The notes beneath the pieces were generated by a model. That model worked only from the letters and a program-made list of their open reading frames with translations. It was not told the DNA's origin and ran no database searches. From Thiotrichaceae bacterium (GTDB taxonomy: Bacteria > Pseudomonadota > Gammaproteobacteria > Thiotrichales > Thiotrichaceae): DNA of 44,524 nucleotides. The DNA lies in contig WFWY01000001.1 of assembly GCA_015490895.1 (NCBI GenBank), forward strand, positions 1 to 44,524, given 5' to 3'. Position numbers and translations under genes: made by a program. Positions 1 through 44,524 of this stretch are shown one piece after another (the stretch's first letter is position 1; each line of letters starts with the position of its first letter).

Positions 1-1
1 C

Positions 2-166
2 AGGGAGTCAACCAATAAAGCCTGGGTGCTAGGCAGTGATTATTTTAAGGAAAAAATTGCTGAAAAGCTTAATCGACCCGTTGCTCCCCTGGCTAGAGGT
101 GGGGATAGAAAATCCAAGGCTTACAAGAAGAATCGTAGTCACAATGATGTTGGTGCCAGGAATTGA
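2..166 (+). CDS. IS200-like / REP-associated transposase, C-terminal end (5' truncated by window edge)
   Basis: The reading frame is open from the window edge to the TGA at 164-166 and gives 54 residues. It includes the motif KAWVLGSDYFKEKI followed by a basic tail with RGGDRKSK. This WVLGS...RGGDR pattern is typical of the C-terminus of Y1-type (IS200/COG1943) transposases of the REP-associated group, which cut and join single-stranded DNA through a catalytic tyrosine. The catalytic part lies outside the window, so activity cannot be judged. It fits with the REP-like palindrome and the second transposase remnant about 800 bp downstream. Family assignment rests on the tail motif only. Confidence 0.6.
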   Translation, partial: RESTNKAWVLGSDYFKEKIAEKLNRPVAPLARGGDRKSKAYKKNRSHNDVGARN

Positions 167-197
167 CAATCAATGTACATTGTCTATTATATAGAAA

Positions 198-482
198 ATG
201 AACTATGAAGATTTAGTCCTGGACTGGAATATTGAAAAAAATAAACAGCTCAAACAAGAAAGAGAACTCTGTTTTGAGGACGTAGAAGTTGCACTTTCAA
301 CAGGAGGATTTATAGATGATCAGCCACACCCGAATCAAGAGCTATACCCAAAGCAACGGTTGTTGATCGTTTTGATCAATAATTACCCCTGTGTCGTACC
401 GTATGTACGGGACAAAGATAAGCTTTTCCTTAAAACCATCTATCCTAGTCGAAAGCTAAAATCACTACTTCCTGAGAATTAA
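198..482 (+). CDS. Toxin of a type II toxin-antitoxin pair (BrnT-like)
   Basis: A 94-residue protein that begins LDWNIEKNKQLKQER and ends with the block FLKTIYPSRK. The layout (W-x-x-EKN near the start, FED helix, then beta strands with VVPYV and an LKTIYPSRK end) is that of small BrnT-like RNase toxins with the RelE-type fold. Its stop is 2 nt before the start of a ribbon-helix-helix-type gene, the usual toxin-first order of brnTA loci. It appears full length. The toxin role is inferred from family and gene order. It could be a separate toxin family from classical BrnT, since the KHGI signature seen in the second locus is absent. Confidence 0.7.
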   Translation: MNYEDLVLDWNIEKNKQLKQERELCFEDVEVALSTGGFIDDQPHPNQELYPKQRLLIVLINNYPCVVPYVRDKDKLFLKTIYPSRKLKSLLPEN

Positions 483-484
483 TT

Positions 485-790
485 ATGAGCAACACAGCTA
501 ACACCCCCACCTACATGGATGACGAAGAGCGTGACATGATTGAAAGCCTGAATCAGGCGATTGATGCGGGTACGTTTAAAATCTCTCCCCAACAACAGAG
601 AGAAGAAAAACAGGCATTTTGGCAGCAGGTTGTTAAAAATACCGAAAAACGCAAAGCCATTACCTTGCGACTACAAAATCGTGATATTACGCGCCTAAAA
701 GTCATAGCGCGTAGAAAAGGGCTGCCTTATCAAACGTTTATTGCTTCTGCATTACATCAACTGGCTAATGGGGACTTGATAGAACGGTAA
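485..790 (+). CDS. Antitoxin of the pair (CopG/BrnA-like DNA-binding protein)
   Basis: A 101-residue protein. Its C-terminal half reads KRKAITLRLQNRDITRLK, then ARRKGLPYQTFIASALHQLA. This is the beta strand plus two-helix pattern of ribbon-helix-helix (CopG/Arc-type) antitoxins, including the G-x-PYQT turn between helices. The acidic N-terminus with MDDEERDMIE probably binds the toxin. It starts 2 nt after the toxin stop, so the two are co-transcribed and probably translationally coupled. Antitoxins of this class usually repress their own promoter together with the toxin. The family call is firm; the exact operator is not visible. Confidence 0.75.
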   Translation: MSNTANTPTYMDDEERDMIESLNQAIDAGTFKISPQQQREEKQAFWQQVVKNTEKRKAITLRLQNRDITRLKVIARRKGLPYQTFIASALHQLANGDLIER

Positions 791-792
791 AT

Positions 793-817
793 ATCAAAGG
801 GGTCAGACTCGTTTGAT
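793..817. repeat. 25-bp dispersed element, copy 1 (ends ATCAAA...TTTGAT)
   Basis: This 25-bp sequence begins ATCAAAGGGGTCAG and ends CTCGTTTGAT. Its ends form a 6-bp inverted repeat. The identical 25 bp occurs in the opposite orientation at 43308-43332, at the other end of the window. It lies directly after the antitoxin gene and just before the REP-like palindrome, which suggests association with the REP/transposase debris. Confidence 0.8.
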
Positions 818-830
818 TGGCGGTCAGCGC

Positions 831-870
831 GGTAGGTCGGGTAAGGAACGCCACCCGACACGAACAATGG
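831..870. repeat. REP-like palindrome
   Basis: GTCGGGT (836-842) pairs with ACCCGAC (853-859) across a 10-nt loop, preceded by GGTAG. The GTAGGTCGGGT head is characteristic of REP sequences mobilised by REP-associated tyrosine transposases in gammaproteobacteria. Both neighbouring transposase remnants support this reading. Confidence 0.6.
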
Positions 871-944
871 GCACGCACTCATAGCCTCTCTCCTGCATTT
901 AAGGCAACATCATTCCCCCATTCTTGAGGGTACACCTTGTTCCA

Positions 945-1130
945 CTAAGCGGTGGGATGTTGAAAATGGCCATTGCTGCACGGTACTGCCAGACCCTGCT
1001 TCACAGGATTATAATGTAGATAACCCATATGAGACTGATAGTCTACTTCATCTCTAATCGTATGCTCCCAGAAACGATGTTGCCAAATGCCCCTTTCATT
1101 TCGTCGAAGCCTTGTGTTTGAAGCAGACAA
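945..1130 (-). pseudogene. Remnant of REP-associated tyrosine transposase
   Basis: The 61 residues contain RNERGIWQHRFWEHTIRD followed by GYLHYNPVKQGL. This is the conserved block around and after the catalytic region of REP-associated (RAYT, Y1_Tnp) transposases, where the usual form is ERGIWQRRFWEHTIRD...HFNPVKHG. The N-terminal HUH segment is missing, and after GLA the sequence diverges and stops early, so this is an internal fragment and not a working gene. No continuation was found upstream of 1130. Confidence 0.75.
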
Positions 1131-1170
1131 ATCCTAGCATAAGATATAAAATAGGTATATATTTTATACC

Positions 1171-1442
1171 ATGCTGACTTTTGAATATGACGATACTAAA
1201 AGCCATAAGAATCTCTCCAAACATGGTATAGATTTTGATGCTGCTCAGGCACTTTGGAGTGATCCTGGCCTTCTTGAGATTCCCGCCAAAACAGTTGATG
1301 AGCCAAGGTTTATTGTCATGGCACTATTGCAAAAAAACACTGGTCAGCAGTTATAACCTATCGTGGCAAAAACATTCGTATTATTTCTGTACGTAGGTCT
1401 CGTACAGAAGAGGTAAAGTTGTATGAAAGCCAAAACATTTGA
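1171..1442 (+). pseudogene. brnT: BrnT toxin with a -1 frameshift (or programmed slippage)
   Basis: The first part reads MLTFEYDDTKSHKNLSKHGI, then FDAAQALW, the classical BrnT signature (F-x-D-x-x-K-x-x-x-N-x-x-KHGI-x-F-x-x-A). In the starting frame it ends at 1356 as an out-of-frame tail. Moving to the -1 frame at the run of seven A (1331-1337) restores the typical BrnT ending: KHWSAVITYRGKNIRIISVR, then RSRTEEVKLYES, with TGA at 1440-1442. The shift occurs at the heptamer A AAA AAC (1332-1338), so either one A was lost from an A8 run or slippage makes the full protein. The restored gene overlaps brnA by 20 bp, as in normal brnTA loci. An assembly error in the homopolymer is also possible. 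Confidence 0.75.
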
Positions 1443-1656
1443 TAAGAAGTTTGATGAAAACAAGGAAATTGTAGGTGATCTTGATTTATCAAAAGCCAGG
1501 CGCCCTAACCAAGAGCAAAAACGGGTAAATGTGGATTTTCCCACGTGGATGATCGAGTCACTAGATAAAGAAGCAAAGCATCTAGGGGTAACACGTCAGT
1601 CAATAATAAAAGTGTGGCTTGCCGAGCGCCTGGAGAAAATAGCTTCTAACAATTAG
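1423..1656 (+). CDS. brnA: BrnA-type antitoxin
   Basis: A 77-residue protein with a basic, charged N-terminus (KAKTFDKKFDENKEIVGDLD) and a C-terminal ribbon-helix-helix: KRVNVDFPTWMIESLDKEAK, then LGVTRQSIIKVWLAERL. The strand VNVDFP followed by helices around the LGVTRQS turn is the standard DNA-binding fold of BrnA/CopG antitoxins. It begins inside the 3' end of the frame-restored BrnT reading, as in intact brnTA operons. It appears full length, so the antitoxin survives although the toxin frame is interrupted. Confidence 0.8.
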   Translation: MKAKTFDKKFDENKEIVGDLDLSKARRPNQEQKRVNVDFPTWMIESLDKEAKHLGVTRQSIIKVWLAERLEKIASNN

Positions 1657-1737
1657 CTAAACCTGACCATTAGTACACCCGGGATGGGTTAGGATAGGGG
1701 GTATACATATCAATAAAGCTATGACCTGTAAGAACTT

Positions 1738-2232
1738 ATGAATGAAGAAGAAAAGCTATATGCTGAGCGGCCTAATAAAACGGCTATCAAGCGTGAAATG
1801 CTGGCATTACGGGAGCTGGGAAGACAACTTGTTGCTGCGCCTTCAGGCTGGCTGGAGAAACTGTCAATGAGTGATCAGCTAAAGCAGGAAATTGCAAAAG
1901 CCAGAGGTTTTCGAAAAGGAGCCTTGCGCCGACAACTGATCTTTCTGGAGAAACTGTTACGGCTGGAAGATGCTGAGTTGATTCGAAGCCAGCTGGAGGA
2001 TTTAACCCGGCCACAGCAACAGGAAACGGAACATTTTCATGAGCTGGAAGCCTGGCGTGATCAACTGCTGCAAGGGGATAGCGTCTTGCTGGAAGAGTTG
2101 CTTGACAGGTTTCCTCTGCTGGATCGTCAGCGTATCAGACAGTTGGTGCGAAACGCCCAAAAAGAAGCAAAGTTGAATAAGCCACCCAAGTCTTCCAGAG
2201 TGCTGTTCCGCTACTTGCGTGAAGCCTCCTGA
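1738..2232 (+). CDS. darP: Ribosome biogenesis factor DarP (DUF615, YjgA)
   Basis: A 164-residue, strongly charged helical protein with the DUF615 landmarks RPNKTAIKREMLALRELG near the start, then KARGFRKGALRRQLIFLEKL and RQRIRQLVRNAQKEA. DarP helps the late assembly of the 50S ribosomal subunit in E. coli. Length and collinearity match the family, and the C-terminus ends in the usual RYLRE. It stands alone, with its stop 7 nt from the stop of the convergent DUF4124 gene. Ribosome-binding site is weak (TAAGAAC). The identification is from whole-protein pattern. Confidence 0.92.
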   Translation: MNEEEKLYAERPNKTAIKREMLALRELGRQLVAAPSGWLEKLSMSDQLKQEIAKARGFRKGALRRQLIFLEKLLRLEDAELIRSQLEDLTRPQQQETEHFHELEAWRDQLLQGDSVLLEELLDRFPLLDRQRIRQLVRNAQKEAKLNKPPKSSRVLFRYLREAS

Positions 2233-2239
2233 CGGTCTG

Positions 2240-2758
2240 TTACTCAGAACCCTTGTTCTTTTTCATTTTAGGCTGATTTTTCGCACAGTTCTTCTCAACA
2301 CTGATTGAAATTTCCTGTAGCTTTTTTTTCTTTTGCTCGCTGCTGAGGAGTTCCGTTTTACCATTTTCTTCCCAGGCGATGGGTGAGTTTGATTTTAGCA
2401 GTTTAAGGTTTTTCTGTTGGCTGTCACAGTACGCTTCAAGCTGCTCACGATAGTTGTCCTGAGCCTCTTTTTGCTCGCTGGCTATTTCTCGTTGTCTGGT
2501 TTCAGGGGATTCTTCAGCGGCGTCTTTTTTTTCTCTGGAAGGGGGAAGATAAGACGAGCGCGAGGTGTGTTTTCGGGTTAGATCGGCCGCGAGACGAATT
2601 TTATCTTCAATAACTTCCGAGTGCTTTCCGGCGGGCGCAGGTCTTTCCGTGTAGTGGATTTGCCCATCTTCATCCACCCATTTGTAGATTTGTGCGGTAC
2701 TGGCAGTAGCCAGACTTATCAGGGCAGTAGCGATTGAAGCAATAATATAAGTTTTCAT
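2240..2758 (-). CDS. Secreted DUF4124 domain protein
   Basis: From the ATG at 2758 the protein starts MKTYIIASIATALISLATAS, a clean Sec signal peptide with cleavage probably after TAQ or nearby, followed by IYKWVDEDGQIHYTERPAPA, the signature of DUF4124. The rest is a charged helical region rich in E, K and Q with two cysteines (YCDSQQ and KNCAKNQ) that could form a disulfide. An upstream in-frame GTG at 2803 would put 15 extra residues before the signal peptide, so the ATG is preferred. DUF4124 proteins are periplasmic and of unknown function. It converges with darP. Confidence 0.85.
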   Translation of the reverse strand: MKTYIIASIATALISLATASTAQIYKWVDEDGQIHYTERPAPAGKHSEVIEDKIRLAADLTRKHTSRSSYLPPSREKKDAAEESPETRQREIASEQKEAQDNYREQLEAYCDSQQKNLKLLKSNSPIAWEENGKTELLSSEQKKKKLQEISISVEKNCAKNQPKMKKNKGSE

Positions 2759-2938
2759 GGTACGTTCGATAGTTAAAATTATTATTGGAGTATTAGAAAA
2801 CACTAATATAGTATGTTACTATACTTTCTTACATCAGATACTAAATTTGTCAGGATGTAGCCTCTTTTGTTGTTATACGTACTGTCACGTGTAGCGGTTT
2901 TGACACTTCAAGCTAAATCCTGAAGGCGATTATATATT

Positions 2939-4129
2939 ATGAAGACATATAAATCTTTTATTATCGGATTAGTGGCGTTTGCTTTTCCTGCTCTTTCTCT
3001 GGCTGAGAATATAGCACCTGCTGAAGCTGCTGCTTCGGTAGATCCGGGGGCAGGGCAAAGCCTGGAGACGCTGACGGTGAGGCGTGTGGAAGTCCCACTT
3101 GTGCAGGTACTGAATGGTCAGATTGAAGCCGTCAATAAGAGCACAGTTTCTGCCCAGACTGAAGGAACGATTGAAGAACTTAGCTACGATGTGGGTGATT
3201 TTGTTGAGCAAGGTAAGGTTATTGCACGCATCAAGTCACAGACACAAAGAGCCGGGCTGCGACAGGCTGAGGCATCCGTAGGGCAGGCAACGGCATCTGT
3301 TGCAAAGGCTCGTGCTGCTTATAAGGCTGCTTTGGCTGGTGCAGAGGAGGCGAATTCCAATTTTAAGCGTATTAAGGAAATCTACGCACAAAAGCTGATT
3401 TCCCGCGCCGAGTTTGACAAGGCAAATTCGGCAATGAAAACGGCTAATGCCCAGGTTGGTGCGGCAAAGGCTGCACTGGATGCCGCGAAAGCAGCGGTGG
3501 CGGCTGCAGTGGCACAGAAGACTCAGGCAGGTGAACAGTTAGGTTATACGGAGGTCATTGCACCTTATAGTGGCCTGGTCGTTGAGCGCCATGTTGAGTT
3601 GGGAGAGGTGGTTGGCCCCGGCAAACCCATTATGACGGGCATATCATTGCGTGAGTTACGGGTGACAACAGAAGTACCCCAGGGTCTCATCAAGGGTGTG
3701 CGTCAATATCAGCAGGCCAGCGTTTATATCCTGGGCGACGAGCCGCCAATCCCGGTTAAGTCACTGGTTTTTTTCCCCTATGCAGATCCATTAACCAATG
3801 CCTTTAAGGTGCGGGCTGAGCTGAAGTCCGGGCTGGATGGCATTTACCCTGGCGTGTTTGTCAAGGTTGCTTTTGTTGTGGGCAAGGATAAACAACTGGT
3901 GATACCAGAGTCTGCTGTTGCCTATCGGGGTGAGGTGACGGGGGTTTATGTTCTGAATGAGAAAGGTATCCCCCTGTTGCGTCAGGTACGTTTGGGAAGA
4001 AAGCTGGATAACGGGATGACGCTGGTATTGGCAGGGCTGGATGATGGTGAAGTGATTGCCAGGGATCCGGTTCATGCCACTTTGTTTCTCAAGCAGTCCA
4101 GCCTAATGGGGGAGAAAGCCCATGAGTGA
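2939..4129 (+). CDS. RND efflux periplasmic adaptor (membrane fusion protein)
   Basis: A 396-residue protein with signal peptide MKTYKSFIIGLVAFAFPALSL. It then has the lipoyl-like half motif SAQTEGTIEELSYDVGDFVE, a long Ala/Lys-rich coiled hairpin (about residues 105-200, with FKRIKEIYAQKLISRAEFDK) and the second half YTEVIAPYSGLVVERHVELG. A beta-barrel and a membrane-proximal domain (PESAVAYRGEVTGVYVLNEK) follow. This is the standard HlyD/AcrA order, linking an inner-membrane pump to an outer-membrane channel. The stop overlaps the start of the permease gene by 8 bp. No TolC-type channel gene lies in the window, so a channel encoded elsewhere must complete the pump. Confidence 0.92.
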   Translation: MKTYKSFIIGLVAFAFPALSLAENIAPAEAAASVDPGAGQSLETLTVRRVEVPLVQVLNGQIEAVNKSTVSAQTEGTIEELSYDVGDFVEQGKVIARIKSQTQRAGLRQAEASVGQATASVAKARAAYKAALAGAEEANSNFKRIKEIYAQKLISRAEFDKANSAMKTANAQVGAAKAALDAAKAAVAAAVAQKTQAGEQLGYTEVIAPYSGLVVERHVELGEVVGPGKPIMTGISLRELRVTTEVPQGLIKGVRQYQQASVYILGDEPPIPVKSLVFFPYADPLTNAFKVRAELKSGLDGIYPGVFVKVAFVVGKDKQLVIPESAVAYRGEVTGVYVLNEKGIPLLRQVRLGRKLDNGMTLVLAGLDDGEVIARDPVHATLFLKQSSLMGEKAHE

Positions 4130-7100
4130 GGGAAAAGCGACGGATCCACGCATGAGTATTTCCGGACGCATTGCAAAAAAGTTTCTGTTGACAGAAATTA
4201 CCCCCCTGCTGGCACTGGTCGGTTTGTTGCTGGGTTTTTTTGCAGTCATGGTGACACCACGTGAGGAAGATCCACAAATCAATGTCACGATTGCGAATGT
4301 TTTTATTCCATTTCCTGGTGCCAGTGCCCAGGAGGTTGAACGCCTGGTGAGTACACCGGCAGAGCAGGTCTTGTCTGAAATAAAGGGCATCAAGCATATC
4401 TATTCCACTTCTCGACCGGGCCTGTCGATTTTAACGGTGCAATACAAAGTAGGTGAAGATCGTACGGATGCCCTGGTCAAGCTGTATAACAAAATTGCTT
4501 CCAATCAGGACTGGTTGCCGCAGAAGCTGGGTGTCGGCTTGCCCCTGATTAAGCCCAAGGGTATTGACGATGTGCCCATTATTACGATTACTTTGTGGAC
4601 TAAAAACGAGAATAAATCAACGGCGGATTTAACCCAGGTGGCACATGCGGTAGAAGCAGAGTTGAAACGGGTTCCCGGTAGCCGGGATATTTATACAGTG
4701 GGAGGCTCGCAGCGTGTTGTTCACGTGTTGCTGGATAGTACGCGGCTGGCTGGCCACGGTATTTCATTACAGGATCTACGCGATGCCCTACAGGTAAGCA
4801 GTACCGCCAATGATGCCGTTACGCTGGTTGGGGAAAACAAGGAAATACAGGTTGTTGCCGGAAACTTGCTCAGTAGCGCCGAGGAAATTGGTGACCTGGT
4901 GGTGGGTGTGTTCGAGGATAAGCCTGTTTTCTTGCGGGATGTTGCGGATATTCGTTTGCAGGCCGACTCCCCCGAGTCTTATGTCACTTTTGGAACCGCC
5001 CAGGGTGCGTCACACAGGGGGCTTGATACTGGTATGAGCTCACCTGCGGTGACGATTGCTGTTGCCAAGCAGCCGGGCACCAATGCGGTTGATCTGGCTA
5101 ACGCTGTCATTAAACGCTTTGAGCAGTTAAAGAATACCTATATTCCAAATGATGTAGAAGCAACGGTGACCCGAAATTACGGCGCGACAGCAGATGCAAA
5201 ATCCAAAAAACTGATTCACAAGCTGATTATTGAAACTATTGCGGTTGCTCTGCTGATCTGGTTGGCACTGGGTTGGCGAGAGGCCTTTATTGTGGGTACA
5301 GCGGTGGTTATTACACTGGCGGTCACTTTGTTTGCTTCCTGGGCATACGGCTTTACTCTCAACCGGGTTTCCCTGTTCGCGCTGATTTTCTCCATCGGTA
5401 TTCTGGTTGATGATGCTATTGTGGTGGTGGAGAATATACATCGTCATATGGTGATGGGGGGTAAAAGTCTGGTTAAGGCAATTCCACTGGCAGTGGATGA
5501 AGTGGGCGGCCCGACTATTCTGGCTACCTTTACGGTTATTGCGGCACTAATGCCCATGGCATTTGTGAGTGGCTTAATGGGGCCGTATATGAGTCCCATA
5601 CCGATTAATGCCAGTATGGGGATGTTGATTTCTCTGGCCGTTGCCTATGTCGTTACTCCCTGGATGACAAACAAGGTTCTGGCTAATGTAGATTTTTCCT
5701 CGCACTCGCAAGAGGAAGCGGGGACAAGTAAAATCCGTAGGTTTTATGACAAAATCATGGGGCCTTTTCTGGATGAGAAAAAAGGAAAGCGCAGGCGGTT
5801 TACATTGTTTGCTGCTATTACTTTTCTGATTGTTGTGTCGGTTTCTCTGGCAGGTTTCAAGCTGGTCATATTGAAAATGCTGCCATTTGATAACAAGTCT
5901 GAGTTCCAGATCGTCGTGGATATGCCAGAAGGCACAACGCTGGAGCAAACTTCTCGTGTACTTAATGAAGTGAGTCAGCATGTCAAAAATCTGCCAGAAG
6001 TGAGCGATTATCAAATTTATGCGGGTACTGCTGCACCCATTAATTTTAACGGCCTGGTACGACAGTACTACTTGCGTAAGGGCTCGTACCTGGGAGATAT
6101 TCAGGTAAACCTGATTGACAAGCATGATCGGGATCGAAAAAGTCATGAAATTGCAGCGGCGGTGCGTGAAGACATTCAGGCAATTGCCAAAAAATATCAT
6201 GCCAGTATCAAGGTTGTGGAAGTGCCTCCCGGGCCACCCGTGTTATCACCACTTGTGGCTGAAGTGTATGGGCTGGACTACGAGGGGCAGATTGATGTAG
6301 CCAGAGAAATCCGTACGGTATTTGAAGAGACGGCAGATATTGTTGATATTGATGACAGCATTGAGGCAGCTCAAAAACGTCTGGTGGTAAAGGTGGATCG
6401 TCAGAAGGCTGCCTTGCTGGGTGTGTCACAGGCTTCCATTACCGCTGCTATTAGTACGGTGTTAGGCGGTGAAGATGTGATTTATCTGCACCGTAATGAT
6501 ATTAAATATGCAGTGCCAGTACGGCTGGAATTCCCGCTTGCTCTCAAAGATAAAATGGATTCCGTATTAGCCTTGCGTGTACGTAGTCGTAACCAGACAC
6601 TGGTACCGATGTCTGAGCTGGTTAAGGTAGAAGAGACAACACTGGAACACTCCATTCACCACAAAGACCTGTTACCCGTAGTGTATGTGATGGGAGATAT
6701 GGCCGGCAAGACGGATAGCCCCCTGTATGGCATGTTCGATATTTTCTTCGGCGTCAGGGACAAGCCTGTAGAACGTTATGGTAAACCGATTGAGCAGTAT
6801 TTGATCAGTCCGCCAGAGGATCCTTATTTCTACAGTGTAAAATGGGATGGAGAATGGCAAATTACCTATGATACGTTTCGTGATATGGGTGTTGCCTATG
6901 CCTTTGGTCTGTTGTTGATGTATTTATTAATTGTGGCACAGTTTCGCTCTTATATGGTGCCACTGATTATTATGTCGCCAATTCCACTGACCGTCATTGG
7001 AGTCATGCCTGGCCATGCCTTGCTGGGAATGCAGTTTACCGCAACCTCCATGATCGGCATGATTGCCCTGGCAGGTATTATTGTGCGGAATTCTATTCTG

Positions 7101-7373
7101 CTGGTTGATTTTATCAATGAGCAGCTCCGTGCGGGTAAAGTACTGAAGGATGTGATTGTCAATGCCAGTGCAGTTAGAACCAAACCGATTATCCTCACCG
7201 CAGTAGCGGCCATGGTGGGGGCTTTCTTTATCATAGATGATCCTATCTTTGGTGGACTTGCCGTCTCGCTTATTTTCGGCATTCTGGTATCAACCTTGTT
7301 GACCCTGATTCTTATTCCACTGATGTATTACATGTATATTCGTAGTCGCTTGCATCTGGTCATGAAGGGGTAA
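4122..7373 (+). CDS. RND efflux permease (AcrB/HAE1-like)
   Basis: A 1083-residue inner-membrane transporter with the two-fold RND layout: TM1 (LLALVGLLLGFFAVM), a large periplasmic loop, TM2-6, a central soluble link, TM7, a second large loop, and TM8-12. Porter-domain opening motif PFPGASAQEVERLVSTPAEQ is present. TM4 carries SIGILVDDAIVVVENIHRHM with the paired Asp used for proton relay in drug-type (HAE1) pumps. TM10 has ALAGIIVRNSILLVDF. Substrate cannot be read from sequence. The region before TM8 carries an unusual block (FFGVRDKPVERYGKPIEQYL) that appears specific to this subgroup. It sits in an operon with the adaptor upstream and a PDC-domain protein 5 nt downstream. Confidence 0.93.
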   Translation: MSEGKATDPRMSISGRIAKKFLLTEITPLLALVGLLLGFFAVMVTPREEDPQINVTIANVFIPFPGASAQEVERLVSTPAEQVLSEIKGIKHIYSTSRPGLSILTVQYKVGEDRTDALVKLYNKIASNQDWLPQKLGVGLPLIKPKGIDDVPIITITLWTKNENKSTADLTQVAHAVEAELKRVPGSRDIYTVGGSQRVVHVLLDSTRLAGHGISLQDLRDALQVSSTANDAVTLVGENKEIQVVAGNLLSSAEEIGDLVVGVFEDKPVFLRDVADIRLQADSPESYVTFGTAQGASHRGLDTGMSSPAVTIAVAKQPGTNAVDLANAVIKRFEQLKNTYIPNDVEATVTRNYGATADAKSKKLIHKLIIETIAVALLIWLALGWREAFIVGTAVVITLAVTLFASWAYGFTLNRVSLFALIFSIGILVDDAIVVVENIHRHMVMGGKSLVKAIPLAVDEVGGPTILATFTVIAALMPMAFVSGLMGPYMSPIPINASMGMLISLAVAYVVTPWMTNKVLANVDFSSHSQEEAGTSKIRRFYDKIMGPFLDEKKGKRRRFTLFAAITFLIVVSVSLAGFKLVILKMLPFDNKSEFQIVVDMPEGTTLEQTSRVLNEVSQHVKNLPEVSDYQIYAGTAAPINFNGLVRQYYLRKGSYLGDIQVNLIDKHDRDRKSHEIAAAVREDIQAIAKKYHASIKVVEVPPGPPVLSPLVAEVYGLDYEGQIDVAREIRTVFEETADIVDIDDSIEAAQKRLVVKVDRQKAALLGVSQASITAAISTVLGGEDVIYLHRNDIKYAVPVRLEFPLALKDKMDSVLALRVRSRNQTLVPMSELVKVEETTLEHSIHHKDLLPVVYVMGDMAGKTDSPLYGMFDIFFGVRDKPVERYGKPIEQYLISPPEDPYFYSVKWDGEWQITYDTFRDMGVAYAFGLLLMYLLIVAQFRSYMVPLIIMSPIPLTVIGVMPGHALLGMQFTATSMIGMIALAGIIVRNSILLVDFINEQLRAGKVLKDVIVNASAVRTKPIILTAVAAMVGAFFIIDDPIFGGLAVSLIFGILVSTLLTLILIPLMYYMYIRSRLHLVMKG

Positions 7374-7378
7374 AGTGT

Positions 7379-8560
7379 ATGACACCATTTAGTCTTCAGG
7401 AGTCGGTGAACAAGCAGCGCAAGTCACTCAGAAAGTTTCTTGGTAATACCTTACGCAAGTACAAAAAAGTTCTGGCGGATGTTTTTCATAAGCCGGAAAT
7501 GCTGAATGACAACCTGCGCGTCATGCTGGCGGATTTACCCTATAGTAAATATGTCTATGCGCTGGATCCACAGGGTGTACAAATCACCCCTACCATTTTT
7601 CATGAAGGCATGACGCTGGTGGATATTGGCCGGGATCGGTCGCAGCGACCCTATATGAAGTACTTGCTGGGTGGCAACCAGGATGCACTGGATTTTGACT
7701 TGTCGGAAGTGTATATCAGCAAAAACCAGAAACGCCCTTCGGTGACTGCCATTCAGGCGATCAGGAATGGTGCTGGCAAGCTACTGGGCTTTTTGGGTGT
7801 TGACTACGATCTACGGGAGTTGCCACCGGCAGACAAGATCTATGAAGAATCACGACACTATCGGCAAATCAAGGGCGATCCGGCCATTCGCAGTGGCTTG
7901 TTTTTACAACAGCGGGTCGAAAGCCTGATGGATACGCAACTGGACAGTGTTATGGCAATATTGCAGGAGCTGATGCTGGAGCATGGTGTCTATCATTGCC
8001 AGATTCACTATTCATCCAGTCGGGTCACGGTCTGGCATGTGGATGATCCGTTTGTGTATCGTATTCTGACTATGGATGAGTTGTCAGACATGAGCATTTG
8101 TCTGGCTTACCCTCGGCGATCCTATCTGGACAGGGCAATTGTGCCAAAGCAGGATATTATGAAAATATTCAAGCAGTTTTCGGCTCTTCGCTTTGCGGAT
8201 CGTACTATTTATCTGCGTTCCGGCTCATTAAACCTGGTAAACGGAATGATAGGGCTGAATTTTTCATGCGATGGTACACATTACCTGCTGTTTGATGAAT
8301 TCCTGAAAAAAGGTCTGGATTTCTGGTTTGGTACTGATGACCGGCTGGATGACCGGCAGTTACGACTGGATAATTTGCTGGAAAGTTTGTGTCAGAGCGG
8401 CTGCAAAGATGTCAGTCAGATTATCAGTCTGCTGGATCAGGGGAAAGTGCCTTCTGAGCTAAGCGAGCTGAGCCCGGATGAGCGCGACTATATCCACCGT
8501 GAGCTAAAGTCCATCATGAGCGTCTATGATGAGGGGAGTAGCTGCACAATAAGCTCATAG
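7379..8560 (+). CDS. Soluble PDC/Cache-like sensor protein linked to the RND operon
   Basis: A 393-residue protein without signal peptide or membrane segments. Residues about 40-150 (LADLPYSKYVYALDPQGVQI, then VDIGRDRSQRPYMK, VTAIQAIRNGAGKLLGFLGV) match the PDC/Cache ligand-sensing fold, which is normally extracytoplasmic. Here the protein has no membrane anchor and appears cytoplasmic. The C-terminal half is not recognised; it has a Cys at residue 205 and further Cys near 337-341 (CQSGCKD). The gene starts 5 nt after the permease stop and so belongs to the efflux operon. A role in sensing pump substrate or metabolic state is inferred from position only. Confidence 0.75.
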   Translation: MTPFSLQESVNKQRKSLRKFLGNTLRKYKKVLADVFHKPEMLNDNLRVMLADLPYSKYVYALDPQGVQITPTIFHEGMTLVDIGRDRSQRPYMKYLLGGNQDALDFDLSEVYISKNQKRPSVTAIQAIRNGAGKLLGFLGVDYDLRELPPADKIYEESRHYRQIKGDPAIRSGLFLQQRVESLMDTQLDSVMAILQELMLEHGVYHCQIHYSSSRVTVWHVDDPFVYRILTMDELSDMSICLAYPRRSYLDRAIVPKQDIMKIFKQFSALRFADRTIYLRSGSLNLVNGMIGLNFSCDGTHYLLFDEFLKKGLDFWFGTDDRLDDRQLRLDNLLESLCQSGCKDVSQIISLLDQGKVPSELSELSPDERDYIHRELKSIMSVYDEGSSCTISS

Positions 8561-8604
8561 GTTCGTTATTCCCGGAGAGCCTCTGCTTCTGATGTCACCC
8601 CCGG

Positions 8605-9495
<891 letters not shown>

Positions 9496-9951
9496 TTACT
9501 TGTGTCCTGAATGACCAAAGCCCCCGGTACCCCGTTCGCTATGGTCGAAATCATTAACCTGTTTCATCTGTACCTGTACTACCGGTACAAAAACCAGTTG
9601 GGCAATACGGTCTGCGGGTTCGATGGTGAACGCTGTTTGTGAGCGGTTCCAGCAGGAGATATAGAGTTGTCCCTGATAGTCTGAGTCAATCAGCCCGACC
9701 AGATTGCCGAGAACAATGCCGTGTTTATGCCCCAACCCGGAGCGAGGCAAAATGGTGGCAGCCAGGCCAGGGTCGCCAATGTGGATAGCTATTCCTGTCG
9801 GGATCAACTGTGTATCACCGGGTTGCAGGGTTAATGGCTGGTCGAGACAGGCGCGTAAATCCATGCCTGCAGAGCCATCGGTAGCATAGTGGGGAAGAGG
9901 GATGGTATCACCGATTCGATCATCGAGAACCTTGTATTCAATCAGGGTCAT
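9496..9951 (-). CDS. dut: dUTP diphosphatase (dUTPase)
   Basis: A 151-residue trimeric dUTPase that hydrolyses dUTP to dUMP and keeps uracil out of DNA. The five family motifs can be seen: SAGMDLRA (27-34), an internal motif around TGIAIHI, PRSGLG (69-74) and [10 protein letters not shown] (86-95). A Gly-rich C-terminal arm [10 protein letters not shown] closes over the active site. The ATG overlaps the coaBC stop as ATGA at 9948-9951, so translation is coupled. No unusual features. Confidence 0.96.
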
Positions 9952-11180
9952 GCTGTGTCCGGTTGGTTGAGGGATTGATACTGTTGATAATGTTTATAAA
10001 TGAGCTGCAAAAGCGAGTAGGCCAGCTGACGTTTGCTTGCCAGTGGCAGATGAGTTTGTTTTATCGTGTCGTCCTGTTTCCAGAATACCTCGAGCTTATT
10101 GTCATCAACTTCAAACCCCTGTTGCTGCCCCACCTGGTTGGCAGCAATCATATTCAGGTTTTTTCGGGTCAGTTTGTCTCTGGCATAGTCTTCAAGGCGG
10201 GAGGTTTCGGCGGCAAAGCCCACGCTAAATATATCCGGGTGAGTGCTGCTGGTTGCTGCCAGTATATCCGGGGTCCTGATCAGTGTGAGCGTCAGTTCTG
10301 GCGCCGTTTTCTTGATTTTTTCGTGGGCAACCTGTGTGACTGAATAATCGGCAACGGCTGCGCTGGCAATAAAAATATCTGTTCCGGTGATTTCTTGCTG
10401 CACTGCGGTAAGCATCTGTTGTGCGGATTCAATATAGCGGGTTTTCACACCCGCAGGTGGATCCAGGCAGACCGGGCCAGAAACCAGTGTGACGGTAGCG
10501 CCCATCCGTTGTGCAGCTTCTGCAATGGCATAACCCATTTTTCCTGAACTGCGATTGCTCAGGTAGCGGACGGGATCCAGTGCCTCGCGGGTAGGGCCGG
10601 CAGTGATCAGCAGGGACAGGCCACTTAATAGCGGCTCACTGGCTTGTAGATATTGATGCAAAATATCAGCAGGTTCCAGCATGCGTCCGAAACCGGTGTC
10701 GCCACAAGCTTGTTCGCCTTGTGCGGGGCCAAGAACAAGTACGCCCTGTTGCCTGAGAAGGCGGATGTTTTCCTGAGTCTGGGGATGGTGCCACATGGCT
10801 TGATTCATGGCCGGTGCAACCGTCAGGGGGGCTTTGCTGGCAAGTACCAGTGTGGTCAGCAGGTTATCTGCAATACCATGTGCCAGTTTCGCCAGTGTAT
10901 TGGCGGTCGCAGGAGCAATGATAATACGCTGTGCCCATTTCGCCAGCTCAATATGTCCCATAGCAGCTTCAGCGCCGGTATCAAAACAGTCTGAGCGTAC
11001 AGCATGCCCCGAAAGTGCCTGCAGGGTGAGAGGGGTAATAATTTTTGTTGCGGCAGCGGTCATGCAAACCTGAACTTCTGCACCCGACTTGATAAGTAAT
11101 CGGGTCAGTTCGGCCGCTTTATAGGCGGCGATGCCTCCGGTTATCCCCAGGAGGGTAGGTTTGCCTTGAAGATTTGTCAT
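9948..11180 (-). CDS. coaBC: Bifunctional phosphopantothenoylcysteine synthetase/decarboxylase
   Basis: A 410-residue two-domain enzyme that carries out two steps of coenzyme A synthesis. The N-terminal CoaC flavoprotein half shows [14 protein letters not shown], the catalytic-His segment [25 protein letters not shown] and APAMNQAMW. The C-terminal CoaB half shows [30 protein letters not shown], the KIKK motif and VGFAAET. Length is normal. It starts 38 nt from divergent radC and overlaps dut by 4 bp, the usual radC/coaBC/dut arrangement. Confidence 0.96.
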
Positions 11181-11218
11181 AATGGGCGAGTCTACAACAT
11201 TTTATTCTAAAAATAACT

Positions 11219-11890
11219 ATGGCGATTACAGACTGGCCACTTGAAACCCGGCCTAGAGAAAAACTTCTTCATCAGGGGGCTGGCAGTCTGTCAGATGCGG
11301 AACTGCTGGCAATATTTTTGCGTACCGGTATCAAGGGACGTACGGCCGTCGATATGGCGCATGATTTGCTAAAGGAATACGGCAGTTTACGAAACCTGTT
11401 TATGGCGAGCCGGAAAACATTTTGCCAAAGCAGAGGGTTGGGTGAAGCCAAATATGTGCAGTTACAGGCTGTACTGGAAATGAGTCAGCGCTATTTTGCT
11501 GAAAAGTTGCAACGAGGTGATGAACTGACTAGCGTTGCAGCAGTACGGGACTACCTGAAAGCTCAGCTCAGAGATTATGAGCACGAGGTTTTTGCCTGCC
11601 TGTTTCTGGATAACCGGCACCGGGTGATTGAATATGAAGAGCTGTTTAGCGGTACGATTAACAGTGCCAGTGTGTACCCCCGGGAAGTTGTCAAACGTGC
11701 TCTGGCACATAACGCAGCAGCTCTCATTTTGGCACATAATCACCCTTCGGGCATTGCGGAGCCGAGTGACTCGGACAAGCAGATAACCCAAAGGCTGAAA
11801 CAGGCACTGGGGCTTATTGATGTGCGTGTACTGGATCACTTTGTAGTCGGTGATGAGCTGGTTTCATTTGCAGAGAGGGGCTGGTTATAG
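11219..11890 (+). CDS. radC: RadC family JAMM-motif protein
   Basis: A 223-residue protein. The N-terminal UPF0758 segment has [20 protein letters not shown] and a helix-hairpin-helix-like part ([15 protein letters not shown]). The C-terminal MPN/JAB domain has the metal-binding motif LAHNHPSG at 172-178 and the downstream Asp in [10 protein letters not shown]. The old link to DNA repair is doubtful; the biochemical role is unsettled. It is divergent from coaBC, with only 38 nt between the two start codons. Confidence 0.93.
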
Positions 11891-11920
11891 TCTGTGTGAC
11901 GCCTCAGAGGAAACTGAAAC

Positions 11921-11943
11921 GTAACTACGCTGAACAGTTACAC
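11921..11943. repeat. Possible degenerate copy of dispersed repeat A
   Basis: This stretch contains TACGCTGAACAGTTAC, close to the half of the repeat seen at 17597, 21281, 27071 and 40578. Here the flanking half is inverted (GTAACT...AGTTAC), unlike the direct half-sites of the other copies. It lies just after radC. Nothing else recognisable was seen between radC and the SH3 gene. Confidence 0.35.
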
Positions 11944-12035
11944 TGAAACTAAATAAGAAGTATCTATAGAAATTACATTAACTATAATCTATAATAAGCT
12001 AATATATAAAAATTAATTTATATGGAGTATCCAGG

Positions 12036-12971
12036 ATGATTGATAAAAAGGCTTATTTATCGGTATTCATTTTTGCATTGATATCGGGCTCATTATTATT
12101 TTCTGTAAAGGCTGCAACTATTCCAGCAGGCTCGACAGGCTCAGAGATTACACAAACGAAGTACCGGGTTGTTCATGTGGATAAGAACGACCATTTGAAT
12201 ATGCGCGCCGGTGCAGGTGTGACAAATGATGTAGTAACGACTATTCCATATGATGTGCAGGGTATTGAAAGCCTGGGTGATGAGGCTCTGGTTGGTAAGA
12301 CACGTTGGGTACTGATTAGGTGGAACGGGATGACAGGTTGGGTGAGTCAATATTACTTGCAAGCAATGCCTGATGTTGTGGTCGATGAGATGACCCCGGA
12401 GCAAACTGCTGAGAAGGCAACAAAAAATGATCAGGTGGTTGCAGTATCGAAGGAGGTAGCTCCAGATAAAACAGAAACCAGGGGTACTGATACAGTCTCC
12501 CTGCAGACAACGGAGACCGATGCGGTAACGATAGCTAACAGAAATACGAAAAACCGTGTGAGTAGTGTAAACGAAGAAACAGGCCCAGCTGTTTCAGGTG
12601 TGACTGTAGAGGAAGAGTGGGTGCTGCAATGTGGGAACAAGTCACCTTTCTGGCAGGTGCAAGTCCATCCGGAGTGGATGACAGTGATCAAGGGCGATTA
12701 CGAAACAGAGCTACCTATAACGGCTAAGAAACAAGATAAAAATCGCTGGAATACAGCGTTAAAAACGGTTGTTCAGGGTAAAAAAGGCAGAAATCATATG
12801 AAAATGACCATCAAGTATGCCTACTCCCGGCGTTGCTATGATACCTTGAGTGGTTTGCGGGTTCCTTACAAGGTAACAACCGACTTTAACGGTGAGGAAT
12901 TGACAGGCTGCTGTCGTGCAGTCAAACTGGAAAAGAGCCTTCCTGAGGATACCAAAATATCACTCAAATAA
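12036..12971 (+). CDS. Secreted SH3b-domain protein with C-terminal COG3650-like domain
   Basis: The 311-residue protein begins with a signal peptide (AYLSVFIFALISGSLLFSV). Residues about 45-115 form a bacterial SH3 domain, with the diagnostic HLNMRAGAGVTNDVVTTIPY and WVLIRWNGMTGWVSQYYLQ. A Thr/Glu-rich linker (about 118-195) leads to a second domain with WVLQCGNKSPFWQVQVHPEW, a late Cys-Asp pair (RRCYDTLSG) and GCCRAV near the end. That pattern resembles the poorly characterised COG3650 family (GNEPFW...C-D...GC). Probably periplasmic and cell-wall associated. It is monocistronic, preceded by a 145-nt AT-rich region. The second domain assignment is tentative. Confidence 0.7.
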   Translation: MIDKKAYLSVFIFALISGSLLFSVKAATIPAGSTGSEITQTKYRVVHVDKNDHLNMRAGAGVTNDVVTTIPYDVQGIESLGDEALVGKTRWVLIRWNGMTGWVSQYYLQAMPDVVVDEMTPEQTAEKATKNDQVVAVSKEVAPDKTETRGTDTVSLQTTETDAVTIANRNTKNRVSSVNEETGPAVSGVTVEEEWVLQCGNKSPFWQVQVHPEWMTVIKGDYETELPITAKKQDKNRWNTALKTVVQGKKGRNHMKMTIKYAYSRRCYDTLSGLRVPYKVTTDFNGEELTGCCRAVKLEKSLPEDTKISLK

Positions 12972-13020
12972 ATGAGCGTGTGAGGGCTGATTGTTCTTTG
13001 AAATCAGCCCCACAAAGCCC

Positions 13021-13050
13021 TTTACATCAATACCTATAAGCCTCTATAAT
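13021..13050 (+). promoter_or_regulatory. Sigma70 promoter for yceD operon, nearly leaderless
   Basis: TTTACA (13021-13026) is separated by 18 nt from a perfect TATAAT (13045-13050). Transcription would start about 13057, only 2-4 nt before the yceD ATG at 13060, and there is no Shine-Dalgarno sequence. The mRNA should be almost leaderless. Confidence 0.7.
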
Positions 13051-13059
13051 GCGCCGCCT

Positions 13060-13608
13060 ATGTCTAATAGATTACCGGTAGAGGTGAATCCGTTTCGGCT
13101 GGTTGAACAGCGTGCGGCGCTACAGGGACAAATGCCACTGGCACCCTTGCACCGCTTGCGGGAAATGCTCAGTAATGATACGGGAGTGGTTAAGGTTAAG
13201 CTTGACTTTAACAGGACAGAAACCGGCTTGCCGGTGATCGCTGGCAAGCTGATAACGGAGCTGAATCTGTGTTGCCAACGCTGCTTGAAAAACCTGATTT
13301 ATCCGCTGGTTACCAGTGTTGAAGTCGTACTGGTGACAACTGATACTCAGGCTCAACAGGTTCAGGAAGGCTATGATATCTATCTGGTTGAAGATGACCG
13401 GCTGTTTCTGCAGGATTTTATCGAAGATGAGATTTTGTTGAAACTGCCTTTTTCTGTGATGCATGAAACGTGTCAGGCAGTGCGTCCTTATACCGAAGCA
13501 TTGCCAGAAGATGAGCCAGCTGGTGACAGGAATACAGAAACAGGTGATGCCAGGGAAAACCCGTTTGCATCACTGCAACGACTGAAAAAAATTAAAGATT
13601 TGGAGTAA
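13060..13608 (+). CDS. yceD: YceD family protein (DUF177), 23S rRNA accumulation factor
   Basis: From ATG 13060 the protein has 182 residues: [20 protein letters not shown], then [12 protein letters not shown], the conserved Cys-containing motif of DUF177, and an acidic C-terminal half. It ends in [14 protein letters not shown], typical of the family. YceD is needed for normal 23S rRNA levels in some bacteria. An earlier in-frame TTG at 12991 is rejected because it lies upstream of the TATAAT box. It is followed 5 nt later by rpmF, the universal gene order. Confidence 0.9.
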
Positions 13609-13613
13609 TAGCA

Positions 13614-13820
13614 ATGGCTGTACAAAAGAGTAAAAAGACACGATCCAGGCGTGGCATGCGACGTTCACACGATAGTCTGAAAGCACCTGCATTGTCGGTT
13701 GATCCGGTATCCGGTGAAACACACCTGCGCCATCATATGACCGCAGATGGTTTTTATCGTGGTCGCCAGGTCATCGCTACACCGGTTGAAGATGATCTGG
13801 ACGATCAGGATGATGAATAA
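13614..13820 (+). CDS. rpmF: 50S ribosomal protein L32
   Basis: A 68-residue basic protein beginning [20 protein letters not shown] and continuing [17 protein letters not shown], the classical Cys-free bacterial L32. The acidic tail ([10 protein letters not shown]) is a common lineage-specific extension. Ribosome-binding site GGAG precedes the ATG. It belongs to the yceD operon, and a strong hairpin terminator follows. Confidence 0.97.
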
Positions 13821-13845
13821 GTAGCTGGTAGTTTTTACGTACATC

Positions 13846-13872
13846 AATCGCGGGCAATGTCCCGCGATTTTT
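13846..13872 (+). terminator. Intrinsic terminator/attenuator between rpmF and plsX
   Basis: AATCGCGGG (13846-13854) pairs perfectly with CCCGCGATT (13861-13869) over a 6-nt loop and is followed by a T run to 13872. It would separate abundant rpmF transcription from the lipid genes downstream, with partial read-through likely. Confidence 0.85.
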
Positions 13873-13919
13873 CATTCCGACCCTCAACACTTTCAATCAA
13901 GCCTCAGACAGGAGCCTGA

Positions 13920-14957
13920 ATGGACGCATTCATTCGCATAAGCCTTGATGCTATGGGCGGAGATCATGGACTCTCCGTTGTTGTTCCCGCTGCACTGGAA
14001 GCACTAAACAAACATGATGATATTATTTTGACGCTGGTGGGTGATGAGCAACAGGTGCTGGCGCAGTTGGCAAACTGTGGTGCAGAACCTCACGAGCGTC
14101 TGTGTGTGCATCATGCCTCGCAGCAGGTAGAGATGGGTGAGCCTCCGGCACTGGCTTTGCGTAACAAAAAAGATTCTTCCATGCGTGTTGCCATCAATTT
14201 GATCAAAGAAAAAAAGGCTGATGCCATGGTGAGTGCAGGGAATACCGGTGCATTAATGGCGACGGCTCGCTTTGTGCTGAAGATGCTGCCGGGTGTTGAT
14301 CGCCCGGCAATCTGTACCTTTATGCCGACCTCAACGGGGCACACCCACATACTGGATCTTGGCGCCAATGTTGATTGCAAGGCAGTACACCTCTACCAGT
14401 TTGCTGTGATGGGGGCGATACTTGCCGAGTCGATTGATAATAAAGGTGCGTCTAAAGTGGGTTTACTCAATGTAGGGCAAGAGGCTATCAAAGGTAATGA
14501 GCAGGTAAAGGAGACAGATACTTTACTTAAGGCAAGCAGCTTGAACTATATAGGTTATGTGGAAGGTGATGATATCTTTCACGGAGATGTGGATGTTGTT
14601 GTTTGTGATGGCTTTGTGGGTAATGTCACTCTAAAAACTGTTGAAGGTCTCGCTAAAATGCTCATGCAGGAATTGAAATCAGAATATAAAAACAGCCTGT
14701 TCAGTAAGCTGGCTGCCCTGATTTCCATGCCGGTATTGAAGTCATTTGCTAATCGTTTCGATCCGAGGCTATATAATGGGGCAAGTTTTCTGGGTATTCA
14801 GGGAACTGTCATCAAAAGTCATGGTGGTATGGATAGTTTCGGTTATGCCAATGCTATCAGTATTGCCAGATCTGAGGCCATTTCTAATGTTCCTCAAACG
14901 ATCAGGCAAGAGCTGGAAAAGCTGCTGAAACAGCAAGAAAAACAGCCAGCGAAATAA
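13920..14957 (+). CDS. plsX: Phosphate acyltransferase PlsX
   Basis: A 345-residue enzyme that makes acyl-phosphate from acyl-ACP, the first step feeding phospholipid synthesis with PlsY. Motifs include [20 protein letters not shown] at the start, [19 protein letters not shown] and [20 protein letters not shown]. Also present are [27 protein letters not shown] and GVIKSHG-like [16 protein letters not shown] ribosome-binding site. It lies between rpmF and fabH as in E. coli. Confidence 0.96.
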
Positions 14958-14974
14958 ACAAACAGGATCAGATT

Positions 14975-15934
14975 ATGTATGCATCCATCACAGGCACAGG
15001 CAGTTACTTACCCGAAAAGGTATTAACCAATCACGATCTGGAAAAGATGGTGGATACCTCAGACGAATGGATCGTGGAACGTACAGGTATCAGAAAACGG
15101 CACATCGTTGAAAACCAGACAACCTGTGACCTTGCTGAAATCGCGGCGCGCAATGCGCTTCAGATGGCAGGTAAAACAGTCGCAGACATCGATCTTATTA
15201 TCGTTGCAACCACTACTCCGGATCTGATTTTTCCCAGTACTGCCTGCCTGCTGCAAAAACGGCTTGATATACATGGTTGTGCGGCTTTTGATGTACAGGC
15301 TGTCTGTACGGGCTTTGTTTATGCGCTGGCAACAGCGGACAAATTCATCAAAAGTGGTACACATCGTTGTGCCCTGGTAGTGGGGGCAGAAACCCTGTCG
15401 AAAATTGTTGACTGGACTGATCGTACAACCTGTGTACTTTTTGCTGATGGTGCCGGAGCTGTCATCCTTGAAGCCAGTGATGAGCCTGGTATTTTGTCAA
15501 CGCATTTGCACGCTGACGGGGCTTATGAAGATTTGCTTAAAGTGGATGCTGGTGTTTCCAAAGGTTATAGCAGTATGGAGAATGAAGCGCGTATCATTAT
15601 GAAAGGTAATGATGTCTTCAGGGTGGCAGTTAAAACATTGGGGCGGATAGTGGATGAAACATTAGCGGCCAATCATCTAAAGAAGTCAGATATTGATTGG
15701 CTGGTTCCACATCAGGCTAATATTCGTATTATCAATGCGACAGCAAAAAAACTTAAGCTGAATACAGATCATGTGGTTATAACGGTTGATGAACATGGTA
15801 ATACTTCCGGCGCATCTATCCCTCTGGCGCTTGATACCGCAGTGCGTGATGGCCGTATCAAGCGAGGTGAGACACTGTTGCTGGAAGGTTTCGGGGGTGG
15901 CTTTACCTGGGGCTCTGTACTACTCAAATTCTAA
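14975..15934 (+). CDS. fabH: 3-oxoacyl-ACP synthase III (FabH)
   Basis: A 319-residue condensing enzyme that starts fatty acid synthesis by joining acetyl-CoA and malonyl-ACP. The catalytic triad can be placed at Cys111 ([12 protein letters not shown]), His246 (PHQANIRI) and Asn276 (GNTSGAS). The loop [10 protein letters not shown] and the C-terminal [14 protein letters not shown] are standard. The stop TAA shares one base with the next ATG (15934), coupling it to a CYTH gene and not to the usual fabD. Confidence 0.97.
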
Positions 15935-16425
15935 TGGCTCGGGAAATTGAACGTAAATTTCTGGTTATTTCTGATGACTGGAAAGCATCTGTTTACGATA
16001 AAAAATATATGCGGCAGGGTTATATCTGTAACAGCCAGCAGGCATCTGTGCGTATCCGCATTGAAAATCAGAGTGCGAATATTAATATTAAAAGCATGAG
16101 CATTGGTATTTCCCGGGAAGAATATGAATATCCCATCAATCTGCAAGACGCGACAGAAATGCTGGATACCTTGTGTGGTAACCCAGTGGTGCAAAAGGAG
16201 CGATTCCTGGTGAAACATGCCGGAAAGGTTTGGGAAGTTGATGTTTTTATGTCTGATAACAGGGGGTTGATCGTAGCAGAAGTGGAGCTTGATAGTGAGA
16301 CCGAAACGATTCAGTTACCCAGCTGGGTCGGTCGGGAAGTTTCTAATCAAGAGCGTTATTACAATATGCGGCTGGCTCAATACCCCTATTCCTGTTGGAC
16401 TCAGGATGAAAAGCAGGGTGGGTAA
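15934..16425 (+). CDS. CYTH domain protein (triphosphate tunnel metalloenzyme)
   Basis: A 163-residue protein starting [11 protein letters not shown], the ExExK signature of the CYTH superfamily. Alternating charged residues of the tunnel follow: VRIRIEN, IKSMSIGISREEYEYPI, KERFLVKH, WEVDVFM and VAEVELDSE. Bacterial members of this NeuTTM-like type usually hydrolyse inorganic triphosphate. The ATG overlaps the fabH stop by one base (TAATG). Its place in a fatty acid operon is unexpected for this family. It converges with the flippase gene 17 nt downstream. Confidence 0.88.
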   Translation: MAREIERKFLVISDDWKASVYDKKYMRQGYICNSQQASVRIRIENQSANINIKSMSIGISREEYEYPINLQDATEMLDTLCGNPVVQKERFLVKHAGKVWEVDVFMSDNRGLIVAEVELDSETETIQLPSWVGREVSNQERYYNMRLAQYPYSCWTQDEKQGG

Positions 16426-16441
16426 GCTTGTGGTGTTGTAT

Positions 16442-17419
16442 CTACTGTCTGGAGAGTTTGCCTGAAGGTAGCGCAATGATCCCCAGTGTGGTGACAAACC
16501 AAAAGGTTGTCAGGCGCAGAAATAGGGCACAGCTAATCGCTGTTGTCTCGTCCACGCCATGATAGAGAAAAAGGCCGATTAGGGTGGCTTCCGTTGTACC
16601 CATGCCGCCGGGAATCATGCTGATAGCACCGATCAGTTTTGAGAAAGCATAAATGGAAAGTACCGTGGTCAGGGCAATATCAGCCTGCAGTAACTGGCTG
16701 ATAATATAAAGACTAAGCCCTTCACAACTCCAGGCAACCAGCGCAATAATGAGAGCACTAAAAAAGACAGGAAAAGTAAACAGGCTTTTACAGTGAGCGA
16801 TGACATCAACGGTTTTGAGAATGAAAGCAGATAATGCGAGCCAGGGAACCCAGGTAGTGAGATGTAGTGCCATCTTTTTATAGCGCTCGGGAAACTGGAT
16901 ACTGAACAGCAGAAGCAGGACAATAAGAGCCAGTAAAACACCAACGGGTCTGGCTTCCGGGTTGATCCATAAGGCGCTGCTTGCCAGAATGAGAACGGCT
17001 ATTAAATCGGTGAAGCGATCAGCAATAAACAGCGAAAAACTTTTCAGGTAGCTGGCACCAAAGGGGTTCAGATAGACACCCCGTATGAGTTCACCCGCCT
17101 TCCCGGGTGTTATACTTAATGCCAGCCCAGCTATATAGATGCGAATACTACTCATCAGTGGTGGCTTTATCTGTAATACAGCAAGATAAAGTTGCCAGCG
17201 CAAGAGGCGGATGCCAAGATTGGCGAGTGTCAGGAAAAGAGCAACACCAAGCCCGGGCAACCCTATATGTATCAGGGCATTGTACATTTTATCCCAGCCA
17301 GTCCAGACGGCTAGTCCCAGAAATACCGAAACACCGAACATAATCGTGAGTGACAGTGTTCGATAGTGCCAGTTTTTCAGAATGGGCGGGTTTGCTTCAG
17401 TCGCTTTGGCGGAGTGCAT
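16442..17419 (-). CDS. YbhN/AglD-type flippase-like integral membrane protein
   Basis: From ATG 17419 a 325-residue protein with about eight to nine membrane segments, belonging to the lysylphosphatidylglycerol synthetase TM-region family (UPF0104). Characteristic motifs are RLLRWQLYL, SSIRIYIAGLALSITPGKAG, ELIRGVYLNPF, FIADRFTDLIAV and the C-terminal SMIPGGMGTTEATLIGLFLY. Family members act as lipid-linked substrate flippases or are of unknown role. The reading frame extends upstream to a TTG at 17482. The ATG is preferred because the extra residues are charged and non-hydrophobic, but neither start has a good ribosome-binding site. Confidence 0.8.
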   Translation of the reverse strand: MHSAKATEANPPILKNWHYRTLSLTIMFGVSVFLGLAVWTGWDKMYNALIHIGLPGLGVALFLTLANLGIRLLRWQLYLAVLQIKPPLMSSIRIYIAGLALSITPGKAGELIRGVYLNPFGASYLKSFSLFIADRFTDLIAVLILASSALWINPEARPVGVLLALIVLLLLFSIQFPERYKKMALHLTTWVPWLALSAFILKTVDVIAHCKSLFTFPVFFSALIIALVAWSCEGLSLYIISQLLQADIALTTVLSIYAFSKLIGAISMIPGGMGTTEATLIGLFLYHGVDETTAISCALFLRLTTFWFVTTLGIIALPSGKLSRQ

Positions 17420-17548
17420 GGTAACCGGGTAAGTCGCTCGCAGAATGCGGGATAGTGTATGATCACCTTGCTGTGAAAACAATACTTATATGGACAGGGT
17501 TACCGGATTTCCCTTTGAATTGCTAAAGGCTGCCATATCTGAGGCGAG

Positions 17549-17593
17549 AAAAGGGCAGACAGTGAGAGATTGCCCTTTTGTATGAGAGGGCAA
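17549..17593 (-). terminator. Hairpin region downstream of sodB (three mutually pairing arms)
   Basis: AAAAGGGCA (17549-17557), TGCCCTTTT (17571-17579) and AGGGCAAT (17587-17594) form alternative hairpins. On the minus strand the last stem ends TGCCCTTTTC, so it may terminate sodB transcription. The exclusive pairings are suggestive of a switch but may simply be repeated terminator arms. Confidence 0.45.
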
Positions 17594-17596
17594 TCA

Positions 17597-17629
17597 GAGT
17601 AGTTACGGATTACGCTGAGTAGTTACGGA
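17597..17629. repeat. Dispersed repeat A, copy 1
   Basis: Two direct half-sites, GAGTAGTTACGGATTACGCT and GAGTAGTTACGGA, lie in tandem just past the sodB stop. Related copies occur at 21281, 27071 and 40578. Confidence 0.7.
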
Positions 17630-17633
17630 GGGT

Positions 17634-18212
17634 TTACATATGACTGTTGACAAAATCCCAGTTCACCAGATTCCAGAAGTCCTCGACATAGGCAGGGCGG
17701 GCATTGCGCTTGTCTACATAATAGGCATGCTCCCAGACATCAATGGTTAATACAGGGTGCTGTCCATCAGAAAGTGGACAACCGGCATTAGCAGTGTTCA
17801 CAACTTCTACAGAACCATCGTCATTTTTAATGAGCCATGTCCAGCCGGAACCAAAGTTAGTCACTGCGGAAGTTGAGAATTTTTCCTTAAAGTCAGCAAA
17901 TGAACCAAATGCAGCGTTAATAGCATCTGCCACTGCACCAGTCGGTTCGCCTCCGGCGTTTGGAGCAAGACAGTTAAAGTAGAAGGTGTGATTCCAGACT
18001 TGTGCCGCATTATTGTAAATGCCGCCAGCAGGTGCATTCCTGATAATATCTTCCAGTGACTGGTTGGCAAATTCAGTGCCTTCAATCAGGTTGTTCAGGT
18101 TTGTCACATAGGCCTGGTGATGCTTGCCATGGTGATAGTCCAGGGTCTCCGCTGAAATGTAAGGCTCCAGTGCGTCTTTAGCGTAGGGTAAATCGGGTAA
18201 TGTATGCGACAT
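17634..18212 (-). CDS. sodB: Iron superoxide dismutase
   Basis: From ATG 18212 (ribosome-binding site GGAGC) a 192-residue Fe/Mn-type superoxide dismutase, cytoplasmic, converting superoxide to hydrogen peroxide and oxygen. Metal ligands can be placed at His27 (LDYHHGKHH), His75 (AAQVWNHTFYF), Asp158 and His162 (DVWEHAYYVD). Gln71 in AAQVW is the FeSOD-type second-sphere residue, so iron is more likely than manganese. An upstream extension to 18299 would add 29 residues encoded by a 15-bp tandem duplication and is rejected. Monocistronic, divergent from the B12 riboswitch. Confidence 0.96.
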   Translation of the reverse strand: MSHTLPDLPYAKDALEPYISAETLDYHHGKHHQAYVTNLNNLIEGTEFANQSLEDIIRNAPAGGIYNNAAQVWNHTFYFNCLAPNAGGEPTGAVADAINAAFGSFADFKEKFSTSAVTNFGSGWTWLIKNDDGSVEVVNTANAGCPLSDGQHPVLTIDVWEHAYYVDKRNARPAYVEDFWNLVNWDFVNSHM

Positions 18213-18258
18213 GTTTTGCTCCATTGTTGTTTGTCTTTTGTTGTAGCCTGAATTCGTG

Positions 18259-18288
18259 TCTCCACTGTGCCACTCTCCACTGTGCCAC
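18259..18288. repeat. 15-bp perfect tandem duplication upstream of sodB
   Basis: TCTCCACTGTGCCAC occurs twice head to tail (18259-18273, 18274-18288) in the sodB leader or promoter region, 47 bp before the start codon. It may be a slippage duplication or a doubled operator. Confidence 0.7.
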
Positions 18289-18416
18289 ATTGAAGTCACG
18301 GATTCAGGGTTAAGTTTTGAGGCGTCGGATTCTGTACGACAAGGTCACGGATGTCAATATTCCATTCGTGCAGAGTATCCTTTAGGACGATATAGTTGGG
18401 GAATTTTCTGGAGCTA

Positions 18417-18445
18417 TTGACACGCCAGGCAGAGTCACGTACTTT
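18417..18445 (+). promoter_or_regulatory. Promoter of the B12 riboswitch / btuB unit
   Basis: Perfect TTGACA (18417-18422) with a 17-nt spacer to TACTTT (18440-18445). Transcription would begin about 18452, right at the 5' edge of the riboswitch. Confidence 0.7.
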
Positions 18446-18450
18446 CCCCC

Positions 18451-18662
18451 TTCGTTTTCAGGTGCATGGACTGTTCTCTCGGATAACCCCCCGGATGGTG
18501 CATGGTAAACGGGAAGCTGGTGCGCTGTTGAATACTGTTTGGCAGCAATTCCAGCACTGCCCCCGCAACGGTAAGTGAGTAAAAGCTTGATTAATGCCAC
18601 TGTGTCGACTGACATGGGAAGGCCAGGTGAAATATATCTCACAAGTCCGGATACCGGCCTGA
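18451..18662 (+). promoter_or_regulatory. Cobalamin (B12) riboswitch
   Basis: Conserved blocks of the cobalamin aptamer appear in order. They are TCAGGTGC near 18458, AAACGGGAAGCTGGTGC near 18507-18523, AATTCCAGCACTGCCCCCGC ending at the B12 box CCCCCGCAACGGTAAG, GCCACTG (18596-18602), TGGGAAGGC (18615-18623) and AAGTCCGGATACCGGCCTGA (18643-18662). Adenosylcobalamin binding is expected to lower btuB expression. A hairpin CTACGC-GGTGG-GCGTAG (18685-18701) follows, just before the AGGAG of btuB (ATG 18717), and may be part of the expression platform acting on translation. No T-run terminator is seen. Confidence 0.95.
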
Positions 18663-18716
18663 AATTTCTTTCTATATCTATTATCTACGCGGTGGGCGTA
18701 GTAACAGGAGTTAAAC

Positions 18717-20531
18717 ATGCATGCAATGATACGCAAGGGTGCGTTCAGTACCCTCATTCCCTTTTTATTTATTTCCCCTCTGGTTATGGCAGATAGTGTG
18801 ACGGAGACTGAAGCGACTGAACTGGATGAGGTCGTGGTTGCAGCGACACGAACAGCACAGACAGTTGATGAAACCCTGGCGGCAACCACAATTATTACGC
18901 GTAAAGATATCGAACGGTCGCAGGCTACGTCGATCGTTGATGTATTAAGAAGTCAAGCCGTAGGTGTGGATTTTACGATTTCCGGTGGTGCGGGTAAAAT
19001 CTCCAGTCTACACCTGCGTGGTACGGAGTCTGATCATGTTCTGGTTTTGATTGACGGTGTTCGTGCAGGCTCTGTGACTACCGGTGCCATGTCCTGGTCT
19101 TTATTACCAGCAGATATGATTGAACGCATTGAGATTGTTCGTGGGCCACGTTCTTCTTTGTATGGTTCCGAGGCGATAGGTGGTATTGTTAGCATTACGA
19201 CACGCCAGGGTAAAACGGGTACATGGCAGGGTTCTGTAGGGCTGGGGAGCTTCAATACCCGCAAATTGTCACTCGGTACTTCACTGGGTAACAAACAGAC
19301 ACGAGCGAGTGTGAATGTTGCATACACGGATACGGATGGTATTGATGCCAGAGTAAGCAACAACCCTGATAAAGATGGTTATGATAACAAAAGCATGAAT
19401 GTGCGTTTGCAGCATAAACTATCTGGGCGTACTGAGGTGGCATTGTCCGCTTTTTATGGTGAAGGTCAAAATGAGTACGATGACTTTGGTGACGACACGC
19501 GTTCATCCTACAATGAATTTGTACAGCAAAATACCGGCCTGAGCCTGAAGTCAGCACTTTCTGAACATTGGAACACCCGGCTTGAACTCGGTGAATACCG
19601 TGACAAAACTCGTGCCTTTGATGGTTTTCCTGGTTTTTTTAACAGTAAACGACAACAAATAAACTGGCAAAATGATGTCGCATGGGGTGCGGAGTCCTTG
19701 TTGACCCTCGGTATAGATCACCAGCGTGATAGTGTTGATAGTTCCACTGCCTATGCAGAAACAGGTAGAAATAATACCGGCTATTTTGCAGAGTATCAGA
19801 CCCGAATGCGTTCGCATGATGTGCAGATATCACTGCGTAATGATGATAATGATGCGTTTGGTAATCATACGACAGGCGGTATTAGTGTCGGTCGTGACCT
19901 TGGCAGGCAGAGTCGTCTCGTTGCATCGTACGGCACGGCTTTTAAAGCTCCAACACTGAATGAGCTCTATTTCCCCTTTGGGTTTGGTAATGCGACCCTT
20001 AAACCGGAAGAGTCTGCGACGTTTGAACTTGGTCTAAGGACAAAACTGGGCAGAGGACAGCTGAACGCGAATCTTTTCCGTAGCCGGATTACCAATCTGA
20101 TTGCCACGGATGCTAACTTCCAGGCACAGAATATTGAAAAAGCGAGAATAGACGGACTGGAGCTGGATTTTTCCCGCACCCTGAATCAGTTTGCCTTCAA
20201 TACCAATCTCACCTGGTTAAATCCTGAAAATCGCCTGACGGGATCACAGCTAGAAAGCCGCGTGAAGCGCACGTTTAAAGTTAGCCTGGATCGTGATTAT
20301 GGCAAATTCAGCGTGGGTGGTAGTTTACTGGCGCAAAGTAAGCGGGCCGCAGGAACCTTTAGCAGTGAAACGGCCGGTTATACGACGATTGACCTGCGTT
20401 CAGCCTATCGGCTAAACAAACATATAACGCTTCAGGCCAGTTTGAATAACCTGCTGGATAAGGATTATCAAACCAAATCCGGTTTTAATATGCCAGATCG
20501 AAATGTCATGTTTACAGTCAGCTATCAATAG
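18717..20531 (+). CDS. btuB: TonB-dependent vitamin B12 receptor BtuB
   Basis: A 604-residue outer-membrane receptor with a signal peptide (LIPFLFISPLVMA) and TonB box-like LDEVVVAATR. The plug domain has VLRSQAVGVDF, LHLRGTESDHVLVLIDGVRA and the end motif IERIEIVRGPRSSLYGSEAI. A 22-strand beta barrel with alternating hydrophobic residues follows, with GTAFKAPTLNELY and the C-terminal NLLDKDYQTKSGFNMPDRNV. It differs slightly from the usual Phe ending (…FTVSYQ). The B12 riboswitch upstream settles the substrate as cobalamin. It uses ExbB/ExbD/TonB energy; exbBD-like genes lie at 36589-37709 but need not be its partners. Confidence 0.93.
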   Translation: MHAMIRKGAFSTLIPFLFISPLVMADSVTETEATELDEVVVAATRTAQTVDETLAATTIITRKDIERSQATSIVDVLRSQAVGVDFTISGGAGKISSLHLRGTESDHVLVLIDGVRAGSVTTGAMSWSLLPADMIERIEIVRGPRSSLYGSEAIGGIVSITTRQGKTGTWQGSVGLGSFNTRKLSLGTSLGNKQTRASVNVAYTDTDGIDARVSNNPDKDGYDNKSMNVRLQHKLSGRTEVALSAFYGEGQNEYDDFGDDTRSSYNEFVQQNTGLSLKSALSEHWNTRLELGEYRDKTRAFDGFPGFFNSKRQQINWQNDVAWGAESLLTLGIDHQRDSVDSSTAYAETGRNNTGYFAEYQTRMRSHDVQISLRNDDNDAFGNHTTGGISVGRDLGRQSRLVASYGTAFKAPTLNELYFPFGFGNATLKPEESATFELGLRTKLGRGQLNANLFRSRITNLIATDANFQAQNIEKARIDGLELDFSRTLNQFAFNTNLTWLNPENRLTGSQLESRVKRTFKVSLDRDYGKFSVGGSLLAQSKRAAGTFSSETAGYTTIDLRSAYRLNKHITLQASLNNLLDKDYQTKSGFNMPDRNVMFTVSYQ

Positions 20532-20543
20532 CGCTATGCTTCT

Positions 20544-20578
20544 GTTCAGGGTGAGTGTGTGCGTTATTCACCCTGAAC
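20544..20578 (+). other. Perfect 11-bp intercistronic hairpin between btuB and btuM
   Basis: GTTCAGGGTGA (20544-20554) pairs with TCACCCTGAAC (20568-20578) over a 13-nt loop, with no T run after it. It may be a processing site, partial terminator or mRNA stabiliser that sets the btuB:btuM ratio. Confidence 0.65.
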
Positions 20579-20607
20579 TTCAGTAACAAACAGCCCGGAG
20601 CCTTATT

Positions 20608-21186
20608 ATGGACACTTCATTCTCGCTGACTCGTCAACAACAATGGGTTGTCGGTGGGTTGCTTTTACTGGTTATGGCAGTTACCCGTAGTCATATTCTC
20701 TTGAGTCATATTCAGGATGCCTCCTGGGCTATCTTCTTTCTGCTTGGATTTTATCTCCGCCAGCCATTGGGGCTGGTTGTGTTTTTGCTGGTCGCGTTTG
20801 CGATTGACCTGTTAGTCATCGAGTCCAGTGCAGGAGAAAGTTACTGTTTCACCGTGGCCTATCCATTTCTGTTACCCGCCTATACATCTCTATGGCTTGC
20901 CGGACACTGGTTTGCCAATCATTACAGGGAGGATATACGTGGGCTATTTTATTTCATAGCAGCTGCGGTTGTTGGTATAGCAGTGTGCGATATGATTGCC
21001 AGTGGTGGTTTTTACTGGTTCTCTGGTCGCTTTTCTGATGTGAATGTTGCAACCTTTGTACAGCGTTTGGCTACCTATACTCCCCTGTATATGAAGACGA
21101 CATTGCTCTATCTTGGTATCGCGGCTGTGATTCATCTGGCTGTGGTTCAGGCCGGAAGATTCAAGGCACAGACATATCACAGCTGA
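20608..21186 (+). CDS. btuM: BtuM-like inner-membrane cobalamin transporter
   Basis: A 192-residue integral membrane protein with about six hydrophobic helices and no ATPase domain. Its size and place after riboswitch-driven btuB match BtuM, the ECF S-component-like B12 transporter described in Thiobacillus denitrificans, which also removes cyanide from cyanocobalamin via Cys80. Here Cys80 is present at the exact position (ESYCFTVAY). Asp67 (AFAID), Tyr85 and Arg153 (VQRLATY) match the functional residues I recall for that protein, and a His is at 29 (TRSHILL). The gene is 76 nt after btuB across a strong hairpin and ends before a terminator. Assigned from residue positions and context, without alignment. 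Confidence 0.85.
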   Translation: MDTSFSLTRQQQWVVGGLLLLVMAVTRSHILLSHIQDASWAIFFLLGFYLRQPLGLVVFLLVAFAIDLLVIESSAGESYCFTVAYPFLLPAYTSLWLAGHWFANHYREDIRGLFYFIAAAVVGIAVCDMIASGGFYWFSGRFSDVNVATFVQRLATYTPLYMKTTLLYLGIAAVIHLAVVQAGRFKAQTYHS

Positions 21187-21213
21187 CTCTGACTGTATAT
21201 AGTCAAGGTATGC

Positions 21214-21241
21214 GTGCCTTGAAGCATCAAGGCACTATTTT
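21214..21241 (+). terminator. Intrinsic terminator after btuM
   Basis: GTGCCTTGA (21214-21222) pairs with TCAAGGCAC (21227-21235) over AGCA, followed by TATTTT. It ends the cobalamin operon 28 nt past the btuM stop. Confidence 0.8.
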
Positions 21242-21280
21242 GATGTGGATGCCGTTCTGGAAATAAATCTATCCACAATC

Positions 21281-21311
21281 TGAGCAGTTACGGATTCGGC
21301 TGAATAGTTAC
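21281..21311. repeat. Dispersed repeat A, copy 2
   Basis: TGAGCAGTTACGGATTCGGC then TGAATAGTTAC, two direct half-sites, in the convergent gap between btuM and the HupE gene. Confidence 0.75.
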
Positions 21312-21330
21312 TCCATAATGAAGTTTCGTG

Positions 21331-22443
21331 CTATAGCGACAGCACGCGCTGTACCAGCCACACTGAAGCCAGCATAGAAATAACGACTGAGCCACCACGT
21401 AGAATATAGGTTTGGTAGAAGACTGTTTTTCTAAGCAGGTAAGCGACAGGGAACAAAAGTAACAATAACATCCCTTGCCCAATTTCCACGCCACTGTTAA
21501 AACCCAGCAATGAGAGTAATAACGAGCCTCTCCCAAGATTCAAATCACTCAGTACACTGGCAAAACCAAAGCCATGAATGAGGCCGAACAAGAAAGCAAC
21601 ACGCCATTGAGCACGGGTAATAACCGGTTTGATATTGTTAATGGCCACGACGATCACGGACAATGCAATCACCGATTCAACCCAGCGTGAAGGCAGATTA
21701 ACCAGATTTAGCGTGGCCAGTGACAAGGTAATGGAGTGAGCTATGGTAAAGGCGGTCGTGACTTTAAAGAGGTGAATGAGTGCAGGCTTGAAATGGCTAA
21801 CAGCTTCCCACTGACTGTTCTTATAAAACAATACAGCAGGCAGCATGAGCGTAACAATAAACAGGATATGGTCAAGGCCGATCCAGATATGCCAGATGCC
21901 CTGCTGAATGAACGTAAACAGGTTTTTCAGGGGGGGCTGTGCGGTATCACCCAGTATTATCAATGGTTGGTCAGGGCTAACCACAAGTGGCTGTGCTGAT
22001 TGGCCATGACGCTGATCAATGATAATACCTCGATGATTTGCATCATCGGCAAAGAGCAATGAATAACGCAGGTTTGTTTCGCCAGTCTTGCGCTGACAAT
22101 GTGCCTGGCCAAACAGGCTGATATACAAACCATCGGCATGTTGATTGACTTTTAATGTGTTGCCCTGTAACGAACAAGGTTGCCGGTCACGTTGAATGGA
22201 CAGGTGAGAATAGGCGTAGGCGGTGATATCTGGCTGTTTAGAGGTAACTTCCTGCCATGTAATGTGTCGATCCAGGTTATTATCCAGTCCTATTACATAT
22301 TCCAGGTCACGCAGTGAAATATCCCACTGGAAATGGAGGCTATCGTCCGTACCGGACAGAAATAAATAACTACTGCTGGGCGTGTGTGCCGTGCCTGTAA
22401 CAGGAAAAATAATGAACAGTAAAGTGGTGAGTATTTTGATCAG
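21331..22443 (-). CDS. HupE/UreJ-type membrane protein, non-canonical start
   Basis: The first canonical start is TTG at 22128, but the same frame is open to 22471 and encodes a signal peptide and N-terminal domain. From CTG 22443 it reads IKILTTLLFIIFPVTGTAHT, then about 120 extracytoplasmic residues, then the HupE/UreJ_2 membrane domain. That domain has GIWHIWIGLDHILFIVTLML, TAFTIAHSITLSLATL and FLFGLIHGFGFASVL, whose His/Asp pairs probably bind metal. Total 370 residues, normal for the family. AAGGAG lies at 22452-22447. The CTG overlaps the TPR gene's TGA as CTGA. Related HupE/UreJ proteins move Ni or Co; substrate here is unproven. Confidence 0.8.
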   Translation of the reverse strand: MIKILTTLLFIIFPVTGTAHTPSSSYLFLSGTDDSLHFQWDISLRDLEYVIGLDNNLDRHITWQEVTSKQPDITAYAYSHLSIQRDRQPCSLQGNTLKVNQHADGLYISLFGQAHCQRKTGETNLRYSLLFADDANHRGIIIDQRHGQSAQPLVVSPDQPLIILGDTAQPPLKNLFTFIQQGIWHIWIGLDHILFIVTLMLPAVLFYKNSQWEAVSHFKPALIHLFKVTTAFTIAHSITLSLATLNLVNLPSRWVESVIALSVIVVAINNIKPVITRAQWRVAFLFGLIHGFGFASVLSDLNLGRGSLLLSLLGFNSGVEIGQGMLLLLLFPVAYLLRKTVFYQTYILRGGSVVISMLASVWLVQRVLSL

Positions 22444-23648
22444 AGTCTCCTTAACATCAGGTCGATTCGTTTATCCTGCAAGTTGTTTTTTTCTATCCAG
22501 TCACGAACTGTCCCGATTGCTTTAACCGAGTGATTGGCCTTTGCCGCACGTAATAAAACAAACGCATCATCAGGCTCTTTTTGTTGTTGCCAGTTTTCCA
22601 GAGCCAGCCTTAAAGCTTTTTCCCTGGCACCACCAAAATGCAATATAAACAGCGCATTGTCTTTTGCATGAGTTTTGCTGCCACGCAGCGAAACAGCGTT
22701 GTAGCGCGCGACAAGTTGTTGCTGAAAACCCTTGCTCAAACGCTCTTCACCGGCCTGCTTTGCTGCGATAGCCAGACGTAATAGCAGGGCATCATCTCGG
22801 GTTTCTTTTGACAATAGTATGAGTACTTCCCGGGGGCGTTGTCGGTAAATCAGATAGTCACTATATATACGTAACAAATAGGCATCACGAAGAGGATAAG
22901 CCAGTGCTATTTTAAAGTGCTTTTCTGCCTGTTTATAACGACCCAAACGCAAGGCAGTTTCAGCACTTAAACCGTGTATCCATTGAGACAGGGAGGCTTG
23001 CTTGTCAGCTTGTCTGGCTATTACCTGCTGTAATTGATAAGCACGTTCAGCAGAACCCGTTAAGGATAATATCTGGCTATGGCATACTTGAGAGAGCCAG
23101 CTTGCTCCTGTGTTTGCTAAAGCGGCGCAACTGGCACGTGCCGCGGAATAATTTCCCTGAACCTGCTGGATAGTCGATAAAGTGAGCCATGCCTGGGAGT
23201 GGCCTGGCTGCTGTTTTAACAGTGTTTTAAGATCCTGAGTCGCTGCATCGAAAGCATGATCATGTTGATGCAAGATAGCGCGTAAAAACAGTACCTCTAC
23301 CGGAGGGGCTGGCTGCTGCCACCAGGGTGCAAGGGTAGCTCTGGCATAACCATAGTAGCGGATATCGGTATTTTCCCGTGCAATCTGGATATAAGCGGTG
23401 GCGAGCTGTATTGCCAGCGAACTATTTTCTGGTTGTTTTTTGAGTTGTTCACGCAAGTTTCTCAGCTTATTCGTGTCATAGTCTGCCGTACCCGCTAGTG
23501 TGACTAATATTTCCTGGTCATCCACGGGTGTTCGGGGGGCAGATATTGCGCTTGTCAGGATGCAAGAGAGGCTTAAAATCAGAGTGGAAACATAGTGAAT
23601 CCACTCTGGTTTTGGCGCTTTTGTCCTGGCAGGTTGCACTGCCCGCAT
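22440..23648 (-). CDS. TPR-repeat exported protein
   Basis: A 402-residue protein with a signal peptide or anchor after a basic start (WIHYVSTLILSLSCILTSAI). Tetratricopeptide-type helical repeats follow: NSSLAIQLATAYIQIAREN, FDAATQDLKTLLKQQPGHSQ, AWLTLSTIQQVQGNYSAARA, then ALRLGRYKQAEKHFKIALAY. It is likely a periplasmic scaffold. The ATG shares a base with the stop of the lipoprotein gene (23648-23650), and its own stop overlaps the start of the HupE gene, so all three are translationally coupled. TPR proteins are also found beside DUF4331 and HupE genes in other proteobacteria, from memory. Confidence 0.8.
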   Translation of the reverse strand: MRAVQPARTKAPKPEWIHYVSTLILSLSCILTSAISAPRTPVDDQEILVTLAGTADYDTNKLRNLREQLKKQPENSSLAIQLATAYIQIARENTDIRYYGYARATLAPWWQQPAPPVEVLFLRAILHQHDHAFDAATQDLKTLLKQQPGHSQAWLTLSTIQQVQGNYSAARASCAALANTGASWLSQVCHSQILSLTGSAERAYQLQQVIARQADKQASLSQWIHGLSAETALRLGRYKQAEKHFKIALAYPLRDAYLLRIYSDYLIYRQRPREVLILLSKETRDDALLLRLAIAAKQAGEERLSKGFQQQLVARYNAVSLRGSKTHAKDNALFILHFGGAREKALRLALENWQQQKEPDDAFVLLRAAKANHSVKAIGTVRDWIEKNNLQDKRIDLMLRRL

Positions 23649-23929
23649 TAGATGCTCGCCCCAATACGACGAATCACATCTGGCAGGTTGTCATTATCTT
23701 CAATGTCTACGGGTTCCGCATCTGCTTCTCCAAACAGCCCGTTAATGTCACCTTTAAGTGACTCCGGAAGGACGCCGGGCTCTGAATCAGCGGGCTGGGC
23801 AGACAGAATACGAAGTGCGTTCTGTGGTACCGGATCCGGAGGAGGTGTTGTACCCCCTCCATTTGAGGGGTCTGTATGGCAAGCTGTCAGGCTCATAACG
23901 GTAAGCATCATCACAATTAATCGTTTCAT
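23648..23929 (-). CDS. Small lipoprotein of the DUF4331 operon
   Basis: A 93-residue protein with a type II signal peptide: KRLIVMMLTVMSLTAC, with lipobox LTAC and Cys17 as the acylated residue. The mature part is Pro/Gly-rich, then has acidic residues around GLFGEADAEPVDIEDNDNLP. No known fold is recognised. GGAG ribosome-binding site. It starts 12 nt after the DUF4331 stop and overlaps the TPR gene by one base. Probably an outer- or inner-membrane-anchored partner of the DUF4331 and TPR proteins. Confidence 0.75.
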   Translation of the reverse strand: MKRLIVMMLTVMSLTACHTDPSNGGGTTPPPDPVPQNALRILSAQPADSEPGVLPESLKGDINGLFGEADAEPVDIEDNDNLPDVIRRIGASI

Positions 23930-23941
23930 GGTAGTACTCCC

Positions 23942-25426
23942 TTATTGGCTACGTGAGCCAGATACTGGCGTGGTGAGATAAGGAAATACGTCATCAAACT
24001 GCCCGGCATTCTGTACGGCACCATCGGTATAGGCCAGTTCACCACTGGTCGCATCTTCTGGCTGACATAGGCCCAGGTTCAGGTGGCATAATGCTCCCAT
24101 AACGACGCGTAAAGCGATATCTACGACATCATCACCAGGGCGACGACCATTGGGGAAGCCTGCATTATCTCCTGCGGCAACACCCAGGTTTTTTTGCTCC
24201 TGTTTCGGAGTAGGTGCAATCCGGGTATTAAGACGTTGCATCTCTGCTACCGAACCATTGGCATTTACATTTTTCAGGCCTGTCAGGAACGCTGCAACCA
24301 GGTCAGGGCGGTTCTCAACGGTTGGTGCATTGACACCAAACAGGACGTTGAGAATGTGTGGAAGCGTGGGGTCAGTTACATAAGAGGCAAACTGGGCATC
24401 ATCCTTTGGCTCACTGGCGTTAAATGTGTTTTTGTCAGGCAGGCCGATGACGACCTCATTCACCAGAGGCATACCGAGGCGGGAAACCTGTGTCCATGCA
24501 CCACCACTCAGAGCTGGTTGTTTGAAAGTAGGGGTAGGATCAAGTACACGAACCTGGGGCAGACTGGCTGTTGTCCAGCCGCCGATAATACCGTTTTCAT
24601 TTCCACCCGTTATACACTCGATGGGTATTTCCAGTGCCAGTGTCGTGATGTTTTTGTTCTCCAGTGTGTTTGTTTCGCCATCCACGGGACCAAGTGGATG
24701 GGTATTTACCAGGTCAAATACTTCTCCAAGATTGACCGCGAAAGACTCTTTGCGTTGCCCGACAAATATACGTCCATCCTGTGAACCGGCAGGACAGGCA
24801 GTTAGCATGACCGGATGGATAAATGAACGTGCATATTCCGCATAAGGCTGGGTACTAAAGGTTTTATTACCGACATTGTCATAGGGTTTGGCAAAGGTGG
24901 TACTGCCGTCATGGGCATTCTCCACGGGAGTTTTTGTACCGGTACGGCGATCACCTTGTACCAGGGTTAAGTGGTAAGATTCCCTGAAGTTCAAGGCATC
25001 ACTGTTCTCGGTACTGACTGTGCCGATATTTTTCTGAGGGACAGCGACCCCATTAATAGTCAGGCCGTTACCCGCGTTACCCAGCTCATTGTTGAACTGG
25101 AACTGGAAAGTCAGGTCTTCTATTCCATCGCCGCTATTGTCGATATGTATTTCATACAAGGCATCGGGTGACAGGCTGAAGTAATTCGGGCCACCGTAAG
25201 CATCTTGCAGGGGGAAGTAATTGGCGATCAGGGTAACGTAATCTTCTCTGCCTGGCTCATAGCTGCGGAACATATAAAAATCTGTACCATCAACTTTAGG
25301 ATGTTCGGTAATAAAAGGCGCTTCACGATGGCTGGATGCCTGGGCAGTTGACAGGGTAGCAGTATAAAAAGCGGCCATTAGTGTACTTAAGAGTGTTTTG
25401 CAGGTTAAACGAGCTAAGGTATGCAT
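23942..25426 (-). CDS. DUF4331 secreted protein
   Basis: From ATG 25426 (GGAGG ribosome-binding site) a 494-residue protein with signal peptide (LLSTLMAAFYTATLSTAQA), cleaved before SSHREAP. DUF4331 hallmarks are ASSHREAPFITEHPKVDGTD, FYMFRSYEPGRE, LYEIHIDNSGDGIEDLTFQF and AFLTGLKN near the end, plus GFPNGRRPGDDVVDIALRVV. The DNSGDGIED segment resembles a Ca-binding loop. Function unknown; the family is widespread and exported. The frame extends upstream to 25471 but the signal peptide fits only the internal ATG. It leads the lipoprotein-TPR-HupE operon. Confidence 0.88.
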   Translation of the reverse strand: MHTLARLTCKTLLSTLMAAFYTATLSTAQASSHREAPFITEHPKVDGTDFYMFRSYEPGREDYVTLIANYFPLQDAYGGPNYFSLSPDALYEIHIDNSGDGIEDLTFQFQFNNELGNAGNGLTINGVAVPQKNIGTVSTENSDALNFRESYHLTLVQGDRRTGTKTPVENAHDGSTTFAKPYDNVGNKTFSTQPYAEYARSFIHPVMLTACPAGSQDGRIFVGQRKESFAVNLGEVFDLVNTHPLGPVDGETNTLENKNITTLALEIPIECITGGNENGIIGGWTTASLPQVRVLDPTPTFKQPALSGGAWTQVSRLGMPLVNEVVIGLPDKNTFNASEPKDDAQFASYVTDPTLPHILNVLFGVNAPTVENRPDLVAAFLTGLKNVNANGSVAEMQRLNTRIAPTPKQEQKNLGVAAGDNAGFPNGRRPGDDVVDIALRVVMGALCHLNLGLCQPEDATSGELAYTDGAVQNAGQFDDVFPYLTTPVSGSRSQ

Positions 25427-25597
25427 GGAAGTCCTCCAGTGAGTTGATTGATAACACTGGGGGATACGCACGTTGAAAAAAAAGTGGATTCATTTATTTT
25501 GAGACCCTTTGCATGAAAGGTCTTATTTTAGTGAACTGGCAGTCGTCCCTAAGCGACAGTTTAAGGCGCCTCAGAAAAACGAGTCATGACTTGATCA

Positions 25598-25781
25598 GAG
25601 GCTCCTTTAGGAGTCTCTGACTAAGTCTGAGTGGAATTTCTCGATTGATAGAATTGTTCAGTTTTTGCTTAAAAATGGAGCTAATAGTCACTCTATTAGG
25701 GAGATTTTTAGGCAAAAAATGGGCGATTCTAGCTTCGAGAAAACTGCTCACGACTTATTCAGAGGCTCCTTTAGGAGTCTC
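25598..25781. repeat. Dispersed repeat B, copy 1 (palindromic ends)
   Basis: The element is bounded by two identical 20-mers, GAGGCTCCTTTAGGAGTCTC at 25598-25617 and 25762-25781, each an imperfect palindrome. It is about 184 bp. The core has TCTGACTAAGTCTG and AATAGTCACTCTATT. A truncated tail of the same unit (GAGTCATGACTTGATCAG) precedes it at 25581-25597, so tandem partial copies are present. A diverged copy is at 41864-42037. It fills the gap between the DUF4331 and anti-sigma genes and contains no convincing gene. Confidence 0.75.
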
Positions 25782-25801
25782 TTTTGTATCTTTCAAAAGC
25801 T

Positions 25802-26296
25802 TTATACTGGTAAAGCCCCACGAATATAGGCCATGCAGCCTTGCTGGGTACTGACATTGCCATGCATACCACCAGCGGGTGCAAAATGGAAATCACCTTT
25901 GTGTAGTGTTATATCTCCGAGGGTGAGATCACCCTCCAGCATCAGGCATTCTTCATCGAAAGGGTGATTATGTCCTTGCATGCTAAAACCGGGCTCCAGT
26001 TTGATTAGATAGCTGAGGAGCCCGTCCAGCCCGTTGCCGTGGTCATGGACTATCTTGAAGTAGGCTCCCGGCATGGCTTTGACCCACTCACCTTCATTGG
26101 GACGCAGGGTTGAAAAGTTGGAGCTTGCCGGGGCTTTGCTTGCCGTCTCCTGGTGAATCATTTGCATGACACGACTACGCATGCGTTCGTGCTGTTCCGC
26201 GGGTATTGCAGCGGGCTCATGCGCTGAGGCCAGTATTTCAAGGACATCATTATCCAGTGCTGAGGTATCGACGGGTGGTTTTTTTCGCTTATCCAT
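25802..26296 (-). CDS. Cupin anti-sigma factor (ChrR-like, no N-terminal zinc motif)
   Basis: From ATG 26296 (GGAGGG ribosome-binding site) a 164-residue protein. The C-terminal cupin has YLIKLEPGFSMQGHNHPFDE, then ECLMLEGDLTLGDITLHKGD and FHFAPAGGMHGNV, with metal-type His/Glu residues (HNH...E...H). ChrR-type anti-sigma proteins hold an ECF sigma factor inactive and release it on oxidative signals. Classical ChrR has a zinc-binding HxxxCxxC in its N-terminal sigma-binding half; here that half (KRKKPPVDTSALDNDVLEIL, then ERMRSRVMQMIHQE) shows no such motif. It overlaps the sigma gene by 8 bp. Confidence 0.85.
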   Translation of the reverse strand: MDKRKKPPVDTSALDNDVLEILASAHEPAAIPAEQHERMRSRVMQMIHQETASKAPASSNFSTLRPNEGEWVKAMPGAYFKIVHDHGNGLDGLLSYLIKLEPGFSMQGHNHPFDEECLMLEGDLTLGDITLHKGDFHFAPAGGMHGNVSTQQGCMAYIRGALPV

Positions 26297-26876
26297 AAAG
26301 CCCTCCGACATTAATATCATCACTATCCAGTGCGTTTCTCAGAACCGCTTGTGCACGGCGAATATTCGATTTAACCGTTCCCAAAGGTTCTCCGGTGTAG
26401 TGTGCTATTTGCTGATGACTCATGCCCCGGTAAAAGGCCAGTGCAATGGTTTGGCGCTGGGATTTGCTTAATAGCCGTAAGGCATTAGTGATGCGGGTAG
26501 AGAGTTCGTTTTGCATCATGGAGTCCAGAGCTGTTGGTGTGGTTTCATCCAGAGTATCTTGTTGTGGGTCTTCCTGGTACTGGTTCATGGTGGCTGATTT
26601 TTCGCGCCGCAGCTTATCCAGCGCACGACTGCGACAGATCATCAGTATCCAGGCAATAGGGCTGGCTCGTTGCGGGTTATATTTATCAGCCTGCTGCCAT
26701 ACCTGCAAATACACATCACCGACAATTTCTTCGGCCAGTTCAGGCCGGTGGACAATTTTGACGGCAAGCCCATAAACTCGTCTGACAGTGGCGTCATAAA
26801 GTTGACTCATTGAGGCCTCCTGACCCGCCATAATACCTTGTAACAGTATGTGTAAAGTATCTGGACTGTCGTCCAT
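26289..26876 (-). CDS. ECF RNA polymerase sigma factor
   Basis: From ATG 26876 (GGGAG ribosome-binding site) a 195-residue ECF sigma factor. Region 2 has YDATVRRVYGLAVKIVHRPE, EEIVGDVYLQVWQQADKYNP and ASPIAWILMICRSRALDKLR. Region 4 has LSKSQRQTIALAFYRGMSHQ, QIAHYTGEPLGTVKSNIRRA. The overlap with a cupin gene identifies the cognate anti-sigma factor. It is likely autoregulated and may drive the DUF4331 operon immediately downstream. No convincing ECF-type promoter consensus could be matched upstream of both units. A frame extension to 26972 is rejected on start-site grounds. Confidence 0.92.
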   Translation of the reverse strand: MDDSPDTLHILLQGIMAGQEASMSQLYDATVRRVYGLAVKIVHRPELAEEIVGDVYLQVWQQADKYNPQRASPIAWILMICRSRALDKLRREKSATMNQYQEDPQQDTLDETTPTALDSMMQNELSTRITNALRLLSKSQRQTIALAFYRGMSHQQIAHYTGEPLGTVKSNIRRAQAVLRNALDSDDINVGGLYG

Positions 26877-27070
26877 TTGAGGCTCCCGTATACAGTAGTA
26901 GGTTGATGGTGAGTATAGTATACCGTAGTCATCCAACCTGGGGAGCCGTTCATTCTGAAAAAAGCAATGCACGGTGAGACCTTTTTGTTATCCGATGATG
27001 AGGCTACGCAGCTCTGGACATACTGGATTCAGCTTTTGTGCACTTACTTTAGTATACTAATAAGGGTAAT

Positions 27071-27103
27071 CTGAGCGGTCACGGATTATGCTGAATAGTG
27101 ACG
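27071..27103. repeat. Dispersed repeat A, copy 3
   Basis: CTGAGCGGTCACGGATTATG then CTGAATAGTGACG. Both half-sites differ from the AGTTAC form of the other copies (GGTCAC and AGTGAC). It lies between the lnt stop and the sigma gene start; the rest of 26877-27145 shows no gene. Confidence 0.7.
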
Positions 27104-27145
27104 TTTCAATCAGTGTTTTTCTTCATGACTCTGGGGATGGAGAAC

Positions 27146-28675
27146 TCAACTATTTCTTCTGTGGTTGCGTGGATTATGCCCATGGAATGTAAGCCGTATG
27201 AATACAGGAGCTAACACCACCAGGGAAAGCAGTGAGATGATAAGCCAGTTACCCATCCGTACGTAAGGGGTGGCACCGGAAAAAGGTTGTGCGCTGCCTT
27301 TGATAACAGTCGTGGTATAAGCCGGTGCGGTTGCTGTGATTTGTCCTTTTTCATTGACGATAGCGGAGATGCCAATATTGGTGCCACGTAGCAGGTAGCG
27401 TCCGGTTTCAATGCTACGCATGCGAGCAATTTCCATATGTTGTGCCGGTTCGATAGAGCCGGTAAACCAGCCATCATTACTGACGTTGATTAGCATGGTT
27501 GCTTCTGGTAATCCCCTGATTGTCTCATTGCCGTAGGCATCTTCATAGCAGACAGACATTTGTGCGGTGATTCCGGCAATGCGTAGCGTCGTTGGCCCGC
27601 TGCCTTTTTTTACGCTGTCATAGGGCAGCATGATCCATTGATCCAGCCAGCGCAGGTACTTGAGAAAGGGAATGTATTCGCTAAAGGGCACCAGATGTTG
27701 CTTGGAATAGATGCTGCGTTGCTCGGGAGTAATCGCAAGAATGCTATTTTCTGAACCGGGTATGCCCGCTTCGTTATAATAAAAACCGCCGATAAGAATG
27801 TCTGTTTGTGTTTCCCGTGAACGTGCCTGTAAGGGTAGAATCACCTCATCCAGATGATCTCTGAAATAGCCGGGTATGGCTGTTTCTGGCCAGATAATTA
27901 GATCGGCATCCCAGTTTTCATTGGTGAGTTGTTGGTACAGGTCAAGGGTTGGTTGCAACATTTCGGGTTGCCATTTTTTTTCCTGGGGAATATTACCCTG
28001 TAGCAGGCTTACCCGGACAGGTTTTCCAGTAGGTTGTGTCCACCGAATCTGGCCAAGGAAATAGCTGCCAGCGAGGATGAAAACAGACAGGAGCAAGGCG
28101 TATACCCGGCTTTTTGGGGAGCCCAGAATCAGAACAACGAGAACACCGGAGAGCAGGGCGCTCAGGTAGCTGACACCTAGACTACCTGTAATCGCCGCGA
28201 TATTGGCCAGGCTATTGTCAATATGGGTATGCCCCAGATAAAGCCAGGGGAAGCCGGTTAGAAACCAGCCACGAAACCACTCCACGAGTACCCAGCTGGC
28301 AGGGTAGAAAAGGAGTAATTTAGCCGTGAGTGAACAGGAACAGGCTTGAAAACGGGAGGTTAAAAATCCCAGTGGAAGAAAAAGCAGGGCAATAAACAGG
28401 ACGAACAGCAGCGTCAACCCTCCTGCCAGTAGAAAGTGGGCATGTGCAAAAAAGTACATGCTGTAGAAGATCCATGAAGCACCTGTTCCAAACATGCCTA
28501 CGGCAAAACTATAGCTCAGAAACAGATGTTGGCGTGTCGTGTGGGCTTGTTGCAGCAGGTAAAACAGAACAGCGGGTGATAACAGGCTGATAATACGCCA
28601 TTCAAAGGGAGCGAATGCCAGTGTGAGTGCAGCACCGGAGAGCAGGGCAATCCAATATGTGGGTACAGCTTTCAC
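27146..28675 (-). CDS. lnt: Apolipoprotein N-acyltransferase
   Basis: A 509-residue inner-membrane enzyme that adds the third acyl chain to lipoproteins. The N-terminal half has about six helices; the C-terminal nitrilase domain has the catalytic residues: Glu in IIWPETAIPGYF, Lys in YSKQHLVPFSEY, and Cys in MSVCYEDAYG. Motifs AGGL, PWLYLGHTH and NVSNDGWFTGSIEPAQHMEI are also family-typical. It begins with GTG at 28675, overlapping the corC stop (GTGA). It ends the phoH-ybeY-corC-lnt cluster, and a small lipoprotein gene lies in the neighbouring operon. Confidence 0.95.
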   Translation of the reverse strand: MKAVPTYWIALLSGAALTLAFAPFEWRIISLLSPAVLFYLLQQAHTTRQHLFLSYSFAVGMFGTGASWIFYSMYFFAHAHFLLAGGLTLLFVLFIALLFLPLGFLTSRFQACSCSLTAKLLLFYPASWVLVEWFRGWFLTGFPWLYLGHTHIDNSLANIAAITGSLGVSYLSALLSGVLVVLILGSPKSRVYALLLSVFILAGSYFLGQIRWTQPTGKPVRVSLLQGNIPQEKKWQPEMLQPTLDLYQQLTNENWDADLIIWPETAIPGYFRDHLDEVILPLQARSRETQTDILIGGFYYNEAGIPGSENSILAITPEQRSIYSKQHLVPFSEYIPFLKYLRWLDQWIMLPYDSVKKGSGPTTLRIAGITAQMSVCYEDAYGNETIRGLPEATMLINVSNDGWFTGSIEPAQHMEIARMRSIETGRYLLRGTNIGISAIVNEKGQITATAPAYTTTVIKGSAQPFSGATPYVRMGNWLIISLLSLVVLAPVFIRLTFHGHNPRNHRRNS

Positions 28676-29571
28676 GGTATAGATGTACCAGGCGTAGACG
28701 TATCAGCGGGTTGAGTGAAGTGCGGTTCAACTTGCAGTAGCTGAATGCGTCGTCCATCGCTTGACAGAACCGTAAAGGTGAAATTCTGAGTAACCAGCTG
28801 CTCAGATTGACGAGGTATTTTGCCCATGCGGTGTGTCACCAGGCCACCAATCGTATCAAAAGGTTCGGTACTTTCAGTGACATTAAAATAGTGATTAAAT
28901 TCTTCGACCGGTGTTAGGGCATTGACGTTATAAATCTTGTTATCGATTCTCTGAATATTGGGTTTTTCATCAACATCATGCTCATCATCAATTTGGCCAA
29001 CTATCTGCTCCAGCACATCTTCTATGGTAACCAGACCTGATATACCGCCGTACTCATCTACGATGACGGCCATGTGATTACGGCTTTTCTTGAATTCGGT
29101 CAGAAGCTCATTCAGGCGCTGGGTTTCAGAGGCATAGAGCGGTGGGCGCAGAATGTCATCAATGCTGAATTCGTCTTCTTTGCCGATATATTTAAGGAGA
29201 TCCTTGGCGTGCAGGATACCATCAATATCATCCCGGTTTTCGTCAATAACGGGATAGCGCGAATGACCCGATTGCAATACCTGTTGCAGAATTTCACGGT
29301 AGCTACTGTCGCGATGAATAAACTGTATCTGGGAGCGTGCCAGCATGATATTGCGTGACTGCAGGTGGTCGACCTGCATGACACCTTCAATCATGCCCAG
29401 CGCATCAGCAGCGATCAACCCCTTGCGGTGAGCCAGACGAATCTCATCAATCAGGTCATCCTGGCTATTAATGGAGGGTTTTGGCGCTTTGCAGAAAAGT
29501 TGTTTCCACCCCTTATACCAGCGACCACCGTGTTTATCACGCTTTGTTGTGAATTCCATGGTACTAATCAT
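28672..29571 (-). CDS. corC: CBS-domain protein CorC/YbeX (HlyC/CorC family, no membrane domain)
   Basis: A 299-residue cytoplasmic protein with two CBS repeats (MQVDHLQSRNIMLARSQIQF, HSRYPVIDENRDDIDGILHA, then NHMAVIVDEYGGISGLVTIE, DVLEQIVGQIDDEHD). A C-terminal CorC_HlyC domain (TVLSSDGRRIQLLQVEP) follows. It is linked to Mg/Co handling and ribosome quality control in E. coli. It lacks the DUF21 membrane part, as YbeX does. GGGGA precedes the ATG. It sits 12 nt after ybeY and overlaps lnt by 4 bp. Confidence 0.95.
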   Translation of the reverse strand: MISTMEFTTKRDKHGGRWYKGWKQLFCKAPKPSINSQDDLIDEIRLAHRKGLIAADALGMIEGVMQVDHLQSRNIMLARSQIQFIHRDSSYREILQQVLQSGHSRYPVIDENRDDIDGILHAKDLLKYIGKEDEFSIDDILRPPLYASETQRLNELLTEFKKSRNHMAVIVDEYGGISGLVTIEDVLEQIVGQIDDEHDVDEKPNIQRIDNKIYNVNALTPVEEFNHYFNVTESTEPFDTIGGLVTHRMGKIPRQSEQLVTQNFTFTVLSSDGRRIQLLQVEPHFTQPADTSTPGTSIP

Positions 29572-29583
29572 GTGTCCCCAATG

Positions 29584-30042
29584 TTATTTGGATTGATAGG
29601 GGTTCTTGATCCCCAGTTTTTTTAATAATGTGACTTCCAGTGCTTCCATTTCCCTGGCCTCTGATTCATTACTGTGGTCATAACCCTGTAAGTGCAAGGT
29701 GCCATGTATGATCAAATGTGCCCAATGATCATAGAGTGGTTTTCGTTGTTCTAGGCTCTCTTGTTCGGTCACTGCTTTGCACAAGACCAGATCCCCCAGG
29801 TAATTTGTCTGCATAGTGCCAGGGGGTGGCTCGAACGGAAATGACAGTATATTGGTAGCATAATTTTTTTTCCGGTATTGCCGGTTCAGCTCCTGTGCTT
29901 CTTCTATACTTGTGATGCGAAGGGACAGGGCGCAGGGAAGTACCTGCTGACAGGCGATACGTATCCAGTTCAGTACGTTTTTTTTGTCAGGAATATCGGT
30001 ATATCCTTCAGGGTTCTGATAGTCCAGATCAAGGTTGTTCAT
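29584..30042 (-). CDS. ybeY: rRNA maturation endonuclease YbeY
   Basis: From ATG 30042 (GAGG ribosome-binding site) a 152-residue metal-dependent endoribonuclease needed for 16S rRNA 3' end maturation. The zinc motif HGTLHLQGYDH at residues 113-123 contains the three His ligands. RQYRKKNYATNILSFPFE and NYLGDLVLC are also diagnostic. A TTG at 30051 adds only RPM and is less likely. It overlaps the PhoH gene by 14 bp. Confidence 0.95.
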   Translation of the reverse strand: MNNLDLDYQNPEGYTDIPDKKNVLNWIRIACQQVLPCALSLRITSIEEAQELNRQYRKKNYATNILSFPFEPPPGTMQTNYLGDLVLCKAVTEQESLEQRKPLYDHWAHLIIHGTLHLQGYDHSNESEAREMEALEVTLLKKLGIKNPYQSK

Positions 30043-31099
30043 AGGCCTCAACGATTCTTTGAACCAATGAATGCCTGACTACATCTTTGGAGGCAAAATG
30101 GGTAAAACTGATTTCTCTGATGTCAGCAAGTACATCGATCACATGTTTAAGTCCTGACCTCTGATGACTGGGTAAGTCAATTTGTGTGATATCACCCGTG
30201 ACGACAGCTGTAGAGCCAAAGCCCAAGCGGGTGAGAAACATTTTCATTTGCTCGATAGTCGTGTTTTGTGCCTCATCCATGATGATAAAAGCATCATTGA
30301 GTGTGCGACCACGCATATAAGCCAGCGGAGCGACTTCTATAACATTTTTTTCAATGAGTTTGTTAACCTTCTCGATCCCCATAAATTCATACAGTGCGTC
30401 ATACATTGGGCGCAGGTAAGGGTCAATCTTTTGTGCCAGATCGCCAGGTAAGAAGCCCAGGCGTTCTCCTGCTTCTACCGCAGGACGAACCAGAATTAAC
30501 CGCCGGACATCATCACGCTCCAGAGCTTCAACGGCACAGGCAACGGCGAGATAGGTTTTTCCCGTGCCTGCCGGCCCAATTCCAAAAGCCAGGTCGTGAG
30601 TCTGGATGCTGCGAATATAGGTGTTCTGATTCCTGCCCCGACCCCGAATGACCTTGCGGCGGGTGCGAATACGGGTTTCAGGAAAGCTGACGGTATTGTC
30701 ACGGTAACCGGAAGATTGCTGGATGTGTAAATGCACACTCTCGGGCGTAAGTTGCTCACTGGATGTTGAACGGTACAGGTCTTGCAGCAGATTAATCGTC
30801 ATCTGAGTGTTATTGGCTGAGCCTGTAATATTAAAGTGATAACCACGGTTATTAATGGCAACATTGAGATTCTCTTCTATTTGCTGGAGATGTCGGTCAA
30901 ACTGACCACATAAGTTGAGCAGGCGTTCATTGTCAGCAGGTTGAAGCTCCAGATTGAGCGTATGCAGGTTTTTGTTATGATGCTCTGGGGATTCTGTGGC
31001 AGGTGAGACAGCCACGCTGGATGTTTCTGAGGAAGGTAATGTTGTAGCCAAGGAAAAGTTGTTCTCCAAATAGTCTGTTAAACCACCACTATAGCACAT
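30029..31099 (-). CDS. ybeZ: PhoH-like ATPase YbeZ
   Basis: A 356-residue cytoplasmic P-loop ATPase. Walker A is GPAGTGKTYLA at about 175-185, Walker B includes AFIIMDEAQNTT, and LRPMYDALYEFMG, YMRGRTLNDAFI and TRLGFGSTAVVTGDITQIDL complete the PhoH domain. It acts with YbeY in rRNA processing. ATG 31099 has no strong ribosome-binding site, and the N-terminus before LNLELQPADNERLLNLC is variable, so a somewhat later start is possible. It heads the phoH-ybeY-corC-lnt cluster; miaB, often upstream, is not present. Confidence 0.94.
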   Translation of the reverse strand: MCYSGGLTDYLENNFSLATTLPSSETSSVAVSPATESPEHHNKNLHTLNLELQPADNERLLNLCGQFDRHLQQIEENLNVAINNRGYHFNITGSANNTQMTINLLQDLYRSTSSEQLTPESVHLHIQQSSGYRDNTVSFPETRIRTRRKVIRGRGRNQNTYIRSIQTHDLAFGIGPAGTGKTYLAVACAVEALERDDVRRLILVRPAVEAGERLGFLPGDLAQKIDPYLRPMYDALYEFMGIEKVNKLIEKNVIEVAPLAYMRGRTLNDAFIIMDEAQNTTIEQMKMFLTRLGFGSTAVVTGDITQIDLPSHQRSGLKHVIDVLADIREISFTHFASKDVVRHSLVQRIVEAYEQP

Positions 31100-31188
31100 T
31101 TAGCCCATTACGATTCATGATCTTTAAGAAAAAAATAGTAGCGCCAGAAATATCCGACCGGCAGCAGCGGGGTGAGCAGGAGGTGCGT

Positions 31189-31767
31189 ATGCAGCCTTGC
31201 AAGAATTTTTCTCCTGAAAAACTGTTCATTAGGCATTCTCTGGTTCTTTTTATGGGGGGTGCGATGGATGATGTGTATGGCCCTTTGTTTCAGGGCGTGT
31301 TTATCCCTTATCGCCAGCGCTACTCAACACATCAGGATATCGCCTATGCGACACACGCGGTCAGCACGGCATCGTTAGAGCTGGTACATCGCTGGGGGCA
31401 GGCAGGGAAACAGGTTTGTCTGGTTGGGCATAGCTGGGGTGGTAACAGCGTTGTGAAGATTGCCCGGCGGCTTTCTTCCGCAGTGGATATTACCTTGTTG
31501 GTAACGCTTGACCCGGTGTCAAGACGTATTCCGGGGTGGCAGGTTCGTAAACCGGCTAACGTAGCGCACTGGGTCAATGTTTATGTGGACTATCGTACAG
31601 CCAGTATGGAATATTCCAATATTGTCGCACGGTTGGGGGGATACTGGGGGGAGTGTCGTTATGCGGATGAGAATATTGTATTAAGTCATGATGCCAGTGG
31701 AGAGATTACGCACGCACGGGCAGCCCGCATGTTCCAGGAGGTGGCAACGAAGGTAAAGCGGTTGTGA
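31189..31767 (+). CDS. Small alpha/beta-hydrolase-like protein
   Basis: A 192-residue protein with the nucleophile elbow CLVGHSWGGNSVV (Ser in GHSWG), an oxyanion region VLFMGGAMDDVYGP, strand TLLVTLDPVSRRIP with a probable acidic residue, and a late His (SHDASGEITHARAA). This is a compact lipase/esterase-like fold; substrate unknown. A longer frame starts at 31117 without a ribosome-binding site; CAGGAGG with 5-nt spacing precedes ATG 31189, so the shorter start is chosen. It lies between divergent phoH and a convergent permease. Confidence 0.75.
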   Translation: MQPCKNFSPEKLFIRHSLVLFMGGAMDDVYGPLFQGVFIPYRQRYSTHQDIAYATHAVSTASLELVHRWGQAGKQVCLVGHSWGGNSVVKIARRLSSAVDITLLVTLDPVSRRIPGWQVRKPANVAHWVNVYVDYRTASMEYSNIVARLGGYWGECRYADENIVLSHDASGEITHARAARMFQEVATKVKRL

Positions 31768-31778
31768 TGGAGAGAACC

Positions 31779-33152
31779 TTACCGGATGCTTTCTGCTTGA
31801 GCAGAGATGCTTTGACTCAACAGTACACGCGATTTTATTCTGATAGCAACTGCTAGTAGTAACAGCAAACTCCCCCAGGAAATAAATGCGGGAACCATAT
31901 CGTGACTGGCAGAAAGCTGTGCCTGGACATTAATATTCCAGTGCTTGATACCATAATCTACCAGATAGCCACTGAGTAGCGCGATACTGCCAACACCAGT
32001 GAGATAGGCCAGCAGTGAGCGGCGTCCCAATTCCTTGCCAATTACTCCCAGTGTGGAAATATTGGTGGCGGGGCCTGCCATTAAAAAAACCAGTGCAGTG
32101 CCGGGAGAGACACCAGCGAGTATCAGACCGGCAGCAATCGGGGTAGAAGCCGTCGCGCAGACATACATGGGGATGCCAACGACAAGCATGATTAACATGG
32201 CAGGCAGACCGATACCCCATTCAGCCAGAAAGCTGGCGGGCACAAAGGTTTTGATCAGTGCAGCAAATACTAAACCGACAACCAGCCACATGAATACATT
32301 ATCCAGTAAATCGGTAAATGAGTAGTGAATGCCACGCCAGGCTTTTGCAAAGAGGCCTGTTTTACCGCTCGTATCTCCCGTCGATTCTGTACTGCAGCAG
32401 GTAGCATTGCTCTCTATCGCGCTCTCTGTTGTACAGCAGGTGTTGTTGTTCTCTTGCAGCGTATTTTTGGTGCTATAAGTGTCTGTTTTACGGGTAGCAT
32501 TATTAGCTTCTGCTGTGTCACAGCAATGGGTTTCGGGTGCTCTTTTTTTGTCTCTCACTATGCTGCTTGTTACCACGTTGTCACGGGTGATACAGCTTGC
32601 AGTTGCGGAGTGAGCAGATTCGGTTTTGTCATTGCCACAACAACTTTCTGTTTTTTCAGGCCGGGCGACTTCCTTTTCATTGTTGCTGGCACAGCAACTG
32701 GCCGTTTCGGGCTCTTTATCGGGCAGGATGCCGGATGTAGATTCCGTCTGTCTGCCAACAAGCAAACCTGCTGTTAATGCTGAAGCAATGGCGGCTACAG
32801 GGCGTACTATCGCCATAAAAGGGCCGAGCAGTGCATACGAAATACTGACAGAGTCAACGCCAGTTTCCGGGGTTGAGACCAGGAACGAAACAGTAGATGC
32901 TTTTGAGGCTCCCGCACGGCGTAGACCTAGTGCTACCGGTATAACACCGCAGGAGCAGAGAGGTAACGGCGCACCAAACAGAGCGGCTTTGACAATAGGC
33001 ACAAGACCATGCCCGCTGAGGTGGTGTTGTAAAAAATCTGCGGGAATCCAGGCTTTGATTAAGCCACCAATAATAAGTCCCAGTACCAGCCAGGGGGCGG
33101 CATCAAGACTAAGATCGAGTAAGTTTTCCAGTAATAGCGGCATTGTTGTCAT
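31779..33152 (-). CDS. Cu/Zn-type permease (SO_0444/DUF318 family) with Cys-rich loop
   Basis: From ATG 33152 a 457-residue inner-membrane permease in two halves. The first has the motif APLPLCSCGVIPVALGLRRA, then GASKASTVSFLVSTPETGVD; the second has ASTPIAAGLILAGVSP and LVFLMAGPATNISTLGVIGK. They match the SO_0444 metal-efflux / ArsP-like permeases. A loop of about 135 residues between them holds five CC pairs plus His, which could bind thiophilic metal ions. Starts at 33143 and 33179 (overlapping the upstream gene by 17 bp) are also possible; none has a good ribosome-binding site. Confidence 0.87.
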   Translation of the reverse strand: MTTMPLLLENLLDLSLDAAPWLVLGLIIGGLIKAWIPADFLQHHLSGHGLVPIVKAALFGAPLPLCSCGVIPVALGLRRAGASKASTVSFLVSTPETGVDSVSISYALLGPFMAIVRPVAAIASALTAGLLVGRQTESTSGILPDKEPETASCCASNNEKEVARPEKTESCCGNDKTESAHSATASCITRDNVVTSSIVRDKKRAPETHCCDTAEANNATRKTDTYSTKNTLQENNNTCCTTESAIESNATCCSTESTGDTSGKTGLFAKAWRGIHYSFTDLLDNVFMWLVVGLVFAALIKTFVPASFLAEWGIGLPAMLIMLVVGIPMYVCATASTPIAAGLILAGVSPGTALVFLMAGPATNISTLGVIGKELGRRSLLAYLTGVGSIALLSGYLVDYGIKHWNINVQAQLSASHDMVPAFISWGSLLLLLAVAIRIKSRVLLSQSISAQAESIR

Positions 33153-33162
33153 TGTGTTTACG

Positions 33163-33867
33163 TTAGTCGGAGGTATCATCCATCAGGTTTAGGTAGTCGA
33201 TATAGCCTTGTATGAAAACCAGGTTTTCTGCGGCACCGGCAATAGCCTGTGGTGGTGAATTCAGCGTGTTTAGTAAATCTTCGCCTTCACGAATAATCAG
33301 TGTTAACTGGTTTTCATCAAACAGTTGAACCGCTGCAGCCAATTCTTCTTTTTCGGCTGAAAGTAATGTTGGTACCAGTTCATCTTTATGAATAACTGAA
33401 TCGGGGTCAAGCAAATCAGCGACCAGTTTATTTTCCAGCATCAAAAAGTGTGCGTCGCGGGCGGCTTCCTCCTGATCCAGTTCCTTATGTGCCTGAACAT
33501 CGGTACCTGCACCCTTTCGTACAGAAGTCATAATGACTTTTAGTAGTTGTCTGATAGCTTGTTTTGTTTCACGTTGGTCATCGGCAATAATACTGGCACG
33601 TTCATAGAGTTTATCAAGTTTATCTTTCAACTTGAGAATAACATCACTATCTTCGTTGGGTTTTAGCTGAATGGTTTGCTCAATGATGCCCTGGAAATCT
33701 TTATGGAAATCCAGTAGTACTTGATGATCTTTTTCCTGTACGTCCAGCATGGTTTGCTGATTGCGGGTGAGTTGGCGGCTGCCAAACAGCGGGTTGTTGT
33801 GTTTTCTATTCAGGTGCCGCTCGTGCGCTCCAGGGTTGTCACTGGGTTGCAAAATAAAATCATTCAT
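33163..33867 (-). CDS. Conserved helical protein, function unknown
   Basis: From ATG 33867 (AAGGAA ribosome-binding site) a 234-residue protein without signal peptide or membrane segments. It starts MNDFILQPSDNPGAHERHLN, then is almost entirely charged helix (DVILKLKDKLDKLYERASII, DDQRETKQAIRQLLKVIMTS) with no cysteine and no motif I can name. It precedes the metal permease gene by a few nt and is probably co-transcribed with it. A cytoplasmic partner or regulator is a guess. An upstream extension to 33930 lacks start support. Confidence 0.7.
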   Translation of the reverse strand: MNDFILQPSDNPGAHERHLNRKHNNPLFGSRQLTRNQQTMLDVQEKDHQVLLDFHKDFQGIIEQTIQLKPNEDSDVILKLKDKLDKLYERASIIADDQRETKQAIRQLLKVIMTSVRKGAGTDVQAHKELDQEEAARDAHFLMLENKLVADLLDPDSVIHKDELVPTLLSAEKEELAAAVQLFDENQLTLIIREGEDLLNTLNSPPQAIAGAAENLVFIQGYIDYLNLMDDTSD

Positions 33868-34022
33868 GAGCGATTCCTTATGGATTACTGTGTACTCATT
33901 AAGCTGCCAGGTGATGGCTGATAGCGTCATAGAGTAAACGATTCATTCTCAAAATAACAGTGACGCATTCTATCAGCCTGATATTGTGAATGCATGGCAC
34001 TGCTGTGATTTTAGCGACACTT

Positions 34023-35243
34023 TTAGACATAGTGTCCGGCACACCATCCGGAGGACCAGGCCCACTGGAAGTTATAGCCCCCGAGGTGTCCTGTAACATC
34101 CAGAGTCTCCCCAATAAAGTACAATCCATTGACTTTCCTGGCTGCAAAAGTTTTGGAGGAGAGTTCGCTGACATCGACCCCTCCCAGAGACACTTCAGCC
34201 GTACGCATGCCCTCTGTGGTGGCAGGATGGAGTTCAAGGTGCCGGAGTTGCCAGGCAATCTGTTTTAGCTCTGCGGGTGGATATTGACGCATGGGCCTGC
34301 TTGTAAAAAAGCTATTGCACAGGTGGCGTGCAAGTCGTTTAGGCAAGACAAATGCCAGAAGGTTCTTTAGCTCGGTGTTGGGACGTTTCTGTTGTTGCTC
34401 CTCCAGCCAGTTTGGAATATCCAGGTCGGGAAGCAGGTTTATGCTCAGTGTGTCCCCCGGTTGCCAGTAGGATGATATCTGCAATATGGCAGGGCCGCTC
34501 AAGCCCCGATGAGTAAATAGCATATTTTCCCTGAAGCAGGTCTGCCTGCAACATACTTCGACGGGCAGGGAGATACCGGATAATTTATTAAAAAAAGTAT
34601 CCAGTTGTTCTTGCGGAAAAACCAGGGGCACCAGACCAGCTCGAAAGGGAAGCGTTTTTAGCCCAAATTGTTTGGCAATTCTGATGCCGAAATCGGTCGC
34701 TCCCATTTTGGGAATTGAAGGGCCACCGGTCGCAATGACCAGAGACTCTGCTAAGAAAGTCATCTGGTCAGTTTGAATGCGGAAGGTATTGTCCTTGTGA
34801 ATATCTGTGATGGTTTTGTTTGTCAGAATAGTGATGTGATGAGCTGAGCATTCATCCAGCAAGGCTTGCACAACGGCTTTTGCTTTTTGATCACAAAAAA
34901 GCTGACCAAGTGTTTTTTCCTGCCAGCTCAAATGGTGCTTTTCCATAAGCTGCATAAAATCCCATTGGGTGTATCGTGCCAATGCCGATTTGCAGAAGTG
35001 CTCATTTTGCGAAAGATAGGCTCCAGGATGGATGCCCAGGTTAGTGAAGTTACAGCGCCCACCACCGGAGATCAGTATTTTTCGCCCCACCTTTGCTGCT
35101 TTCTCAAGCACTATAACATTGCGTCCTCGTTTGCCTGCTTCGATAGCACACATGAGACCGGCTGCACCTGCTCCAACAATGCAGACGTCACAGCTAGTGG
35201 CGTCTGCTTCGTGCAGCACGCTGTTATGCGCTAAGCTGCTCAA
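34023..35243 (-). CDS. HI0933/BaiN family FAD-dependent oxidoreductase
   Basis: A 406-residue flavoprotein. The N-terminal dinucleotide fold [20 protein letters not shown] is followed by [16 protein letters not shown], the family signature, and a middle domain ([20 protein letters not shown]). The C-terminal FAD contact has [20 protein letters not shown]. Members are NAD(P)/FAD oxidoreductases with few known substrates. The TTG at 35243 has AGGA upstream and overlaps the Trm112 gene by 20 bp. A GTG at 35219, just past the Trm112 stop, is the alternative. Confidence 0.9.
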
Positions 35244-35415
35244 TTTCGTCCTGGGTTAGTTCCCTGGCATCCTCTTCCAGCAGGTCGGGAATACCATTTT
35301 TTATCGGGTAGGCAAGACGAGCCGATTTTGAAATCAGTTCCTGATTCTTTTTATCGTAAATCAGAGGGCCTTTAGTGACGGGGCAAACGAGTATTTCAAG
35401 TAGTTTTGTATCCAT
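35224..35415 (-). CDS. ycaR: Trm112 family protein (YcaR-like)
   Basis: A 63-residue protein starting [20 protein letters not shown], then [20 protein letters not shown], standard for Trm112/UPF0434. The family usually has a two-Cys zinc knuckle here (CPxCKGPL), but the second position is Thr (CPVTKG), as in several gammaproteobacterial members. It lies between lpxK and the flavoprotein, as in the lpxK-ycaR-kdsB order. Confidence 0.92.
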
Positions 35416-35504
35416 GTTGCTATCATACTGCCTTACTGTGGAGATTGCATGGCTGCAATGTACTTATTGTGCCTGTCATGTAAATAAAATAGAAAGTGTG
35501 CGGG

Positions 35505-36551
35505 TTAGCTCTTTTTTGAAAAGAGCGTTGCTACCCGCTCCAGAAAGGCATCCTCAAAGCCTGTTTCCAGGTGAGCAGTGACTGGCAGGTACCAGGTATT
35601 TTCCAACATCATGTTTTCGCATTTAACGATATCCTTTTCTGTCATGATAACAGGTAGTTGCCTGTCTATATTAAAGTCATTGATAGAAAAATAGTGGTGG
35701 TCTGGAAACAGGTGCTGGTCGATCACTTGTAAGCCCATTGAAGTTAATGTCTGAATAAAACGCTGCGGGTTTCCAATGGCCGTTACAATGTGTACCTTGT
35801 CGAATTCCGTGACGCTCTTTGTCTCGTTTGTGATGAGGTTTACCAGTACATTGCCAGCAAGGTGCATGTGGTAGGTTGTATGGCTGGGTAGGGGGATGCC
35901 CTGGGTCGTGTTCCGGGGGTCGCCATTGAGAATCACATAGTCACAACGGCTCAGGCGGCTAACCGGTTCTCGCAATGGGCCTGCGGGTAGACAATAGCCA
36001 TTACCAACAAGGCGCTGTGCATCGACCACAGCAATTTCCATATCGCGTTGCATACGGTAGTGCTGCAAACCATCATCGGAAAGAATAATCGTTGCTACAG
36101 TATGTTCTTGCGCGTAGCGGATATCTGCCACCCGGTCGGCACCTGCAATAACCGTTGCACGGGTTGTTTGTGACATGAGCTTGGCCTCATCACCACATGC
36201 CTGCACGGGAACCTCGTGACCCACTAATAATGGCCAGTCTGTTGCGGTACCTTTATACCCCCGGGTAATAATACAGGGTTTATAGCCCGCTGTTGTGAGC
36301 AATTTGGCAAGATAGATAATCAGGGGTGTTTTGCCGGTACCACCAATACTGATATTACCCACAACGATGACAGGAATAGTCAAGGGTGCTTGTTGCCGGC
36401 TATCGCGATAGCGTTTCAGCTGTGCCAGGATGCAGAATAATGCGGAGAGTGGGGCAAGCAGGTATTTACCAAGCCATGCCCTGACGCCTTTTGTATACCA
36501 GATGGTTTCCAGTAGCTGTTGCAGCCTGGGGGTATTGTGTTGTTGTCTCAT
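35505..36551 (-). CDS. lpxK: Tetraacyldisaccharide 4'-kinase LpxK
   Basis: A 348-residue membrane-associated kinase of lipid A synthesis that phosphorylates the disaccharide 4' position. Walker A is GNISIGGTGKTP (65-76), preceded by a hydrophobic helix (LLAPLSALFCILAQL). GDEAKLMS, ADRVADIRYA and LSDDGLQHYRMQRDMEIAVV are typical. It follows exbD by 37 nt; msbA, usually between them, is absent here. Confidence 0.95.
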   Translation of the reverse strand: MRQQHNTPRLQQLLETIWYTKGVRAWLGKYLLAPLSALFCILAQLKRYRDSRQQAPLTIPVIVVGNISIGGTGKTPLIIYLAKLLTTAGYKPCIITRGYKGTATDWPLLVGHEVPVQACGDEAKLMSQTTRATVIAGADRVADIRYAQEHTVATIILSDDGLQHYRMQRDMEIAVVDAQRLVGNGYCLPAGPLREPVSRLSRCDYVILNGDPRNTTQGIPLPSHTTYHMHLAGNVLVNLITNETKSVTEFDKVHIVTAIGNPQRFIQTLTSMGLQVIDQHLFPDHHYFSINDFNIDRQLPVIMTEKDIVKCENMMLENTWYLPVTAHLETGFEDAFLERVATLFSKKS

Positions 36552-36588
36552 CGTGAGACCTTACCTGCCGGTGCTTGTAACTTGCGGT

Positions 36589-37011
36589 TTACTTTCTTTC
36601 GGTTTGCGTGGTTGCCAGCGAGAAATTGGTCAGTCTAACCCGACCAGCGATATCCATGGCGGTAATAACAGACTGGTAACTGGCATTGGCATCTGCAGTG
36701 ATTACCAGTGAAGGTGTTGTTTCCATCTGGTCGAGGGTCACATTCATGGCTCTGAACAATGTTTCCGGCTTGCTGTTAACCACTTCTTTCTTGTTGATGT
36801 AGTAATTGCCTTTGCTATCAATAAGCAGCTCAATAACATTTTCCTGTGTTTCTGGACGGCTACTGGTTGCTGTGGGTAGCTCGATCTTGATTTTAGAGTC
36901 TTTTTCAAAGGTCGTGGTGACCATAAAAAAAATCAGTAGCAAAAACACGACATCAATAAGCGGTGTCAGGTTCAGTTCAACTTCTTCAGGTTCAGTTGTT
37001 CTGAAGTTCAT
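36589..37011 (-). CDS. exbD: ExbD/TolR-type biopolymer transport protein
   Basis: A 140-residue protein with one N-terminal membrane helix, LNLTPLIDVVFLLLIFFMVT, carrying the conserved proton-relay Asp (PLIDVVF), then a periplasmic domain (IELPTATSSRPETQENVIEL). It overlaps ExbB by 4 bp (ATGA). It forms a TonB- or TolA-type energising complex; which system is served cannot be told, but BtuB in this window is a candidate user. Confidence 0.93.
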   Translation of the reverse strand: MNFRTTEPEEVELNLTPLIDVVFLLLIFFMVTTTFEKDSKIKIELPTATSSRPETQENVIELLIDSKGNYYINKKEVVNSKPETLFRAMNVTLDQMETTPSLVITADANASYQSVITAMDIAGRVRLTNFSLATTQTERK

Positions 37012-37709
37012 CGGCTGGAACCTCCACTTTTGGCGTTGGGTGTGGCGGGAGAGCGACGGACAGGAGGGCGTTTGGCCGTTGTGGTACTAACGGGTGAAGG
37101 GCGCAGTTTCTCGCTTGCCAGTTCAACCAGTTTCAGTGCTTCCTGCTCCATACGAACTACATAATCATTGATTTTACCCTTGAAATAGCGGTGAAAAATG
37201 AGTGCCGGAACAGCGACCGAGATACCCGCTGCTGTTGTGATCAGTGCGGTAGAGATACCTCCTGCGAGATCAGCTGGACTACCCACTCCCAGTTTAGTGA
37301 TAACACTAAAGACTTCGATCATGCCAACGACGGTACCTAGTAGTCCTAACAGGGGGGTGACTGCCGCGATAGTTCCCAGAGTTGTCATGTACTTGTCCAT
37401 CTCGTGAGCAACGTGGCGTCCGGTTTCCTCCAGGTTTTCTTTCATGATATGGCGGGGAAGCTGGCTACTTTCCAGTCCGGCGGCCAATACCTTGCCAATG
37501 AGAGAGCTGTTGCGGATATTGGCAATCTCTTTCTTGCTGGGTGTCTGTGAGCCAGCAGCCAGCTTGTGTGCCTTGGAGATAATATTTTCAGGAACAATAT
37601 TGCGGGGCTTAAGTGTCAGGAACCGTTCTATGACGATAGCGAGCGCTATGACAGAACAAATTAAAATAGGGAGCATTAAAAACCCCCCAGCCTTTAAAAA
37701 TTCAAACAT
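37008..37709 (-). CDS. exbB: ExbB/TolQ-type proton channel protein
   Basis: From ATG 37709 (GGGAAG ribosome-binding site) a 233-residue MotA/TolQ/ExbB protein with three membrane helices: FEFLKAGGFLMLPILICSVI, a middle pair around LGTIAAVTPLLGLLGTVVGM, and LITTAAGISVAVPALIFHRY. A Pro/Arg/Ser-rich tail (RSPATPNAKSGGSSR) is unusual but harmless. The frame extends upstream to 37904, which would place 65 unlikely residues ahead, so the internal ATG is used. Divergent from htpX. Confidence 0.93.
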   Translation of the reverse strand: MFEFLKAGGFLMLPILICSVIALAIVIERFLTLKPRNIVPENIISKAHKLAAGSQTPSKKEIANIRNSSLIGKVLAAGLESSQLPRHIMKENLEETGRHVAHEMDKYMTTLGTIAAVTPLLGLLGTVVGMIEVFSVITKLGVGSPADLAGGISTALITTAAGISVAVPALIFHRYFKGKINDYVVRMEQEALKLVELASEKLRPSPVSTTTAKRPPVRRSPATPNAKSGGSSR

Positions 37710-37989
37710 GTCTACTTCCCTTTTAAGGTCATTCTTCTTATTGTAGGTTGTTACCAGCATATCAGGTAAGATGGTGGCGGTGCTTTTTTGATGAACACTA
37801 ATACCACACATTGCTACCAGCCAGAGCTTTCCTGACGCATTTAATCCGGCAATAATACACGTATTGTCTTGAGAGCGTACATAATTTTTATGAACGGCTA
37901 TCAAGTTTGCCTGTTAATAATCGGCTTGAAAATATACCCGTCTATAACTATCTATAGTCTGAATGAAAATCGAAAAAAATGAGGAAATC

Positions 37990-38892
37990 ATGAAAAGAGT
38001 CTTGTTGTTAGTAGTGACGAATTTTGCAGTGGTAGTGGTACTCGGACTCGTCTGGAATATTCTGGATGCCATGTTCGGTATTAGTCAGATATTTATGAAC
38101 ATGGGATTACCCGCCCACTTTGGCTATGTGGGGATAATGGCGCTGGTTCTGGGCTTTGGTGGTGCCTTTATCAGTCTATGGATGTCGAAGGGCATGGCAA
38201 AACGGAGCATGGGTGTTCAGGTCATTACCCAACCACAAACCCGGCAGGAGCAGTGGTTGCTGGATATTGTACAGCGGCAGGCACATGCCGTCGGTATCAG
38301 CATGCCTGAAGTAGGTATTTTCCATACTCCCGAGCCAAACGCTTTTGCTACCGGTGCCAGAAAAAATGATGCACTGGTTGCTGTTAGCCAAGGGCTGCTG
38401 GAGCAGATGTCTCCCGATGAAGTGGAGGCTGTCCTGGGACATGAAATAGCACATGTGGCGAATGGTGATATGGTCACCCAGACATTGTTACAAGGTGTTC
38501 TAAATACGTTTGTGATATTTTTATCGCGTGTATTCGGCTACCTGATTGATTCTTTCCTGTCTCGTGGAGAAAACAGGGGAGGTTATGGCATGGGGTATTA
38601 TATTTCTTCCATGTTGTTACAGGTTGTGCTGGGCTTTTTGGCAACTTTGATTGTTATGTGGTTCTCGCGCTGGCGCGAATTTCATGCTGACAAGGGAGGA
38701 GCCAGACTGGCAGGTCGATATAAAATGATTGCGGCACTTAGGCGACTGCAACAGGCACATGCCAGCAAGGACTTGCCAGGAGAGTTGGCCGCATTCGGTA
38801 TTGCAGGGGGTGTGGGGGATGGTTTAAAACGACTGATGATGACACACCCTCCGCTGGAAGAGCGGATTGCTGCACTTCAGGCAGAGCGTTAG
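37990..38892 (+). CDS. htpX: Membrane metalloprotease HtpX
   Basis: From ATG 37990 (GAGGAAATC ribosome-binding site) a 300-residue inner-membrane zinc protease of membrane protein quality control. Helices near the N-terminus (LLLVVTNFAVVVVLGLVWNI, then GIMALVLGFGGAFISLWMS) precede the active site GHEIAHVANGDM (His151, Glu152, His155) and third ligand region WREFHADKGGA. An upstream ATG at 37963 adds MKIEKNEEI and is unlikely. 3 nt before pyrD, so probably co-transcribed. Confidence 0.94.
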   Translation: MKRVLLLVVTNFAVVVVLGLVWNILDAMFGISQIFMNMGLPAHFGYVGIMALVLGFGGAFISLWMSKGMAKRSMGVQVITQPQTRQEQWLLDIVQRQAHAVGISMPEVGIFHTPEPNAFATGARKNDALVAVSQGLLEQMSPDEVEAVLGHEIAHVANGDMVTQTLLQGVLNTFVIFLSRVFGYLIDSFLSRGENRGGYGMGYYISSMLLQVVLGFLATLIVMWFSRWREFHADKGGARLAGRYKMIAALRRLQQAHASKDLPGELAAFGIAGGVGDGLKRLMMTHPPLEERIAALQAER

Positions 38893-38895
38893 CGC

Positions 38896-39942
38896 GTGTA
38901 TACAGTTATCAGGCCTTTACTATTTTTGTTGCCTGCAGAGGCAGCACATCACCTGACATTGAGGCTATTAGGATTGGCTAACCGAACAGGTTTACTGAGC
39001 CTCTTTCGTAGGTTAGCACCTGTTACAGTATCAACACATCCCATATCAATGATGGGAATCCAGTTTCCAAACCGGATAGGATTGGCCGCTGGGCTGGATA
39101 AGAACGGTGAATATATTGATGCACTGGGTAAACTGGGTTTTGGGCATATTGAAATTGGTACAGTGACACCTCGGCCTCAACCGGGCAATACGGCACCTCG
39201 CTTGTTCCGGCTCGTAAAGGAAGAGGGAATTATTAACCGCATGGGCTTTAATAACAAAGGTGTTGATTACTTATTGGAGCAAGTAAAAAGATCCCGTTAC
39301 AAGGGAGTTCTGGGAATCAATATTGGAAAAAATTTCGACACTCCGGTCGAAAAGGCGGTTGATGACTACTTGCTGGGTATGCGAGCGGTTTATCTGTATG
39401 CGGATTATATAGCTATCAATATTTCATCACCAAACACACCGGGTTTGCGTACTTTGCAATACGGTGATGAATTACGTCAGTTATTGCAAGCTTTAAAGCA
39501 AGAGCAAACGCTATTGAATGAAAAGCATGCCCGCTATGTTCCCATTACTGTGAAAGTTGCCCCGGATCTTGATGACGATGAAATCAAAAACATCGCTACA
39601 GTTTTGTTACAGCAGAGAATAGATGGGCTGATTGCAACCAATACAACCTTGTCACGTGAAGGTGTGGAAGAAAACCGGTACGCTCAAGAGAAGGGTGGTT
39701 TGAGTGGAAAGCCTGTTATGCAGCGTTCAACACAGGTGCTTGAAAAATTTCACGCATATTTGCAGGGAGAAATCCCCATTATTGGTGTCGGTGGCATTGC
39801 CTCAGCAGCAGATGCCGAGGCGAAAATTAGCGCGGGTGCTGAGTTAATACAACTTTATACGGGATTAATCTATCAGGGTGAGGCACTTATCAAGGAAGTA
39901 TCGAAAGCAACTGCTGAAACCCCTTCGAAAAAAGTGTCATAA
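38896..39942 (+). CDS. pyrD: Dihydroorotate dehydrogenase (quinone), class 2
   Basis: A 348-residue membrane-associated FMN enzyme of pyrimidine synthesis. It starts with GTG at 38896, with N-terminal helix TVIRPLLFLLPAEAAHHLTL typical of class 2. Further motifs are GLAAGLDKNGEYIDALGKLG, NRMGFNNKGVDYLL, INISSPNTPGLR, TVKVAPDL, GLIATNTTLSREGV, EKGGLSGKP and GVGGIASAADAEAK. The C-terminal extension overlaps the stop region of a convergent DUF805 gene by 53 nt. Confidence 0.95.
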   Translation: MYTVIRPLLFLLPAEAAHHLTLRLLGLANRTGLLSLFRRLAPVTVSTHPISMMGIQFPNRIGLAAGLDKNGEYIDALGKLGFGHIEIGTVTPRPQPGNTAPRLFRLVKEEGIINRMGFNNKGVDYLLEQVKRSRYKGVLGINIGKNFDTPVEKAVDDYLLGMRAVYLYADYIAINISSPNTPGLRTLQYGDELRQLLQALKQEQTLLNEKHARYVPITVKVAPDLDDDEIKNIATVLLQQRIDGLIATNTTLSREGVEENRYAQEKGGLSGKPVMQRSTQVLEKFHAYLQGEIPIIGVGGIASAADAEAKISAGAELIQLYTGLIYQGEALIKEVSKATAETPSKKVS

Positions 39943-40381
39943 GTGAGTATTGTTTAATCAGATAGATCATGGGTAGCAATAAGGCCAGGAAAAGCAGGAA
40001 TGAAACCAGTTTTAACCCGGTGGATAATGGTGGTACGGGTGCGTGGTAATTATTGACTCCCTTGCTGCCGGGTATTAGCCAGAAAACACTAATTAAGGGG
40101 GGGAAGAGCAACACAATAAGAGATAACCAGCCGCTGCGGTTTAGATCATGGCTGCGCTGGATGGTTAATATCATCAGGGTAATAATAGCGATAATGATTG
40201 CGACAGCTAACAGTCCATAGGCCATCGTGGTTGAAATCACCCCTTTTTGATACAGCTGTCCGGTGATAGCTGCGATAAGCCAAAATACACTGGCGGGCAT
40301 AATAAACGAAAACAGGAAAAAGATGAACCTGCCGATGCGTCCCTCAGTACTAAAAAGATTTAGTTTACTGTATCTGTTCAT
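39890..40381 (-). CDS. DUF805 membrane protein
   Basis: A 163-residue protein with about four hydrophobic helices (FIFFLFSFIMPASVFWLIAA, AYGLLAVAIIIAIITLMIL, WLSLIVLLFPPLISVFWLIP, KLVSFLLFLALLLPMIYLI). It has the DUF805 motif SHDLNRSGW between them and GRIGRFIFF near the start. Function unknown. Its 3' end overlaps pyrD by 53 nt tail to tail. The start ATG at 40381 has no clear ribosome-binding site. Confidence 0.85.
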   Translation of the reverse strand: MNRYSKLNLFSTEGRIGRFIFFLFSFIMPASVFWLIAAITGQLYQKGVISTTMAYGLLAVAIIIAIITLMILTIQRSHDLNRSGWLSLIVLLFPPLISVFWLIPGSKGVNNYHAPVPPLSTGLKLVSFLLFLALLLPMIYLIKQYSLMTLFSKGFQQLLSILP

Positions 40382-40545
40382 TGGTAATGATGAGTCCTTG
40401 ATCGATCCTTAAGTTAACGCGTATTGTGCTACGGTATGGCTGGAAGTAATATTGAAATCAGGATAAATGTAGGCTACCCGGTGCGGAATGGCATGAATGG
40501 CTGTGTGTAGCGGATATGCGGCGGCATCAGCTATTCCAGGGTGCC

Positions 40546-40563
40546 AGTCTTCTTTAGGAGACT
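40546..40563. repeat. Short palindrome related to repeat B ends
   Basis: AGTCTTCTTTAGGAGACT, an imperfect 18-bp palindrome followed by CTGATCATGA, resembles the ends of repeat B at 25598 and 41864. No other signal was seen between the DUF805 start and repeat A. Confidence 0.5.
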
Positions 40564-40577
40564 CTGATCATGATTGA

Positions 40578-40614
40578 CTGAGCAGTTACGGGTTGCGCTG
40601 TATAAATAGTTACC
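40578..40614. repeat. Dispersed repeat A, copy 4
   Basis: CTGAGCAGTTACGGGTTGCG then CTG, a 4-base insertion (TATA), and AATAGTTACC. It lies beside the terminator of the sulfur-globule-like gene. Confidence 0.7.
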
Positions 40615-40623
40615 AATGGGCAT

Positions 40624-40654
40624 AAAAAAGCCACTTTGCAAAGTGGCTTTTTTT
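40624..40654. terminator. Strong bidirectional terminator
   Basis: A6-GCCACTTTG (40624-40638) pairs with CAAAGTGGC-T7 (40639-40654). Both strands get a GC stem followed by a T run. It lies 77 bp past the stop of the sulfur-globule-like gene and serves it on the minus strand. Confidence 0.9.
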
Positions 40655-40730
40655 AATGGATTGGCAGATAGAGGTCTACATTATGTAACGGCATGTAACG
40701 GCTCTGTTCTTGCCAATCATAGCGCTGCGC

Positions 40731-41585
40731 TTATTTGGTTGCAGGAGCAGCCGCTTCAGTCTTGGCATCAGCAGCAGGGGCAGGGGCAGCCTCAGCTTTG
40801 GTAGCAGGGGTATTTGCGGCAGGAGCTGCTGCCTGAGCTTTACGCTGGGCTTCCATCTTCTTGAAGAAGGCTTCAGCTTGCTGGCGCTGTGCCTGCATGC
40901 GCTGTTGAACCTGCTCGAAAGAAGGTGCTTGTGGCATACCACCTGGTGTCATTTGAGGTTGTTGCATTGGCATAACGGGCATTTGTGGAGCAACAGGGTA
41001 ACCATACATCATGGGCATAGGTTGATAGCCATACATCATGGGCATAGGCTGCATGTTCATCGCTGGACGTTGCATGTTCATAGCAGGCATTTGTGGCATT
41101 TGAGCACGAGGTGCTGCTGCTTGAGGTGCAGGTGCAGCTGCACGAGGCATCTGCATGGGCATAGAGTAGCCACGGTTGTTATTATTCCACGGGGCAGAGC
41201 CAACACCGTTTCCTGAGTTAGAACCTGTGCCAGAACCCGCAACATTACCGGCGGTGTTGCCAGAAGCGGTAGAGTTGCCTGCCAGGTTTCCAGCTGCGTT
41301 ACCACTGCCATCACCGGACATTTTGGTATCCATGTCTGTTCTTCCCTTACCCTTGAAGCGGATTTCAAAGTCTACTTCACCATCAGCATCGCCTTTACCT
41401 GTACCCCAGCCTTTTGCATTTGCGGACCCTGTACCGTCTCCCTTGCCTGCGCCTGTACCCCAGCCTTGAGCATTTCCGGTGCCTTGACCCTGGCCTTGTC
41501 CGTTATTAAATCCATCCCACCAGTCTGCTGATGCGGTAGCTGACAGGGCGAGTAGCGTTGAAAGCGTGATTGCTTGTAATTTCAT
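40731..41585 (-). CDS. Secreted low-complexity protein, sulfur-globule-protein-like
   Basis: A 284-residue protein with signal peptide KLQAITLSTLLALSATASA cleaved before DWWDGFNN. Segments follow in order: a Gly/Gln/Thr repeat region (GQGQGTGNAQGWGTGAGKGD), a charged beta-like block DFEIRFKGKGRTDMDTKMSG, a Gly/Asn/Ser/Ala repeat (NLAGNSTASGNTAGNVAGSG), a Met/Pro/Ala/Tyr block with repeated MPMMYGY, and a Lys/Ala/Gln helix with an Ala/Pro/Lys tail. Gly-, Asn- and Tyr-Pro-rich secreted proteins of this style coat intracellular sulfur globules in purple sulfur and related bacteria. A strong promoter (41638-41666), AGGAG and a strong terminator suggest high expression. It has no Cys. Confidence 0.6.
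   Translation of the reverse strand: MKLQAITLSTLLALSATASADWWDGFNNGQGQGQGTGNAQGWGTGAGKGDGTGSANAKGWGTGKGDADGEVDFEIRFKGKGRTDMDTKMSGDGSGNAAGNLAGNSTASGNTAGNVAGSGTGSNSGNGVGSAPWNNNNRGYSMPMQMPRAAAPAPQAAAPRAQMPQMPAMNMQRPAMNMQPMPMMYGYQPMPMMYGYPVAPQMPVMPMQQPQMTPGGMPQAPSFEQVQQRMQAQRQQAEAFFKKMEAQRKAQAAAPAANTPATKAEAAPAPAADAKTEAAAPATK
41002..41048. repeat. 27-bp period direct repeat inside the low-complexity gene
   Basis: CCATACATCATGGGCATAGG occurs perfectly at 41002-41021 and 41029-41048. It encodes two PMPMMYGY units. Confidence 0.8.
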
Positions 41586-41637
41586 TTTTGATATCTCCTA
41601 ACGATATGCGGTTGTAGTAAAATATGTATATTCTAAC

Positions 41638-41666
41638 ATTCTAATATACTTATATTAAGGTTGCAA
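41638..41666 (-). promoter_or_regulatory. Strong promoter of the sulfur-globule-like gene
   Basis: On the minus strand, TTGCAA (41666-41661), 17 nt, then TAGAAT (41643-41638). The leader is about 46 nt and ends with AGGAG 8 to 12 nt before ATG 41585. Confidence 0.65.
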
Positions 41667-41863
41667 GTACTCATTCAGAAAAATATGACGTGGCTTCCTT
41701 GCAGGACGGATTGGAACCCCGTTTTTTGTGCCGTGAGGCGGCGGGCATACTATCACAGCCGTTTTAACCTTGTCTTAATACAGGTTAAGCGCAAGAAACC
41801 TTTTTACATATTGAGTTTTTATGAAAAGGAAAGTAATGTCAATGGTTATTATTCCATCATAGC

Positions 41864-42037
41864 GGCTCCTTAAGGAGCCTCTGATTAAGTCTGGTCGAAT
41901 TTCCTGTGAGATGAAATTCGTCAGTTTTTTGATAGAAACGTTAGCAATAGTCATTCTATGGGTCACTTTTATAGCGAAAAAATGGCGATATTTCAGCCTC
42001 AGGAAAACGATTGGGACTTGATCAGAGTCTCCTTAAA
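41864..42037. repeat. Dispersed repeat B, copy 2 (diverged)
   Basis: It opens with the perfect 16-bp palindrome GGCTCCTTAAGGAGCC (41864-41879), continues CTCTGATTAAGTCTG and GAATTTCC, has AATAGTCATTCTAT in the middle, and ends GACTTGATCAGAGTCTCCTT. It aligns through its length with 25598-25781. The rest of the 41586-42157 gap holds the promoter above and no clear gene. Confidence 0.7.
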
Positions 42038-42157
42038 TCCTCTGTACACGTTGACCACTCTATTTCCCAGAGATTTGTGGGTCAGGGCACTCGTGTCGCA
42101 GCAAAATAAAATGCTATTATCCCGGTGTTCATTTTATTTCGTTCACCAGGTTGTCGA

Positions 42158-43204
42158 ATGACTTTATCACCATTACCCACGATAGCCCCTTTAATGCTAG
42201 ATTTGATGGGTGTAACACTCTCTGCTGAAGAACATGAGTTGCTACAGCATCCAATGGTAGGGGGGGTTATATTTTTCTCTCGAAATTATGAATCATCAGA
42301 GCAAGTTAGCCATTTAGTGACGGCTATTCGCCAGGTGGCGAATACTGCGGGGAAAGAAATCTTGCTTGCAGTAGATCATGAAGGAGGGCGAGTACAGCGT
42401 TTTCGATCCGGGTTTACCCGGCTTCCGGCACTGGCAGCCCTGGGAGAACTGTATACTGAAGATCCTTCTCATGCGTTACAACTATCACGTTTACATGGCT
42501 GGCTTATGGCTGCGGAGGTGAAGAGTGTCGGTATTGATTTTAGCTTTGCGCCAGTGCTTGATGTGAATTACGGTGTCAGTGAGGTGATTGGTGATCGCGC
42601 CTTTGCAACCGATAGTACGGGCGTGAGCCAGCTGGCAGTGGCTTATATTGATGGTATGCGTGATGCGGGTATGGCTTCAACCGGGAAGCATTTCCCGGGT
42701 CATGGGGCGATCAGGGCAGACTCTCACCTGACTATTCCGGTTGATAACAGACGCTTTGAAGAGATACTTGCTACGGATATGGTTCCTTTTATCCACCTTT
42801 TCAGGGAAGGGCTGGATGCGGTGATGCCAGCTCATGTGATTTACTCGAAAGTAGATGAGCAGCCTGCCGGTTTTTCCCGTATTTGGCTACAGAATATTTT
42901 ACGCCAGCAACTGGGATTTGAAGGGGTTATCTTCAGTGATGACCTGAGCATGGAAGGTGCGTCTGTTGCAGGGGGATTAGTTGAGCGGGCAGAGGCGGCT
43001 CTGGCTGCAGGGTGCGACATGGTGCTTGCCTGTAACCACCGACAGGGTGTCATCGACATTCTTGATCATGCGAACTTGCAACCTGCTGTTGAATCGGTTC
43101 AGCGATTACAGCGCATGAAAGGGGAGTCCATTGTCAATCGCTCGGCCTTGCTGGAAAGTCAATACTGGCAGCAGGCGGTACGGGATGTGACGGCACTGGT
43201 CTAA
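42158..43204 (+). CDS. nagZ: Beta-N-acetylhexosaminidase NagZ
   Basis: From ATG 42158 a 348-residue cytoplasmic glycoside hydrolase family 3 enzyme that removes GlcNAc from recycled anhydromuropeptides. Signature KHFPGHGAIRADSH begins at residue 177, and the catalytic Asp lies in FSDDLSMEGA (about 261-262). Also AVDHEGGRVQRFR and FAPVLDVNYGVSEVIGDRAF. A frame start at 42125 adds 11 residues with no support. No signal peptide, as expected. Confidence 0.95.
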   Translation: MTLSPLPTIAPLMLDLMGVTLSAEEHELLQHPMVGGVIFFSRNYESSEQVSHLVTAIRQVANTAGKEILLAVDHEGGRVQRFRSGFTRLPALAALGELYTEDPSHALQLSRLHGWLMAAEVKSVGIDFSFAPVLDVNYGVSEVIGDRAFATDSTGVSQLAVAYIDGMRDAGMASTGKHFPGHGAIRADSHLTIPVDNRRFEEILATDMVPFIHLFREGLDAVMPAHVIYSKVDEQPAGFSRIWLQNILRQQLGFEGVIFSDDLSMEGASVAGGLVERAEAALAAGCDMVLACNHRQGVIDILDHANLQPAVESVQRLQRMKGESIVNRSALLESQYWQQAVRDVTALV

Positions 43205-43213
43205 GCCGGGTTA

Positions 43214-43304
43214 CAACGAGGAGGGGGGGTTAGTGGCATAATCACAGGCAAGATCCCAGCGATGTTTGATCCGGTGCTGACGCCGGGAGAAGTGTGACAA
43301 GGCG
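43214..43304. repeat. Decayed duplicate of part of the adjacent DUF2201 gene
   Basis: This stretch matches 44293-44381 with few mismatches. 44293-44381 lies inside the DUF2201/VWA gene. Read on the minus strand the duplicate encodes SHFSRRQHRIKHRWDLACDY, then A, after which extra Gs shift the frame. It is followed directly by the second copy of the 25-bp element at 43308. Confidence 0.85.
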
Positions 43305-43307
43305 GGC

Positions 43308-43332
43308 ATCAAACGAGTCTGACCCCTTTGAT
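43308..43332. repeat. 25-bp dispersed element, copy 2 (inverted relative to 793)
   Basis: Reverse complement of 793-817, identical over all 25 bp. It sits between the decayed gene fragment and the stop of the DUF2201/VWA gene. Confidence 0.85.
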
Positions 43333-43333
43333 C

Positions 43334-44524
43334 CTAATTTAGTGCGATTCGTTGCCCCCAGGGGACAGCTTGTTTCCCCTTGATGAGCCAGATGGTAGGA
43401 AAGTTTGCCTCCGTTGTTGGAAAATCACCGTGAGCATCTGTAAAGTAGATCAGTATGTCAGGTGCTTGATCTTGTGTAGCAACCCAGTCAAAGGGTGGGC
43501 AAAAGCTGGTTGTACCTCCCCCTTTCAGGGTTTTCGGTAGCTGTACTTCTTCCCAGGGTTCAAAAATAAAGGGTGCGCCTTCAGTGAGTTCAGAGTCACA
43601 GGGCAATAAAGTGATTTTGGCGCGGACTTGCCCCTTGATGGCATTGATTTCGGAAATAAACTCCTGCATTTCCTTTCTGCCTACCGAGCCACTGACATCA
43701 ATGGCAATAACGGCATTGATCTGGGTGCTTTTCAGGCTGGGATAAATAGCGGGGTCTCCGCGTCGGCTGGATGGCCGGGTGTAACTATAATCGTCTCTGG
43801 CAACAGCATTCATATACCGTGCCAATAAAGCGCGCCAGGGTAGCTGTGGCTGTAGCATGTCTTCAACGAGGCGCTTTAGAATGCCGCTCATTTTGCCGCT
43901 TTGTTCGGCCATTTGTGCAGCACCGGCAAGGCGTTGTTGCCACTGGATAGTGAGCTCTTCGGCTTCTTTCTGGTTCAGTGGAGGAGGAGGGGGTGCGCCA
44001 CCGGCGTCTTTGTCAAATTCCTGTTTGCTGGCATGACCACCACCTTCGTCCGATTTGGGACTGGGGTCGCTTTCCTGTTGTGGTGGGGGGGCGCCTTTCC
44101 CGTTGGAGTTATCCAGCGGGTTTTCACTGGTATCTTGTCCGCCTTCACTGAACTGGTCTTCCTTGTCGTACAAGTGTTGATCCAGTGATTCACTCATGTC
44201 GTTGTCGGCAATGCAGGGGTAGATTTCTTCGGCGCTCATGCCTTCGTATTCACGCAGTAATAATGAACCTGCTGGTGGGGTTAGGCCTTCTGCAACGAGG
44301 AGGGGGTTAATGGCATAATCACAGGCAAGATCCCAGCGATGTTTTATCCGGTGCTGGCGCCGGGAGAAGTGTGACAGGGCGCAGTGCAGTGCTTCGTGAG
44401 CCAGTATGAACTGGGTTTCAGCGGGTTTGAGTGCAGCTATAAACTCTGGATTATAAAAGAATTTTTTAGCGTCAGTGCCGGTGGTGGCGCACCACGCCGG
44501 GCCAGCTGGCTGGAGTGGTAAACG
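43334..44524 (-). CDS. DUF2201 putative metallopeptidase with VWA-like domain (5' truncated by window edge)
   Basis: The frame is open from the window end, giving 396 residues of a longer protein. The N-terminal part contains the zinc-type motif AHEALHCALSHFSRRQ, then KHRWDLACDYAINPLLV. A Pro/Gly/Asp-rich linker (SEGGQDTSENPLDNSNGKGA and on) follows. The C-terminal VWA-like domain has NAVIAIDVSGSVGRKEMQEF with the MIDAS-type DxSxS, plus ILIYFTDAHGDFP. These families occur beside MoxR-type AAA ATPases, which may lie outside the window. An ATG at 44239 would yield a shorter protein lacking the motif, so it is internal. Confidence 0.87.
   Translation of the reverse strand, partial: RLPLQPAGPAWCATTGTDAKKFFYNPEFIAALKPAETQFILAHEALHCALSHFSRRQHRIKHRWDLACDYAINPLLVAEGLTPPAGSLLLREYEGMSAEEIYPCIADNDMSESLDQHLYDKEDQFSEGGQDTSENPLDNSNGKGAPPPQQESDPSPKSDEGGGHASKQEFDKDAGGAPPPPPLNQKEAEELTIQWQQRLAGAAQMAEQSGKMSGILKRLVEDMLQPQLPWRALLARYMNAVARDDYSYTRPSSRRGDPAIYPSLKSTQINAVIAIDVSGSVGRKEMQEFISEINAIKGQVRAKITLLPCDSELTEGAPFIFEPWEEVQLPKTLKGGGTTSFCPPFDWVATQDQAPDILIYFTDAHGDFPTTEANFPTIWLIKGKQAVPWGQRIALN

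Follow-up and report, generated by a model that had tools for sequence, protein, structure and literature searches.

What task is served by the six minus-strand genes at 21331-26876, which place an exported protein and a membrane permease beside an ECF sigma factor? In the 44,524-nt stretch of Thiotrichaceae DNA analysed here (the window), these genes encode an ECF sigma factor, a ChrR-like cupin, a DUF4331 protein, a lipoprotein, a TPR protein and a HupE/UreJ-2 permease. All six were found at the place and on the strand described in the first-pass annotation, and its account of the spacing is correct: the lipoprotein gene starts 12 nt past DUF4331, and the overlaps are 1 nt between the lipoprotein and TPR genes and 4 nt between the TPR and HupE genes. 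From sequence evidence, we read the locus as a candidate dedicated envelope system for transition-metal capture under its own ECF sigma factor, and give this reading close to an even chance.

The set was found again in other genomes, across many bacterial groups; hosts include Marinobacter adhaerens HP15, for the DUF4331 operon, and Pseudoalteromonas, for the set together with a sigma gene. In an even phylum sample (299 genomes, the window's own included), TPR, HupE and a sigma/anti-sigma pair adjoined DUF4331 in 10 of the 12 further genomes with a full-length DUF4331. Counted gene by gene in the same 12 genomes, HupE was present beside DUF4331 in 10, TPR in 10, sigma with an RskA-type anti-sigma in 10 and a lipobox ORF in 12. 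The profiles for these counts were seeded from loci found earlier and from six plasmid loci, so the TPR and sigma counts arise partly by construction; for HupE an independent Pfam search agrees (10/12), and no more than 65 of the 299 genomes had a HupE_UreJ_2 match above cut-off. A lipobox ORF, recognised by regular expression, lay downstream of DUF4331 in 69/80 loci. Of the 57 DUF4331 loci flanked by 6 kb each way, 8 lacked all three of sigma, TPR and HupE. Recurrence in other genomes had been named beforehand as a test, and its outcome removes the objection of non-recurrence; the set is therefore not a chance arrangement. In keeping with a metal role, DUF4198 was also found near DUF4331 (10/86 loci), as was a TonB receptor family (9/86), each family being assigned from one tested member. 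An ABC-transporter ATPase family recurrent in 10 loci was set aside as generic.

The sigma factor (195 aa; 26289-26876, minus strand) matches PF04542 with 55.2 bits (cut-off 24) as well as PF08281. Its best NCBIfam matches, PRK12519 and the SigK subfamily, are both under cut-off (SigK 141.5 bits vs 226), and the window's genome holds 14 sigma-70 region-2 matches, 13 of them above cut-off. The cupin (164 aa; 25802-26296, minus strand; PF12973, 44.1 bits, cut-off 27) is the presumed anti-sigma factor. The N-terminal domain of the anti-sigma factor ChrR carries a CxxC zinc finger. CxxC is missing from the window's cupin and from all cupin partners (0/20), and the NCBIfam ChrR profile gave 17.5 bits against a cut-off of 300. 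The cupin metal residues H109, H111, E115 and H145 are kept in 20/20 partners. Among the 52 sigma genes of the 80 named loci, 35 have an RskA-type anti-sigma as neighbour; the window has a cupin instead. The promoter published for RpoE-ChrR (ECF11) is TGATCC-N16-CGTA (available part of PMC5507510), one base shorter than the type found here. The 'oxidative-type' switch first proposed is partly supported: the promoter comes close to the RpoE-ChrR type and the metal residues are kept, but the CxxC is absent.

A predicted ECF-type promoter, newly recognised here, precedes both the sigma gene and DUF4331. TGAATCC-N16-CGTA at 27005..27031 (minus strand), 128 nt upstream of the sigma ATG, would serve the sigma-cupin operon, and TGAATCC-N17-CGTA at 25465..25492 (minus strand), 38 nt upstream of the ATG, the DUF4331 operon. 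TGAATCC-N16/17-CGTA has only these two sites in the window, with 0.03 expected. The whole genome holds seven exact matches and none of the control pattern: two are the locus itself, two precede plausible genes, and three, in or against other genes, are probably chance. The general form of the motif was present upstream of DUF4331 in 50 of 103 loci (out of 110, repeats with an identical DUF4331 tail being left out) vs 12 of 935 control ORFs, among which it was commoner antisense (27/935) than sense. Since the control ORFs were called mechanically (≥150 aa) and may include non-genes, a shuffle control was added: when these upstream regions were shuffled by dinucleotide, 0.08-0.20 sequences per group bore the motif, vs 12-18 observed. 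The common promoter and the recurrence of the set support the earlier view that these genes form a conserved unit for export with a sigma factor of their own; for control by the sigma factor, the support is at the level of sequence.

Among relatives, TGAATCY-N16/17-CGTA has many chance matches. In several of 11 genomes the reversed control equalled or outnumbered the motif (motif 1 vs control 9 in G010; 11 vs 11 in G016). Loci L159-L228 gave 73 motif places, of which 26 lay between genes at 20-220 nt ahead of an ORF, so that single matches prove nothing. Within the family, genes that follow this motif include those for an HvfA-family metallophore peptide, an exported MsrA-thioredoxin, DUF255 and P460 cytochromes, which fit stress rather than supply. 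These genes, along with the ECF11-like promoter, are consistent with metal defence, whereby the sigma factor would respond to envelope copper or redox stress by inducing exported chelators, DUF4331 would bind surplus metal outside the cytoplasm, with HupE buffering or removing it. Bufferins, relatives of HvfA, help growth under copper stress (available part of PMC12452194), and a Sphingobium HupE/UreJ gene is up under nickel excess (available part of PMC5557971). In Streptomyces, the position of the permease is taken by a nickel transporter of NicO type that probably starts with His. This adds to the metal context of the set, and the transporter resembles the efflux subfamily PRK10019 (125 bits, below the cut-off of 195). 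HupE relatives, however, are described as uptake permeases (PMC12537917), and the HvfA link is uncertain: the peptide scores just below cut-off in the window genome and above it in one same-genus relative, and the promoter before it could be read by a different ECF factor, given related motifs before other bufferin-type/MNIO genes and the several sigma-70 region-2 genes. We consider metal defence possible but somewhat unlikely.

The DUF4331 protein (494 aa including the signal peptide; 23942-25426, minus strand) matches PF14224 with 482.7 bits (cut-off 27). In 81/81 copies, (S/A)-S-His stands right behind the signal peptide after an AxA-like site, with cleavage read from sequence; a recount gave 79/81, as two copies were read from an over-long start that placed the motif beyond the cut; these two belong to the 75 exact copies. 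Four distant copies likewise begin (S/A)SH. In the window, the predicted mature N-terminus is encoded by Ser-Ser-His codons at 25328..25336 (minus strand; cleavage site read by eye). This start resembles an ATCUN Cu/Ni motif and is put forward here as a new candidate metal site. The DUF4331 alignment took in 64 of 75 references plus the window. In a set of 19 sequences, 99 columns were invariant, so an invariant start does not by itself prove metal binding. The predicted model has a pLDDT of 90, with only 54 for residues 1-10. Foldseek returned no match to the fold at E 0.001, and a sequence search of the PDB gave zero matches. Antibody-type folds appeared only in VIA-align rows at Z ≤5.5 and were read as a common beta arrangement. 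The family has at least 573 confirmed places in one scan, and neither DUF4331 nor PF14224 is named in any paper found in the one open-licence literature collection searched.

DUF4331 might also capture no metal at all, being a secreted surface protein or an oxidative-stress enzyme whose folding or metalation is served by TPR and HupE. Six alphaproteobacterial loci (L018, L020, L021, L107, L109, L138) have type II secretion (gsp) genes next to DUF4331, five of them without neighbouring TPR/HupE, and the promoter is of oxidative type. A T2SSL gene is present in the window's genome. The usual partner elsewhere is nevertheless a metal permease, and the X-X-His start also argues for metal, which makes this alternative doubtful.

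The next two genes encode a small lipoprotein (93 aa; 23648-23929, minus strand), with a lipobox seen by eye, two D-x-EP motifs and zero matches in Pfam and NCBIfam profile searches, and a TPR protein (402 aa; 22440-23648, minus strand; PF14559, 36.6 bits, cut-off 25) with an apparent signal peptide. The permease gene (21331-22443, minus strand; PF13795, 150.4 bits, cut-off 24.5) lacks a usual start codon (ATG, GTG or TTG) where it probably begins. A putative CTG start at 22443 yields a signal peptide; in a relative from the same genus, the corresponding codon is ATG.

By sequence and predicted structure, the permease matches the 'anglerases' published in 2025, and its tie to this set is new here. 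The earlier label of 'metal-type permease' can thus be sharpened to Ang-1 anglerase. A mature N-terminal His was found in 49/49 aligned copies, with Ala preceding it in 45/49 (cleavage read from sequence). This His1 begins an Ang-1-like periplasmic domain (21916..22386, minus strand), placed by fold match and alignment. The domain model aligned with Cu-bound Ang-1 (9GCE) at Z 12.4 and rmsd 2.9 over 132 residues, with only 9 % identity, and the Foldseek match had E 1.8e-6. Searched by sequence against the PDB, the domain had no more than weak matches (EF-hand, TPR-type and others; best E 0.0005) and the full permease had zero; fold search settled the Ang-1 identity. Within the domain, an EF-hand-like loop (22249..22284, minus strand) has D35 and E46 invariant, and D39 nearly so, among 39 sequences (38 of 44 references plus the window, leaving out four wrongly found starts and two near-copies). 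Given this loop and a DNSGDG in DUF4331, calcium as the main metal was kept as a structural remark only. In the membrane domain, H-x5-D-H (21868..21891, minus strand) is conserved (H185 47/48, D191 48/48, H192 48/48); we take it to be a signature of HupE/UreJ nickel permeases. The second is presumably FHGx[AV]HGxE, which the permease lacks, its matching stretch reading GLIHGFGFAS.

The metal captured would probably be Cu2+ or Ni2+. The single characterised Ang-1 is stabilised most by Cu2+ and next by Ni2+, Co2+ being slightly destabilising (available part of PMC12537917). Zinc-binding ZrgA and PA4063 have the Ang-1 fold as well, and so zinc may be the metal. Cobalt supply for vitamin B12, as earlier suggested, is favoured by position alone: the set does converge on B12-type genes, with a cobalamin riboswitch and a BtuB-like gene adjoining (TIGR01779, 522.5 bits, below the cut-off of 599.7). 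BtuB is not a recurring neighbour, having only weak matches in 5 of 113 loci (best 83 bits), and a 192-aa gene searched alongside it had zero matches in the 113. With the metal preference of Ang-1 also against it, the cobalt link is extremely unlikely. Nickel supply, in which the set would feed Ni2+ to NiFe enzymes, draws on a NiFe hydrogenase gene in the window's genome and on the recurrence of DUF4198, a Ni2+ binder according to the available part of PMC12537917. The hydrogenase and the cassette are on separate contigs, though, and Ni-enzyme genes were not noticed among the recurring neighbours; we judge this role very unlikely.

For envelope metal capture, we propose the following mechanism. 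The cupin, with its kept metal residues, would hold the sigma factor until a metal or oxidative signal frees it, and the sigma factor would then bind the two observed promoter sites, before its own gene and the DUF4331 operon. Exported DUF4331, once its signal peptide is removed, would chelate Cu2+ or Ni2+ through its X-X-His start, and the co-occurring lipoprotein and TPR protein may hold it at the envelope. The HupE anglerase could take the metal by its N-terminal His and move it via the His-bearing membrane domain. We infer the metal, the direction of transport and the function of DUF4331; uptake is slightly favoured over removal. In a rather unlikely further extension, the set would be a phylum-spanning, protein-based metallophore system, with DUF4331 as an ATCUN-headed bait at or beyond the surface that is redocked by the D-x-EP lipoprotein and TPR protein and passes its metal to the His1 anglerase, with a metal-sensing cupin (RskA in sister lineages) holding the controlling sigma factor. 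Through its metal-binding-type N-terminus, the anglerase permease and the sigma switch, a highly conserved exported family gains a testable job, as do the lipoprotein and TPR protein. The set also suggests that some anglerases, at least, may serve a capture system of several parts as its membrane end.

Parts of this set resemble known systems. RpoE-ChrR (ECF11) likewise has a cupin anti-sigma candidate, a sigma gene with its own promoter, a -10 CGTA and an ATCC core (available parts of PMC5507510 and PMC4336711), whereas the window's set has one more -35 base, no CxxC zinc finger and other targets. SigK-RskA (ECF19) is approached by the sister loci, which use an RskA-type anti-sigma (PF10099), and by the SigK profile match; the window carries a cupin and its sigma score is under cut-off. 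The copper-binding peptides of the bufferin/HvfA kind, which are also under ECF factors, share the promoter type and the metal theme, but they are small modified peptides rather than DUF4331, and an MNIO enzyme was not noticed beside the DUF4331 set. The zinc-bound periplasmic proteins ZrgA (8F1B) and PA4063 (7AMX) share the Ang-1 domain fold (Z 9.6-10.6, lower than 9GCE, at 11-13 % identity) and were solved as separate proteins. Closest is the anglerase Ang-1-HupE/UreJ-2 (Franco Cairo et al. 2025, PMC12537917; PDB 9GCE), with the same PF13795 membrane domain, mature His1 and Ang-1 fold. That study treats the permease as a unit, DUF4331, lipoprotein and tetratricopeptide being absent from its text, whereas in the window the permease forms the end of a putatively sigma-controlled set.

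The six minus-strand genes at 21331-26876 that the first-pass annotation had proposed were all confirmed in the window, as was their placement. The genes for the ECF sigma factor (26289-26876) and the ChrR-like cupin (25802-26296) overlap by 8 nt, and a gap of 375 nt containing two 43-nt direct repeats (25576-25618 and 25740-25782) lies between the cupin gene and DUF4331 (23942-25426). The 24-nt core of these repeats occurs at five places in the genome at ≤2 mismatches, and both exact ones belong to this locus. The lipoprotein gene (23648-23929) begins 12 nt past the end of DUF4331 and overlaps the TPR gene (22440-23648) by 1 nt, which in turn overlaps the HupE/UreJ-2 permease gene (21331-22443) by 4 nt, in agreement with the spacing and overlaps first claimed for the last three genes. 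The HupE frame extends 5' beyond the TTG chosen by the ORF finder, up to a CTG at 22443 preceded by AAGGAG. Since a same-genus relative has ATG at the matching position with the same M-I-K beginning, translation probably starts at this rare CTG or, alternatively, one base of the assembly is wrong. Among the matches listed, the nearest named relatives as judged by DUF4331 are Thiotrichaceae, Cocleimonas, Leucothrix and Thiothrix. Converging on the set, 18443-21186 carries a cobalamin riboswitch, a BtuB-like receptor gene and a gene for a 192-aa hydrophobic protein without a match in a Pfam search, by appearance ordinary B12 uptake. A permease-like protein at 31779-33179, with a Cys-rich loop of repeated CC motifs, is possibly another metal permease.

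A survey for recurring neighbourhoods, as suggested in the first-pass annotation, found that the set recurs. DUF4331 was present in 16 of 57 related genomes and in 17 of 299 drawn evenly across the phylum (the window's own included in both). Beside the full-length DUF4331 of 12 other genomes in the latter sample were HupE (10), TPR (10), a sigma factor with an RskA-type anti-sigma (10) and a lipobox ORF (12), and an independent Pfam search agreed on HupE. HupE_UreJ_2 exceeded the cut-off in only 65/299 genomes, so its adjacency to DUF4331 is not background. In the best 80 named loci among the matches listed, sigma was found in 52 (with RskA in 35, with cupin in 15), TPR in 53, HupE in 51 and both TPR and HupE in 49; 70 loci had one or more of sigma, TPR and HupE, and 69 a lipobox ORF. 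The same-strand order DUF4331, TPR, HupE was seen in 41 of the 72 loci having 4 kb downstream, where a 4-nt TPR/HupE overlap was commonest. On the other hand, sigma, TPR and HupE were all absent from 8 of the 57 loci having 6 kb on each side. The matches listed came from Gamma-, Beta- and Alphaproteobacteria, Corallococcus and MAGs labelled Acidobacteria, Planctomycetota and Saprospiraceae; annotated plasmids extend the range to Actinomycetota and Bacteroidota, with DUF4331 and TPR adjacent there too.

A shared putative promoter probably links the sigma factor to the operon. TGAATCC-N15-18-CGTA occurs exactly twice in the window (0.03 expected; two reached in 0/100 shuffles), once ahead of the sigma gene and once 38 nt 5' of the DUF4331 start. 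When spaced word pairs were sought with no preset motif, upstream of DUF4331 and of sigma genes in cupin loci, RskA loci and loci lacking a nearby sigma pair, those joining ATCC, CATC or GCAT to CGTA came out on top. The general form [AC]ATCC-N16/17-CGTA preceded DUF4331 in 16/21 cupin, 18/44 RskA and 16/38 no-pair loci (50/103 in total), and sigma genes in 12/21 cupin and 13/44 RskA loci; because the motif was derived from the same data, these counts are not independent tests, although the gap to the controls is large. Other ORFs of those loci gave 12/935 sense and 27/935 antisense matches, antisense matches numbered 4 (cupin), 5 (RskA) and 0 (no pair) before DUF4331 and 2 and 5 before sigma, and dinucleotide shuffles of the same upstream regions averaged 0.08-0.20 per group (maximum 2).

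In the sigma tree (70 rows, 64 different), cupin- and RskA-linked sigmas are mostly separate, with 2 changes each vs 18.8-18.9 in shuffles; four cupin rows on long branches fall with the RskA-linked sigmas, and neither set is a demonstrated single clade. It therefore appears that two types of switch control the same operon. H109, H111, E115 and H145 (window numbering), of the kind that coordinates metal in cupins, are conserved in 20/20 cupin partners.

Within the family, the same promoter type precedes genes for an HvfA-family peptide, MsrA, DUF255 (two genomes) and P460-type proteins (three genomes; one of each of the last two was tested), which fits copper or redox stress. Two small exported peptides of this HvfA metallophore type, both EGKCG peptides with TGAATCC-CGTA upstream, are encoded at L157:7395-7604 (window genome, C79; 19.3 bits against a cut-off of 19.5) and L195:1056-1355 (same genus; 43 bits). 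Several family genomes also have [AC]ATC[CT]-N16/17-CGTA ahead of HvfA, bufferin-like and MNIO genes (loci L269, L271, L273, L295, L296, L297 and L305), a hint that such peptides may be under ECF control. As related promoters precede these other bufferin-type genes, assignment of the genes with this promoter type to the window sigma is uncertain. The same promoter stands before a gene for an exported DUF255/thioredoxin-like protein in the window genome and a relative, G005 (L158:4432-6030 and L160); an alpha/beta hydrolase gene lies 3' of it in the window genome, and related hydrolases with the motif occur in two further relatives (G022, G004).

By sequence and predicted fold, the window HupE, a PF13795 member, is classed as an anglerase. 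Its predicted mature N-terminus is His in 49/49 aligned copies, the mark of this group as described in October 2025 (PMC12537917). In that source, a Rhodobacteraceae HupE/UreJ-2 has an Ang-1 domain that binds Cu2+ (Kd 73.6 nM) and Ni2+ (220 nM) with His1 as a metal ligand, and the commonest gene neighbours are of unknown function, DUF4198 being among those named. The AlphaFold model of the window domain (pLDDT 92) aligned with Cu-bound Ang-1 (9GCE) from residue 1 of both (Z 12.4, rmsd 2.9, 132 residues), compared with Z 9.6-10.6 for zinc-bound ZrgA and PA4063 and 6.6 for unrelated rows; by Foldseek E-value, ZrgA (1.2e-6) was slightly ahead of 9GCE (1.8e-6). The domain has an EF-hand-like loop and an almost invariant cysteine pair.

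The DUF4331 alignment has 99 invariant columns in 19 diverse sequences, and conservation alone is therefore no argument. The striking feature is the position of SSHREAP, immediately after a signal-peptidase-like AxA site. (S/A)SHR was found in 81/81 copies examined in named loci (75 exact, six variants) and in four distant ones. X-X-His at a free N-terminus constitutes the ATCUN motif, a binder of Cu2+ and Ni2+. The model has a pLDDT of 90 overall and is not confident at residues 1-10 (54), and neither sequence nor fold searches found a solved DUF4331 relative.

DUF4198 and TonB receptor families, each with one member checked, lie inside the fetched flanks of 10/86 and 9/86 DUF4331 loci, respectively; one DUF4198 member elsewhere is a Ni2+ binder (PMC12537917). 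Type II secretion genes adjoin DUF4331 in six alphaproteobacterial loci (L018, L020, L021, L107, L109, L138), several with a prepilin peptidase immediately upstream. On a Streptomyces anulatus plasmid, the anglerase position is taken by a NicO-type transporter (L266:8014-9660) that has a His-rich loop, an EF-hand-like loop and, probably, a mature protein starting with His; a fasciclin gene comes next. Nickel use and export are possible, since the window genome encodes a NiFe hydrogenase and carries a type II secretion gene.

The evidence best supports reading the locus as an envelope system under its own sigma control, dedicated to a transition metal that the cell may either take in or keep away. 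The searched literature yielded no published account of the whole assembly, or of any role for DUF4331, the lipoprotein or TPR. Of its parts, the anglerase and the ECF/anti-sigma pair are of known kinds. The cupin partner is ChrR-like but differs in the CxxC of ChrR, which was found in 0/20 cupin partners. The window promoter is alike in kind to the published consensus of a ChrR-linked sigma (TGATCC-N16-CGTA; PMC5507510) and to that of Shewanella RpoE2 (-35 TGATCC, -10 CGTAAT; PMC4336711), and is one base longer.
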